DNA of 64,000 nucleotides, from the NCBI GenBank assembly GCA_026874595.1, contig CM049317.1:68508118-68572117 (forward strand), in the 5' to 3' direction. The notes below the pieces were generated by a model, which made no database searches, had not been told where the DNA came from, and was given only the letters and a program-made list of their open reading frames with translations. A program made the translations under genes and the position numbers. The DNA is from Sipunculus nudus. Lineage: Eukaryota; Annelida; Sipuncula; Golfingiida; Sipunculidae. This document shows positions 1 to 64,000 of the stretch, piece after piece; the stretch's first letter is position 1, and every line of letters begins with the position of its first letter.

Positions 1-138
1 GAAAAACTCATTACTGCCATTACTATATTATAATGATACAATAAAAATAAGAATTCTCATTACACTAATCTATCGGAATTCTTCTTATTATACTTTTTAA
101 TTTTAACATTTGTTTTTATAAATGGCTTTTTTTTATAG

Positions 139-3100
139 TTCCAGGCCTGGACCTACTCAACCTCTCCCCCACTATACAGATGGCGATGTTGGTGTCGCTG
201 GTTATTGTGTTGCTAGTTGGAGCTGGGGTTGTCACTCGACTGTAAGTGTATGACGTCATCAGTCATAACTAGTTATAAATCATAACTTGTTACTACGTCA
301 ACCACAAAAACCGTAGCTGCAGTGAGCCTTCTTTAAGTATTGTTATGTACCTTAAGCGAAAGAAATATTCCAAGCTGTGCATCAACAATGATGTGCATTA
401 ATGTGTTAAACATTGCCGCTTCTTGGTTCTAATTAGGAGCGCAATTTCCTTTGGCTGTGTCCGGGGGGGGGGGGGGACCCAAACACACAGGCCCTTGCTT
501 TGAATCATACCATTTTGAAAAACGCCTATCCCCATTTTCGCAATATATAGTTTTACAATAAAATTTCTCGTTTCTGGCACAGGGCCAAGAATTAGACCAA
601 CGACAGCGGGTTTCCTGGTGTAATCAGGTCAGCGAGAGCCGCGGGTGTCGCATGTTTAAAATTAGAGTTGGATGCACAATGCAATATCACGCTCTCATTG
701 GTCCGATTACAATTCCTTGCTCTGTGCGCACCCTGGTGTTCTTACCCAGAAAATCTTGCCATACAAAGCAGCGGTTACATGAAAAGATGCTTGGACGACT
801 GCATTGTGTAACCGCTGCATAAGAAGCTTTTTTTTATTTGTTTTCGATTGAATGTTGATGACTGGGTATCTTAAGCACGTTGGAGCACCATTTTATTGCT
901 CCGACTTTAACGCCGTTGCCGGTATCGGCACCACGGCGATCATCAGATAACTGACGCTCATTAGGGTTCTAGCTGTAACTATTTCTAATAAACACAACAA
1001 ATCAACGTTACGAAAAAGAAACAGAACTTTCGAAACACATTTGGACCATAAAGAGAAAGAAAATACAATATTCAATTAACTGGGAAATAAGCCGGCGCTC
1101 TAACACAGTGAAACTAACCCCGGATCAATGCAACCTCTGTATGAAGGAGAAATACAGCATATTACATCACAAAACCGACAAGTCAATAATCGTATTAAAC
1201 AGGCGTATAACGAATAAGTTTCAAAATGCCGACACCTGAAACTACCGAACCGTGCAAAGAGAAAGTAACCGTAACAGCTGGTTCCCCCACGAGCGTCAGT
1301 TAATAACACGATGCTCCAATGTGCTTAACATTTAAATATACATGCGAGAGTTCCATTCTCATTTATATCAAGAAATCCTCTACTTGCGTATTGTTAAACT
1401 GCCATATAGCTCATCTGGTGGCACGATTGACTTCACTCAGGACCCTGCTTATAATTCTCTCATGATCAAAGCCATATCTGTAGAATGGTGCAATAAATAA
1501 ACTGCCATGTTTTGCTTAACAGTGTGATCAGACGCATAAAAAGGAGTAAAACATATGACGTGACGTCGTGCAAAGACCAAGATACAGTCAGTCTACTTCC
1601 AAAGGTGAGTACATCTAATCAGTAATGAAAATCGTTACTATTCTAGCTTTCGACGGAAACCTGCGGCAGCTACACCCATGCATCTTGTTTTCCATATGCA
1701 AATCAGTTCAGCTCACACCGGAATATGGCATAAATCCTATAATAATAATAGAATGATGGGTTAGATCTGAGGGAACGTTCACTGACTTTCATAGTACATA
1801 TTGGTACTTTAAGGTGTTTAGTTAAGTATTACTTATTATTGATAATATTCAAAGAAACAGGCTTTCAATGCTCCGAGCATTGTTATATGTCTAAACTGGT
1901 CACAAAAATGTTCCTTATATTCCAGTAAATCAGTTTAAGTCAAGTTTGGAAAAATACCGAAAAATATCGATGTATGATAACAATACTGCGATACACAGTA
2001 TTTGAATTACTTTATTGTAAATGTCGATGTATCGATAATATCGGGTACCACAACACAATAATATTAGCATACAAATTGTATGCAGTAAGACGGTATCACA
2101 TTATTTATGGAAATGAAGGCGCATGCTTATCAACCTGACCATGCAGTCCGCACCTGCAGTCTTGTACAAGTTTTCCATTTTTTTTACAAGGGAAATCTAT
2201 GTATATTAATCTCTTATTGGTGGTTTCAAAATGCTGCTGTAAGGAAACGGTGCATAACATGGTGTTTAAGCGTGCCAGAGTTCAGTTCTTACATTTACAA
2301 AATATACTTAATTTTTTGTTACGGAGGTAAGCGCCTCTAATTTTTAATGCTTATATTTTTTCACATTGTCCTAGAGAAGGATCGGTTCATTGAATTAGCT
2401 GTGCCGTTTACAGGTCAGGGGCGTTATTTGTAAATTCTTCTCTTTTCATAGAATAAAAGTTCACCGGCACCAATACCAAGGAAAAGTATTTTTCGGGCGC
2501 CTTCAAACACTGTCAAAAATTCACGCTCCTCTGGGTCGGGAGGATCTTTTCAGTCATTTGCAGGTAGGTATACACAATGCAATTACAACACTTTAACACT
2601 GCTCCATTTGTACACCTTAATTCCTTTGATTTCTCATGCAGTCATTATCCTCGTCACTAGCGCAGTGTTTGCTTTTTAATGCTAAATTTTTTTAACGTAA
2701 AGGTGTAAGATTCATCATAGATTCAGTGTCCTTTAATTTGATATATTTATTCTTACAATCATTACGTCAGGTATATCATCTATTCTTGCAATGGGACGAG
2801 ACTGATGCTGTTTTGCTTAACATCTACAAGTAACAGGTACAGGACCATTCGGGGAATCATATTCGAATTAATGATTGAATAACTCATTATCACACAGTCC
2901 ATGTCCTAGTTTCAAGAAGAGATTTAAACTGAAAAAAAAATGATTATCGACCAGAGTAAAAATCTAGCGACAAAATAAAACAAGATTCGTGACCCCATGA
3001 GTGAACACGGTGTTACGTGGCCCCACTTGGCACTCCGAGCAGTCCTGCAGATATATTGACAAAAATATTGTCAAGGATCCATTAAAGTTCTTATTGATAA

Positions 3101-3193
3101 TTGCCGGGTTAATAAACGATGGATTTTCGTCACATATCCTGTTCAACATAAACAGTAAATCCTCGTTCCTTTGCCATCCATTCACTCGCCACT

Positions 3194-3259
<66 letters not shown>

Positions 3260-4208
3260 TATATAAATGATTAATTAAAAACTAAAAATCGCAACCCCCA
3301 GCCCCGTGTACTGTCCATGAAGTATAATCAAAACTCTCGGGGATCCAGTTATGACGATAACGATCCATGAATACACAAAATGTAATTTTGAAACGGTTAA
3401 ACATATCGTTTTTTTTTTAGATGAAGAATTACGAGAACGACACGTGCCCTACTCTGCCCAGAACAACTATCAGCACACGGACCCCTACCAGCAGGACCAA
3501 CAAAACTACACAGACAACTATGGTGAAAACTACGACTACTTGAATGAATACGAAAACTACGGCGCTGAAGATAACAGTGGTGAACAATGGAACTATGATT
3601 CCAATTATTATAACACACAGGGGCAAGATGTGCATGGTAATCCTGAACAAAATTACGACACTCAAAATGACTATAATAATGGTGAATATAATGGTTATGG
3701 CTACAACGATACAGGCGATAACTATAGGGTTAATAGTTATATGGATGCCCAACAAAACTATGGGGCACGAGAACTCTCTCCGCAGCAGAATATAGCACGG
3801 CCAGCCCCACCACCTTCGAAGCATTTGTTCCAAAACCAATCCCCGCAAGGATCGCCTTCCAGAAATTATGCCCAAAACACTGGCCATTTCCCACAAAACA
3901 ATATGGCCGCGCCTAATATTCAGCAGGCTTCATATCAGAATGAAGCGACCGGAATTCCCGCAGCAGCGCCACCGCCGCCTCCCCCTCCACCACCACCGCC
4001 GTCAGCTACTCCAGCTCCGCCTGCGCCAATGCATCCAGCTCCGCCTGCGCCCATGCATCAAGCTCCACCCGCGCCCCGGTTCCCGGCTCAACCAGGGCCC
4101 CGGGCCCCGCCTCCACCCGATCCCCTGTCCGGCGGAGGTGGCCCCGATGCTTTCTTGGCGCAGATCCGGGCCAGGCGTGTTGCTAGCTCGCATCAGAATT
4201 TTCTGTAA
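139..4208 (+). CDS. Single-pass membrane protein with N/Q/Y-rich, polyproline, WH2-like cytoplasmic tail (3' part of gene)
   Basis: Four exons can be joined with matching phases: 139-241, 1523-1604, 2452-2563 and 3421-4208, ending in TAA. Acceptors are ttttatag, tgcttaacag, tcttttcatag and a T-tract plus ag; donors are gtaagt, gtgagt and gtaggt. Together they give 360 residues. Exon 139-241 encodes a hydrophobic helix (LVSLVIVLLVGAGVV) and the next exon begins with the basic stop-transfer run VIRRIKRSK, so the tail is probably cytoplasmic. A Ser/Pro/Lys linker follows, then about 110 residues very rich in Asn, Tyr, Gln, Asp and Gly. Next come an 11-Pro run, two APPAPMH repeats and a C-terminus with DAFLAQIRARR, which resembles a divergent WH2 actin-binding helix (LxxQIR). 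The ectodomain must lie left of the window, since the first exon opens in mid-codon. I do not recognise the family. Actin or profilin binding is inference from polyproline and the WH2-like motif. The exon structure is well supported. Confidence 0.78.
588..650 (+). repeat. Isolated fragment related to the 32-bp satellite
   Basis: About two diverged units: GACCAACGACAGCGGG followed by GGTGTAATCAG, then a second unit with GCGAGAGCCGCGGG. The same words make up the large array at 18886-22049. The order and spacing match two adjacent monomers. Confidence 0.6.
871..1328. mobile_element. MITE-like element with terminal inverted repeats and TTAA ends
   Basis: The left end TTAAGCACGTTGGAGCACC is mirrored at the right end as GATGCTCCAATGTGCTTAA, with inverted similarity over about 29 bases and several mismatches. 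TTAA at both extremities (871-874 and 1325-1328) could be the target duplication or part of the repeat. The interior (about 400 bp) codes for nothing I recognise. TTAA targets are used by piggyBac and Kolobok elements, but the termini do not identify the superfamily. Confidence 0.5.
3195..3266. repeat. (AT)n microsatellite
   Basis: About 30 AT dinucleotides inside the last intron of the membrane-protein gene. The long Tyr-Ile reading frame across it is spurious. Confidence 0.95.
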
Positions 4209-4879
4209 TGGGTGTGCTTCTGGCTAGTAGCAAGAAATGCTTTAAGTCTGGAATGAAGCATAGATGCAGAGAGTGTAGTCAAAATCATATTATGAAACTG
4301 GGTTACTTTCCTCTGTATCTGACAAGCAGAATTGGGCGATATATTGGTATATTTCATTTCAAGGTGTTTTCGAGACAGATATCGGAACACTGGTATTGTG
4401 GTAATCTTCTGTTTTTAGTTTTCGCTGTATTACATCTTATGTTTTGCTACGGACAACTAAAAATGGCTTAGCCTGGATGTAAAGGAAGAAACCTCACTTT
4501 TCAAAGACTAGCTGTTCGCATTTAAAAACATATTATAAGCAATGAAGTATATTAACCGAAATGTGCTGAACTAACATGCCTGAGATATAAAGGTCACGTT
4601 AATTTTCCTGGGCCAATATTAAAATGCTGTTTTGTACATTTATTATCATCTGAATTATGATGTGTATTTCCAGACCTATGGCCAAGCTCTGTAGTATAGG
4701 TTCTTCTCGGTCCCACTTTCCCCGTTGCATTTCAAAGCATATTACCAAACAGGATAACATCACGTGATCACCCCTGTAACATGTAAAACAGGGTTAATGA
4801 ACATTAAATAGCTGTATGGTATTTAGGTGTGTATTGTTTTCTGTGTCGCCTAAATATGTGTTCTGCATGTGTTTCTGTT

Positions 4880-4901
4880 AATAAAACTATATGGTAATAA
4901 A
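4880..4901 (+). terminator. Two polyadenylation signals of the membrane-protein gene
   Basis: AATAAA occurs at 4880-4885 and again at 4896-4901, about 670 bases after the stop at 4208, followed by a T/G-rich stretch. This is a plausible 3' end of the mRNA. No stronger signal is seen nearer the stop. Confidence 0.45.
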
Positions 4902-5122
4902 TATTTTGTTCCCATACCCGAAATATCAATATGAGGTTTTTAATTCACGCTGTATATAAATGTATATTAAATTTCTCTGACAATTGACCGTGGACCTGAG
5001 GATGTGAAAGGATGATTTTTACATATCAACTAAATCTTTTATGAACTCGGCGATACAAAAACAAATTTTCCCAAATTATTTAACGTTAATAAAAAGCTCC
5101 CACACAAGCGAATACATCCGCC

Positions 5123-5227
5123 AATTTTACTCGAACAAAACATGGTCACGCCTAATGTTCAGCATGCAGGCTTCATATCAGACTGAAGCAACCGGATTTT
5201 CCACCGGAGCGCCATCTTTGCCAGGAT
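5123..5227 (+). pseudogene. Decayed duplicate of part of the membrane-protein last exon
   Basis: Bases here match 3885-3990 closely: both contain CCTAATRTTCAGCA, GGCTTCATATCAGA, TGAAGC and AACCGGA in the same order, encoding ASYQxEATG. The copy has small insertions (GCATGCAGGCTTC against GCAGGCTTC) and lacks the polyproline tract, breaking off at GCCAGGATAA. It lies 1.2 kb downstream of the parent exon, after the polyadenylation signals. It looks like a local duplication remnant, possibly of a second terminal exon. Confidence 0.65.
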
Positions 5228-5819
5228 AAAAACATTTGTCTTTTTTTTTTTTTTTTGTCATTGGAATGGCTGCTTCATCTTAACTCAGAAGTTATGAACA
5301 GATTTTGATGCACATTTGCGGAGGGTTAGTGTAACAAACTATAAAATATTCGAGGAAATATGGTTCATATTTATAAAGATTCTTAACCCTCGCGAGATAG
5401 GGTAGTTTGTTTACCCCGACTCAGGGATATTGACTTGGAAATACGTGTTTATTAACAGATGTGCAGAATTAAATGCAGCATGAAAAAAAAATCCATCATC
5501 AGATGTTTGAATTAAAGTATAATAATTATTAAAACGTGTCATAATTAGTGGCATCGTTATCAAGAAGCAAAACACTTGTCCAGTAAAAATATGTGACGAA
5601 TGATACCTCTGTATGTGATATTGTGTGTATAGACTTAAAGACAATTGGTTTAAACAATACTTGGCCTGCATATGCTTTCAGATACTGTACTCCGTGCCAA
5701 AGCAATAATTCAATAGATGATTAAACGATCTATCTAACGACCTAGTATTCTAGTTGTGTGTGCGTGATGGCATCCAGTTTTGCCTCTAAATAAGAAACAA
5801 GGGTAAAAAGTAAAGAAAA
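5228..5819. other. Intergenic, nothing recognised
   Basis: AT-rich sequence with a T15 run near 5245. No open frame, repeat or splice-bounded exon that I can support. Confidence 0.5.
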
Positions 5820-6693
5820 GGAAGTGGCTAAACAACCGGCATTGTGCCGGCAGTTTAGTCCACAGGCTAAACAGCCGGCAGGGGAAATTGACCTTGCCAG
5901 CAGTCTACCCCACTGGCTAAACTGCCGGCAAATTAATGTATGCTCTATTAAGACTATTAAGTCTATTTCAGTGTTATACCAATACTCTTTACTTTCCATT
6001 ATCATTATTATTTGGACAATGAGCTGACAATATAGTAATGACTTACCAAATTATCTATTTTGCTGGTCTATATGTAATAAGTATGTTGAGTAATAATGAG
6101 TAGGTCTTAAAAGTACACATTTGTGATGTTTACAGGGTACTTTTATTTACATTTTCTGATAAAAATTGTAATATTTACAGGATAGTTTATAGATTTTGTC
6201 ATAAAAATATACCAGAAATGTGAATGTGTGTCCAGAGACTGTTTATAGTTTATACACTAGTGTGCTTATAAGCAAACAAATAATTAGTGTGGGAAAACAA
6301 ACTCAGGTTATGTCAAAATAATGGCCAAAGGATCAGCTAATTACTTGATCAAAGGTATAATCACACAATCTTACACCACACCCAATTAAAGTTGCTGAGC
6401 CTAGCTATTGTGTTGTGAGATGATGCAAGAAATATCCACACCAAATAGCATTTCTTAAGAAAAGGCTATCAAAATATCTAATTTGGTAAGTCAGCACTAT
6501 ATTGTCAGCTCATTGTCAAAATGATAATGAAAAGTATAGAGAATCACACTGAAATAGAGCATACAATGTTACATTCATTTGCCAACAGTTCAGCCAGTGG
6601 GCTATAGACTCAAGGGCAAGGTTAGTATTCCCTGCCGGCTGTTTAGCCTGTGGACTAAACTGCCGGCACCCTGCCGGCTGTTTTGCCACTTCC
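5820..6693. mobile_element. Mutator-like MITE with long terminal inverted repeats
   Basis: The element starts GGAAGTGGCTAAAC and ends GTTTTGCCACTTCC. Inverted similarity extends about 225 bases inward on each side: GCCGGCAGTTTAG and CAGTTTAGTC blocks, then GACAATGAGCTGACAATATAG at 6015 mirrored near 6510. The flanks are taaagaaaa (5811-5819) and tgaagaaaa (6694-6702), a 9-base target duplication with one mismatch. Long inverted repeats plus a 9-bp duplication are typical of Mutator-like elements. The central 400 bp are AT-rich with no transposase. Confidence 0.75.
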
Positions 6694-6778
6694 TGAAGAA
6701 AAACAATCATATGATTCATAGTAACGATATCATTCACTTTATTATTCATGACAAAGGAATGCACGTTTTGGTTTGCAG

Positions 6779-7930
6779 TTTTTAGCTCAGCTGACTGAAA
6801 CTCATCTGAGCTATAGCGATCACTCTGTCCGTCGTCTAGCTGTCCGTGTGACCGTCCGTCTGTCCGTTAACAGGGCACAAATCTTAACCGCTGGACCTAG
6901 AAACATCATAATAAAACCCATGGTCCATAAAACAATCTCCTTGGAAATCTGAAATTAGGTCACTGTGACCTATATCCTTTGAGCTATTGGGCTCGAAAGT
7001 ACCCCCCCCCCCTAATAATTAAAATATGATACAAAAGCTCCAGTATCTGAATAAATTATATATTGATTATAATGATTATTTCCATGTATATTGATCATGG
7101 ACTGTTTCATCATTTCCTGAAGACTGGTGGCGCCACCTTTTCTAATTTTTACGCAATTTTTTTTATCTATCTGCAGATGAAGTAGTTCATCCAATACAGG
7201 GCACACATCGTAACCGTTACACCTAGAAACTTCTTACTACACATCCAGGGAGGTCTTAGGCAAATCTCCTTGGAAATCTGAAATAAGGTCATGGTGACCT
7301 ATATTTTGCGAACTAAAGGCGGAAAACATGTCAGTCCGACGGGACACAAATTGTATCCGCCAGGCTTAGATTCTTCTAGCACGACATGCAGGCAGGTCCT
7401 AGGTAAATCTGCATGGAAACCTGAAATTAGGTCATGGTAACCTATATTTTGTGAACTGTGGGCCAAACACGTGATTTTAAAACCCTGAAAATCAGATGGG
7501 CACAAATTGTGTCTGCTAACCCTAGAATGTTATTATGTAATATACAGGGAAGTCTTGGGCAATCTCCATGGAAACCTGAAATTAGGTCATGGTGACCTTG
7601 TTACTGGCCAAAAACATTTTAAGCGCCCAGTCAGACAGGGTACAACTTTTACTGTTGGACCTAGAATCTTCGGTCTTGACATCCAGGAATGTCCTTCAAA
7701 AATGTGAAAAGTTACCTTTTGGCTCAGCTGACTGCAAACAAAAAGGCTATATTTCATGGGAATAGCTGGACAAATTATCATGACAATTTTTCTTGTTGAT
7801 TTTGAAGGACTTTTGCAGTCCTACAGTTGAATGGGGATACCACCTACATAATGTGGCATTCAGATAATAAAATTCCTTTTGTGAATGTCTCCCTAGTCAG
7901 CTGAGCGTCAAGACCAATGGGTCACTTGTT
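6779..7930. mobile_element. Non-autonomous interspersed repeat (TTTAGCTCAGCTGA family), copy 1
   Basis: The left end is tttttagctcagctgactg with CATCTGAGCTATAGCGATCAC and a CCGTC-rich stretch. The right end is agtcagctgagcgtcaaga followed by CAATGGGTCACTTGTT. The subterminal AGCTCAGCTGACT and AGTCAGCTGAGCG form an inverted pair. The interior is tandem: GGGCACAAATC-type words recur at about 6875, 7200, 7343, 7500 and 7640, so one long unit (about 330 bp) is followed by short units (about 145-155 bp). No protein is encoded. Confidence 0.75.
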
Positions 7931-8605
7931 TGTTTATATCTTTAACAAATTGGCCCTTCAAGTAATACATTTTAAAGATTAGATTTTGTGTAGAATAATA
8001 AAAAATAATCAATTATTATTCAAATATGATTTTAATTAAATTTATTACTTTGTGAAAATTAAGTAATTTGTAATAGTAATTGAAATGGTTTCTTTTCAAT
8101 GTTATTGGCCCCAGCCCTGCGGGTCGCATGTCGGACTTAAATGTATACCGCCAGATAAGATAAACTCGCTTATAATGCTCACATTGTGCCCAATGTGTCA
8201 CAAATCATCGCTGATATACAAGGATCGAAGATGGCCAAAGGACATGTTAGATGAAGCAGAAAAAAAAAAGAAAAAAAAAGGTGTACACTCAGTACAAGTT
8301 TGGTGGGCTTGGGCAGTTAGTAAGTAACGTCAATGTAACACTGAAGGTTTAATTACTAGAATTTAAAGTAACTTATAGGGATAAAGTTAAAACATATGAA
8401 ATCTACCAGGTACAAGTGACTAAATATTTGTATCCAAAATTATATAAATTACGAGTGTATCCCTGGGGTCGTAGGTTCCCCATGCATCACATGAATCCAT
8501 GCATGTTAATGAGTAAGATAATACTACTGCGATAGTTTTCCATGACAATTCCTCACTCAATTATGCAAGCATACCAAGAGCGGATCTTAATTAATCTATA
8601 TTTAT

Positions 8606-8659
<54 letters not shown>

Positions 8660-8950
8660 CCCTCAATTACTTGTATCTCACATTTCAATTATAATGATAT
8701 TTGTTGAGATTAAAGCAGACATACCTTACAACAAAAATATAATTTGTTTGTATCTATATGCGATTTTATAAATTCGCCACCAGATATGATACAAGTGTCG
8801 GGAACCATGTGTCCTTTGATGTAACGGTTAAGCGATTATTGCGATTGACATTAGTAAATATATATTACATATAACAAATACATTACATACAGCGTAAGTG
8901 ACTAAACGGGCTTTAAAATTCAGTCAGTGAGACAAGTATTTGTTTCGCAA
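7931..8950. other. Intergenic, AT-rich, with (AT)n at 8609-8656
   Basis: No gene signal seen. An A-rich stretch at about 8261-8280 and an AT microsatellite of about 24 repeats are present. Confidence 0.6.
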
Positions 8951-8954
8951 CAGG

Positions 8955-9119
8955 ATGGAAGAGAGTGTTTACTTATACAGAGATGATCCTGTAATAGAAT
9001 TAAACGTTGATCCTGTAATAGATTTAAACGTAAATTCTGAAAAAGAATTAAACATAGATTTTGTTATAGAATTAGACGTAGATTCTGTAATAGAATTAAA
9101 CGTAGATTATGTAATATAA
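8955..9119 (+). CDS. Short ORF of octapeptide repeats over a minisatellite (doubtful gene)
   Basis: An ATG after a possible acceptor (gcaacag) opens 54 codons. After MEESVYLYRD the protein is repeats of D(P/S)VIELNV, because the underlying DNA unit is 24 bases, a multiple of three. It ends at TAA, where one unit has mutated (GTAATATAA). The repeat continues downstream without coding. There is no homologue I know of. It may be only a minisatellite that happens to be open on one strand. Confidence 0.2.
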   Translation: MEESVYLYRDDPVIELNVDPVIDLNVNSEKELNIDFVIELDVDSVIELNVDYVI

Positions 9120-9285
9120 TTTACCGTAGATCCTATAATAAAATTAAACGTAAATTTTGTAATATAATTAAACGTAGATTCTGTAATAGAATAAAACGTA
9201 GATTCTGTAATATAATAAAACTTAGATTCTGTAAAAGAATTAAACGTAGATTCTGTAATAGAATTTAACGTAGATTCTCTTTCAC
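8980..9285. repeat. 24-bp minisatellite, about 12-13 units
   Basis: The unit is close to GATTCTGTAATAGAATTAAA plus CGTA. Successive units differ at one to four positions, and the spacing stays at 24 bases throughout. Confidence 0.9.
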
Positions 9286-9300
9286 AAATGATACAAGTGA

Positions 9301-10224
9301 TGTGCGTTGCTACACTTAATGTATACACCTGATATAATTTTTAGCAAGCTTGATCTGTCTTACTGAAAAATGTGCACACCTGCCAATGAAATGACTTAAT
9401 TTTTATAAAATACAGTATTAATAAAAAAAATTAGTTCTTTTCCCAAACACTATAAATTTTACTTTACTTTAAATTTAATAAAATGACTGAATGTGAAATG
9501 AAACGGAATTGAAATTCTCAACTGCATGACTCCCCAGTAACGGAACAGTCAGGCCTAAACAGGTTCATTATTAGGCACTCATGGGTGGGGCGGGTTCCTT
9601 CAAATTGCCCCCGCCAATTAGAGCTTAATGAACATACTCGAGAGTAAGTACCCTTCATATGAACCATGGTAAGTAATTAAGTGATTAAGAGGGCGCAACC
9701 TCAACGTGTATTTAATGAAAATTCATGTGGTTACTTGTCTTTAATAAATTGTGGACGCCACAAGTCCGAAAGAAAGGGATTCCTCGAGTATAAGTAATTA
9801 AAATCGCCAGAACGCTTCACCTCTTTCGAGGAACCTTTTAAGTTCAGATCGGCTTTTGGGTGCATTACATATTGCGGTCTTGCCAAGTAATTACGCAATT
9901 AAGAAGAATTTGACTCATAAGCTGATTTTCATATTTGCCAAAGCGAGGCATAATATTGCATCAATATTATTTGTATAAAGGATTTCACACGTTTCCGGAG
10001 AGAATACGTTTGATTACTGAATTACTAGCCCAGTATCCCGCAATAAACAAAATCGTGTTGCATTGTAAAGTATAAGCCAGAGGCACACTTCACAGGAACC
10101 AGCTTCAAGATCGTAATTTATATACGTCGCTATAGCTGCAAGGAACGGGTATTTAGAAACCGGAGTTGGAGGCGGACTGGTTAAATCAGCCAGTCACCGA
10201 AGTTTATCATCTCCTAGGGGAAAC
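9301..10224. other. Upstream region of the Tctex-1 gene
   Basis: No repeat or ORF recognised. The last 100-200 bases before 10225 probably hold the promoter and 5' leader of the downstream gene. No clear TATA box is seen. Confidence 0.4.
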
Positions 10225-12097
10225 ATGTCTGCAAGTTTAAGGGCCGCTTCCTCCGTCAGGAGAAACCAACCACAGTAAGTTTTCTTGTTTTTTTTTTATA
10301 ATCATTTGTAATTTATATTACATTAAATATCGACATATTATTGTTAATGGTCATGAGTTAATTACACTTCCATGCCTAACTATAAAGTGAACTTTGGTCC
10401 CCTACATCTGGATCTAACCAGGGGGAATGGGACATTTTCGCACTATTGTTTCGCATATTGTATGCATATATAGCAGAATCTATCAGCTCTTTTTACAGTA
10501 AAAGGTATATATAAAAAATCGTAAAGTATACACTCGCAGTGTCGGAATCAGTAATTCAAGAACAGGGGGCGCTAATACTGGATTGTCGGTTAATAGGTAT
10601 TATGAAACTAAGTTCTTGAATTTTGCAATTAATTAAAAAAATATAAAATAAATATTATTGCTATTATTATTACGTAATATATTTCAGTCTATGAAAAATA
10701 TAAATATATTTTTTTACCCGTGAATAAAATCTACACCCATGTTTTTAATAAAGTTAGTTTCAGGTGCATGATGGAGGGAAGGGGCGGATGTGCTCCCCCT
10801 CTTCTGCTCGGAAATTATTTAAAATATATATGCAATGTAGAGAGGACATTCTAAGGCACCTTTCATAGAAATTATGAGGATTTTTTTATTCTTCAACTAT
10901 AATAATCCCTTAAATGTCTTTAAGGGGGTGGGGGTTAACGTTTTACAATTATATAATTCTTTTAATTTAGGATATAAAGTGGAACATGAATATAAATTGT
11001 ACCCTGTTGACGCCAATGGTGAAAATTCGCATCTACATTTATAACTTACAAAATATAATTTTTTTAAATGTAATCCTCAGGGTAAAAGGATTTATAGGGT
11101 CACCTCTTGCGCTTAGGCAGTGCACAAGACACAACAGAGCACAGATCGCGAGTTCGAATACTAGTATTAGCTGAAGAGGCGTGAGATTTTGCACGTTCGA
11201 CCCCAACCCAAGCCATGAAAACAAGACTCTCAGGCCTTTTGATATAAATTTACATGCAGGGCCTAAAATGTAATGCTATCTCAACGGAGCAGTTCAGTCA
11301 GTTGCTCATTCATATCCACAATTTATGAATGAATGCAATTAACCATAGGTACCCTAATAATCGAACTGGATGGAACAACACAGAAACATGAAAAATGAAA
11401 ATTAATCACGAATAAATCAGATAAGATATCGATAATAAGACCCCCACCCCTAAATTCCAAAATCCTGGATTCACTCGTGCATAGCATTAGTTGAGTGAAC
11501 AATCTTGCACAGGAATGTCGCCAAAAAAAGGAACAAGCTATATATAGGAAGCAACGCTCTCAACTGACATTGTCAATTTTGACCTAGGTTTCATAGACCT
11601 TTTCATCACTTCCAGTTAAGCGATGTGATTCTACGTTGAATAAACAATTTTTGTCTTTCTTTGTTTATTGTTTAACCTTTTTTTTCAAATAATATTCCTT
11701 CTTTATATGAAATAAATATTATATATTAACTATCCTTTGCAGATGCGAAAACTCTTATCAGCTGGAGCCTCAGGAAAAATTCCCAGTGGAGTACGCCGAG
11801 CGGCTAATGGAAAAGCATTTGAAAGAACATTTGAAAGGCTGGGAGTACAATCCGCAAGAAGCTTCTAGGAAGGCCAAGGAAATCGCTGAAGTCACAAAAA
11901 CCAGTATAATAGAAGCTACCAGTATAGAGCGATACAAAGTCGTGGCTTACGTGGTGATATGCCAGCGCTCCAAAACGACAGCAGCGTTAACTAGCCGTGG
12001 TATTATTGATGAACGATTTGACAGACGTGCCGAAGTCTCCTTCAAGTCTGATACACTCCATGCTACAGCAATTGCTTTTGCGGTTTATGCTGAATAA
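10225..12097 (+). CDS. Tctex-1 family dynein light chain (two exons, complete)
   Basis: Exon 1 is 10225-10274 (ATG, 16 codons plus CA, donor gtaagt). Exon 2 is 11743-12097, after atcctttgcag, ending in TAA. The split codon CA+A is Gln and the product is 134 residues. It contains ENSYQLEP...KFPVEYAE at the start of the domain, then the helix KAKEIAEVTKTSIIE, the strand RYKVVAYVVICQ and the end DTLHATAIAFAVYAE. That is the order and spacing of the Tctex-1 fold, and the length is close to TCTEX1D2-type proteins (about 140 residues). Such proteins are light chains of cytoplasmic or intraflagellar dynein and dimerise through the last strands. Here the conserved aromatic ending is replaced by VYAE. 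The subfamily is not settled; DYNLT2B-like is my best guess. The first exon is a short basic Ser/Ala/Arg leader. Confidence 0.88.
11095..11165 (+). repeat. Possible tRNA-derived SINE fragment in the Tctex-1 intron
   Basis: GAGTTCGAATAC resembles a polymerase III B box, preceded at about 40 bases by a weak A-box-like TGCGCTTAGGCAG. No clear tail or target duplication. Confidence 0.25.
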
Positions 12098-12150
12098 AAA
12101 CGAGTGCCGCATTGTATATGATAACTAAATTCACAAATATATACATCCCT

Positions 12151-12152
<2 letters not shown>

Positions 12153-12211
<59 letters not shown>
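12153..12211. repeat. (AT)n microsatellite
   Basis: About 29 AT dinucleotides just after the Tctex-1 stop codon. Confidence 0.95.
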
Positions 12212-12216
<5 letters not shown>

Positions 12217-12491
12217 CGGCGGACTAAAAACATTAACTTTTTTCATAAACCAAAATATTTCTATAGTTCTGTTATACCCTTCTATATGGACCGATAAACA
12301 GGAATATTTAGAATATCATTCATCTTTAAGAAGCATTGCTTGGTCTAATTTGCTGATTTAAACCTTTTTTGATAAAATTTGTCAGCTTTTCATTTCCAAT
12401 ACCAACGATTCATTGAGAGAAAAATCAATGTTTAACCATCTGTGCTTATTGTTTAAAAGAAAAATATTCGACAAAAATGAATGAAGAATGA

Positions 12492-12497
12492 AATAAA
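12492..12497 (+). terminator. Polyadenylation signal, Tctex-1 gene
   Basis: AATAAA 395 bases after the stop, followed by a TG-rich stretch (TTGTCGTCTTG...TGTGTTG). The AT microsatellite at 12153-12211 lies in the 3' UTR. Confidence 0.45.
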
Positions 12498-12634
12498 CAC
12501 ACACCATTGTCGTCTTGACTCTGTGTTGCGGTACAATATACAGTATTGTAAACCCTATATTAAAGGCGAGACTGATCAGTTTATTTCTATGTCAATATCT
12601 GACACTTTTGTGTGTGGGATTTTTTAGGTTATTA

Positions 12635-12653
12635 CCCCCCCCCCCCCCCCCCC
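12635..12653. repeat. Poly-C run
   Basis: About 19 consecutive C, in a stretch between the Tctex-1 and lectin genes with no other feature. The length should be treated as uncertain. Confidence 0.85.
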
Positions 12654-13073
12654 ACCCTCCGCGCGAATGCACAAGCATCGAATTTACATTTTTCCTAGTT
12701 TTTTTTTGTCGACTATTTTTCTACTGTCCATATGTGCCCGTGATTTTAAGGCACACTATTACATATCACAACATTTGTACCTGATATTTAATTTTCAACT
12801 TGACCTTAAACCCAAGGTCGTGCCCTAAATAGACTATTCCACATTGTCACTCAGTTGCGGATATCAGTGGGTGCTTTCCATTAATCGCCTTGGTGATTGC
12901 AGACATCTAGTTTTGCGATTTGTTGTTTTATGTGTTACTTGGCATAAAATTTGTAGTATTCTCGACCACCAATGATCAGACCAGTCCTAACCTGTGTAGA
13001 CAATGCTGAGCGGCAGTTTGCGATTCAAGCATCAATTATACTATTTAAAAACTTAACAGCCATGTCTTCACTT

Positions 13074-13079
13074 TTTAAT
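13074..13079 (-). terminator. Possible polyadenylation signal of lectin copy A
   Basis: TTTAAT on the plus strand reads ATTAAA on the minus strand, about 65 bases beyond the stop codon. It is a common variant signal; the assignment is weak. Confidence 0.3.
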
Positions 13080-13141
13080 CAGCCTACCCAGATAATCATA
13101 TCCTGTCTGCAGCTTTGTTGATGGCGTATGCATCATATCTG

Positions 13142-13403
13142 TTACATTAGACTAAAGCTGGTTTCACATATCCCATAAAAACCATGGGATTTCCCAACGA
13201 CGTCGTTCCACGTCCAGCCCCCAGGATGAAGCATTACGCGATCTTCGGTGACGTCACTGGGCTCACCTTGCCTCCAGTTTGTGTAGCTGAACGGCTGACC
13301 TGTAGCTTCCCAGACCCATTCATGTGTTTTGTTCATATACTTGCCTGATGTCATATATCCTACAAAATGGATATATTGAAATATAGAGATATTTTAGTTA
13401 ATG

Positions 13404-13462
<59 letters not shown>

Positions 13463-16400
13463 ACTGGACCTCCCAGGCCGCAAGCAATTATGTTTGCCAC
13501 TTATATTATTATATTATTAGAGTAATAATCCTATAACTTAATCCTATGCCTAGGTAGATGTAACTAAGTCTAGAACTTCCCTGCTTGCTGATACAGTGCA
13601 AAGCAAAACTCATTCTATGATTAAGGACTGGTTATTTACTAGTTGCGGATACGATCACAGTTGTGGGAATTACCTGTACAGTGAGGCCTTTTAATTGTGA
13701 AATGGTAGAAGGTACCAAAAAACTCTTAAGGTGCTAATTATGCACATCAAAATACACCCGTTCGTGTCTTTTGTAGTGAATGGGTCTGTCTGTAAACATT
13801 ACTACGTTCTTACCTTAATGTTTTAATAAATCATAATCCCCCAAAGATCCCTGTACGCCCGCCGTGATTTAATTATAACAAACGTTATGAACTTGTTGTA
13901 AGCGGACGTTGAACGACTGGTACCCTGCACTGAGCCCCTATTAAAGCGTGTTTTTTCCAGTACCAACAGCGAAAAGAACGAAGTGGGGTCCCAGTCTAGG
14001 TTTCGTTGCAAATACCTGTGACACACTTCACTTAATCATGGCGACTTCTCCGACATGTAAACTTATAGGCTCTTGGTATAACTATGGATGTGTAGGACAA
14101 CTGAGCATTACATTATTTTAAGTTGACGCTAGATACAAAGTCACTTATATGATTCCAAAGGGACCTCTTACTTGGAACCCTACATGGCGTTTTCATAGGG
14201 TCAATCTCAAGACGTTGCCAAGCGAATCTGAATTAAGCGACTTGAGACAAGTTATTAATATGATATATAAATGACCATTCTTAAAAAAAGGTAACCAACT
14301 TGCTTTAAACAAAATTGATACATTTTAACATTGCCAATTTTAACCGGAATTCCTTCAAGCAATTTGGAGTCAGCCAAAATTTGGTCAAGTTTAGTCAGGC
14401 CAAGAAAGTCGGCTGACAACTGAAGTCTGACACGTGTTGCCCAAGCTAGCCAAAATTATATGGCCAACAGCAGCGGACTCTACAAACACAAAACTGATAA
14501 ACCTTTCCCAGTGGTACGGATACTTTTCTCAATATGCCGCTGCTCCCCTTCAGTTTCGATGCTGACAAGGCCTGACCCTAAGTCTTCACAAATATTTGCG
14601 AGGTATGTCACATTCCCTTTCTCAGGTGTCAAGTGATAACAGGAAGCCATGTAAACACCGTCCGGTAGAGGTCGCCCTTGGTTGTAAATTTGGTCGAAAA
14701 GTTCCGGACATCTGGCTGCAAAACAATACCATACATATGATATCAAGAAACAAAAATTGAAAGAACGAAGATAGACTTGGGCACCTGCAAAACAATACCA
14801 TACATATGATATCGGGAAACAAAAATTTAAAGAACGAAGATAGACTTGGGGCACCTATGAACACTAATAGTTAGGACGCCAATGCATCACTTCCTGTCCA
14901 AATTGTCCTGGCATGAACGCACACCGTCTGGTCCTAACACAGTAAGGACTCCGTGACATTGTTGCATGCATGTACACCTTCACAAACATATATTAAACTC
15001 AAAAGAACACCAGCAATTACGTTGTAACATGATTTGGTCTTGATACCATGTGATGAGTATATTTCTACAGTTATTCTTTGGTCAACTTTTTTAGGGGTGG
15101 ACTACCTTAATATTGCCAGTTTCTGGCTTGGTCAGATTCGCGGTACCAAGTTCTCCGTGGTCGTAATACTACTCTCATTCATGTTGCAGGTAAACACCCA
15201 GCCCACTTAATAAACCTCCGAGTAAGGCTTATAAGAACTCAAAATAAGATAATGGTGTGCATGCGAAGAAACACATTTTAAAATAAATCATGTAATTAAC
15301 CTTTGGTAAATAAACGTGGGTCTTTAACCTGGGTATGCCCCGCTTAGATCCATTATTTTGCCAGAATTTTTTGTTTTAGAGACTGAATAGCACTATTTTA
15401 GGGACCAGGCGGTAAAAATTATGCTTGGATTTCAACTTTGAAAACAAGTTGCATCCTGTTACCTTGACCCTAAGTAAAATGTCATTTGTAGTTAGAACCT
15501 TTCTCTCATCGCTTCGTAATTTTGCACCTAGATAATATGTTTAATTTTTCCATTTGAGCAAGAAAACAAGTGACCTGACATAGTTAAGGGTTTGTTGTTA
15601 GATTATGTTTGCTAATGTGGCCAAGGGAGGGACATTTAATAATTTCCGGCAGAGCACCAAGAGAAGGCATGCAGTCCTCTCCGTCTCTGTATACAGAGAT
15701 GAATACTGCGTTTAGGACACACTAACCTTCAGCTTGCTTGGTGGATGCTGATATAGCCAATAGAGGACACACTCTGCCCTCCGTAGTCCTAGCCTGACAA
15801 GAGCACTCCGAGTACTGGTACAAACAGCCACGGGTACGTTTTGCCCAATTGTCATTTAGTGTACAATTCGTCCATGGTGACCAATTTCCCCATTTCCAGG
15901 CGAGTATTCCTGATAAGGATATAAGAGAAATTTTGGTGACAGTAATATCTGCAGAATTTATCTGAGGAGAAAACTTAGGACACGTTACGTTACCTGGTCC
16001 CAGGGGCGGATCCAAGATTTAGGGACAAGATTTAGGGATTGAGTGGGACATAAATCCCACTGTGGATCAGCTTCTCACTTCTGTTCAATGAAATTCAGGG
16101 TTCGGGGCCTGTGGGCATTTTTATCATCCTATGCTAAGGGGAAAACCAAACAGATGCCGCTTTTATCGCAAAATAAAATATGTATTTTAACTGGCGGTAG
16201 TACCACTTGACTTTTGTAACGGAACTCTTCTCTGGTCAAACCTCGTATATGCCCCTTCTTAGTCTTGAACTGTCCTGAATTATGCCAAGTATGTCAAAAG
16301 GTGTGTGTGTATGAGGGGGGGGGGGGTCATTCCCCATATTTCCTTAAAAATCATGAGATATTTGACATCCCCTGGCAAAGGGGCTATTGCAGCGCTATCT

Positions 16401-16481
16401 ATCAGTTACCACTTGCACTACGCAAGAACGTTAGTTTACAAAATGAACACGGAGTTTTTCATAATCATTATACAATAATTT

Positions 16482-16526
<45 letters not shown>

Positions 16527-18070
16527 GAGTGATCCATTCACTCAACCGCCATACAATACCCGATTTTCAGTCGGACCATATGTAGACTCCTTGCGCAGTA
16601 CTATTTAACCGCTTTGATCTGTCACACTGTTTGATGGGTATCACATTGGCGCAGGGTCAAGAATTTTCAGTTAAACGTCATTACTTTAACATGGATCGAA
16701 CAATACGAGGCACTATTGGAGTAACCGAGCTTGTTACCTCTCGACTCTTTTGACATTTAGAGTTTGATATCACAGGTCTAAAAAGGCAATAGCACCCTTC
16801 GCCAGAGGTCATTTCTGCTTAAAACGAACACCTTCCTACCAGAAGCCTTAGGACGGCCGTGACTACTTGTCTCAATTGCCAAACTTTAAAATAAAAATTT
16901 CAATTTCAAGGAAACACCTGTTTACATTTCCGATGCATATGCAATTCCTACAGTCGGGGCCAGTCTGAATAGGGATCATTCAAGGATGTGTTAGGGATTC
17001 TCACGATCGGCCAAGTACGAATGATCGTAGCGAGACCGTCCCCACACATGCATGTGCGGAAGCAGAAATCACGTACACGCACGGTGCCGTGACGGCCGAT
17101 GGCGATAACTGATTAGCTCATCCGTATCTCATAAGAGGCCGTACCACAGATGTTTGAATAATTGAGAACACCAGTACAGTTTGACGGACCAAAACCAGTC
17201 ACCAAGGATAATTAGGGATGACCACAGACAAAGCCATGGTCTCTACGCGTCACTACTGGGGATTTATCACGGATCACCAGTGCTTGTCCTTGATGGCCCA
17301 CCCTTGGTGATCCTTGGATAGATCCGTGACAGCTTGACCTATTTTTTTTATATTTTAAATCAAGTATGTGGCTAAACAGCCGGCAGTGCCGGCTGTTTAG
17401 TATACAGGCTAAATTTGCGGCAGGTGAAACTGACCTTGCCAGCAGTTTAGATAGGCCTACCATTGACATAGGCACAGACACTTGAAATCACCATTAAAAT
17501 ATGTCTAAATGTCCCTTATATAGCCTAATTCTACCCATAATGATATGAAGACACAAGGTAAGAAAGACTGTCGGAGGACCCTCAGCGACCTGCAGTATAA
17601 AAAATCCGTTTCCAGCCTACGGACGGAGTGGTACAAACTTAATTCTTGTATGCACATAAAATTGACCAAAATGGCTCCGTCTGACAAGGCCCAGGTGGCT
17701 TCCGACAGATCGGCGGCGTTCTCATCGGTCGGCTCATTAATATTCGTGATAAACAATCCCATATGGGCAAAGTGCATGAGCATCAAAGTTATAACTGCTT
17801 GCAAGGTAATTAAATTCCCCCTGCCAATAGTTTAGCCACTTCCTTAAATCAAAATACCTTAGACACTGGAAAATTATGTACAATATATCTTATTTTTACT
17901 TGATTACCCGAAATATGATAACTATGAGAGACAGTATATGGCAGTGGGACAGATGTTTTTACTCTCATATTAAACTTGTTACCTTCACTTTGCAACATCC
18001 AACGCATATCCACCAACTGGCCATTTAATTTGATAATTATAATGTATAAAATACAAACGTAGAACCGCAT
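13142..18070 (-). CDS. Secreted C-type lectin with TSP1-like module (copy A, intact)
   Basis: Four coding exons on the minus strand: 18070-17983 (ATG, donor gtaaca), 15909-15727 (acceptor ccttatcag, donor gttagt), 14715-14503 (acceptor ttttgcag, donor gtttat) and 13359-13142 (acceptor ttttgtag, stop TAA). All introns are phase 1 and the product is 233 residues. Exon 1 is a signal peptide (MRFYVCILYIIII). Exon 2 is a TSP1-like module: WGNWSPWTNC, then KRTRGC and RVCP. Exons 3 and 4 form one C-type lectin domain: RCPELF, ASCYHL, ANICEDLG, LVSIETEGEQRH, then WVWEATGQPFSYTNW, EPS, WTWND and GICE. The WND calcium motif is present. The EPN sugar motif reads EPS, and the cysteine usual between WND and ICE is missing, so sugar specificity may differ. 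Likely a secreted recognition lectin; function is inference. A Mutator-like element sits in intron 1. Confidence 0.85.
13406..13462. repeat. (AT)n microsatellite
   Basis: AT tract in intron 3 of lectin copy A, about 45 bases from the 3' splice site. Confidence 0.95.
14716..14854. repeat. Tandem 69-bp duplication carrying the 3' splice site of lectin exon 3
   Basis: 14716-14784 and 14785-14854 are near identical (CTGCAAAACAATACCATACA ... AGATAGACTTGG). Each contains, on the minus strand, GGTATTGTTTTGCAG, so there are two candidate acceptors 69 bases (23 codons) apart. Confidence 0.92.
16484..16524. repeat. (AT)n microsatellite
   Basis: AT tract of about 20 repeats in intron 1 of lectin copy A. 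Confidence 0.95.
17364..17843. mobile_element. Mutator-like element with exon-like interior, in lectin intron 1
   Basis: The right end GTTTAGCCACTTCC and the left block TGTGGCTAAACAGCCGGCAG match the termini of the element at 5820-6693. It is flanked by TTAAATCAA at 17355-17363 and again at 17844-17852, a perfect 9-base target duplication. Only the outermost bases of the left end have mutated. Inside, about 300 bases (17505-17804) are more GC-rich and open on both strands. The minus frame reads with a hydrophobic start (MLMHFAHMGLFITNI) and an acceptor-like CAG before it. This looks like captured host sequence, but I recognise no domain. Confidence 0.75.
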
Positions 18071-18885
18071 ATTTGATCCGAATGCTTTTCTGCTGATTTT
18101 AAGTTTTTCTGATCATGTGATCCGTTATTCACTCTCTGTCAGAAAGTCAGACTTGTATGCAGAAAGCTTTTGCTTGTCTGTTTCAGATCTCATAAAGCCT
18201 CGGCCTTTTCAACCAAGTATGTTGATAAAACGGATCCGACAGTTCGATATGCAAGACTGTATTGTTTTTAAACCAGAGCAGATAATATTGTAACTGTCAA
18301 TAAATTCTAATAGAGTCTCTGTGGCTTTGAAAATGATTTTATATCATGTCAAACAGACCAGTTAACACGCTTAATAGGGACGCTTCTCAAATGCTCATAG
18401 GTTCTTAATCAAAGAAAAACATTTTTTTTTCATATAATTTAAATGATAACTGGTATTCCAGGCTATTATATATCGATTATCTGTGAAGGCAATTACTTGC
18501 AATTATGTTCGTCGGGTACTAAACTTTTTTTGTGCCGAGGACTGAATGCCGCCGCCATACAACCGAGACAGGTTGAAGCATGATGTTATTGACTAGCCTC
18601 ATTAACCGCCCCCGTCCCCTAACCGTAGGAAGGGGAGGCTAAGAGGGGTTAATGAGTTCATATCTGTATCCATATTTGGGTAGAAATTCTTAGTGTGCAT
18701 AATTAACGTTTTCTATTCTTTTCTTCTGTCAATTTCTGTTTGCGCCAGAAATCCCCAAAAGTAAAATTTGGGCAAAATATTACTTAAAAGTTATCTATTT
18801 GCCACCTGATTTATGTTTGCCGGAAGAGGCTTTGACTTATCGCTCGATTGCATACATCTCATTTGTACAATTTACGTGATTTTCT
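18071..18885. other. 5' region of lectin copy A, no repeat recognised
   Basis: It should contain the 5' UTR and promoter of copy A (minus strand). No convincing TATA box is seen. The region ends at the edge of the satellite array. Confidence 0.4.
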
Positions 18886-21800
18886 GAGCGGGAGTCTCAC
18901 TGTAATCAGACCAACGACAGCGGCAGTCCCGGTGTAATCAGACCAACGAGAGCGGGAGTCCCGGTGTAATCAGACCAACGAGAGCGGGAGTCCCGGTGTA
19001 ATCAGACCAACGAGGACGGGAGTCCCGGTGCAATCAGACCAACGAGAGCGGGAGTCCCGGTGTAATCAGAACAACGAGAGTGGGAGTCCCGGTGTAATCA
19101 GACCAACGAGAGCGGGAGTCCCGGTGTAATCAGAACAACGACAGCGGGAGTCCCGGTGTAATCAGAACAATGACAGCGGGAGTCCCAGTGTAATCAGACC
19201 AACGAGAGCGGGAGTCCCGGTGTAATCAGAACAATGAGAGCGGGAGTCCCGGTGTAATCAGACCAACTAGAGCGGGAGTCCCTGTGTAATCAGAACAAGG
19301 AGAGCGGGTGTCCAGGTGTTTCAGACCAACGAGAGCGGGTGTCCCGGTATAATCAGAACAACGAGAGCGGGAGTACCGGTGTAATCAGACCAACTAGAGT
19401 GGGAGTCCCGGTGTAATCAGAACAACGACAGCGGGAGTCCCGGTGTAATCAGACAAACAATAGCGGGAGTCCCGGTGTAATCAGACCAACGACAGCGGGA
19501 GTCCCGGTGTAATCAGAACAACGACAGCGGGAGTCCCTGTGTTATCAGACCAACGACAGCGGGAGTCCCGGTGTAATCAGACCAACGAGAGCGGGAGTTC
19601 CGGTGTAATCAGAACAATGACAGCGGGTGTCCCGGTGTAATCAGAACAATGAGATCGGGAGTTCTGGGATAATCAGGCAAACGAGAGCGGGAGTCCCGGT
19701 GTAATCAGACAAACGAGAGCGGGAGTCCCGGTGTAATCAGACCAACGAGAGCGGGAGTCCCGGTGTAATCAGAACAAGGAGAGCGGGAGTCCCGGTGTAA
19801 TCAGAACAACGAGAGCGGGAGTCCCGGTGTAATCAGACCAACTAGAGTGGGAGTCCCGGTGTAATCAGAACAACGACAGCGGGAGTCCCGGTGTAATCAG
19901 AACAACGAGAGCGGGAGTCCCGGTGTAATCAGACCAACTAGAGTGGGAGTCCCGGTGTAATCAGAACAACGAAAGCGGGAGTCCCGGTGTAATCAGATCA
20001 ACTAGAGCGGGTGTCTCGGTGTTATCAAAACAACCACAGCGGGAGTCCCAGTGTAATCAGAACGAGAGCGGGTGTCCCGGTGTAGTCAGACCAACGAGAG
20101 CGGGAATCCTGGTGTAGTCAGACCAACGAGAGCGGGAGACCCGTTGTAATCAGACCCAGGAGAGCGGGAGTCCCGGTGTAATCAGACCAACAAGAGCGGG
20201 AGTCCCGGTGTAATCAGAACAATGACAGCGGGAGTCCCGGTGTAATCAGACCAACGAGAGCGGGAGTCCCGGTGTAATCAGACCAACGAGAGCGGGAGTC
20301 CCGGTGTAATCAGACCAACGAGAGCGGGAGTCCCGGTGTAATCAGAACAACGAGAGTGGGAGCCCCGGTGTAATCAGACCAACGAGAGCGGGAGTCCCGG
20401 TGTAATCAGAACAACGACAGCGGGAGTCCCGGTGTAATCAGACCAACTAGAGCGGGAGTCCCTGTGTAATCAAAACAAGGAGAGCGGGTGTCCCGGTGTA
20501 GTCAGACCAACGAGAGCGAGAGTTCCGGTGTAATCAGACCAACTAGAGCGGGAGTCTCGGTGTAATCAGACCAACGAGAGCGGGAGTCCCGGTGTAATCA
20601 GACAAACTAGAGCGGGTGTCCCGATGTAATCAGACCAACGAGAGCGGGAGTTCTGGGGTAATCAGACAAACAAGAGCGGGAGTCCCGGTGTAATCAGACC
20701 CAGGAGAGCGGGAGTCCCGGTGTAATCAGACCAACAAGAGCGGGAGTCCCGGTGTAATCAGAACAATGACAGCGGGAGTCCCGGTGTAATCAGACCAACG
20801 AGAGCGGGAGTCCCGGTGTAATCAGACCAACGAGAGCGGGAGTCCCGGTGTAATCAGACGAACTAGAGCGGGAGTCCCGGTGTAATCAGAACAAGGAGAG
20901 CGGGTGTCCCGGTGTAATCAGAACAACGAGAGCGGGAGTACTGGTGTAATCAGACCAACTAGAATGGGAGTCCCGGTGTAATCAGAACAACAACAGCGGG
21001 AGTCCCGGTGTAATCAGATCAACTAGAGCGGGTGTTCCGGTGTTATCAGAACAACGACAGCGGGAGTCCCAGTGTAATCAGAACGAGAGCGGGTGTCCCG
21101 GTGTAGTCAGACCAACGAGAGCGGGAATCCTGGTGTAGTCAGACCAACGAGAGCGGGAGTCCCGGTGTAATCAGACCCAGGAGAGCGGGAGTCCCGGTGT
21201 AATCAGACCAACAAGAGCGGGAGTCCCGGTGTAATCAGAACTATGACAGCGGGAGTCCCGTTGTAATCAGAACAACGAAAGCGGGAGTCCCGGTGTAATC
21301 AGAACAAGGAGAGCGGGTGTCCCGGTGTAATCAGAACAACGAGAGCGGGAGTACTGGTGTAATCAGACCAACTAGAGTGGGAGTCCCGGTGTAATCAGAT
21401 GAACAACAGCGGGAGTCCCGGTGTAATCAGATCAACTAGAGCGGGTGTTCCGGTGTTATCAGAACAACGACAGAAGGAGTCCCAGTGTAATCAGAACGAG
21501 AGCGGGAGTCCCGGTGTAATCAGACCCAGGAGAGCGGGAGTCCCGGTGTAATCAGACCAACAAGAGCGGGAGTCCCGGTGTAATCAGAACTATGACAGCG
21601 GGAGTCCCGGTGTAATCAGACCAACGACAGCGGGAGTCCCGGTGTAATCAGACCAACGAGAGCGGGAGTTCCGGTGTAATCAGAACAATGACAGCGGGTG
21701 TCCCGGTGTAATCAGAACAATGAGATCGGGAGTTCTGGGATAATCAGGCAAACGAGAGCGGGAGTCCCGGTGTAATCAGACAAACGAGAGCGGGAGTCCC

Positions 21801-22049
21801 GGTGTAATCAGACCAACGAGAGCGGGAGTCCCGGTGTAATCAGAACAACGAGAGCGGGAGTCCCGGTGTAATCAGACCAACGACAGCGGGAGTCCCGGTG
21901 TAATCAGAACAATGACAGCGGGAGTCCCGGTGTAATCAGACCAACGACAGCGGGAGCTCCGGTGTAATCAGACCAACGACAGCGGGAGTCCCGGTGTAAT
22001 CAGACCAACGAGAGCGGGAGTCCCGGTGTAATCACACCAGCGGGAGTCG
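18886..22049. repeat. 32-bp satellite array, about 98 monomers
   Basis: The monomer is TGTAATCAGACCAACGAGAG followed by CGGGAGTCCCGG. Variants recur: CCAAC/ACAAC/ACAAT, GAGAG/GACAG, and shortened units reading CAGAACGAGAGCGG. Rare variants are shared between distant blocks, so the array has grown by block duplication. CGGGA-G-TCCCG inside each unit is a perfect small hairpin. No frame of 60 codons or more crosses the array. It separates lectin copy A from copy B. Confidence 0.97.
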
Positions 22050-22835
22050 TGTATTTTAAAATGGGTGGCCCCTCTTATATGCTGTCTGATATGGGTTATG
22101 CTGTGGTTCATGGCAAAAATGATATGATCCATTAAAGGTTACATCCATGCAAAATCATTGCCGCTGCTTTGACAAGTTACAGGAGAAAATCAGCAAAATA
22201 ATGATAAGCCATATATAGACTCTATAGGCCAACAAGGAATCCTCCACATTTAGGCAGTAATTGTGATCATTTTATAACCAGGAAGCCCAGCTCTCACAAT
22301 CAGCTTGTTAGCTATTGATCTGGTGGTTTGTGTGGCCATGTGAGCCGTTACCATCGCAACATAGTAATGATTTTTTTTTTAAATTAAAAAGTTATACATG
22401 TGATAGTAAACAAAATAAAAACATGATATCTATGTCAAGGTTTTATATGTGAAGATGCCCGGTCAAGTACACTTGAATCTAGGTCATTTGAGTTCACAGT
22501 CATGGAAAATCATGCTCGTTGCTATGACAACGTAATAGCAGACAATCATCAAAGATATGACAAAATTAATTATAAAGGTAAAACATATGGACCCTTTGCC
22601 ACCATGGACCCCCTCCCCTTTAGGCAGTTAATAAAACCTTGTTTTCTAGTTCGCCCCTTAACATGGCACATAGTAATGACATTTTTAAATCAAACTAGGG
22701 TCTAGAGGTCCCCAACCATATGTTTAACAAGGAACCACTCTGAATGTGTTGTTTAAATTTTAGATTACCAGGCATCATGATGATTCAGCACAATTTTTAA
22801 AATATATATTTTATATATAAATTAATATATTATTT
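22050..22835. other. Intergenic, diverged repeat-like sequence
   Basis: Two stretches share phrases (CAAAATCATTGCCGCTGCTTTGAC near 22150 and AAAATCATGCTCGTTGCTATGAC near 22505; TTTAGGCAGT near 22250 and 22620). This suggests an old tandem duplication of about 360 bp. No gene. Confidence 0.45.
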
Positions 22836-23018
22836 ATATGCCTCTGTTACTGGAAAAATTATGACATATTCAGTGTATATCAGTTATTCTACATGACTTA
22901 TTTCTAGTATATATACCAAGTATACATATGCCTCTGTTACTAGAAAAATTATCACATATTCAGTGTATATCAGTAATTCTACAACTTTTTTCTGGTATAT
23001 ATACCAAGTATACATATC
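22836..23018. repeat. Tandem duplication, about 90-bp unit
   Basis: Two copies of CCTCTGTTACTRGAAAAATT with TTCAGTGTATATCAGT and ATATACCAAGTATACATAT. A partial third copy lies near 23876-23910. Confidence 0.85.
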
Positions 23019-23215
23019 AAGATTTGGGCTTGACCATTGCTGGACCAGATCCCGATCGGGGTTTAGGCCAGACTGTATCCGAATAAGGATTTGCATGGTC
23101 TTGACCAATCGCTGATTCCCGATTGGTGCAGACCAAATCTTGATCAGAATTCTGACCAGTCCAAACCGCGATCAGGATCTGGTTCAACCCAAATCCAGAT
23201 TCAGACTGTGAGTTG
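23019..23215. repeat. Quasi-repetitive GATC/GACC-rich stretch
   Basis: The words CCCGATCGG, CCCGATTGG, CTTGATCAG, GCGATCAGG and GACCA recur at irregular 25-35 base spacing. Related words reappear at 23750-23800. No unit is regular enough to name. Confidence 0.4.
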
Positions 23216-23801
23216 ACATATAACAAAATAATGGCTAGAGCATATACTTCTGCATAAATTAAGGAAAATTCACCTTTGTTCAGCCACTCATAAGCTTAAA
23301 TCTAATTTTATTATAACCAAAGCTTATTTATGCCAAGCCAAACTTTGTATTTTACAGTTTGTAGATGTTAGCAATACTGATACCTGACATGAAATAATGA
23401 ATGGAATAAAAGAAAAATACTGATTTTTTGTGGGACAATTTTACCTCTGTTTAAATTAGAAATCTGTTAAACCTAATGAATTAAACCTTTTCTCGCTTAT
23501 GTTACCTACAAGCGTCATGAATCTATGAATCAAAATAATTAATTTTCTATCTAAAATAAACAAAAACATTTATAAATAAAAACAATTTTTCATTGATAAT
23601 TAAAAAAAAGCCTAGTGGACAAGAAGTTAACAAGTACATACATTTATGAGCTGGGTCAGAGGTATGGGCAGTGTGTAGGCATATTGATTAGACAGGAACT
23701 CATTCTCTTTGTTATTAATTGAAGATACGGATTTAGGCCATATTGAATTCCCGATTGGTCAAGAACAGGTTCCGGTCAGGTTTTGACCCAGCCTTTGGGC
23801 C

Positions 23802-23802
<1 letters not shown>

Positions 23803-23852
<50 letters not shown>

Positions 23853-23946
23853 ACTTTACATGACAGGTACATGTGTGTATCAGTAATTCTATATAATTTA
23901 TTTATAGTATATATATAGTATATATATTTACTATATATATACTATA

Positions 23947-23986
<40 letters not shown>
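23803..23986. repeat. Compound AT microsatellite with TATAGTATATAT palindromes
   Basis: Two AT tracts flank a segment with ATATAGTATATATA words in both orientations. Confidence 0.9.
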
Positions 23987-23990
<4 letters not shown>

Positions 23991-24930
23991 AATTTTACAA
24001 AATCTGATTCAGCACAATTTGTATTTATCTGCATTGAAATTATTGTTATATTTAGCCAGGATTCTATGTAAAAATGTTTTTTTTTTAAGAAATAAGGTAT
24101 ACAAATATATTTAAGTTTATCACAGGATTTACTTGAATATCCTCACAGCAGGCCCAGTTCAGGCATGTAACTGAGTGTTTTATAAAAATTGCATCATATA
24201 TGTATGTACAGCCACAAGTGGCTATGCATGTGAGTAACTATATATTTATTTTTCATCACATTTTAACGTGTCGTTCTTTGTGTATCCTAATGTTTTCACA
24301 CAAAGGTTTTGTATTTTCAGTGCCACACAACACACTCTCCCTATATAACACCATATACACACATTGCACTAGCTGCACGCTGTATCAGTGGTAACCCGAC
24401 ACCTCAGTGGATGGCCATCTGGCTGTGCTGACAGCATGCTAAATGCTGTTTAGAACTGAGTGTTCCTGTGTGAAACAGCTGTGAAAAACCTTTAGAATAA
24501 TGTACATTCAATAGGTTTATATAAATGTAAACTTATTATTTTTACTATATTTTTTCAAACGGTGCTATATTGACGTGTATCAGCTAATCCTGTGTCCTTT
24601 TGTTTAAATACCTGTATCTTGCAACTTGTGGAGCATGCAGCTGCAAACCTGTTGTGATGATAAAGCTCAGCTGTGTTTTACAGAGACAGAAAACAATGAG
24701 AAATATGGGTAATGCAGGTAAAGCTTATTATTATCATAGGCCTCGCATAGAGCTTTCAAATTAAATGATGTCATTTATTTCAACTTCCTCATTCACATCG
24801 ATGGAGCGATTTCTTGCGATAATAGATAGAATTAAATTGATTCGTGAACAGATGTAACGCAACTATATCATTTTTGAAATCATAAATGGGAAATATAGGC
24901 GGGGATATATGTTTGAAATCTTGTATTTTT

Positions 24931-24932
<2 letters not shown>

Positions 24933-24977
<45 letters not shown>

Positions 24978-25052
24978 CTCTGTCTCTCTGTGTCTGTCTC
25001 TGGCTCTCTCTTTGTCTGACTGCCCCCTTCTCTCTGTCTCTCTGTCTCTCAC
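24933..25052. repeat. (CT)n microsatellite with degenerate CTCTGT tail
   Basis: A pure CT run of about 40 bases followed by CTCTGTCTCTCTGTGTCTG-type decay. The Arg-Glu-rich and Leu-Ser-rich frames over it are spurious. Confidence 0.95.
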
Positions 25053-27540
25053 TCTCAACAAAAAGCAACGCAAGGTGTTTATTTTCTTCAGAACTTTCAT
25101 CAAAATGATCAAACCATCCTTCTCTCTTATATAACAATATGACACATTAGTTAATTGTACATAAATATATACACGCTTCAGTTTTACCATTTAGCACTGT
25201 TCCATCATTTTTTTGTAAACATATCTCTCTGATAGGATTAAAGTTGTAAAGTAAGTTGCTGACTAGTGCACCCAAAGAAACTATCCCCGAGTGAAGATAA
25301 AAAATAGTTTAAAATCTTTGCAGTTGTTCCTTGCAGTAGTTTGTTGAAAGGAAACTCTTAAAGCTGAAAGGATGAAAGAAAATAGTGCATGTTTGAGTGT
25401 TTACTAACAGCTTGTAGATAAACAAACTCAGAAATCCAACACAGAGGTGTTATAAGAACTTACAGGAATCACCTACCTTTGATTTATATATAGGCAGAAT
25501 AAGCTAGAAATCACATAACGTCTACAGGAAAAAAAGTTGGATAACTGGGATTAAAGTACATGTAAAGGAGAATGTAAAGTTAAAGGAATTGTACCGTCGT
25601 TTTAGAAGAGGCATGATATGTTTGTCAATGTTAAATATTTGATAGCTTGCCTTATTTTTTTTTTTATTTGAAGCAAAACCGTACAAGATTTCTGGGCATT
25701 TGTTTATATTATGTTATCAGTGGCGGATCAAGGAATTTATCAAAGGGGACACAAAGTGCAACTTTAGCATTTTGCGTGCGAATTTAGACAGACAGAAAAA
25801 AACCCACATAGATTCATGGCGTTAGTAAGTAGATGGTGTCGGTAATTAGTTTGATCTCATATTCGACCGATGTTTCATGAAAACTCCCAAAGTTTTCTTT
25901 ATTCTTCGCCGCGAGATCATCGGACCTGGCGTGATTGATAATTATTACCGATAACTAATGTCTTTCGTTTTGCTTGAGCTCCTGACCAGAAACGCGACAT
26001 CAAGATGAGCGATATATTCGACAAATGTCTTTCAGGTGTTCATAACATACCAACCACTGTTTGTTGCACGACAACATGATAATCGTGCCAGGAACTCCTT
26101 TAAGCCCGACAGCCCGACGAATCTACGATATCTGTCGTACTTCAAAACTGTTGCCCGTTTCATCCCTTTATGTCCTGTGAAAATGTTATTAGTTACATTG
26201 TGAGGGAAAACATGATTCAAGGGCAGCAGCCCTTTGCCGCCTGAAAAAAAAAGTTTTCGAGAAATATAAAATGTGATACAAACACGCTTTGTACAAAGAC
26301 CTTTATTTCATCCTAGTTGTGCCCATGCGGAAGAAAAAAGTTTTACCAGTGTGAAATAAATGTAACAACGAAAATTGTAATTGTTACCTCAAATGTTTTT
26401 ATGTCTCATTATACAGGCTTCATTGTAATCACGTGGTTTGAATATGAAAGGATGTTAAACATAGGTCCACCTTCAAACCGGATAGAACTGTATTTTGGCC
26501 CCGCACATTTGATTGTTTATATAACACGCGTGTTTTATTGCGTGTATAACAGAGTAATTCTAAACGCAAGCGTTAATAGATACGTATACCATCGGAAACA
26601 AAATTTCTTTTCATATGTAGGGTTATAACAGGACATCCATTTGTTACTAGGCATACAACAGAAAAAAAAGACTAACCCTGAAACATTAGGCTGCAATATG
26701 CACCCATATTTTTGGATATTTACTATAATGGTCAGCATATCAAACTTGAAAGTGAAAATCATGGATATGTCAAAGCAAAAGCAAGGTAACCCTTCACACG
26801 AGAGCGATAGGTTTCTGTATTTAATGTAACACAGGAACTGTATAGTAGCCTTTTTATAATGATTCACAATCATCATCGCCATAAAATATACTGAAATATA
26901 ATTACAGCTCGTGTTTCACTTAAATAATGAAATAATAATGTTAAAAAAACGTTGCGCTTCCGATATTTGATATTCACTCAGAGCCAACAAGCACATTCAC
27001 TGAAATGAAAAATAATGTAATAAGAATCCTTGCACATCCAAGGATGCAACGTGGGGCTTTAAAGGGCAAATAAGTTCAAGATGAAAAAAAGACACACAGC
27101 TGTTACTTGTGTAATCTCTGAATTACAACGTTATTCTAACGTTTATGCTCCTTTTATTCAAACAGCACATGCTTTATCTACAATAGGAAACTTTGGCAAT
27201 ATTCAGAATATCTCTTCCAGGCATGATTTTTATAAATGAAATCGGTTAATGTTACAGTTTTAAATGGGTTCTTTCTATGTATGTCAACACTATTTTTTTT
27301 TCAAATAGGAACGCCTGTCTCGACATTGAATGCCTGGTCAACTTAGAATTACTGTGAGGGGGTTAAAAGTTGGAAAACACGCAGCCGGACATGTTCTTAC
27401 AAGCACTCGGATTCTGCCTGCACGGCCCAAATGGACGAATATCGAGTCTCTTCATTCAGAGCCAAAAAGACATCAGATATCCGAGGTAAAGACTAGTATT
27501 TACGAGAAACGTCAGCAGTGTGATATAAAAAAAACGATAA
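25053..27540. other. Intergenic, no supported gene
   Basis: AT-rich sequence. A GGCGGATCAAGG word near 25725 is the end of an old transposon family seen elsewhere in the window. The overlapping 100-codon frames at 26317-26882 lie on opposite strands and have no recognisable domain or splice context. Confidence 0.5.
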
Positions 27541-28780
27541 TTTTTAGCTCAGCTGTCTGTAAGTCATCTAAGCTATAGTGATCACTCTTTGTCCGTCGTC
27601 CGTCTGTCCGTCTGTCCAGCTGTCCGTCCGTCTGTCCGTTAACCAGGCACAAATCGTAACCGCTGGACCTAGAAACTTGTAACTTGACATTCTGAGAGGT
27701 CAATGTAAAATCTCCATGGAAACCAGAAACTAGGTCTCTGTTACCCATATCCTTTGAGCTATGGGGCCCAAAAATACCCACCCCCCCCAGAATAGTAAAA
27801 AATGTCATACAAAAACTTCAATATCTCATTAACTACATCACTGATGGTCATGATTTTTGGCATACATATTGATCATGAGATGTTCCATCAGTTCCTGCAG
27901 ACTGGAGGCGCCACCTGTATTTTGAGATATTTACGATATTTTTCTCTATTTTTGAGACCTTTAAAAATGGGAACATCTGTTAACAGGGCACAAATCGTGA
28001 AGACTAGACCTAGAATCTTCATTATTGACACAGTGAGAGACCTATGAAAAGTCTCCATGGAAACCGGAAATTTGGTCTCTGTTTCTCATATCCTTTGAGC
28101 TATTGGGCCCCAAAGTACCCCCGGCCCAGAATAGTCAAAAATGTCATACAAAACTTCAATATCTCATTAACTACATCACTGATGGTCATGATTTTTTACA
28201 AACATATTGATCATGAGATGTTTTATCAGTTTCTGCAAACTGGTGGCACCACCTGTATTTGATCGGGTTTTTTAACGATTTTTTATCTATTTAAAGACCT
28301 TTAAAGATATGAACATCTGTTAACAGGGCACAAATTGTAACAACTGGACCTAGAATCTTCATTCTTGTCATGCAAGGAGGCCCATGAAAAGTTTCTGTGG
28401 AACCCTGAAATTAGTTCGCTGTTTCCCATATCCTTCAAGCTATAGGACTCCGAAGTATCCCTCAGAATAATGGAAAATTTGATACAAAAGCTGAAGTATC
28501 TGAACAACTAATGCAGAGATCAACATGATTCTTTGCATGGACATTGACCATTAGGTGTTTTTATTAGTTTCTGCAGACTGGTGGAGCCACCTGTTTTTTT
28601 TTAAAGTTTACGCATTTTTTCTCTATTTATGAGATATATAAATACAGACACAGTCTTGGCCTGTTGGTTAATCTGTTTGATGCTTCAGTTGAATGGGTAT
28701 ATACTACCATTCAGATGATAAAATTTCCTTTTGCGAATCTCTTCCCAGTCAGCTGAGCGTCATGACCTATGGGTCACTTG
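27541..28780. mobile_element. TTTAGCTCAGCTGA-family repeat, copy 2
   Basis: Left end TTTTTAGCTCAGCTGTCTG with CCGTCCGTCTGTCC; right end CAGTCAGCTGAGCGTCATG and CTATGGGTCACTTGTT. Three internal tandem units of about 340 bp each start near GGGCACAAATCGT. Each carries CAATATCTCATTAACTACAT or a diverged form, then TGATCATGAGATGTT. Confidence 0.85.
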
Positions 28781-28876
28781 TTTTATAATGATTTTTCTCC
28801 CATCATATACAAAAGCACACAAGGATGTACACAAGAAACATCATATATGGACATTAACAAGATTGCAACACATTGC

Positions 28877-28882
<6 letters not shown>

Positions 28883-28937
<55 letters not shown>
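28883..28937. repeat. (AT)n microsatellite
   Basis: About 27 AT repeats, 90 bases after the end of the preceding mobile repeat. Confidence 0.95.
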
Positions 28938-28939
<2 letters not shown>

Positions 28940-29767
28940 GTAAAATGTATTCTTCTGACATAAACATCATCTACCACTATTTAGTTCTTAAACCGTATGC
29001 TCTGTCCTGCACACAAGTGGCTAGATCCTGCACCGGGCGCAACCAGTGGCTCAAAACATAAACCTAGCACGCACGCCACCTGGTGGTGGTATAGCGCAAA
29101 TTTACAAAATAAGATTTTTTTTTTAAAGCTTCCAACCGTTGTTCTTCTTTTATGTTTCTTCTTCTTGCTTGGGAGTTGCCGTGAATCCACAAGATCGGAC
29201 CTCTTGTAATAGTAAACAGGTACACGTGGACCGAGTTTACTCATACACAGATCATAACAACGTATAAAAAAGGCGAACTGGCGAGAGTAAATGCATGTGC
29301 TGTGAAGGTTTTGCTTTAAAATATTTCGTATTCAGTTCAAATGAACTTACATTGTGAGATAATACACATTTATTTTTTAATGTTTATGTACCTTTAATGA
29401 GTTGACGATGTACCTGCAGCAAATAGTTTTACTTTTGTCAATCACAAGTGATGCACATATACCTTAAACCAGTGCCGAAACCCCAAAAAATGAGATATAT
29501 AAAATAGCTTTTCATACAGAGTCCTTCTGTTTAGAACACGTCGCCTTACGCAATCAGGTGTTCAAAGTTATACCCAAGTTTTAAACAGTGGATTAAGTCT
29601 TTTCATTGTTTTTGTTTATATCAATAGGGAAGAGTATTAACAGAAGAATCAAATTATTTTACCAACAGGTATAGAAAATGAATTTTAGGAGACTTAATGG
29701 TAAATTTTGTTCCGTATACTTTCGTGTTTTCTAGGACATCTCTCTTTGCAATGGTCTCTACCTACAG

Positions 29768-30609
29768 ATTACAACTGCACAGGTCCGTTTAACTACGTGT
29801 ACCTAAATGGACGACCGGTAACGTGTAATTCGTACCTTCCCTCCTGCTACTATGTAACACTTCCCAAGAGGACATTGAACCCAGCAAGGCGCATTTATAA
29901 ATCCATTTGGGCAGACCTTATTAGTATCGAGACAGAAGGGGGGCAGCGACACATTAAGACATTTCTTCCGGCGAGAGGAGGTATGGCTCATAAGTTTGCA
30001 TTTTTACGAACTTGTTTAAAATTGGTTTTCCCAGACTCACGTAGTCAGAAGAAACTTTTATTTAATAAAATTGTAATTTAAAACGTTAATTTCACTTACT
30101 TCTATAGCAGGCTTATAGATACACATGGATAGATGGAGGGCACAATAAATATGATGCACGATGTCCTACGAGATATAAATATTAACTGACATACAAGGTG
30201 GCAGGCCCTAGGGGAGAGTAACAAATCAGCGGTATTTCACTTACTGTCTCAACAAGTGTTTTCTTTTGAAATTCCATGTATAACACATTCGATATATATC
30301 TTATGGCTTGACTCTTTAAGTGTTTCCTTAAATTTTACAGAGTTTGTTTACTTTATACTTTAGGATACTGAACGTAGGGCACGGATGTAGAACAGGAGGG
30401 AATATGGATCTGGTCTGCCACAGGCCGACCATTCAGTTACACCAACCGGTATTCAGACGAACCTAATGATAAGTGGAATGAGGATTATGTGTACATTGCT
30501 GGTAAAGTGAAGTGGACCTGGAATGACTCAAAATTTGACTTAGGCCGCCGTTATAGATTTCCTGGAATTTGTGAAATAAACTTGCGTATGCTTCAATATA
30601 TCTCTCACA
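29768..30609 (+). pseudogene. C-type lectin copy B, decayed
   Basis: Exon 29768-29980 is exactly 213 bases, as in copy A, phase 1 at both ends (acceptor ctacctacag, donor gtatgg). It reads DYNCTGPFNYVYLNGRP, SCYYVT and LISIETEGGQRH without a stop. The second exon starts at 30364 after tactttag. In the required frame it meets TGA (30369) and TAG (30375) within the first four codons, then runs GTDVEQEGIWIWSATGRPFSYTN, DEPND, WTWND and GICEIN. The Trp after YTN is Arg. After GICEINL the frame runs on into transposon-like sequence. No TSP1 or signal exon was found upstream, where a repeat is inserted. Probably a pseudogene; an alternative acceptor at 30377 would shift the frame. Confidence 0.75.
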
Positions 30610-30651
30610 AGTACTCCCTTGTAAGTGTTAATAAGAACGCTGTTTCGGTTG

Positions 30652-30800
30652 AATGTCGGGGGCTTCAAGGGTGGGTTCAGGATTTAGGAAAAGGAGGGGT
30701 CCAACCCAGGAGTACTAATGTCAAAACCATAGAAGAAGGATCCCAGGCCCGGAAAAAGGGGGTCCAGGCCGCAAAAGTTGGTTTGCAGGGGAGTATTTAC
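30652..30800. mobile_element. Fragment of a GGCGGATCC-type DNA transposon
   Basis: GGGGTCCAACCCAGGAGTAC and GGGGGTCCAGGCCGCAAAA match the order in the element at 37576-37760. It lies directly behind the lectin pseudogene exon. Confidence 0.5.
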
Positions 30801-30867
30801 GTTCCATTAATATATTGTTACAGGTGCCTCTTTTTATTGTGTGCACAAGTCTTACATATGTCTGTTT

Positions 30868-31535
30868 TATTGTGTGACACGGGCGTAACTCGTGTTGTAG
30901 CGGCCTCGCCTGGCCGGGTGTTTCAGGCTCAGTTTAACTCCCTGGTTGAACTCTCGCTGTCGTGCTTGTCACGAATGTTCACGTGTATTGTTTTGTTGGA
31001 TTGTTCGTGAAAGGGAATTTTCTAGAGTTTTCGGATAAAAGGTCATAAATAGGGGTTGTTCTTTAGAGCCAGAGAGAGGAGAGGAGAGAAATATTCCAGC
31101 AGACACAGAAACGTGTAAGTCAGTTGTGGACCTTTTCCAATAAGTGCGACAGTTTTAATCTAAATTTGTGACGATCTTATAAAGTCTTCAGTTTGCTTTC
31201 GGGATTATAACAAGAACTTCACTTTGGGATTACAACGGATTGATTTTGTGAATGAACTGGACTGTTATTCTCTGAGAAGTTTTATGTGAAATGTTCATCT
31301 GGATTTTGCGTTATAAAGGACTTGTGGTCGCTGTGACAGTGGTGGTATCCAGGTACTGTACACTTTATTTATATACTTTTATTGATTTACTGTTGTAATG
31401 TTGTTATACTGTATAGTTGTATTGATTTAGTGTATTGTTATGTTAGGATTGTTTTAAGAATAAATTATAATTATTTGTTAACAAAAAAACACTGACTTCT
31501 TTATTCATTCCCCTAGACATTTCACGCTGCCTAGT
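30868..31535 (+). mobile_element. Possible solo LTR
   Basis: Starts near TGTGACACGGGCGTAACTCG. It contains a TATA-like GGTCATAAATAGGGG about 180 bases in, then an Arg/Glu-type purine run, and AATAAA near 31459. This layout suits a U3-R-U5 LTR. I could not find matching target duplications or a second LTR, so the ends are uncertain. Confidence 0.35.
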
Positions 31536-34020
31536 GTTGCAGAATCTGATTTTTTTATCTCCATTAAAAAAATTATGTTCGTCACGCATAGGTGATCTGT
31601 TGATATTTGGTTCCGAAACAATGTGTTGTGATATAATTGCTCCGAAACAAATTAAAAACACACGAATGTTTTATGATGCCCTTAAATACGCCAGTGAATA
31701 AAACGTACAAACAAAAAATACTGCTTGCAGTATAGAACTGTAAAAACACTTACAAAGCACCCATTTACAATCAACAATAACATGTTTGCCATAAATTTTG
31801 TTTTGTTTTGCAAATATGTTTTTATCAGAGTCTGGCTGTGTTCATAGACAAGATATTGGATTCATCCAAGTGGTATAGAGACAATAATTGAAAAGTTATT
31901 TTATTTCATGCAGAACTAATATGCAAAACCACTGTCTAATATTGTATTGGCGTGTTTAATGGCACATTATTTTGAAAATCAAAGCATTGCACACAAACAT
32001 GCTGCGCTGCCCCACACGCGATTGTTTATATACACCATGGTGCTATTATGCATAAAATGCACATGCACGTTATTTATTCAAAGCTTTGCAAATTCCTCCC
32101 CCCCCCCGCCCATTTTATTCGCATTAATGCATTAAAAGAGATATAACATCGAAAACATGTCCAGGCTTGTAGCAGGCAGTCCAAGAAGACACGGGTCGTA
32201 TAGTCGAGTTTTCAGATGGGGTACGTATGAATTTTCTATAATACAGGGGTTTTCAATTGATTTGTAATGGTCCACTCATACATTTGAGATTGGTAGTCCA
32301 CACGACGACTTTGGGCAACATTTGTAATTTGCAGATTAAGGCCGCCATTGACGAAAATTCCTTGGAAAGTTTTCCCTTTTGCATTTTTTTTAAAACAAAC
32401 CTGTTTTTTTTGTCCCGGTACAAACAGATCCTTAGTCACGTGACTTATTGTAGGTTTCAAAAGATTTGTCAATACCTGTAATCTTTTCAATTTTTTTTTA
32501 ATTGTAAGATTTGTGCCCTGTAAACAGACTTGTAGATAAATGGACATATAAAAGTTGCCTTTCAGTAAGTTGTGCTAAAAAAAAGAGTATTGGATGTCAA
32601 CAAAAATGGTTCGCTAGTCAATCCAAACAAAAAACAGTATTATTTATAAGCAGCAATTCTCTGATAGTCGGAATCACGGCGCCTAGACACTACACTCATA
32701 CCCAAAATATCCCCTCTACCTTTACCCAAAACCCCAATAACTTTCTTACTTTCTCCCGCGTATTTTTCCACTGCCATTCACTTAGAAAAGAAAACAAATA
32801 CACATTTATGTGTCAGTTTTTAAATTTGATAAAAACGATGTAAGAGTCAGAGATTTTCTAAGTTAAGTAGAAAGCGAATTCCAGACTTTCCAGAAATTCG
32901 TGCAACAAAATTGGTGCGCGCGTTCCCGACGGGAAGCCAATGGAGCTGTTTGAGCTGAGGCGTGACGTGTTCACTCGATGGATCTGAATTACAATAAGCG
33001 AGCATGATATTACTGTTTGCACAAAGACTGAGAGCAAATGCCGGGAAACCGAATAAAATTCTAAACAAATTTTTTTTTGATAATCGGTTAGAAGACCCTA
33101 ATTTTAGGTACCTATTATATGAGGCCACCTGAAGACAATGAATTAAAGGATTTGATGTGACAGGTGTAAAGGCTGCATACAAATATTTTGTCTATCATAG
33201 CTCTTTTAAGTGTAAGACGAATCGAAAAGTGCATTATTAGTTAGACGTATCAATTTTTAAACATGTTCGAACAAGCTCAATTGAAATATATATATTTTTT
33301 TATTTTTGCATTTTTAGAAAAAAAAAACATCTTTGGTTTCTTAGCTATGGAAAACGAAGTAACACGAACGCAAGCCAGTTAAATTGCTGTGACAAAGAAA
33401 GCAGCTTTCCTTCGGTGGTAAATAAGATGGGTTTAGGCTTATATATGCATATAATGTATATGATGTTCAGTATGCCAAACCCCCGACTGACCGTACATGG
33501 CATGACGGTCATAAAGGATCATCAAGGTAAATATCCTTCCAGCTGGCGGTGACATTTTGGTCAGAAGAATACTCTTTTTACATTGCAACAGCGCCCAAAT
33601 CGTTTTGACCAATGCGGTTGGCAGAAATTGGTATAAAGTGCTTTGTACTGCTTTCACACGGCAAATAAAACCGGGTGTCAAGTGCACGCGGCGTCATGCC
33701 TCCCAAACAAAGACGTCACATGAAACAATAGACAATGCGCGTGACGTCACTTATTTTGTACCTGACGTCAAAAAAAGGGTTACTCTCGACTAGGCCAAAA
33801 CGGATTCGATTCACTTTTAATTGTCGTTTGAAAGCTCAGTCCGGATCGAAAACATTTGAATGTGGATTGAAAACAGTCTGGCGAATTAGATTCAATATAC
33901 ACATTTAATTGCCGTTTAAAGACCCATTGTGGATTGAATGTGAACTGAACAGGGTTTGAAACCGTTTTGCATTTGAAATGTGAAAGGGTTATTTGATTCA
34001 ATACATCTATTACATTTTAA
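31536..34020. other. Intergenic, no supported gene
   Basis: AT-rich. CGTGACGTCAC and CCTGACGTCA words near 33740-33770 look like CREB/ATF-type sites, but no transcript is evident. A segment at 33795-34010 has loosely repeated GATTGAA/TTTAATTGCCG words. A C9 run lies near 32098. Confidence 0.45.
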
Positions 34021-34223
34021 ATTGTTACCATGGCAACTTTATTCGGCGCTTGTGGTAGTATTCTAATAATACTGCATACTTGTTAAGATGGTTTAAAATC
34101 GCGCGTATTTTTACTTCGCTCCTACTCTATACAATGGGCCGCATATGCCTTCCCTGAAATGGATCTGAAAATGGTTTTAATCGCCGCCTGTGTCTCATTT
34201 ACTTAAAACTTTAAAATAGGTTA

Positions 34224-34418
34224 GTCGCCTGTTGTGTCAACTGAAATTTGTTTTGGATAGAGAGTTCCTTTTCAATTATATCTCAAATATTAAGTTAATA
34301 ATGAAAATATGGACCATATAGTGATAAAAACGCCAGGAAAATGTCAGATAAGTAATAGTTATAAGGAAATTACCAAGAAAAGGAACAAATTTAACACCAA
34401 TAGCAACTTAGAGGGCAC
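34224..34418. mobile_element. Diverged relative of the MITE at 51963
   Basis: Shares GGACCATATAGTG, AAAACGC, AAGGAAAT and AACAAATTTA in the same order as 51963-52177, with eroded ends (GTCGCCTGT). Confidence 0.5.
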
Positions 34419-34942
34419 TTAATTGTTCAAGATTTTCATATCTATATTCGTAAGAATTAGATTAAGTGTTATGACATAATTTATAACTGCATGAATGTTT
34501 ACATATATTGATATGCAGGTCTACATGGGTACTCGGGTCCTACTTTCGGACCCCCTGGGCCCTCTCAGTGGACCCGCTTCTGCACATGTTATAAACTTGT
34601 GAATATAAACAAAATGACGGCTTGTGTATCGTAGGATCGGCATTTTAGGCCTATTTTATGAAAGGTTCAAGGGTTATCTTAAATTCATAGATGTCAGATA
34701 TCAGAAAGGGGACCTATAACAAAATCTCTGTTTCCTTTCCTGTTTTATAGGGGAGCATTCCTGTGTGTTTGGTTCTTGGGTTTCTTGGAGGAAGTGTGCT
34801 TGGGAGAACAACTGGAGAAACCGCCGACGGACCTGTACGTTCAGGAACTCGGAAATACGAAATGAATAGACTCGATTATGTCAATCACCGCCTGAATGGA
34901 AATCGCGGACCCAAGGTATGAGCAGGTCAAATATATTATGTA

Positions 34943-35000
<58 letters not shown>
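34943..35000. repeat. (AT)n microsatellite
   Basis: AT tract 27 bases after the TSP1-like exon of copy C. Confidence 0.95.
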
Positions 35001-35001
<1 letters not shown>

Positions 35002-35551
35002 AAATAAAACATTATATATATTTTATGTATATATATACCTATATATCAGAAAACATCATTCACACCTGATGTTTATCAGCATAAAAAAATGGGTAGAAAA
35101 ATCCTTTTTCTTAGTCTTTTTTAAAAATATTATATCATTGATACTTTTATCAAGTCGGTTCATCATAATATAGGTCCGAAAAGAGGAATTTTTGCCTGTT
35201 TTTTCCCTGCCTGCAGAATTGAGCAGATTCCCATGAAATTGTGTATAGGGAGGATATGGACAGGGGAAGATTCCTATTCCTTGGCGGATGTATATGCGCT
35301 CTTATAAGTGCCATTCTGATTAATGGATGTTATGACGGAGGGCGAAGAGAATCTTAAAGCCAGCAATCTACAAGATATTAATAAACACGGTTCCTGCGCC
35401 GTTTATTATGTACAGTTTTCTCTTTAAACGACTTTACTGTTTTTTGTGTGTCTTTATATGTAGGGGCGTTTGTCCATCGCTCAGTTTGTTTTTAAATATT
35501 AAATAATTATAAATATACTTTTCCCCCTGTAAAAAAAGGGTAGGGGTGTTA

Positions 35552-35563
<12 letters not shown>

Positions 35564-35617
<54 letters not shown>
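35564..35617. repeat. (AT)n microsatellite
   Basis: AT tract of about 27 repeats in copy C. Confidence 0.95.
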
Positions 35618-35618
<1 letters not shown>

Positions 35619-35672
35619 CGTGAAGATTAATTGACGCTACTGCAAATAAAGTCCTTCTGTCCCAACAGCCAG

Positions 35673-35904
35673 CACTGATACATGTCCTAGACTGGTTAGA
35701 GACCTTGGGTTCCTGGTTAGTAGAGCCGTCATGCTGTGACATCTATCGGATGTCTCGACTTGTATTTCACAGGTCCTTTTGACTGATACATATTCTAGGC
35801 TGGGTAGAGACCTTCTCGGGTTCGTGGTTTGCTTTCGGTTTCCTCCTAGAGCCGTCATGCTGTGATCACCTATGGAATGTCTCGACTTGCATTTCACAGG
35901 TCCT
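35673..35904. repeat. Tandem duplication, about 110-120 bp
   Basis: Two copies of ACTGATACATRTYCTAG, GAGCCGTCATGCTGTGA and GGAATGTCTCGACTTG-type words, each ending ATTTCACAGGTCCT. It lies just upstream of the linker exon of copy C. Confidence 0.85.
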
Positions 35905-36444
35905 GTTACCACCCACCTCGCTAACTAGCTTGATTCTGTTACAGTCCGTGAGCCAGTAGACAACCAGTCGGTGCCACTCCTTGGGAATAATTCTTATGCC
36001 GATTTTTTCCAAGGTATACAAACCTAGAGTTAGAAAATAAGTATAAGCATTGCACTAATAGCATTAATAGCTTTCTGTATGTATCACTCTGTTTAAAATA
36101 TATGTCTACCTTTAACCCATAATAGGAGGAATTTAAAATCGTACGCTCTCTCCTTTTTACCGATCAGGAGTTACGTATTATTACGTGTTATATGTAAATC
36201 GAAGTCTGCTAAAATATAGCATGTTGTTAATGAAAGAGGCTGTTTTCCTCCTGTAATTAAAAAAATCCGATTCGTTTACTCAATAAGATACATGTTACGT
36301 TTTCCGTAACACGTACGTTTTTACAGAAAGGGAAGGATAATTCCTTGTTCAACTATCCTTCATAATCCCAGCTTGGACCGACAAGTGAATTCCAGTAATC
36401 CTAATAATTAGTAACATTTATTATATGCATATACATTCACATCG

Positions 36445-36446
<2 letters not shown>

Positions 36447-36497
<51 letters not shown>
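36447..36497. repeat. (AT)n microsatellite
   Basis: AT tract 25 bases before the acceptor of lectin part one in copy C. Confidence 0.95.
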
Positions 36498-36499
<2 letters not shown>

Positions 36500-37441
36500 A
36501 AACACTGTTAAATTATTTCAGATTACACTTGCCCGGAACCGTACGACCACCTATACCTCCAAGGGCGACCTCTGGCGGATGATTGGTACGTTCCCTCCTG
36601 CTAATTGGTGTCAGTCGTGGAAACCAGCTTGCATGAGGCACAGGTTATCTGTGGATACATTGGGGCAAGCCTTGTCAGTATAGAGACAGAAGGGGAACAG
36701 CGCCACCTTGTCACGTTTCTGGGGAATAGAGGTACATTACACAAACGGGGCACATACAAACACATGGTATATATGAATAAAATTCGGGTGCACTTTTACG
36801 GAATTTTAGAGGAAGGGATACTTAACTGAACAATCGTCTGTTTTAGTATAAATAAGGGCATTATGCACCATTTACTGTCAAAACTAGCTCTCCAAACTAT
36901 TTGTTTAGATTTGTTGGTGCAGGGGCCCCTTTTCCTCTCCCAGACTATATGCCTTACCCTCTAAGGTATCTTGATTTCAAATCTATTCATCAACGGCTTC
37001 AAAGGCCGGATAACAAGCGCCAAAGAGTTTATATTCATTTATATTACAGTTTATTTTCAAAATTTATCATGTGAAATTGAATTTTTACTTAAAAAATCAG
37101 CCTAATATTAAAAGAAGGTAAAAAGTATGTAGAAATAATTTCAAACACATCTTTTTTTTCTTTTAATGTAAAAATCATCTTTATACGATAAACATTTAAA
37201 GAGGTTTGAATTCAGTTTTAATTTTAGAATCCTTTCAAAGTTCTCATGCTTGTCCAAGTTTACCCCGTTATGTCAACCCTCAATGTTCCTCCTCGTGCCT
37301 AAGTGTATACCTCATTTTTGCATATTTCCTTGATTTCTGAGAGAAATTAAAGGATTCTACCATCACCCTTTGTGTCACTTTAGGAATAAAAATATTCACT
37401 ATCATGGTACCGATAAACGCTCTCTTGCCTCATTATTCAAA

Positions 37442-37514
37442 ATGTTTTGGTTGTCTTCAAACAAAGTTTTCCTGTTTGTCTGGGTATGCTTGCTTTGGTC
37501 TCTTTTTTGTGGAG
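37442..37514 (+). CDS. Possible signal-peptide exon inside lectin copy C
   Basis: ATG opens MFWLSSNKVFLFVWVCLLWS plus LFCG, strongly hydrophobic, and ends at GGAG before gtgagc, leaving one base (phase 1). That is the phase used by every exon of this lectin family, and the position of the intron just after the signal peptide is also typical. It lies between the two lectin-domain exons of copy C, so it may be the first exon of a rearranged paralogue, or chance. Confidence 0.35.
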
Positions 37515-37575
37515 GTGAGCGCCGCCTGAGTTTTAAATATGTAAAACTTAATGCATAAACATATTGTAATCTTAC

Positions 37576-37760
37576 CAGGGGCGGATCCATTGCATTATTA
37601 AGGAATATGAGGGGTCCAACCGGGGGACCTATGACAGGTCCGGAGAAGGGGGGGGGGTCCAGGCAGCAAAAATTGGTCAGAAGCCCTTCAAAACAGGACG
37701 CGGTGGCTGAAAAACTGGTGGTCCGGACCAATTGGACCCTCCCCCGGAATCCGCTTTTGC
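37576..37760. mobile_element. Short DNA transposon (GGGGCGGATCC ends)
   Basis: The left end CAGGGGCGGATCC is mirrored near the right end as GGAATCCGC. The G/C-rich interior holds GGGGTCCAACC and a G10 run. Related pieces lie near 15995, 25720, 30652 and 46550. The superfamily is not determined. Confidence 0.5.
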
Positions 37761-38408
37761 TTCCCTAGAGGTTCTTTGAACGTCTCTTTAACGAAGTGTC
37801 CCAGTTCAGCACCATCCTCTCACCTTCCTGTCATATTGTGTATTCCAGATTTTCCCTGGGCCAGCCAATCCTGGATTAAACACACTGATACGCCACTCTT
37901 TCTTCCCGGGGAGACCCGGCCGTACTTATCCCACGGCCTGTTACCTCCAGTCCTCTGTCCCTGACTGGGCTGGATGGGCAGGTCCGATATGAGAAAACAC
38001 CGTCCTCTTAACATTACATAATTTATTTTAGGACTTTTGGTGAAACTTGTATGTATATGTGTGTGTTAACTCACAACATGATTAACGATTTTATAAAAAA
38101 AACTTCAGAGTATTTTGGATATTGGCCAATGAAGAATGATTATAATTTGGTGAGGATCCGACACATGATCTGGCATCAGGATCGTTATCAATGAATTAAA
38201 AAATGTACAGTCACTTATTCATCTCGGAATATGGGCCGATTAAGTGAATGCTAACACGATAGCATCCTTAAATAAGGACCCTCTGCATGGCGGAGGACTG
38301 CATTCCTCAGCATGTAGAATTTTAGTTGCATTATGATATTCTTTATGGCTTTTCCACTTGTCGAAGAATATTCCGACATTTTGTTGACGTTCCATTAAAA
38401 GATCATGC

Positions 38409-38578
38409 AGTAAAACCTTGCTTAACGATCACCACAGTTTATCAACCACCTCAAAATAACGACCACCTTTTCACGGTCCCAATTCTATTTTGCTATTCAT
38501 ATTTGACCTCGCTTAGACGATCACCACGCCATGAAGATCCCCTTGATGGTCGTAATTTCGAGGTTTGACTGTATTACT
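38409..38578. mobile_element. pogo/Tigger-like MITE
   Basis: CAGTAAAACCTTGCTTAACG at the left and CGAGGTTTGACTG at the right form inverted ends, with GATCACCAC and ACGACCACC words inside. It sits directly before the acceptor of the last exon of lectin copy C, supplying part of the intron end. Confidence 0.6.
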
Positions 38579-38817
38579 CTTTGACAGATTACAGGATGTC
38601 GGGTACTGATGAGGACCATGAGGGGACGTGGATTTGGTCTGCCACCGGTCAAGCTTTCACTTAAACCAACTGGGCTGCGGCCGAACCCAATAATCACAAT
38701 AATGAGGATTTCCTTACTCTTCTTGGTGCATCAAACTGGACATGGAATGACGAAAATGCTGACGTCACAGGATGTTGCCATGGCATTTGTGAAATCAACT
38801 TGGATACGCATCCATAG

Positions 38818-40860
38818 ATCAGTTGAACTAATTTAAAACATTGCGAACTCGGACCATGCAATTTCGGCTGAGTCAATGAGTCAAGAGAGCTTGACAAGAG
38901 CATGACCGCAGAAAACTGCACTATCGCTACCAAACGTTTTTTTTTATATTTGGTCATTCTTGTTGAAGTTACGGAAATATATGTAATGTATATATGAAGG
39001 TATCACAGTTGATCCCTTTTCATTGTCACTTGTTGAATCGATTGTTCATTATACCTCCTAAAAGAGGGTATTATGATTTCCACTTCTTTCGTTGGTTGGT
39101 CTCATAGCAACTTTTCGCAAATAGCCGTGAACGAATTTTAATTGTTGTAAGCATTTCGGCTGAGTCATCGAGTTCCACTTTAACTTGCCTTGGTGTGACA
39201 TACAACACCGTTAGCAGTAGGCTATACACATTTAGTTTATATACCTGTCGCATTAACATTTATATCCAAAAATGTTTATATTATTTCTCGAATAACATCC
39301 GATTTCGAATAATTTTCACTTGAACTTTGCGGAAATATATGCAGCAAGTTAGATATGGCTTCTGTTCCTCGACAACTGTTAGATGACCCTTCTTCCTTGA
39401 ATAATTTCGGAATTCTATAAGTTCCCATCAGTCTACACACTTTTGACAGGTATTAAAAGTTAGTTTAGTTATATACTATTTCATGGATAACAAAATGTTA
39501 TGACGCCCATGTCTGAATGACTTTCATTTTCATTGATAACTGTGAGCCATCGCCCGCTGCGTCACGGATGGCGTTATTCTCGTATTATCGTCCATATTTA
39601 CCGCAGCCCAGCGATAGCTCAGGCGTCATTAGCAACGACGGCTTCACACAGAACGGCTATATTGTGTAAACTTACGATTATTCCAATATTTACATTAAAT
39701 TCTCGAGGAGATAAAGTCGAGGAGAAACTAACTTAACTGACAAGACCGCGTTAATTCACGCTTAGGGTGTCCGGGAACTAACAAGCTGTTCCGAATACAA
39801 GTTAGGGGGATTCTCGCGCTGCATATATAAATTAGCACTGGACTTATCAGCGATTACGCTCCATAAGCAGCGGTTACGCTATGTTCAACTATTCGCTACA
39901 CTACCCGCTGCAATAAACCGCGGTTGCCGGTCAGGTTTGTCCACCAGGCGGTGCTGTCTCTGTGGAATTCCCCCTGCGTAATATTTAACCAACCACATAG
40001 CAGATATCACCAGCAAAATCGGATATTCTTCGAGGTACCGGTCACTTTGCATTGCGGTGGAAAGCGCTTGGTACCACAGACTTTTTCCACCCCCGTTGGA
40101 GTACACACGATGCAATCGTCGACTTTCAACACAGTCTCTACACTGACTTGCTTGTGTGGCCTGAGGTCAGTTATCCCCACTGTCTGCCTATTTCCTTTCT
40201 TGCAGTGCTACACGAGTCAGGGCGCAGCCGTGTTTGTTTCCAAGCTAAGCCAATCAGAATTCTTCTACCAGTTCTGCAGATTTGTTTAAACGCAGAGCCA
40301 ATCAGATTTTACTTTATCCAGCGCAAACTGACTGGGTGTTGCCAAACCTAAAGAATCCTGCTATATCTCACAGTGTGTGAGTGGTCACCAGGAGGTCACG
40401 CACTGTGTTCAGAGCGTAATCAGCGGCATCTCTTTGTGCCTTTAAGCAGCGAGTTTTTTTTTTACTTCCGTCAACAACATTGACACGGCCAGTCTCGAAG
40501 TTGGAAGTCCATTTGTTATAAACTCCATGGTTGGTTAGTTTATTCACATTAACCTTAAAAATACTCAAAATTCATTCATTATCTTTTAGTTGTTTTGCTA
40601 ACAAAGAAACCAACCGTGTAAAGAACCAGCCAAGACAGAGACATAATTACTTCTGATTGATATGTGAAAGTGAGGCTATTTTCCATTATTTCCATGCATC
40701 CAATCAATCAATCCTGACAATAATTGAACAACCACGATAAAGTGAAAATATCAAAATCCCACCGCTTCACATATTTTTATGGACCAGTGGATCCCCCCTT
40801 CAGTAATTCTACGAAACCGCCCCTAATTAACACAGCGGGGGTGATATTACAACTATAAAC
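38818..40860. other. Intergenic, no supported gene
   Basis: GC rises between 39500 and 40360, but the open frames are short and overlap on both strands. GCATATATAAATTAGC near 39820 is a TATA-like word without a recognisable downstream exon. Confidence 0.4.
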
Positions 40861-40919
40861 ATCTGTCCTTGACAGGTTATTGCACTGTTAATAACACCAA
40901 GGCTGCTAATTAAGTATTG

Positions 40920-41350
40920 GATAATCACGGAGAAAGTGTAGGAATTCTAGATAATACCACTGGTGAGGGCTCATTTTCCAAGTGCAGGGGTGATACGCTG
41001 TATGACGCAAAAAGGTACGGGAAGGGGCACCCCCGCGCGGGGAATACACCAGTCTCGTGCGCTTCAACTGTCAATTTCTCTGAGGGGAAGTGCCGACGCT
41101 GCGGCAAGCACCTGGGAATTTACCCGCCTCGGCGTTCGATAATTCTAGCGCAGAATATGCCGTCTCCAAAACAAACTGAGCCACCGCTTCAAGGCAGCCC
41201 TTGGTAACTAGGATTGGACTCTGTTTTCCCAGACTAGTTCCTCGGTCACTTCATCCGGATGCGGAACTTTCCTCAGCTTTTGCTTGCGGTGTCTGAGTCG
41301 TGTGTTGACTGACCTATCGGTAGGAGCCGGTATTCTGTTTCATTGTACAG
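40920..41350 (+). promoter_or_regulatory. CpG-richer stretch ending in a possible 5' UTR exon
   Basis: This is one of the few CpG-rich stretches in the right half. It contains an ETS-like CATCCGGATGCGG and ends at ATTGTACAG before gtgagtacag, a strong donor at 41350. That pattern suits a promoter with a non-coding first exon of a gene running right. The 96-codon frame inside (40917-41207) has no recognisable domain. Confidence 0.3.
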
Positions 41351-41542
41351 GTGAGTACAGTTGGTGACAATAAACGGTCACGGTGTATTGTTTCTCTTTT
41401 ACACTACTGTTTTGTTGGAGTGTGTAGTTGCCTATAAAAGCTGGGAAGGGTGGGACGGTGAGACCTTGGCTCTCAGTGGTTATGGTAAAGTTATTAATAA
41501 GTTTAACAAATGATATATAGTGAGGTATTTATATTTATAAAT

Positions 41543-41543
41543 A

Positions 41544-41587
<44 letters not shown>
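41543..41587. repeat. (AT)n microsatellite
   Basis: About 22 AT repeats; shorter AT tract again at 41871-41886 beside the repeated word AGTGAGGTATTTATA (41519 and 41887). Confidence 0.95.
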
Positions 41588-41592
<5 letters not shown>

Positions 41593-43530
41593 ATTTATTA
41601 CTTAAATCCTGAAAGTTTCACCGTTAGCTGATTTGTCGTGTATTTAATGGATGAGTTTTGTCTCGTTCCAACACGTTTCATTCCGTTTCATAGTTGTGCA
41701 ATCCATTACAAAGAGGTGTGATAATTTAGTTTTGTAAGGGGCGTCGGCATTTCCTTCACCTTTGCATTATCTTAAGGTATTAATGACTGAAATTGTAGAA
41801 AATCTCTCTTGTCTGTCTCTTTTTCTCTCTCTCACTCTATATAAATGTATACTCTCACATATATTTTAATTATATATATATATATAGTGAGGTATTTATA
41901 TCATGTCCAAGGTTAAAAAAACTCGCTATTTACCGTCAGAGTCATGTAACTTGTATACGTCGATGTAATTAGTATTGGCACATATAAATTGTATAAGCTC
42001 ATTTATAATTCAGTTAATGAGCCCGAGTACGTCTCTCTGTGCAGTGTTCTATGTAATCTTACGAATAGAAACTCGTACAATATCCCTTTATATGATTTTG
42101 AAATGTGATTCACCAACAAGGCAGCCATTGGCGTCATATATTCCGGCTGGTGTTCGTTAAGTTTCGTAATTTGCCACGCCACTGCAAGTGCAATACAGTC
42201 CGCCAAGATATTTGGTTGCCATGGAGTTCCTTTGGGGTAAAATTGACTCCTTTGTCGCTCCCCGCGGGCGGAGGACGGCAACGTTTTTCATCAGTTTTCA
42301 GCACGGTGCCTCTCTGTGGGTAAAGGAAATTGAATACACTCGGCAACGTTTGAAATATTGAGTTTGTTCATCTCCAGTGCATATCAGTCATTTTACAATA
42401 TAACAATGTTGTGCGAAACGTCGAAGGGAGATAGGATGAACGTAGCTTTGTTATTTTAGTGTTAGGAGCTGCTAGTGTTAGATGGTTACTTGGTTTGTCT
42501 GTTAGTGACTTTACTCTGAAAAAAAATATGAGCGACTTTTGAAGATTTCTGTAAGGATTGGGTAACACCAAAAAAAAAAAAAAAAAACAGTCCATTAAAT
42601 TTTGACCATTTTCTGGGTCACCATGAAACGTTACAAATAAAAGGATTTTTTCCCATTGTGAGACAGGGCAATTTCCTAATTTTCTTATCCGAGGTCGCCT
42701 TTGTTCTAAAGCTCACCTGTGATTGGTGTTTGAGAATCGTGACATATTGTAGAATATGGAAAGTTTGATTAGAGTCGTAGAAGAGTATACTTGTAGATTA
42801 AGACTACATTTCTAATTATTTTAATTTTTTTACTTTGGTGATGTGACTTTCATGGCGGAGGTTATGTTGAACCTCGGTTTGTGTCTCCTTTATGTAAGTG
42901 CATAATATAGCTCACAACATTTCTGATGTGGAAAGGTTGGGTACATGTAGAGTTGAGCGAGTTTTAATTTTGGATCTGAAACTTATACCGAAGAAGGAAA
43001 AGAATATATGCACTCGAGATGGAGAAAGTTTGCCGTACGGTAGGTAAGCCTACTCTGTCAGCAACAAGAAAACAGTTATGAATATATATTTTTATTCATA
43101 TTTGGAAATCAATTATTGTAAAAAAAAAAAAAACACCATTTTCAATTTTTTCTTTCTCACACCAGTTTCTGGTTCCGCTAGAGCTCCAATATGGCTGATT
43201 TTCAAAAGTTGAAATTTTGTCACAATATTCGTCCTAGGTTACAGATTTGCACTGATATTTATTTTTGAACGTGACCTTGCATCCACTGTCGTTCACTCCA
43301 CTGCCGATTTCCCGTTATCGCTTTGTTGCAAAAAAGAAGGGAAGGGGGAGGGGAGGGACTTCCAGTAATCGCTCGGCGATTGTGAATATCAAGTTAATAT
43401 TTGCAGTTACAGTCGGCGTTTATATGTCAAAAAAAGCTAGCAGCAGCCGACCAGTTGAGAAGTTGATAAGAGCGGTAGTATAAGCTGTATTATAAAATAG
43501 GTCTTGCCTTGCTGCGGAAAAAATGTTCAT
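41588..43530. other. Intergenic, no supported gene
   Basis: AT-rich with A-runs near 42571-42586 and 43120-43132. Short frames only. Confidence 0.5.
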
Positions 43531-43531
43531 A

Positions 43532-43615
43532 CAGCCAAACCTCTATTAGTGGGCACCTCTATAAAGTGGGCACCTCTCTAAAGTGGGCACTTTTGGGCAG
43601 TCCAATTTTTTCTTC
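43532..43615. mobile_element. Single end of a pogo/Tigger-like element
   Basis: TACAGCCAAACCTCTATTAG followed by AGTGGGCACCTCTATAAAG and two further near copies of AGTGGGCAC. The other end was not found. Confidence 0.45.
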
Positions 43616-44572
43616 TCTATTATCATCTGTTAAGTGTAGAAAGTACTCTACAACAGGATCGCGTCACATGAGATCTGTTGTTGGTGTAGGAATTTAAAGC
43701 AATGAAACGTGTTACAAATGCATCTGGCAGAAAAATTAATTAGTCTATTTTTGCCAGTCATAATGTTCATTTTCACACACAGTTTGTCTTATCATTTATG
43801 TATCGGTAACTTTACCATGACCCTAAAGTTGATTAGCCGGGAAAAGGCACGCCACGTTAAACATATAAATAATTACTGATTTGGACATATGCAGGCACGC
43901 ACATCGCCAGGTAGGTGGTACATTGTATTCTCCAGCCCGCAACAGTGTCAGTATGGACCACGCCATCAATACCGATCCATACACGCATTGTCGCTGCTTC
44001 GACAGCCGACGTCCCGTAGTCTTTCACTGCCTTGACAACAACGTACGTCATACAAGCCTTAGAATACAAGATAATTAATAAAAAGACCTACCAGGTTTAT
44101 GCGTTCTATTTTTGGTACAGAGGAACTACTCTGTCACCAGACTAAAAAGCGGTGCTAAATTGTCACCATTAGTTACACAGGCAATGGTTAACGTGCATCT
44201 CTGTCGTTTTAGGAGGATTTTTAAATTTGGTTTTATGGGGAAAGTGTTTGTTGAATAAGAGACTCGGTCATGCAGACTGAGAAAGCATATATTAAGCTCC
44301 GGGTCATAAAATCCCCCCCCCCAAAAAAAAGATGGGTTAGGAGTGTACATCTTTGAAAAAGCAGGTCAAGGTAAAAAATAAATATAAAGTGCATATCTGT
44401 CACCTATGACTACTTTTGTGCCAAAGGCCAATAGTTTTTAAAATAGTTAAGATCTAGCGCAAATAAAGGCAGAAGAATGAAAAAAAATTAAAATCAGTGG
44501 ATTTGTATCGGGACGGGCCTAATAAAGCTCGCCCACAAAAAAATGATTCAAATATATATATTCTTTGATACC

Positions 44573-44591
44573 GGGGGGGGGGGGGGGGGGG
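44573..44591. repeat. Poly-G run
   Basis: About 19 consecutive G after TTTGATACC. Length uncertain. Confidence 0.85.
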
Positions 44592-44778
44592 CGCTGGCGC
44601 TTAATGATATACGTGGTCAGGCGTCCTGCGTCAGGCTGTCCGCTCCAGACTCGAGTACTCGTGGTGCATTGACATCATCGTCTAGATAAATGAACAATTG
44701 TATACTGATAGCTGACATGTAACGTTTTCAATTGGAATTGGTCATATAAAATAGATATCATTCTAATAGATGTGAATG

Positions 44779-44886
44779 ATAATAATTATTATTATAATTA
44801 ATAATAATAATAATTTCTTATAATGCGCACATATCAAGAATTCAAGACTCTGCTCAAGGCGCATAACAATACAATATATAAATAGC
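44779..44886. repeat. AAT-rich repeat with GCGC-paired hairpin
   Basis: ATTATTATAATTAATAATAA, then TTATAATGCGCACAT and GCTCAAGGCGCATAA. The AAT tract followed by paired GCGC words is a form found widely in marine invertebrate genomes. Confidence 0.45.
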
Positions 44887-47800
44887 AATCACATACATTT
44901 AAAATAAATGACAATAATTAGTATATGTTTAAAACATAATGCCAGTGTCACTACTCGAGCCTAAAACGTGGCCTAAACATGAAGGAAAAGCTAAATAAAT
45001 TGATAAATTAGGAAAATTTAAGTTTCAGTGCATGGTAAAGTTGACAGCCCTTAAAAAAGCTGGCTTTTACTTGCAAGGTCGGCTGCCTAACGAAACGGTG
45101 GCAGTTTATGTTTGCGCAAGCTTCAGGCGTTTTCATCCTATAAATCGATACTAGAACGACATGCATTGTATACGTTTGACAGATGTACATACTTGGCAGA
45201 ACCCCTGTAATAAATATAATAAACGTCCATTGGGTATAGGAATTCATATTCTGTGACACGTGCTCTTTCAATTGTGTTTCTTAGTTCAGCGACCGGAAGT
45301 GACGTAGGTTTATAGTACATTGACAATGGCGGCGTGAACTAATGATCACGTGGTCACATCCCTTTTGTGACCACCTTAATAAAATGTTGCATTTGTCGAA
45401 AACCATTATTTTATTTGTGTCTGCTTGAGGAGTCTTTTGCTTGAAAGGCTCTAGGACCAGCCGTGAATACATGACTCAGTAAGCAATAATAATTAGACTT
45501 ATAACCTACTTCGAGTCATAACTAGTCCTACAGAGAACTGCACTTGGCATACATCCTATTGCTGGGTGGTCCACCTGTCGATTTGACTGTCAAATAGAGC
45601 AAGTCTCCAGTCCACCTTCATCCCGGAGGTAGATTAATGTAGACTGGTACACAGCGCCAAAAATAAAGAAAATGTGGAACTCTTGACATACGGTAGACTG
45701 GTTTCATCTGTATAATTAATAACAACATGCCAATCACGACGCATGTTCTGCTTATAAAACCACCATCTTATCAATACAGAGCCCGGGGAGCAAGTCTAAA
45801 ACTCAAGGTAATATCCGTGGGGAAAAATCATAATAGATGAAACCCAAATCTGATCCTTTTAAGACTTGATGTAGTGTTCTCTCTGTTGGTACACGTATCG
45901 AAGAAAATTCTCTATTTAGAGAATTAATTTACAACAATTTACATTAAACCAAAACTTTTATCATTAGAAAAAAAAATCTAAACGTAAAATTTCATTTCAA
46001 ATTTGTCATGTAGTTAAGTATATTCCACTAGGAAGTGACTAGCCCTTACTGGTTGCTTAAACAATGCATTTAAAATTTATTTTTGCTATTTAAATTATTT
46101 TTGCTAACCTTTATGCTAATTTTATTAAAATACAATACAAATTTGAAAGAAAACTTATTAATGGAAATAGTATTTGAAAGAACAATGTACCAGGTTTAAA
46201 ATGATATATAGGATGGCATCAGTATGAATTTCAAGCAACATTTGGGTTTATTAATATGTGGTTGGTTTGTCCGAGATGCCTCGAGCATTTGCGTGGATCA
46301 TTATTTCCACAAAGGCTTAGGTTATGATATAGATACTGATAGAATGCTCCAATACTGAAAGAATGTTAATTAACGTTTCCCTAAGGTTCGGCAAAAATAA
46401 CTCAAACCGCAACTCTCCTGGAAATCTTAGAATACAGTCAAGGTTTTGCGTCAGAAACTTTATGAGAAATAGGGCATCGTCCTTGCATGTTTCAATTGTT
46501 TATTTATGGAAAAGTAACGATATCCCTGGAGAAAGGAAACGCCCTTAGCAGAGGCGTATCCAGGGTGTATTATGACCCCCCGAATTCGACTTACCATGCA
46601 ACATTCGTGAAGTTTCTATGATTCCAGACACTAATTACCTGACGGTGGAAATTATACTCAGTATGACTCAAATAAATTTCAAAACTAGAAAAGATGGGTC
46701 ATTTTAATATCAAACTTCTTCATGTGCAACCTGGGACATTTCTTGATTTGATATGATATAACTAAGAAACGAGAGTGATTATGGACAACTGATTATGAAC
46801 ATACTAGCAATAATTAACACCCTTTTTTACATATTCTCAGTTTTCAATTAAACAGGCAATTTTCTCTTGTTTTGAATATTAAATATTTTAAGATTATTAG
46901 CGTCGTAGGAGGAATTTAAATTTGGATTTCAACCTTGAGTGTCATACATATATACGTTTATTTTATTATATAATATGAACCTGCTTCAATTGCCCAGCGG
47001 GTGTGGTGCAGCGTCTCCTCTAAATCATGGCTCCGCCCGCGGGCTCATTCTCCTAACATTCTTTCATCTGCATGTCTCTCTATGTCTCCAGTGTTTTAAA
47101 CGAGAAATCTGGTTAGGAAAATAAAAGTTATGTTAACATTTACCTTCATTCATTGAAATCACCTGGGTGGGCTGATACACAACATTAACAGCGGAATTGA
47201 ATTATGAAGTTGTAAGAAACATTCTGCCATAATCCATGATGAGGGGCCTTCTCTTCTGCTAAACTTTTCTCGGAACTATTCGCGCCACTGTTTTCGAAGT
47301 TCTTTCATGTCGTATTTCCATGCTCCTATCGAACCCTTACCAATTCGTTCTTCTCAAGCATTTCGAAAAGGGTTCGCAGTTTTTTGTAAACACTAAAACC
47401 CGCATGTTGCAAGTCGGATGTCGGAAATCAAAATGCAGAGACTAAAATAGTTCGGGTACGATAAAAGTATACTCATGTAATCTTTAGGGATTTCTAAATG
47501 TTCTGCTTGATTACCTAGCAGGTTATCGTCTGGGTAGTCGATATACTTAAGTCTGATCGCTTGTTAATGATGTTAACAATGTAAAGACGGTCTGTTCTAT
47601 TCAAGGGAACATATCGTTTTCCAGCGACGCCATTTTAGTTAATTCCACTTTAGTTAATCGGCAGCTTTACATGGAAATATTGCGTGTAGGCTACGCATTT
47701 TAATAATATATATTAAGTAATATTAAGGAGTTTTTTAGGTAGATCTAATTAGTAATTATTAGTATCGTGAATTCTTTATTTATTAATGAACGGTCAGGAG

Positions 47801-48135
47801 GCAAGATATATCTACTGAACGTCGTTATGAATCATCAATCTCTAAGTACTTTATTTTCTGGGTAATCTCGTGGTGCCCATAGTAACCCAGAGTTTGACCA
47901 ATCACATTAAAGCTATTAAACCTATAAATTTAGTTCACGTTTACTTATTATCTGCTCTACTCAACCGTATTACCCTTAGTAATTAAGTTATATTATCTAT
48001 ACATTATTTCTGTAAACTGCTATCGCAAATCGGTACATACATTTAAGAAATACAAAATTCAGCATATTGTGAAACAAGGCCTATCGCTTTCTAGATCAAC
48101 AGTGAACAATGACGTTAAGAATTACGTATATCCAG
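44887..48135. other. Intergenic, no supported gene
   Basis: AT-rich. A GAGGCGTATCCAGG word near 46552 is another end of the GGCGGATCC transposon family. No exon with supporting splice sites was found. Confidence 0.45.
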
Positions 48136-48142
48136 CCACCCG

Positions 48143-48550
48143 ATGGCGTTTGCCAAGCCAAAGAAAGTTTACGCTCGTCGAGCAGCTACAGGTTGCTGTG
48201 GTCAAAACCTCAGCCCTGTGCGCTCCTTAAGCATGTTCTCTGAGCCAACAGACTTAATGCCACACCAAGCCGAGCAGAGAGCCGCAAAGGCCGCCACCGT
48301 CCATCCCGAGTCGGTGATCTTTTCAGGAAAGCTACAGCATCCACAGCCGCAAAGCCAGAAGCAACCTACATTCCCTCTACCGATCCCAGCAGCGGAGACC
48401 CAGCCATGCCATTCGAGAGCCGAACCCGAGCTGAACGACATTGTATCGAGACACAATGCCGTTATACGTGTGGTTTCGGCCATTGGATCGTATAACCAGT
48501 TTCTCAGTTTTTTTTTTCGTCATCGGCAATGGCGATTGCGATATGATTAA
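48143..48550 (+). CDS. Hypothetical 135-residue protein or 5' coding exon
   Basis: A GC-rich frame set in AT-rich DNA. The start codon follows CCACCCG and a possible acceptor (gtatatccag, exon from 48136). The product begins MAFAKPKKVYARRAATGCCG, continues with QNLSPVRSLSMFSEP and a Gln/Pro-rich middle, and ends in an unconvincing FFFRHRQWRLRYD. The last 25 codons run into a T-tract, so a true donor may lie earlier (for example before GTGTGG at 48464). The basic start and low-complexity middle suggest a nuclear protein, but I do not recognise it. A minus-strand frame overlaps it. Confidence 0.4.
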   Translation: MAFAKPKKVYARRAATGCCGQNLSPVRSLSMFSEPTDLMPHQAEQRAAKAATVHPESVIFSGKLQHPQPQSQKQPTFPLPIPAAETQPCHSRAEPELNDIVSRHNAVIRVVSAIGSYNQFLSFFFRHRQWRLRYD

Positions 48551-49706
48551 TTTTTTGCCATTGATCACCTCCGGTGCAAGTTTATTTCCGTTATGAGAAC
48601 GAAACGAGTTTAGAACGAAATACCGGTAGATATCATAATATTTTTTATGAAAACACTATATACTTCTTTTATATTAACATACCTGGCTACCTTGGTCCTA
48701 AACCGATACTACTCGTGCACATAGTAATATAACGGGCATCTCAGCTGCCCTATTTTTTCCTATTACCCCTTATTTTTAGGCCTCCTTGTTTTTGCCAGGA
48801 TTTTCTTTTGTCGTAGTCATTCTCATTTGGTTTTTAATGGTTTTACATAACTGAGCAAGGGAATAAACCTTTTGATGCTGAAAAATATATGCCGTTCATA
48901 ACTGCATGATATTACTAGAGGAACACGTGTAAAGCAGATGTCGGGGAAGGGGAGGGGGGGGGGGTATGGGAAGACATTGAGAACCGCTTTATTTTGCAAC
49001 CATCACATGCGGTTCCATCACATGATTATGACTTAATTACACCAACAATGGTGCAGCTGTCTCCTCCATATTGTTAAGGAATATTGATCATACGACGCGT
49101 ATGTAAGCTACATGTGAGACCACCTATATAGAAAACTTCTTTGAGCCGTCCGTCAAAAATTCTAACCATTCGACATAGGAAGTTAAACATTAATAGAGAG
49201 ACAGGTCATAATTTTTTTTCGTAGAAACTACATATTTATGTGATGTTGTCTTTCGTTACGTGTCGAATCCAGCCTAGCGCCATGGCCCATGGGCCACTAG
49301 TTTCTATGTTCAGATCTTCAAACTGCTTTCACGACCAACACAGCGCCAGTCATTAACAGGTAACGTTTCGAGTCGTGAACCTTCCGCTTTGTTCTCAAGA
49401 GGTAACAGACCATACACGACAGGCGCACATCCCAGCGGTAACAAGTAATTAATATCATTAACGACAACACTATTATCTTAGCTTTGTCATGGTTACCAGG
49501 ATCTGCGCCAGATAGAAACCTCAGAAAGTCTGGTTTGAACCAAAGGGTGATAACGTACTCAATTAACGACATCAAAGTAAAGGGTAAACCCACACTAATA
49601 CTAAACAAATCTAATTTTATGCTTTGTGTCAGTACACGTGTAATTCTGTATGTACGTGTTTTTTGTTGATTTCAGTGTGCTCTGTCAAAAGAAAATTCTC
49701 TCTCCT

Positions 49707-49774
<68 letters not shown>

Positions 49775-50580
49775 TATGCATGCAAGTTTCTGTTCATAAA
49801 TTAAGATGTATACGAGTGTGCATAAAAATATATATAAATATATCTGTAGTTACAAAGTACTGTATCAGTATTATATGTGGCAGTCTACGTTTGTGCGTGT
49901 ATGTTCATATATATAAACACATACATTTTCAGTGCGTTACGCTTTGTATGTGTGTGTGCATTCCCAGGGACACATACGATCATTACGGTAGTGAGCCCAT
50001 GCCCGGCCTGTCGCTCCGAGTGATAGTCTATTTAGCCCGATCATAGTTCTCAGCGCACTTGCATACATAATTGATTAGACCTCTTGCCTGTCTCATGAAC
50101 ATGATCATTTGTACTCTAGGTGCAGTCTTAAGTTCAAGGATTATTCTCTCAAACTTTGCAGTTTTCCACATTAAATTCAGCCCCCTTTGAAATATGATAT
50201 GGATTTCGATTTGGGAGTACCGCTAGCTTTATATAGGCGTATCTTAGCTGCAGGGTTATTAGAGCATCCCTCGTCAGGCTTTGTTATCTTTTTCAAAGAA
50301 GAGTCTTTTATATTGTCAGAGGGAAAATTGCACACACAGGGAGAAATAGCAGATGTTAGTTTACTCCCTTACTGCTCAACAGATCAAACGATAAACGGTA
50401 AAGTGGTAATCTTGATCACCATATTTTTATCCGTCCAGAGGCCTGCCTTTCCATTGTGACATATGGCTGTTTAATTTTTCGCTGTGGAGGCCAAGAATTT
50501 TTATACAAAGCTAACCAAACAGTGAATAGGGTTATAAGATGTGAAAAACATTTTCTGTATAGTTTGATAAGAACCTGGCG
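48551..50580. other. Mostly unassigned; repeat end at 49140-49304
   Basis: CCATGGCCCATGGGCCACTAG at 49281 preceded by CAGCCTAGCG is a right terminus of the TTTAGCTCAGCTGA family, internally deleted. A 96-codon hydrophobic minus frame at 49318-49608 starts with a non-ATG codon and has no splice support. The 90-codon frame at 50187-50459 is not recognised. Confidence 0.4.
49707..49776. repeat. (CT)n-(AT)n compound microsatellite
   Basis: A CT run of about 45 bases passes directly into an AT run of about 24. Confidence 0.95.
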
Positions 50581-50599
50581 GAGGGTTGTGACCTCCGAC

Positions 50600-51115
50600 C
50601 ACTTTTTTTTATAAGCCTGTCATAATATTATGATGGGAGGACTATGGTATACTAACCGTCCTTCCGTTCGTTAACTTTAGTGTCGCCATGATATCTTACC
50701 GGGGCTTTGATGGATTTTCACGAAACTCAACTACTTACCAACAGATTATTTGGCCTCAGTTCGATTGTTGGCCACATCAACGCATATTTGGTAAGGTCAC
50801 GGCCGGGTCACTAAGCTACTTTGTGGTGTCGTCATGATAACGTACGAGGAATATGAAGGATTTCGATAAAACTTATCAGAAAAGTTATTCATAAAAATAT
50901 CTCGCCTAAGTTCGATTTCCAGCAAAACCATGCATATTTAATGAGGTCAGAGGTCGCCACACTTTGGAGGCCCCTAGGTGACTTACGTAAATTCCTATGG
51001 GTTTTCATGAAACTCATTATACATTTTTACCAATAGAGTTTCTCACCTGAATAACCTTCTCATCAAAATTCACGCATATTTAATAAGGTTAGAGGTCACG
51101 AGAAATACGACGGGC
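50600..51115. repeat. Tandem-unit interspersed repeat, about 145-150 bp units
   Basis: Three diverged units each with GATTTTCAYGAAACT-type words, an ACCAAYAGA or equivalent, and ACGCATATTTRATAAGGT followed by GGTCA. It is the second distinct tandem-unit family in the window. Confidence 0.65.
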
Positions 51116-51452
51116 GTATTATGCACGTTTGCGGTGCTCTTGTTATCAAATGTGATCAGATACATGCCAGGTACTCTTGGAGTGACCTCCACATAGAAAA
51201 AAAAAACAGTTCTTATGATACTTCTAACTCCTTACCTTCCCTATTTTGCATGGTGTTCAGCTCACATTATACAATGTCCAACATGTTCCAATGTGAGATC
51301 AAAATCTAGTGACCTGACTTGGTGTTGATGGGGAGGGGATTCCCCTTCTTACAGGTGCGCCCTGGATAAAAAAAAAGTTGCTGTCAGAGAAAAATTTCAC
51401 AGCTAAGGCAAAAAAAAAAATAAAAAGTATTGTTCTCAGGCGTCAATTCCCC

Positions 51453-51466
51453 CCCCCCCCCCCCGC
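51453..51466. repeat. Poly-C run
   Basis: Run of about 14-15 C within A-rich surroundings, between two repeat elements. Confidence 0.8.
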
Positions 51467-51962
51467 AACAAACATTTTTTAATTTGATTTACATCTTTCA
51501 AGAAGATAAAATTATACAATTTTGATACGGTTTCCTTTGTTATGTTGTGCTTTTACCAGTTTAGCGAAAAATCTCTTATTTTCATGCTTGTCCCTGATCA
51601 TATGACATTTTTATCAACACATACAGAAAAGGTCAAAAATAAAATACCGCTCGCCCGCAGTGATTTCTGAAAAAAGTGCCTGAAAACCATACCTTTTTTT
51701 TTTTGCCTAACGATGCGTCCAAGATTCAGCATATACAGTCATGAGACTAATCAGACCTGATCCTTAGGAAGAAAAGCGCGTCTCTTCATATACTGGCATA
51801 CGGTATCCCTCGATAATGTACATGTTGTTTATTTCCACGCCTTCCAGTGTTGCAAACTTGAAAACTTATAAAAATCGAAAAAAAATAATAATTAAGATTG
51901 GGCAGAGTCCTTATAATGTCAGGAGACAAATAAGAAACAATTCCTTCATTAATTAATTTGAG

Positions 51963-52177
51963 CACAGGCGGTTAAATTGCTATTAGAGAAGATTTCGGCT
52001 AAATTTGTTTCAATGGTTAAATTTGAGTCTCAGATATTAAGAAAATAATAAAGAGATGGACCATATAGTGTGAAAACGCTAATGAATTTATAGAGTTATA
52101 GTAATATTTAAAAGGAAATGACAGAAAAGTAACAAATTTAGCCGAAATCTACATCATTAGCAATTCAAGCGCCTGTG
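51963..52177. mobile_element. 215-bp MITE with about 47-bp inverted ends
   Basis: CACAGGCGGTTAAATTGC at the left mirrors GCAATTCAAGCGCCTGTG at the right, continuing inward as GATTTCGGCTAAATTTGTT and its complement. No certain target duplication. A diverged relative lies at 34224-34418. Confidence 0.8.
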
Positions 52178-52639
52178 ATATAAGAAAGTTTTCGAGATAT
52201 AACGTTGCATATCAAATGTAAAGTTAAAAATCAGAAATCATTCGTTCTGTATATATGTTGATTTTCTGCCACCTTTCACCAAACTAAACACGGCGTGATG
52301 ATATTAGTCACTGCTTTGTCATCTCATGATGTCACGAATCCTGGTACATATAGATGGCCGTATGATCTCATCCCGTAGATAGCTGATGTAAAGAACGTTT
52401 CCAATACCAATAAAATACTTATTCAGGGGCTATTTGCGCAGGGATTAATAGTACCAACCATTAATCATAACTTATATGTCACATATCATTAAAATATGTT
52501 AGACCAGTCTTCAGCTGTGTTGTGGACACACACCGACACACACACACACACACGTACCCTCACAGATTTGACCGAAAACAATAACGGTCCACTTCGTGCA
52601 AGCTGAATCAGAGAACCTAATCTGCTGCATATACGAAAA

Positions 52640-53405
52640 GTGACTTATGTGAAAAATGTGTACTTTGCCTTCTAATCGAATCTGAAATAGAGCATGTAGA
52701 AAAAAATCACAAAATAAACTAAGAAATCACATAAACATAATCATTTGAGGTTAACTATAAAATATACCTGCCTTATTAATTAGAAAATGGTTTTAGTAAC
52801 AATTTTAAGATACTGCATTGCATATAAATGTGTGACATTAAGTATAAATATTCATAACTAAATCCCACAATCCATCAACCTCTGACTTAATCCTGTTCGG
52901 GTAAGGAGAGCTTTAAGATATGCCTGCCATCTTAAGGAGACATGCATTTGAGTGATAGTTTTTTAATCATGCATTGCAAATGAAATGTTAAGGATTTCAA
53001 AATTCGTCAAAAATGTATAAAGAATTAAAAAGTAATAAAAAAATCCAAATAGGAACCAAGTGTGAACAAAACCCATAAGATGCACCTGCTCCTATAATTA
53101 GAATTAGATCCCAGTAAAACGTTTTGAGAAATTGTGTCACATATATGAAATGTAAAATTCTGTATAAACAAATTCATAAATAATAAAAAAATCATTCAGT
53201 TGTGACTAAAACCTTATCATGTCTGGAGACCCATAGGATGCACCTGCAACTAAAATCAAAAGTATATCTTGGTAAAACTTTTCGTGATATTGCGTCGCAT
53301 AAAAATTGTTTACGGACGGACGTACAACACGACGGACGGATGGACGGACAGACAGACGGACGGAGCTGATCAGTATACCCCCGCTCCGCTGAGATGGGGG
53401 ACAAT
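52640..53405. repeat. Tandem-unit repeat ending in a GGACGGAC tract
   Basis: About four diverged units of roughly 180 bp. Their shared words are RGATGCACCTGC, CAGTAAAACNTTTT, TTGYGTCRCAT and TAAATAATAAAAAAATC. The right end is a degenerate GGACGGACGGATGGACGGAC tract, then GCTCCGCTGAGATGGGGGAC. Confidence 0.65.
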
Positions 53406-53867
53406 AATAATGAAATACAATGTCCAATAGATCCATTAAACTAATATTACATCATATAATCAGAAGATATTAGGCGAAAGCGAGGTAACTTAAGCACAGC
53501 GAAATTCGAGATACAGGTATATAGTAGAGTTATGTAGTATAAGTATGCAGCAGAGTTGTTAAACGACGTTTGATTTAAAACATTTAAAATACCATAGCGT
53601 ACAAAAATGTAAAACAGAAGTGTAAATGAGTACATTAAAGACTAGGAAAAAAATGCGCTTAACTACGGTAATGGAAACAAAGAGACGACGCTCAGGTATT
53701 AGAAGCAGAAATAAAAGAAATTTTACTACTTATATTATTTGTATATTGGTATTATGTGCAAGAATGTTAAGTGCGCGCTAGCATTTTTTAAAGCACTTTA
53801 GTGTGTTGGCATTTTAAGTTTACCGGACGACTGTTCCACTGAACATTACCTTCATAAAAAGTTGAGG

Positions 53868-56126
53868 TTTTAGCTCAGCTGATTAAAGTCATCTGAGCTA
53901 AAGCGATCACCCTTTGTCCGGAGTGCGTCCGGCCGTCTGTCCGCCCGTCCATTAACAGGGCACAAATCGTAATCGTTTGACCTAGAAACTGCTAACTGTA
54001 CATCCAGGGAGGTCCTGAGCAAATCTCCTTGAAAACCTGGATTAAGGTCATTGTGACCTATATTTTGTGACCTACGGGCCGAAAACATGATTTTTGGCAC
54101 CCAAACAGTCAGATGGGCACAAATTGTATCCATTAGACCTAGAATCCTCCAATGTGACGTATAGGTAGGTCCTAGGCAAATGTCCTTGGAAACCTGAAAC
54201 TAGGTTACTGTGACCTATATTCTGCGACCTATAGGGAAAAGTTGCATATGAGCACCCTAAATGTTGGATGGAGAAAAATCGTATCTGTGAGGCCTAGGAT
54301 ATTCTCACACAATATCCTGGGATTTTTTTGGCAAATCTCCTTGGAAACCTGGAATTAGGTCATGGTGACCTAAATTTTGTGACCTACGGGCCGAAAACAT
54401 GATTTTGAGCACCCCAGCTGTCAGATGGGGCACAAATTGGATCCATTAAGTCTAGAATCCTCCAATATGACATTTAGGGATGTCCCAGGCAAATGTACTC
54501 GGAAACCTGAAATAAGGTCACTGTGACCTATATTCTGCGACCTATAGGAAAAAGATATTGTATGAACACCCTGAATGTCAGATGGGGACAAATCGTATAT
54601 GTCAGGCCAAGAAGCTTCTAACACAGTATCCTGGGAGTTTTAAGACGAATCTCCTTGGAAACCTGGAATAAGGTCATGGTGACCTATATTTTGTGACCTA
54701 CAGGCAGAAAACAGAATTTTGAGCACCCAAAAAGTTAGAAGAGGCAAAGATTGTATATGTTAGGCCTAAAATCTTATAACGCAACATCCTGGGAGGTTCT
54801 AAGCAAATCTCCCTGGAAGATTGAATTAGGTCATGGTGACCTACATTTTGTGAGCTACAGGCCAAAAAACAGGATTTTGAGCACCCAGATAGTCAGGCAG
54901 GGCACACATTATATTTTTTAGGCCTAAATCTTATGTAAAATTCTGAGACGTCATGGCAAATGTATGTTAAAAACTGAAACTAGGTCACCATGACCTATAT
55001 TTTGTGACCTGTAAAAATAAGTCATAAAAGCACTCAGACAGTCAGTCATGGCACACATTGTATCTGTTAGGCCTAGACCTTCTAATGTAACATTCTGAGA
55101 CGTCCTTAGCAAATGTCCTTTGAAAACTGAAATCGAGTCCCCCTGACCTATATTTTGCGACCTATAGGAAAATATGTCCTATAAGCACCCAGACAGTCAG
55201 ATTGTGCACAAATTGTATCCATTTGGTCTAGAATCTTCTAACATAAAATTCAGGGAAGTTCTAGTCAAATGTCCTAGAAACCCTAAAGTTAGGTCATTGT
55301 GACCTGTATTTTGTGACCTATGGGGTGAAAATGGTTTCGAGCACCCTGATAGTTAGTAGACAAGGCAGATATGATTTCTATTAGTCCAAGAATCTTCTTA
55401 CACAGTATCCTGGGAGGTTCTATGCAAATCTCTTTGGAAACTTGAAATTAGGTAATTGTGACCTATATTCTGTGACCTATGGGCTGAACAATGGTTTTGA
55501 GACAAGGCAAAAATTGTATATTTAGACCTAAAATCTTCTAACACAATATCCTGAGAGGTTCTAGGCAAATTTTCTTTGAAACCTGAATTTAGGTCATGGT
55601 GACCTATATTTTGAGACCTACAGGCCGAAAATAGAATATTGAGCTCCAAGAAAGTTAGATAGGGCAAACATTGTATATGTTAGGGCTAGAACCTTCTAAT
55701 GTAACATTCTGAGACGTCCTTGGCAAATGTCCTTTGAGCAGTCAGACAGGGCACAAATTGTATCCATTAGCCCTAGACTCTTCTAACATGACATTCAGGG
55801 AATTCCTTGGCAATTCTCCTTGGAAACCTGAAATTGGGTCATGGTGATCTATATTCTGCTAGCTATGGACCAGAAACATGATTTTGAGCACCAAGTCAGA
55901 CAGGGTACACATTGTATCCATTTTCCTTGGAACTCTCTATGGTGAAATCCAGGGGGGTCCTGGGCAGGTCTCCTATGAATCCTGAAAATTTTATTTTCTG
56001 TCCATTCTTCAACACAGCCACACATTAGCAATAGGCTATTCTCAGAGACAATATATAACATTCAATAAAAGAAATGAGCACCCAGTCAACATTAGCCGAG
56101 CGTAATGGCCCACGGGCCACTTGTTA
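53868..56126. mobile_element. TTTAGCTCAGCTGA-family repeat, copy 3 (short-unit subfamily)
   Basis: Left end TTTTAGCTCAGCTGATTAAA with CCGTCTGTCC; right end GCCGAGCGTAATGGCCCACG followed by GGCCACTTGTTAG. The interior is about 13 tandem units of 150-160 bp. Each has GGGCACAAATTGTATCCATT, a TAGAATCTTCTAAC-like word, CTCCTTGGAAACCTG and GGTGACCTATATTTTGTGAC. Confidence 0.88.
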
Positions 56127-56912
56127 GAATTTCACTGCGCTATTTTGGATGATTATCATGGGAGTTTACTGATAAAGGAGTGTTATGTTAATGAGCATGA
56201 CTGGCAAAAGTAAAATCCTTAATACGATAAGAATGAGCGAGTCCATTGATACCGTCCAACCTTAAACTAACCTCACTCGCAAGCAATGATCTTCCACACT
56301 CATGCGCAAAAGATATTAAAACTAGAAAGCTGTCAGAGATATATTTACCTCCGCCAACATTCTGGATAACCAAAGTCGAAATATTTGATCAAAACAAACT
56401 TCATGCTTGAAGAGTTAATTTCCAGAGATTTCTCTGTGGGTTTTGTAATTGTAATGAATCAGGGTCCTAGACTCAGGACATGGACCGGAGGTAAGGTATT
56501 TGTGCGAATTTATAAGACAATATTACAAAAATAAAGACTTCATATTAAAAGCTTCAGCTTTGCTTCAGGAGCATTTATTTTAACTAAACATTAACTAAGA
56601 GCACGAATAAACTAACATAAAATAATTATGGTTATTTTAAGTTTTCCATTTAAAATTTCTTTAAATAACCAGATTTTTATTGGACTAGGACTCTGGCCTG
56701 AACTCGGTTCCAGATGACATGAACTCGATAAAGGACTTGGACTCGAACCTCAACGACTCGGACTCAAGTAACCAGTAATCGGACTTGCACTCGGACTCGG
56801 ATAGGGTGGACTTGGTTATATCCCATGGAATAATACATAAGTCATAATCTGTCTTCAAGACTTTAGAGCGAATCTCTTGGGATCTATCGAGATCCCACTA
56901 ATTGACATTCGA
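56127..56912. other. Intergenic, no supported gene
   Basis: A run of GGACTCGGA/GACTCGAAC words at 56690-56810 is a weak short-period repeat. Nothing else recognised. Confidence 0.45.
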
Positions 56913-56978
56913 GGCTATGGCTGGTTTTGAACCAAAAATTTTCCTCTCAGTAATCCTGCGCCTTAACCACTAGGTTAA
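56913..56978 (-). repeat. tRNA-derived SINE fragment (Leu/Ser-like)
   Basis: On the minus strand AGTGGTTAAGGCGCAGGATT matches the A-box half of tRNA-Leu/Ser, and GGTTCAAAACC about 20 bases on is a B box. The flanks cannot form an acceptor stem that I can see, so it is a SINE or tRNA pseudogene. Confidence 0.6.
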
Positions 56979-58346
56979 GGATATTTTATGGTTGAGTCTT
57001 TTTACATGCTTTACACAAAGATTAAATAAATTAGATAAATTTTGCTTTTATAAATATCACAAACGTGGGATGATAAATAGTTTGTAAGATGTTTATGTTT
57101 AAATTACGCCCACATGAAATTGCTTGAGTAAATTAAAAAAAGTATTAAAAGCCGGAAGGATAAATATAGTTATTTGTATTTATCGTGGTGACGCACATCA
57201 TACTTTTTCCTTGACATATCTGCAAAGCTGACATTTTTTTAACTGTGCGTTTCTATGGATACCGCTCGAAATGACCTTGATGTATGATGTATAATGTAGA
57301 ACTAATTTGAACACAAGCACAGGATTAGAATCACCATTGCGTCATATACGCCGCCTTGGGGGAAATTGCTTGCGTTTTCTCAAATTATATTCCTCCACTG
57401 AGTATCTATCATGCCGGATTAAAAAAGAATATATATTTTATATGAAACATATTGTAAGCCGACAGGATGCAGGGACATAAAATCATTGGAGGAAAGTTTG
57501 CATTTAAATCCACAAAAAAAGAATATTATAAATAAATAAAAATTTTCATTCTAAGGAATGCATGCCTCCGCAATGTAGAAGTTCCCCATTGTCGGCTGCT
57601 CCTAAAACCGTGTTTGCATTCATTAATCGGCCCATATTCTCAGCTTCATTCGTGCATAAATGAGTGTACATTTGTAAACATTCCTTAATGACATTCCTAA
57701 ATCCGGGTCGTATGCTGGATTCACACCAAAATCTTATCGATTCTTCTTTGGCCCATTCCCGACATGGCCTGAAAATTCACGAGATTCATGAGAATGAACG
57801 CACACACTATTGGCGGAGGCAGTTATCTATATATACCTGTCTTCAGTATTCAGGTGCAGCCCTCTAAATGATACACTTCATCGAGAGTGCACATAAAAGC
57901 CTGGTACCACGCTTCTGTTCGCAACCTTTGATCATTCACATCGACAGGTAAAAACCGCCATTTTGTTGATTATAATTACCGATATTTGCAACTTATTTCA
58001 CCACGGTACACATTTTCCGCATCCAAGAGGTCCACACTTGCAGCTCTTCATATGAATGTTTAATACCAACGCTTTTGAAGTATTTCTTGACCCTATCCAT
58101 GATAGCAGGGAGCATATACAGGCCGATGCCAGCTTCACATGGTACAGGAAATTTGTTGGCGTTTTCGCGGTCCTCCCTCTACAAGCGATCTCTTTCATTC
58201 ACTGATTACAGTCTCATGTTGGTTGTTCTCATTTCCTTATTACCAATACAGGCACTTCCGGTATCCACCTCTGCTCTTTTACTGCTGTTTTCAAGATATA
58301 AAAATCGCTAATGTAAACGTTTTCAAGCTTTTTGTGCAAGCCACTG
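56979..58346. other. Intergenic, no supported gene
   Basis: AT-rich with scattered short frames and no consistent splice-bounded exon. Confidence 0.45.
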
Positions 58347-58780
58347 TTTAGCTCAGTTAACTGTAAGTCCTCTGGGCAATATAAATGTCCTTTGTCCGCT
58401 GTCTGTACGTCTGTCTCTCGATCTACCCATCAGCTATAAGGGCACAAATCGTAACAGTAAGGGTTAGGATGTTCGAATTGAGAGGTGCTCTGTGTAACCC
58501 TTAAAGCAGATCTAGCCGGCCTATTCTCCAAGTTTATCCATGAATACCTGTTTCAGCAACAGAAGCCAAAAGTCCTGTGTGTATTATTCATACAAAAGGC
58601 CAAATTTCTTAGGAACAGATTGTCAGGAATATATTCTGGTGTATATCAAGCAGAGCACAAATCATATCATAGTCTTGACAGGTTGTCTACGGAGAATGAA
58701 AATGAGGTCAGTGGGACATATTTTTTAGTTACAGGACGAAAACATAGGTTTCAGCACCTCTAAAGTTAAATTTTCAAAAT
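58347..58780. mobile_element. Truncated TTTAGCTCAGCTGA-family repeat
   Basis: Left end GTTTAGCTCAGTTAACTG with TGTCCGCTGTCTGTACG and GGGCACAAATCGTAAC. Later units are strongly diverged and no right terminus is present. Confidence 0.55.
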
Positions 58781-59130
58781 GCCAATTGAGATCAAAGCCC
58801 ACAACCAACCACAGCTAGTCAAAGAATTGCCTGTTGCACCTCGACTTCCTGACCTCATGAATATTCATAGGACTCTTTAGGCCTCCATAACCTTGACCTT
58901 TGCTGTAAGAGTCCTATACACGCGTGCGAATAACATTTAAGGGTACCCATTATAGCACACATTGTACGCGATCAGATCGTGGTGTTTCGTGACACAAAAC
59001 CATAAATTACCCGAATCTGAGAGTATACCGATTGACCCCGAGAAAAATAGAGTAAACTGGAACGAGGAAGTACTTCTAGCCAAACTCCATATAGGCTTTA
59101 CATAAAGCCCGCCGTCGCTTACGCTGTTTT
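58781..59130. other. Unassigned gap between two repeat copies
   Basis: No gene or repeat recognised. Confidence 0.4.
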
Positions 59131-60991
59131 TTTTAGCTCAGCTGACTGTAAGTTATCTGAGCTATAGCGATCACCTTTTGTCCGTCGTCCGTCTGTCTGT
59201 CCGTCCGTCCGTCCGTTAACCTGGCACAAATCGTAACCGCTGGACCTAGAAACTTGTAACTTGACAGGTCTTTGAAAAGTCTCCTTGGAAACCAGAAATG
59301 AGGTCTCTGTTACCCATATCCTTTGAGCTATGGGGCCCCAAAGTACCCCCCAGAATTGTCAAACTTTTATACAAAAACTTCAGTATCTCATTAACTACAT
59401 CACTGATGGTCATGATTTTTGGCATACATATTGATCATGAGATGTTTCATTAGTTCCTGCAGACTGGTGGCGCCACTTGTATTTTTCGATTTTTTACGAT
59501 TTTTTTTCTCTATTTTTGAGACCTATAAAAATGTGAACATCTGTTAACAAGGCACAAATCGTAAAGACTGGAACTAGAATCTTCATTCTTTACACACTGA
59601 GAGACCTATGAAAAGTCTCCATGGAAACCAGAAATTAGGTCTCTGTTACCTATATCCTTTGAGCTATGGAGCCCCAAAGTACCCCCAGAATAGTTAAAAA
59701 TTTCATACAAAAACTTCAATATCTCATTAACTACATCACTGATGGTCATGATTTTTGGCATACATATTGATCATGAGATGTTTCATTAGTTCCTGCAGAC
59801 TGGTGGCGCCACCTGTATTTTTCGATTCTTTACGAATTGTTTTCTCTATTTTTGAGACCTTTAAAAATGTGAACATCTGTTAACAAGGCACAAATCGTAA
59901 ATACTGTACTAAGAATCTTCATTCCTGACACAGTGAGAGACCTATGAAAAGTCTCCATGGAAACCTGAAATTAGGTCTCTGTTACCTATATCCTTCGAGC
60001 TATGGAGCCCCAAAGTACCCCCCCAGAATAGTCAAAAATTTCATACAAAAACTTCAATATCTCATTAACTACATCACTGATGGTCATGATTTTTTGGCAT
60101 ACATATTGATCATGAGATGTTTCATCAGTTTCTGCAGCCTGGGTGCGCCACCTCTCTTTTTTCGATTTTTTCCTCTATTTTGAGACCTTTTAAAATGTGG
60201 ACATCAGTTAACAGGGCACGAATCGTTAAGACTGGACCTAGAATCTTTATATTTGTCATTCTTAGAGGCCTATGAAAAGTCTCCATGGAAACCAGAAATT
60301 AGGTCTCTGTTGCCTGTTCCTTCGAGCTATGGGCCCCAAAGTACCCCCCCCCCCAGAATAGTGAAAAATTTGATACAAAAACTGCAGTATCTCAATAACT
60401 ACAACACTGATGGTCATGATTTTTCGCATACATATTGATCATGAGGTGTTCCATCAGTTTCTGCAGACTGGGTGCACGAATTTTTTTTTATATTTTTGAG
60501 ACCTTTTAAGATGTGGTTATCTGTCAACAGGGTACAAATAGTAACAACTGGAACTAGAATCTTCATTCTTGTCATGCAAGGAGGCCCATGAAAAGTTTCT
60601 GTGGAAACCTGAAATTAGGGCTCTGTTTCCCATATCCTTCAAGCCATAGGACTCCGAAGTATCCCTCAGAAGAATGGAAAATTTTATACAATAGCTGAAG
60701 TATCTGAACAACTAATGCAGAGATCACCATGGTTCTTTGCATGTATATTGACAATTAAGTGTTTTTATTAGTTTTTGCAGACTGGTGGGGCCATCTGTAT
60801 TTTTTTTTAAAGTTTACGCATTTTTTCTCTATTTTTGAAATACATATAAATGCAGACACAATCTTGGCCTGTTGGTTAATCTGTTTGATGCTTCAGTTGA
60901 ATGGGTATATACTACCATTCAGATGATAAAATTTCCTTTTGCGAATCTCTTCCCATTCAGCTGAGCGTCATGACCCATGGGTCACTTGTTA
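59131..60991. mobile_element. TTTAGCTCAGCTGA-family repeat, copy 4 (long-unit subfamily)
   Basis: Left end TTTTTTAGCTCAGCTGACTG with CCGTCGTCCGTCTG; right end CAGCTGAGCGTCATGACCCA then TGGGTCACTTGTT. Five tandem units of about 330 bp begin near GTTAACARGGCACAAATCGT. Each contains CAATATCTCATTAACTACAT and TTGATCATGAGATGTT. The last unit is closer to the last unit of copy 2. Confidence 0.9.
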
Positions 60992-63900
60992 TTACGAACT
61001 ACTAAATCTTTGTTCATGAGTATAGTTATGTGTAAGATTAAGGCCAGACTGTTGGATGAAATATAATAATCGATTGATCATTTATCGATAAATCAAAAGA
61101 TAGGGTAAAACAAAAAATGGACAAGGGATTATCGATTGAAGTGTGTGAAAAGGGAGAGTCTGTGAAGGTTAGATGATACTGTGTTTCAGAACATGTCAGC
61201 GTGTCAGCGGATTCACAGTGTTTACTGTAAAATTATTGAATTGTGTCAAACTGTAAAAAGGCATAAATTAACCATGGAATTTTAAAAATACCCCTCAAAA
61301 ATTCATGCCCGCCCTTTGTATTTTGTATCTCCATCGTATTCTGTTAATATTTTAGTGGTTTAAAAGAAATTAAATGTTGACCATTTTAGAACCACAGCTA
61401 TACACCTAGACTACATACAAACTAGAAATTACTGTGACGTTCAAGGTGTTAAGTTATCCGACCCCATTAAATATATCACGACTACCTGTCGGCCATATTA
61501 GATAGGTGTATGCCCTCGATTTTGAGAGTAGCTGTCCACTCGGGTACTACTCATCGGTAAAACAAATCGGGCTTGCTCGAATGGTACCTGAGTAACCTGT
61601 TTCCGGGGCCGGTCAAGGTCTGCCCATTATGTGTGCGCAAGCATTGAATATTGCAGGGCAGCAGGTGAAAGATAGGGGAAATTTAATAATTAAATATAGG
61701 CCAGTTTTAAATGCTATCGTATATTGCCATATGCCGTGAAAATTACTTACACAACCCCCTGTTTTCCTGGAACAAAATTAAAGTGCAGGAGTTGAGCTTG
61801 AGTTTGATGTATCACATGATGCCAAACACTCGGAGCTGCTATCACCCGCCTCTCCATAAAGCAGTGTTCAATGTTCCCCACACCTATATAAGTGTCAATA
61901 ACTCCCTCTTTCCCGGTGTTACAAGCTAGTTGGCCTGAGGCATCCGTTCATTCATCCATGCTTCACAACAGACGATGGATCAGTTATGATCAATGTCACT
62001 AAGATAACGTACAGTAAATAAACAAGGGTATGAATTCTTCGGCATGTTGTCAGTAACACATCGCAATGCATTGTGGACTACATAAACTTACAAGACACTT
62101 CATACGCAAGCTTGGAGCGTCATTTTTAACACATTGACAATTTAGTAGACCAAGCCGTAGCGGGATGGTCTTCCATCCAGACATCGATATTTAACTTCTG
62201 GAAACGTTGGGGTGGCAGAACGTGTCAAAGGGTTGTGATCAATTATAAGTGAGGCAGACGTACTTGCTATTTCTGGCCGTTCTCTCTAATATTAGTCTGT
62301 CTGTCTCAATGTTAATTTCGCAATTTCGAGAAAAATGAATTTACCATTCCGTATTAAGAACTAAAATATTATCACATCTGATGTGAACTTACAGAGTTTC
62401 ATGATGTGTTAACTAATAACGAAGGTTTTTTTACCAATTTTTCACAAAATTGCTCAAATATCACTCGGGTAAACACATCATCGCGGAAATGATATGCACG
62501 TATGCCAAAGACCAACTACCAGCACAGATTGTACGGCCCACCTAGATTGAAAGGTCTATATATTACCGCCAGGTTCATACTATTGTAACTAAAACCCCGA
62601 TCGAAGCGGGTCCCTTTTTCTGCAAGGATATATCGAGAGCTTGAGGTTCTATTTTTTGACAAAACATGAAGGGCCCCGTTGGAACTAGTCCCAGATACCG
62701 CCAAGGCGGCGGTTGTTACAAAAGATCACTTTACTCACGAAAACTGGTACTGCGGTACAGAGGAGGTACATGACACTGTTAGGGTAGGGGCTCGTGGAAA
62801 ATAGAAATTTCGTTTTTACGCTGAAAGCACATTGTCAATTCAACAATACGGTCGTTACTGCAGGCCTACTAGATCAAACTGAAATTCATAGCTTGTAAAG
62901 AAGCATTAATTTAGATTTAAAGCCGTCTCGAGAGCGTAAATTGACGACTCTACAGGGTTGTCAAATCGGTGTGTAGCCAAATAAACGGCAACAGGAGTTA
63001 AAGGTGATGGATAAAAGGGGACTGCATTAAGTGAAATGTTGATTTTGGACCAGTGATGCAATTGTTCTTGTCGTCATTTTAATGGTTATAATAGCTCATA
63101 AGTAAAGGGACTAGAGTGAACCATTGATTATCACATATAGCATTGCCCCATTTGCTGGTGAGCTGACGCGAATACGCCAAATGAACGCGGTAAACGTCGA
63201 CGTCAACTGGGAGCGTATTATTTTCGGATAATGGGAGAATTTTATTGAGAGTACAGTGGGAAATGTATGAGCTTTTAATGTATTTTAGACATCAGCTTTT
63301 AAAGCTTATATATACTACTAGGATAAAAATAATTAAATGCATTTATTACGTCTCTGGCAGTCTTCGAATCTGTCAGGCCGAAGAAATGTTGTAACTAGCT
63401 TGAACATGTTGGCTTTTGAACTCTCTTCACTTTCCTCGTCAGTTTCTTGTTGTATTGAAAAATAATATACGCACATTTTTAAATTAAAAAATTCTTTCCC
63501 GAAAGCTTTGTTTTAGCCTGGTTTGCCAGGTTAAGCCAAGAGAGAGCGATATGAAAAGTGGAGATAATGATCGCATGCTCTGTGATTGGCAAAAAAACCC
63601 AGCTGATCCAAGATATTTACCCTGAGATACATGTCTGTTTGTTTATTCTAACCCAGTGTGTGAAATCTACTCTCGAGGTAGCTTACGCGTCCCTTAACCG
63701 TGTTATTTGGCAACACGTTTCTTGTTGTTTATAATGCGTTTGGTTGTCAGTGCCATCAATCGCGAGATGTTTTTTTTCAGGTTATGTCTTCTGTCATTTT
63801 GTGTAAAACCCAACCAGTAGCCAGTAAAACTGGCAGCTTGATGACACAGCAGCAACATGTGCTGTGATTGAACATTTTTGTCATTTGCACATTTAGGTAT

Positions 63901-64000
63901 TATTTCAGTTGTATCATACTTTTAGCAAATACCACTGCCAAAAAAAAAACACAAACAAAATTCACTTTCCAAGTTTTAAAGGTTTAAAGTTTTAAACTAA
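60992..64000. other. Right end of window, no supported gene
   Basis: AT-rich. TATCGATTGATCATTTATCG near 61070 is a small palindromic cluster. No frame with convincing composition, domain or splice pairing was found on either strand. Confidence 0.4.

Follow-up and report, generated by a model that had tools for sequence, protein, structure and literature searches.

The Ephrin_rec_like domain (PF07699) occurs in Eph receptors, SCUBE and SVEP1, and the Eph receptor kinases are defined by an ephrin-binding domain together with a kinase domain. ZPBP (Sp38) is recognized by an Sp38 Ig domain and a second Sp38-type domain, with no membrane helix. Receptors usually reach actin via adaptors. The gene described here extends into a 64,000-nucleotide stretch of Sipunculus nudus DNA (hereafter the window), and its product is predicted to be a type I receptor with an Ig domain, an Ephrin_rec_like domain, a membrane helix and a tail of 326 residues, best explained as a receptor or an adhesion protein of type I that crosses the membrane once. 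The predicted receptor architecture is shown in the sequence, and for the tail we infer a function: tentatively, and with somewhat less than even confidence, the best explanation is a receptor whose tail would recruit profilin-actin at the membrane.

Four exons of 103, 82, 112 and 788 nt, the last with a TAA stop, were recognized in the window (Table 1). Their junctions follow the GT-AG rule, and together they read as one uninterrupted frame, the boundary phases being 1, 2, 0 and 1, which agrees with the four phase-matched exons described in the earlier note. The gene to which they contribute the 3' half is larger and starts upstream of the window, and the exons expected to its left were retrieved: these (in L009) code for a signal-like hydrophobic segment, a single I-set Ig domain and a single Ephrin_rec_like domain, and their phases join directly onto the window exons across the upstream sequence and the window. 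No start-codon exon was found. Exon 1 has the position and phases of the paralogous membrane exons described below, while paralogue support for exon 2 is the phase of its 5' junction only (the TM-to-tail junction of four paralogues). Exon 4 looks coding, its open run of 262 codons being matched by 0/1000 first-order Markov copies (mean 95, maximum 238). An Rfam scan of the window gave no match, and no Pfam match was found at E 0.1 on the minus strand of window positions 1-10000.

Table 1. Features of the window gene, with positions counted from the first letter of the window.
Feature	Position	Strand	Phase in, out	Basis
Membrane-helix exon, (V)PGLDLLNLSPTIQMAMLVSLVIVLLVGAGVVTRL	139..241	+	1, 2	Splice sites, frame, hydropathy, paralogue TM-exon phases
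Juxtamembrane exon, VIRRIKRSKTYDVTSCKDQDTVSLLPK, basic stop-transfer flank	1523..1604	+	2, 0	Splice sites, frame
Ser/Arg/Lys-rich linker exon	2452..2563	+	0, 1	Splice sites and frame only
Final coding exon (262 codons, TAA), tail without predicted fold	3421..4208	+		Frame, AlphaFold2
Acidic Asn/Tyr/Gln/Asp tract, 105 aa	3447..3761	+		Composition, shuffles
Polyproline, 11 Pro, in AAAPPPPPPPPPPPS	3969..4001	+		Fits profilin motif xPPPPP
Pro/Ala-rich stretch with APPAPMH units	4002..4118	+		TRF rows 4010-4075 and 4062-4119, 24-nt period
C-terminal helix PDAFLAQIRARRVA, half-WH2	4143..4184	+		Predicted helix, exon 4 residues 242-255 (AlphaFold2)

In the joined model, the Ephrin_rec_like domain scored 46.2 bits against a cut-off of 23.1 and covered profile positions 1-48 of 48, and the Ig domain scored 31.0 bits with Ig_3 (cut-off 30) and 27.9 with I-set (cut-off 23.7). 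The I-set hallmarks C13, W28 and C63 are invariant in 5/5 genes of the family. One strong membrane helix follows (best 19-residue Kyte-Doolittle mean 2.63) and then the sequence VIRRIKRSK, confirming the single helix with a basic flank noted before. The Ig exon alone scored 23.2 bits with Sp38 against a cut-off of 23.1; assignment to ZPBP was rejected, since in the full protein this score is 18.8 bits, below the cut-off, Ig_3 and I-set score higher, and a membrane helix is present. A second Sp38-type domain had no match in the full protein.

Four paralogous Ig exons were found on S. nudus chromosome 12 (E 1.5e-7, 2.9e-4, 0.0027 and 0.0115). Behind each of them come an Ephrin_rec_like exon (42-46% identity) and then a phase-matched TM exon, which in the four paralogues (A, B, C and D) is 91-94 nt long with the same phases as exon 1. 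With the window gene they form a family of at least five chromosome 12 members with a common head and dissimilar tails. Five is a lower bound: the genome search at E up to 10 gave 19 matches, of which five are the window gene and its paralogues A to D and the other 14 are weaker (E 0.06-8.3, on C5 and C17). The window and 60 kb upstream of it contained no Ig or Ephrin_rec_like relative besides the exons of the gene itself.

The tails of the family range from 43 residues (A, as modelled) to the 326 of the window gene. In the four paralogue tails as modelled there is no Asn/Tyr tract, Pro run above 2, C-terminal helix or WH2-like end, and since Pro runs and a WH2-like end are missing there, actin binding is not considered a family trait. 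A MAFFT alignment of the tail with those of B, C and D looked plausible, yet the similarity was not above shuffles: 0/18 segment comparisons reached P 0.05 (two shuffle kinds each; lowest 0.062), so no tail homology is claimed. Exons 2, 3 and 4 likewise had no similarity to the paralogue tails above shuffles. Within B, C and D, dN/dS was 0.48-0.69 in the tail versus 0.37-0.42 in the ectodomain plus TM. The spread of tail lengths, the lack of similarity above shuffles and the higher dN/dS all favor a strong rival explanation, which we consider a serious possibility but an unlikely one, that the tail is fast-drifting and weakly constrained, with function residing in the ectodomain. Each paralogue would then bear the tail to which drift happened to lead it, and chance would account for the polyproline and the WH2-like end. 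However, the dN/dS of the B, C and D tails is below 1, a value that comes from few sites and says nothing direct about the tail of the window gene.

The tract at the start of the last exon comprises 21 N, 20 Y, 13 Q and 12 D, with 19 D/E and 1 R and hence a net charge of -18. The codons of exon 4 are mixed (15 AAC and 15 AAT for Asn, and four different codons in P11), and the tract is therefore unlike a recent trinucleotide expansion; the mixed codons of P11 and of Asn/Tyr would also fit maintenance at the amino-acid level, against drift of the tail. The earlier note had called the tract prion-like and proposed scoring its composition, for which the usual cut-offs are 30 N+Q per 80 residues and PAPA 0.05. 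The best 80 residues hold 28 N+Q and the PAPA maximum is -0.035, both below the cut-offs, and the tract is acidic; assignment as a prion-like domain was thus rejected on these simple scores, and the term fits loosely at best a tract rich in N, Y, Q and D. The formation of prion-like condensates by the tail at the membrane is consistent with the N+Q (32%) and Tyr (19%) content and with the low predicted order of the tail, but these scores and the negative charge make it very improbable.

NY dipeptides occur 10 times in the tract versus a shuffle mean of 4.0 (0/2000 shuffles reach 10). Together with 20 Tyr in 105 acidic residues and five YxN sites in the whole tail, this enrichment suggests a phosphotyrosine docking platform, in which a kinase would act on the 20 tract tyrosines, SH2 adaptors such as Grb2 would bind, and the polyproline would be secondary, for SH3 or profilin. 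We regard such a platform as improbable, as YxN is not above chance in the tract (4 versus 3.9 in tract shuffles), the tail has one Y..[LI] match, not above shuffles, and YDxV and NPxY are absent. A pattern scan of the tail gave no match to SH3 class I or II, EVH1, Nck-type YDxV, NPxY or WW. One WIRS-like sequence, FQSFAD, spans the exon 3/4 junction (P 0.17).

The run of 11 Pro reported earlier was found as described, and [PGA]PP-plus-hydrophobic matches number 15 versus a shuffle mean of 0.87, overlapping matches in runs being counted singly. The published profilin motif is xPPPPP with x = A/S/L/G (PMC7407642). AAAPPPPPPPPPPPS matches this profilin-ligand motif and is a putative ligand. The short tandem repeats within the Pro-rich part also speak for a drifting tail. 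AlphaFold2, run on exon 4 alone with one sequence, gave a mean pLDDT of 52.5 and a single helix at least four residues long, in line with low order of the tail, for which the earlier note had proposed disorder scoring.

In a WH2 profile of 19 positions, built from 7 of 8 WH2 places in the same genome (L033 was left out, its helix-to-LKK spacing being longer), the C-terminal helix corresponds to positions 3-10, and the alignment stops at IR. The N-terminal amphipathic pattern LLxxI of WH2 is thus present in a predicted helix, and the conserved Ile is preceded by a Gln, one of the residues that occur there in WH2 (PMC8102491). The C-terminal 25 residues outscored 1000/1000 shuffles of themselves and 12,994/12,994 background 25-mers, by a small margin over the best background (6.8 bits against 7.4). 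Across the four paralogue tails no 25-mer scored above 3.2 bits, compared with 7.6 for the window gene. The helix score of 7.4 bits falls inside the half-WH2 control range (1.9-13.0 bits), versus 19.2-34.6 bits for the seven genuine WH2s. The LKKV half is characteristic of WH2 (PMC8102491); at its usual spacing the sequence, by eye, reads ASSH. The earlier note had named a profile search placing the C-terminus outside WH2 as evidence against its WH2-like end, and Pfam WH2 gave no match to the protein at E up to 10 (beyond E of roughly 0.1 the HMMER filters remove most matches), so that by this criterion the claim is refuted. Searched with PF02205 up to E 1, the genome gave 8 other places (16 candidates scored), the C-terminal helix not among them, and a PDB search with the last 40 residues gave one match, at E 0.83, which is not meaningful. 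WH2 membership is rejected on the Pfam and genome searches, the own-genome profile and the missing LKKV half, and a C-terminal helix matching the helix half of WH2 is what remains of the claim; that the match is half a motif also fits a drifting tail.

For the recruitment of profilin-actin, we propose that with a ligand at the head the tail would act as a flexible membrane scaffold, with the acidic tyrosine-rich tract as a spacer or kinase-regulated docking stretch. The polyproline would bind profilin and profilin-actin would therefore be concentrated, and the delivered actin may take up the half-WH2 helix in its barbed-end cleft, or the helix may bind another partner. Such a tail would feed actin assembly and not nucleate alone: the nucleating role suggested before is unlikely because the protein offers half a WH2 at best and matched no further actin or Arp2/3 domain, while the membrane helix and the profilin-motif fit uphold a membrane-anchored protein with a polyproline tail. 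It is rather doubtful, going further, that the receptor carries its own actin-feeding module, a profilin-binding polyproline and a minimal half-WH2 brought to the membrane, upon ligand binding by the Ig/Ephrin_rec_like head, without WASP-type adaptors, in a chromosome 12 family that keeps the outer part and swaps tails. If true, the polyproline and WH2-like helix in the tail would be a direct receptor-actin link, and the family, with one head and several tails, would be useful for studying the origin and change of cytosolic tails. Among the open-access papers listed by the literature searches, no title or abstract beginning describes an Ig/Ephrin_rec_like/TM/polyproline-helix layout.

Compared with known systems, the ectodomain has its best matches among solved structures in Robo1 and MuSK (E 1.4e-7), with thyroglobulin and a mastigoneme-like protein also matching, and the five-gene Ig profile matched contactins. 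Unlike these, the window gene joins one Ig to an Ephrin_rec_like domain, neither a kinase nor a fibronectin domain is present in the joined model, and its tail is presumably unlike those of Robo1, MuSK and contactins. With Eph receptors it has the Ephrin_rec_like domain in common; ephrin-binding and kinase domains are both missing from the joined model, and membership was rejected on this ground, with neither domain found on the plus strand of L009, L010 or window positions 4209-14208. In contrast to WASP/WIP-type regulators, the predicted protein spans the membrane and has half a WH2 only, with Pfam WH2 negative and no Arp2/3-binding region by eye. It resembles them in the profilin-motif polyproline, the Gly-rich linker and a helix like that of WH2, an order which we take to recall WASP-type proteins.

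The gene was found to lie on chromosome 12 of S. nudus (contig CM049317.1), listed as Chr12 of the assembly in Table 4 of PMC10212961. The four exons proposed in the earlier note (139-241, 1523-1604, 2452-2563 and 3421-4208) are present with AG/GT at every boundary and form a single open frame (phases 1, 2, 0 and 1), and all of the following were recovered: the membrane helix and its basic flank (VIRRIKRSK), the Asn/Tyr/Gln/Asp tract of 105 residues, the run of 11 Pro and the DAFLAQIRARR end. Exon 4 behaves as coding sequence, since its 262 codons stayed open in 0 of 1000 first-order Markov copies and its Asn, Tyr, Gln and Pro residues are written with mixed codons, not with copies of one unit. 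Tandem repeats in exon 4 (TRF) all fall within the Pro-rich part (3969-4119). About 0.9 kb beyond the stop codon, window 5135-5214 is an 80% identical copy, with small indels, of the exon-4 stretch 3893-3971, so part of the tail has been duplicated there and has since decayed. A dispersed repeat lies within intron 1 (window 871-1302; 39 other places among 40 candidates scored, 4445 in a first look) with inverted arms at 948-986 and 1264-1302 that are 74% complementary.

The gene begins upstream, and the window opens inside it. The 10 kb directly upstream (L009) contain, by Pfam, a single Ig exon and a single Ephrin_rec_like exon, both on the plus strand, and no match was found on the plus strand of the next 10 kb (L010). 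Together with a hydrophobic exon, by its look a putative signal peptide, these exons connect to the membrane exon with the frame unbroken; no start-codon exon was identified upstream. In the joined protein of 520 residues, Ephrin_rec_like (46.2 bits), Ig_3 (31.0) and I-set (27.9) all scored over their cut-offs; Sp38 (18.8 bits) fell under its cut-off. In the intron preceding the Ig exon, a segment of about 0.92 kb is duplicated in tandem (L009 3889-5652, 82-90% identity).

Coordinates of upstream exons, a neighbouring domain and the chromosome 12 paralogues
Feature	Location	Strand	Detail
Hydrophobic exon encoding PRLLLALLFLLQVITRMSASG	L009 3285-3350, 66 nt	+	phase-1 gtaagt donor at end
Ig exon	L009 5766-6017	+	phase 1 to phase 1, read on DNA
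Ephrin_rec_like exon	L009 9815-9976	+	phase 1 to phase 1, read on DNA
Tctex-1 (dynein light chain type) domain	window ~11,798-12,079	+	48.8 bits
Paralogue D	12.71 Mb, chr12		Ig exon match E 0.0115
Paralogue C	12.86 Mb, chr12		Ig exon match E 2.9e-4
Paralogue A	52.99 Mb, chr12		Ig exon match E 1.5e-7
Paralogue B	53.20 Mb, chr12		Ig exon match E 0.0027

Around the gene, the Tctex-1 domain was the sole Pfam match on the plus strand of window 4209-14208, the minus strand gave no Pfam match at E 0.1 over window 1-10000, and Rfam gave no match in the window. Among the literature matches listed, titles and abstract starts did not contain this layout, either for transmembrane receptors with WH2 and polyproline or for receptors with Ig and ephrin-receptor-like domains or Ig receptors of S. 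nudus.

A genome search with the Ig exon, in which the 20 best candidates were scored, revealed at least four relatives, and more may exist, since 14 weaker matches were present besides on C5 and C17. The four paralogues (L047-L054) form two pairs, with within-pair distances of about 150 and 215 kb. Each encodes an Ig exon, then an Ephrin_rec_like exon (42-46% identity; 162 nt in the window gene vs 165 nt in B, C and D), then a membrane exon (103 nt vs 94 in B and 91 in A, C and D) that is phase 1 in and 2 out in all five genes, and exon phases agree wherever they were read. Fifteen Ig columns, including C13, W28 and C63, and 19 Ephrin_rec_like columns are identical in 5/5 genes. This shared domain order, the phases and the invariant columns support the receptor head by homology, independently of the exon calls in the earlier note.

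The prion-like character proposed for the tract was not borne out by composition scoring. The tract is acidic (19 D/E, 1 R) with 32% N+Q and 19% Tyr, its best 80 residues hold 28 N+Q (the corresponding values for the B, C and D tails are 16, 16 and 12), and the PAPA maximum was -0.035. The standout feature is instead the NY dipeptide, which occurs 10 times against a shuffle mean of 4.0 (0/2000 shuffles reach 10), while YxN sites, which would suggest Grb2, showed no excess (4 vs 3.9 by chance).

For the WH2-like end, the helix half stood and the full domain did not. Within HMMER's filters, Pfam WH2 gave no match to the last 40 residues or the whole tail at E up to 10, and a genome search with PF02205 (E up to 1) returned 8 places, every one over the cut-off, without the window gene. 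With a profile built from 7 of these 8 places, the last 25 residues scored 7.4 bits, the last 40 scored 6.4, with an alignment spanning DAFLAQIR alone, and the whole tail 2.7; in leave-one-out tests the 7 genuine WH2s scored 19.2-34.6 bits and their first halves only 1.9-13.0. The last 25 residues exceeded 1000/1000 shuffles of themselves and, by a small margin (best 6.8), all 12,994 background 25-mers, which are six-frame stop-free sequence of the loci studied, WH2 loci excluded, and not a proteome. The LKKV half, characteristic of WH2 in the excerpt of PMC8102491, is missing, and the C-terminus is half a WH2, not a WH2. AlphaFold2, run on exon 4 alone from one sequence, predicted just one helix at least four residues long (PDAFLAQIRARRVA, 242-255) with a mean pLDDT of 52.5 over the exon; this low value, obtained without an alignment, weakly suggests a disordered tail.

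Tails of B, C and D (243, 227 and 239 residues) lie almost wholly in a single last exon, and that of A was modelled at 43 residues, with a junction placed by eye and an alternative splice possible; the stop codon of C lies 13 codons before that of D. The longest Pro run is 11 in the window gene vs 2 in B, C and D and 1 in A, and the best tail 25-mer on the WH2 profile scored 7.6 vs 3.2 (B), -0.1 (C), -0.2 (D) and -0.1 (A). Since the paralogue tails lack polyproline and the WH2-like end, the main rival explanation, that the tail is drifting, stays strong. Tail homology, for which a multiple alignment was tempting, received no support, as 0/18 segment comparisons against shuffles gave P <0.05. 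Among B, C and D, dN/dS was 0.48-0.69 in the tail vs 0.37-0.42 in the ectodomain plus membrane exon (few changes stand behind the C-D estimates), indicating that these tails evolve faster, though not freely.

Actin nucleation by the tail alone is unlikely, since it contains at most one half-WH2. From its sequence, the protein combines a receptor head, one membrane pass and a tail with polyproline and a WH2-helix-like end. In the leading reading the tail would be a gatherer of profilin-actin: on ligand engagement by the head, it would collect profilin-actin at the membrane, and the terminal helix may weakly hold actin or bind another partner. The polyproline matches the profilin motif as given in the excerpt of PMC7407642.
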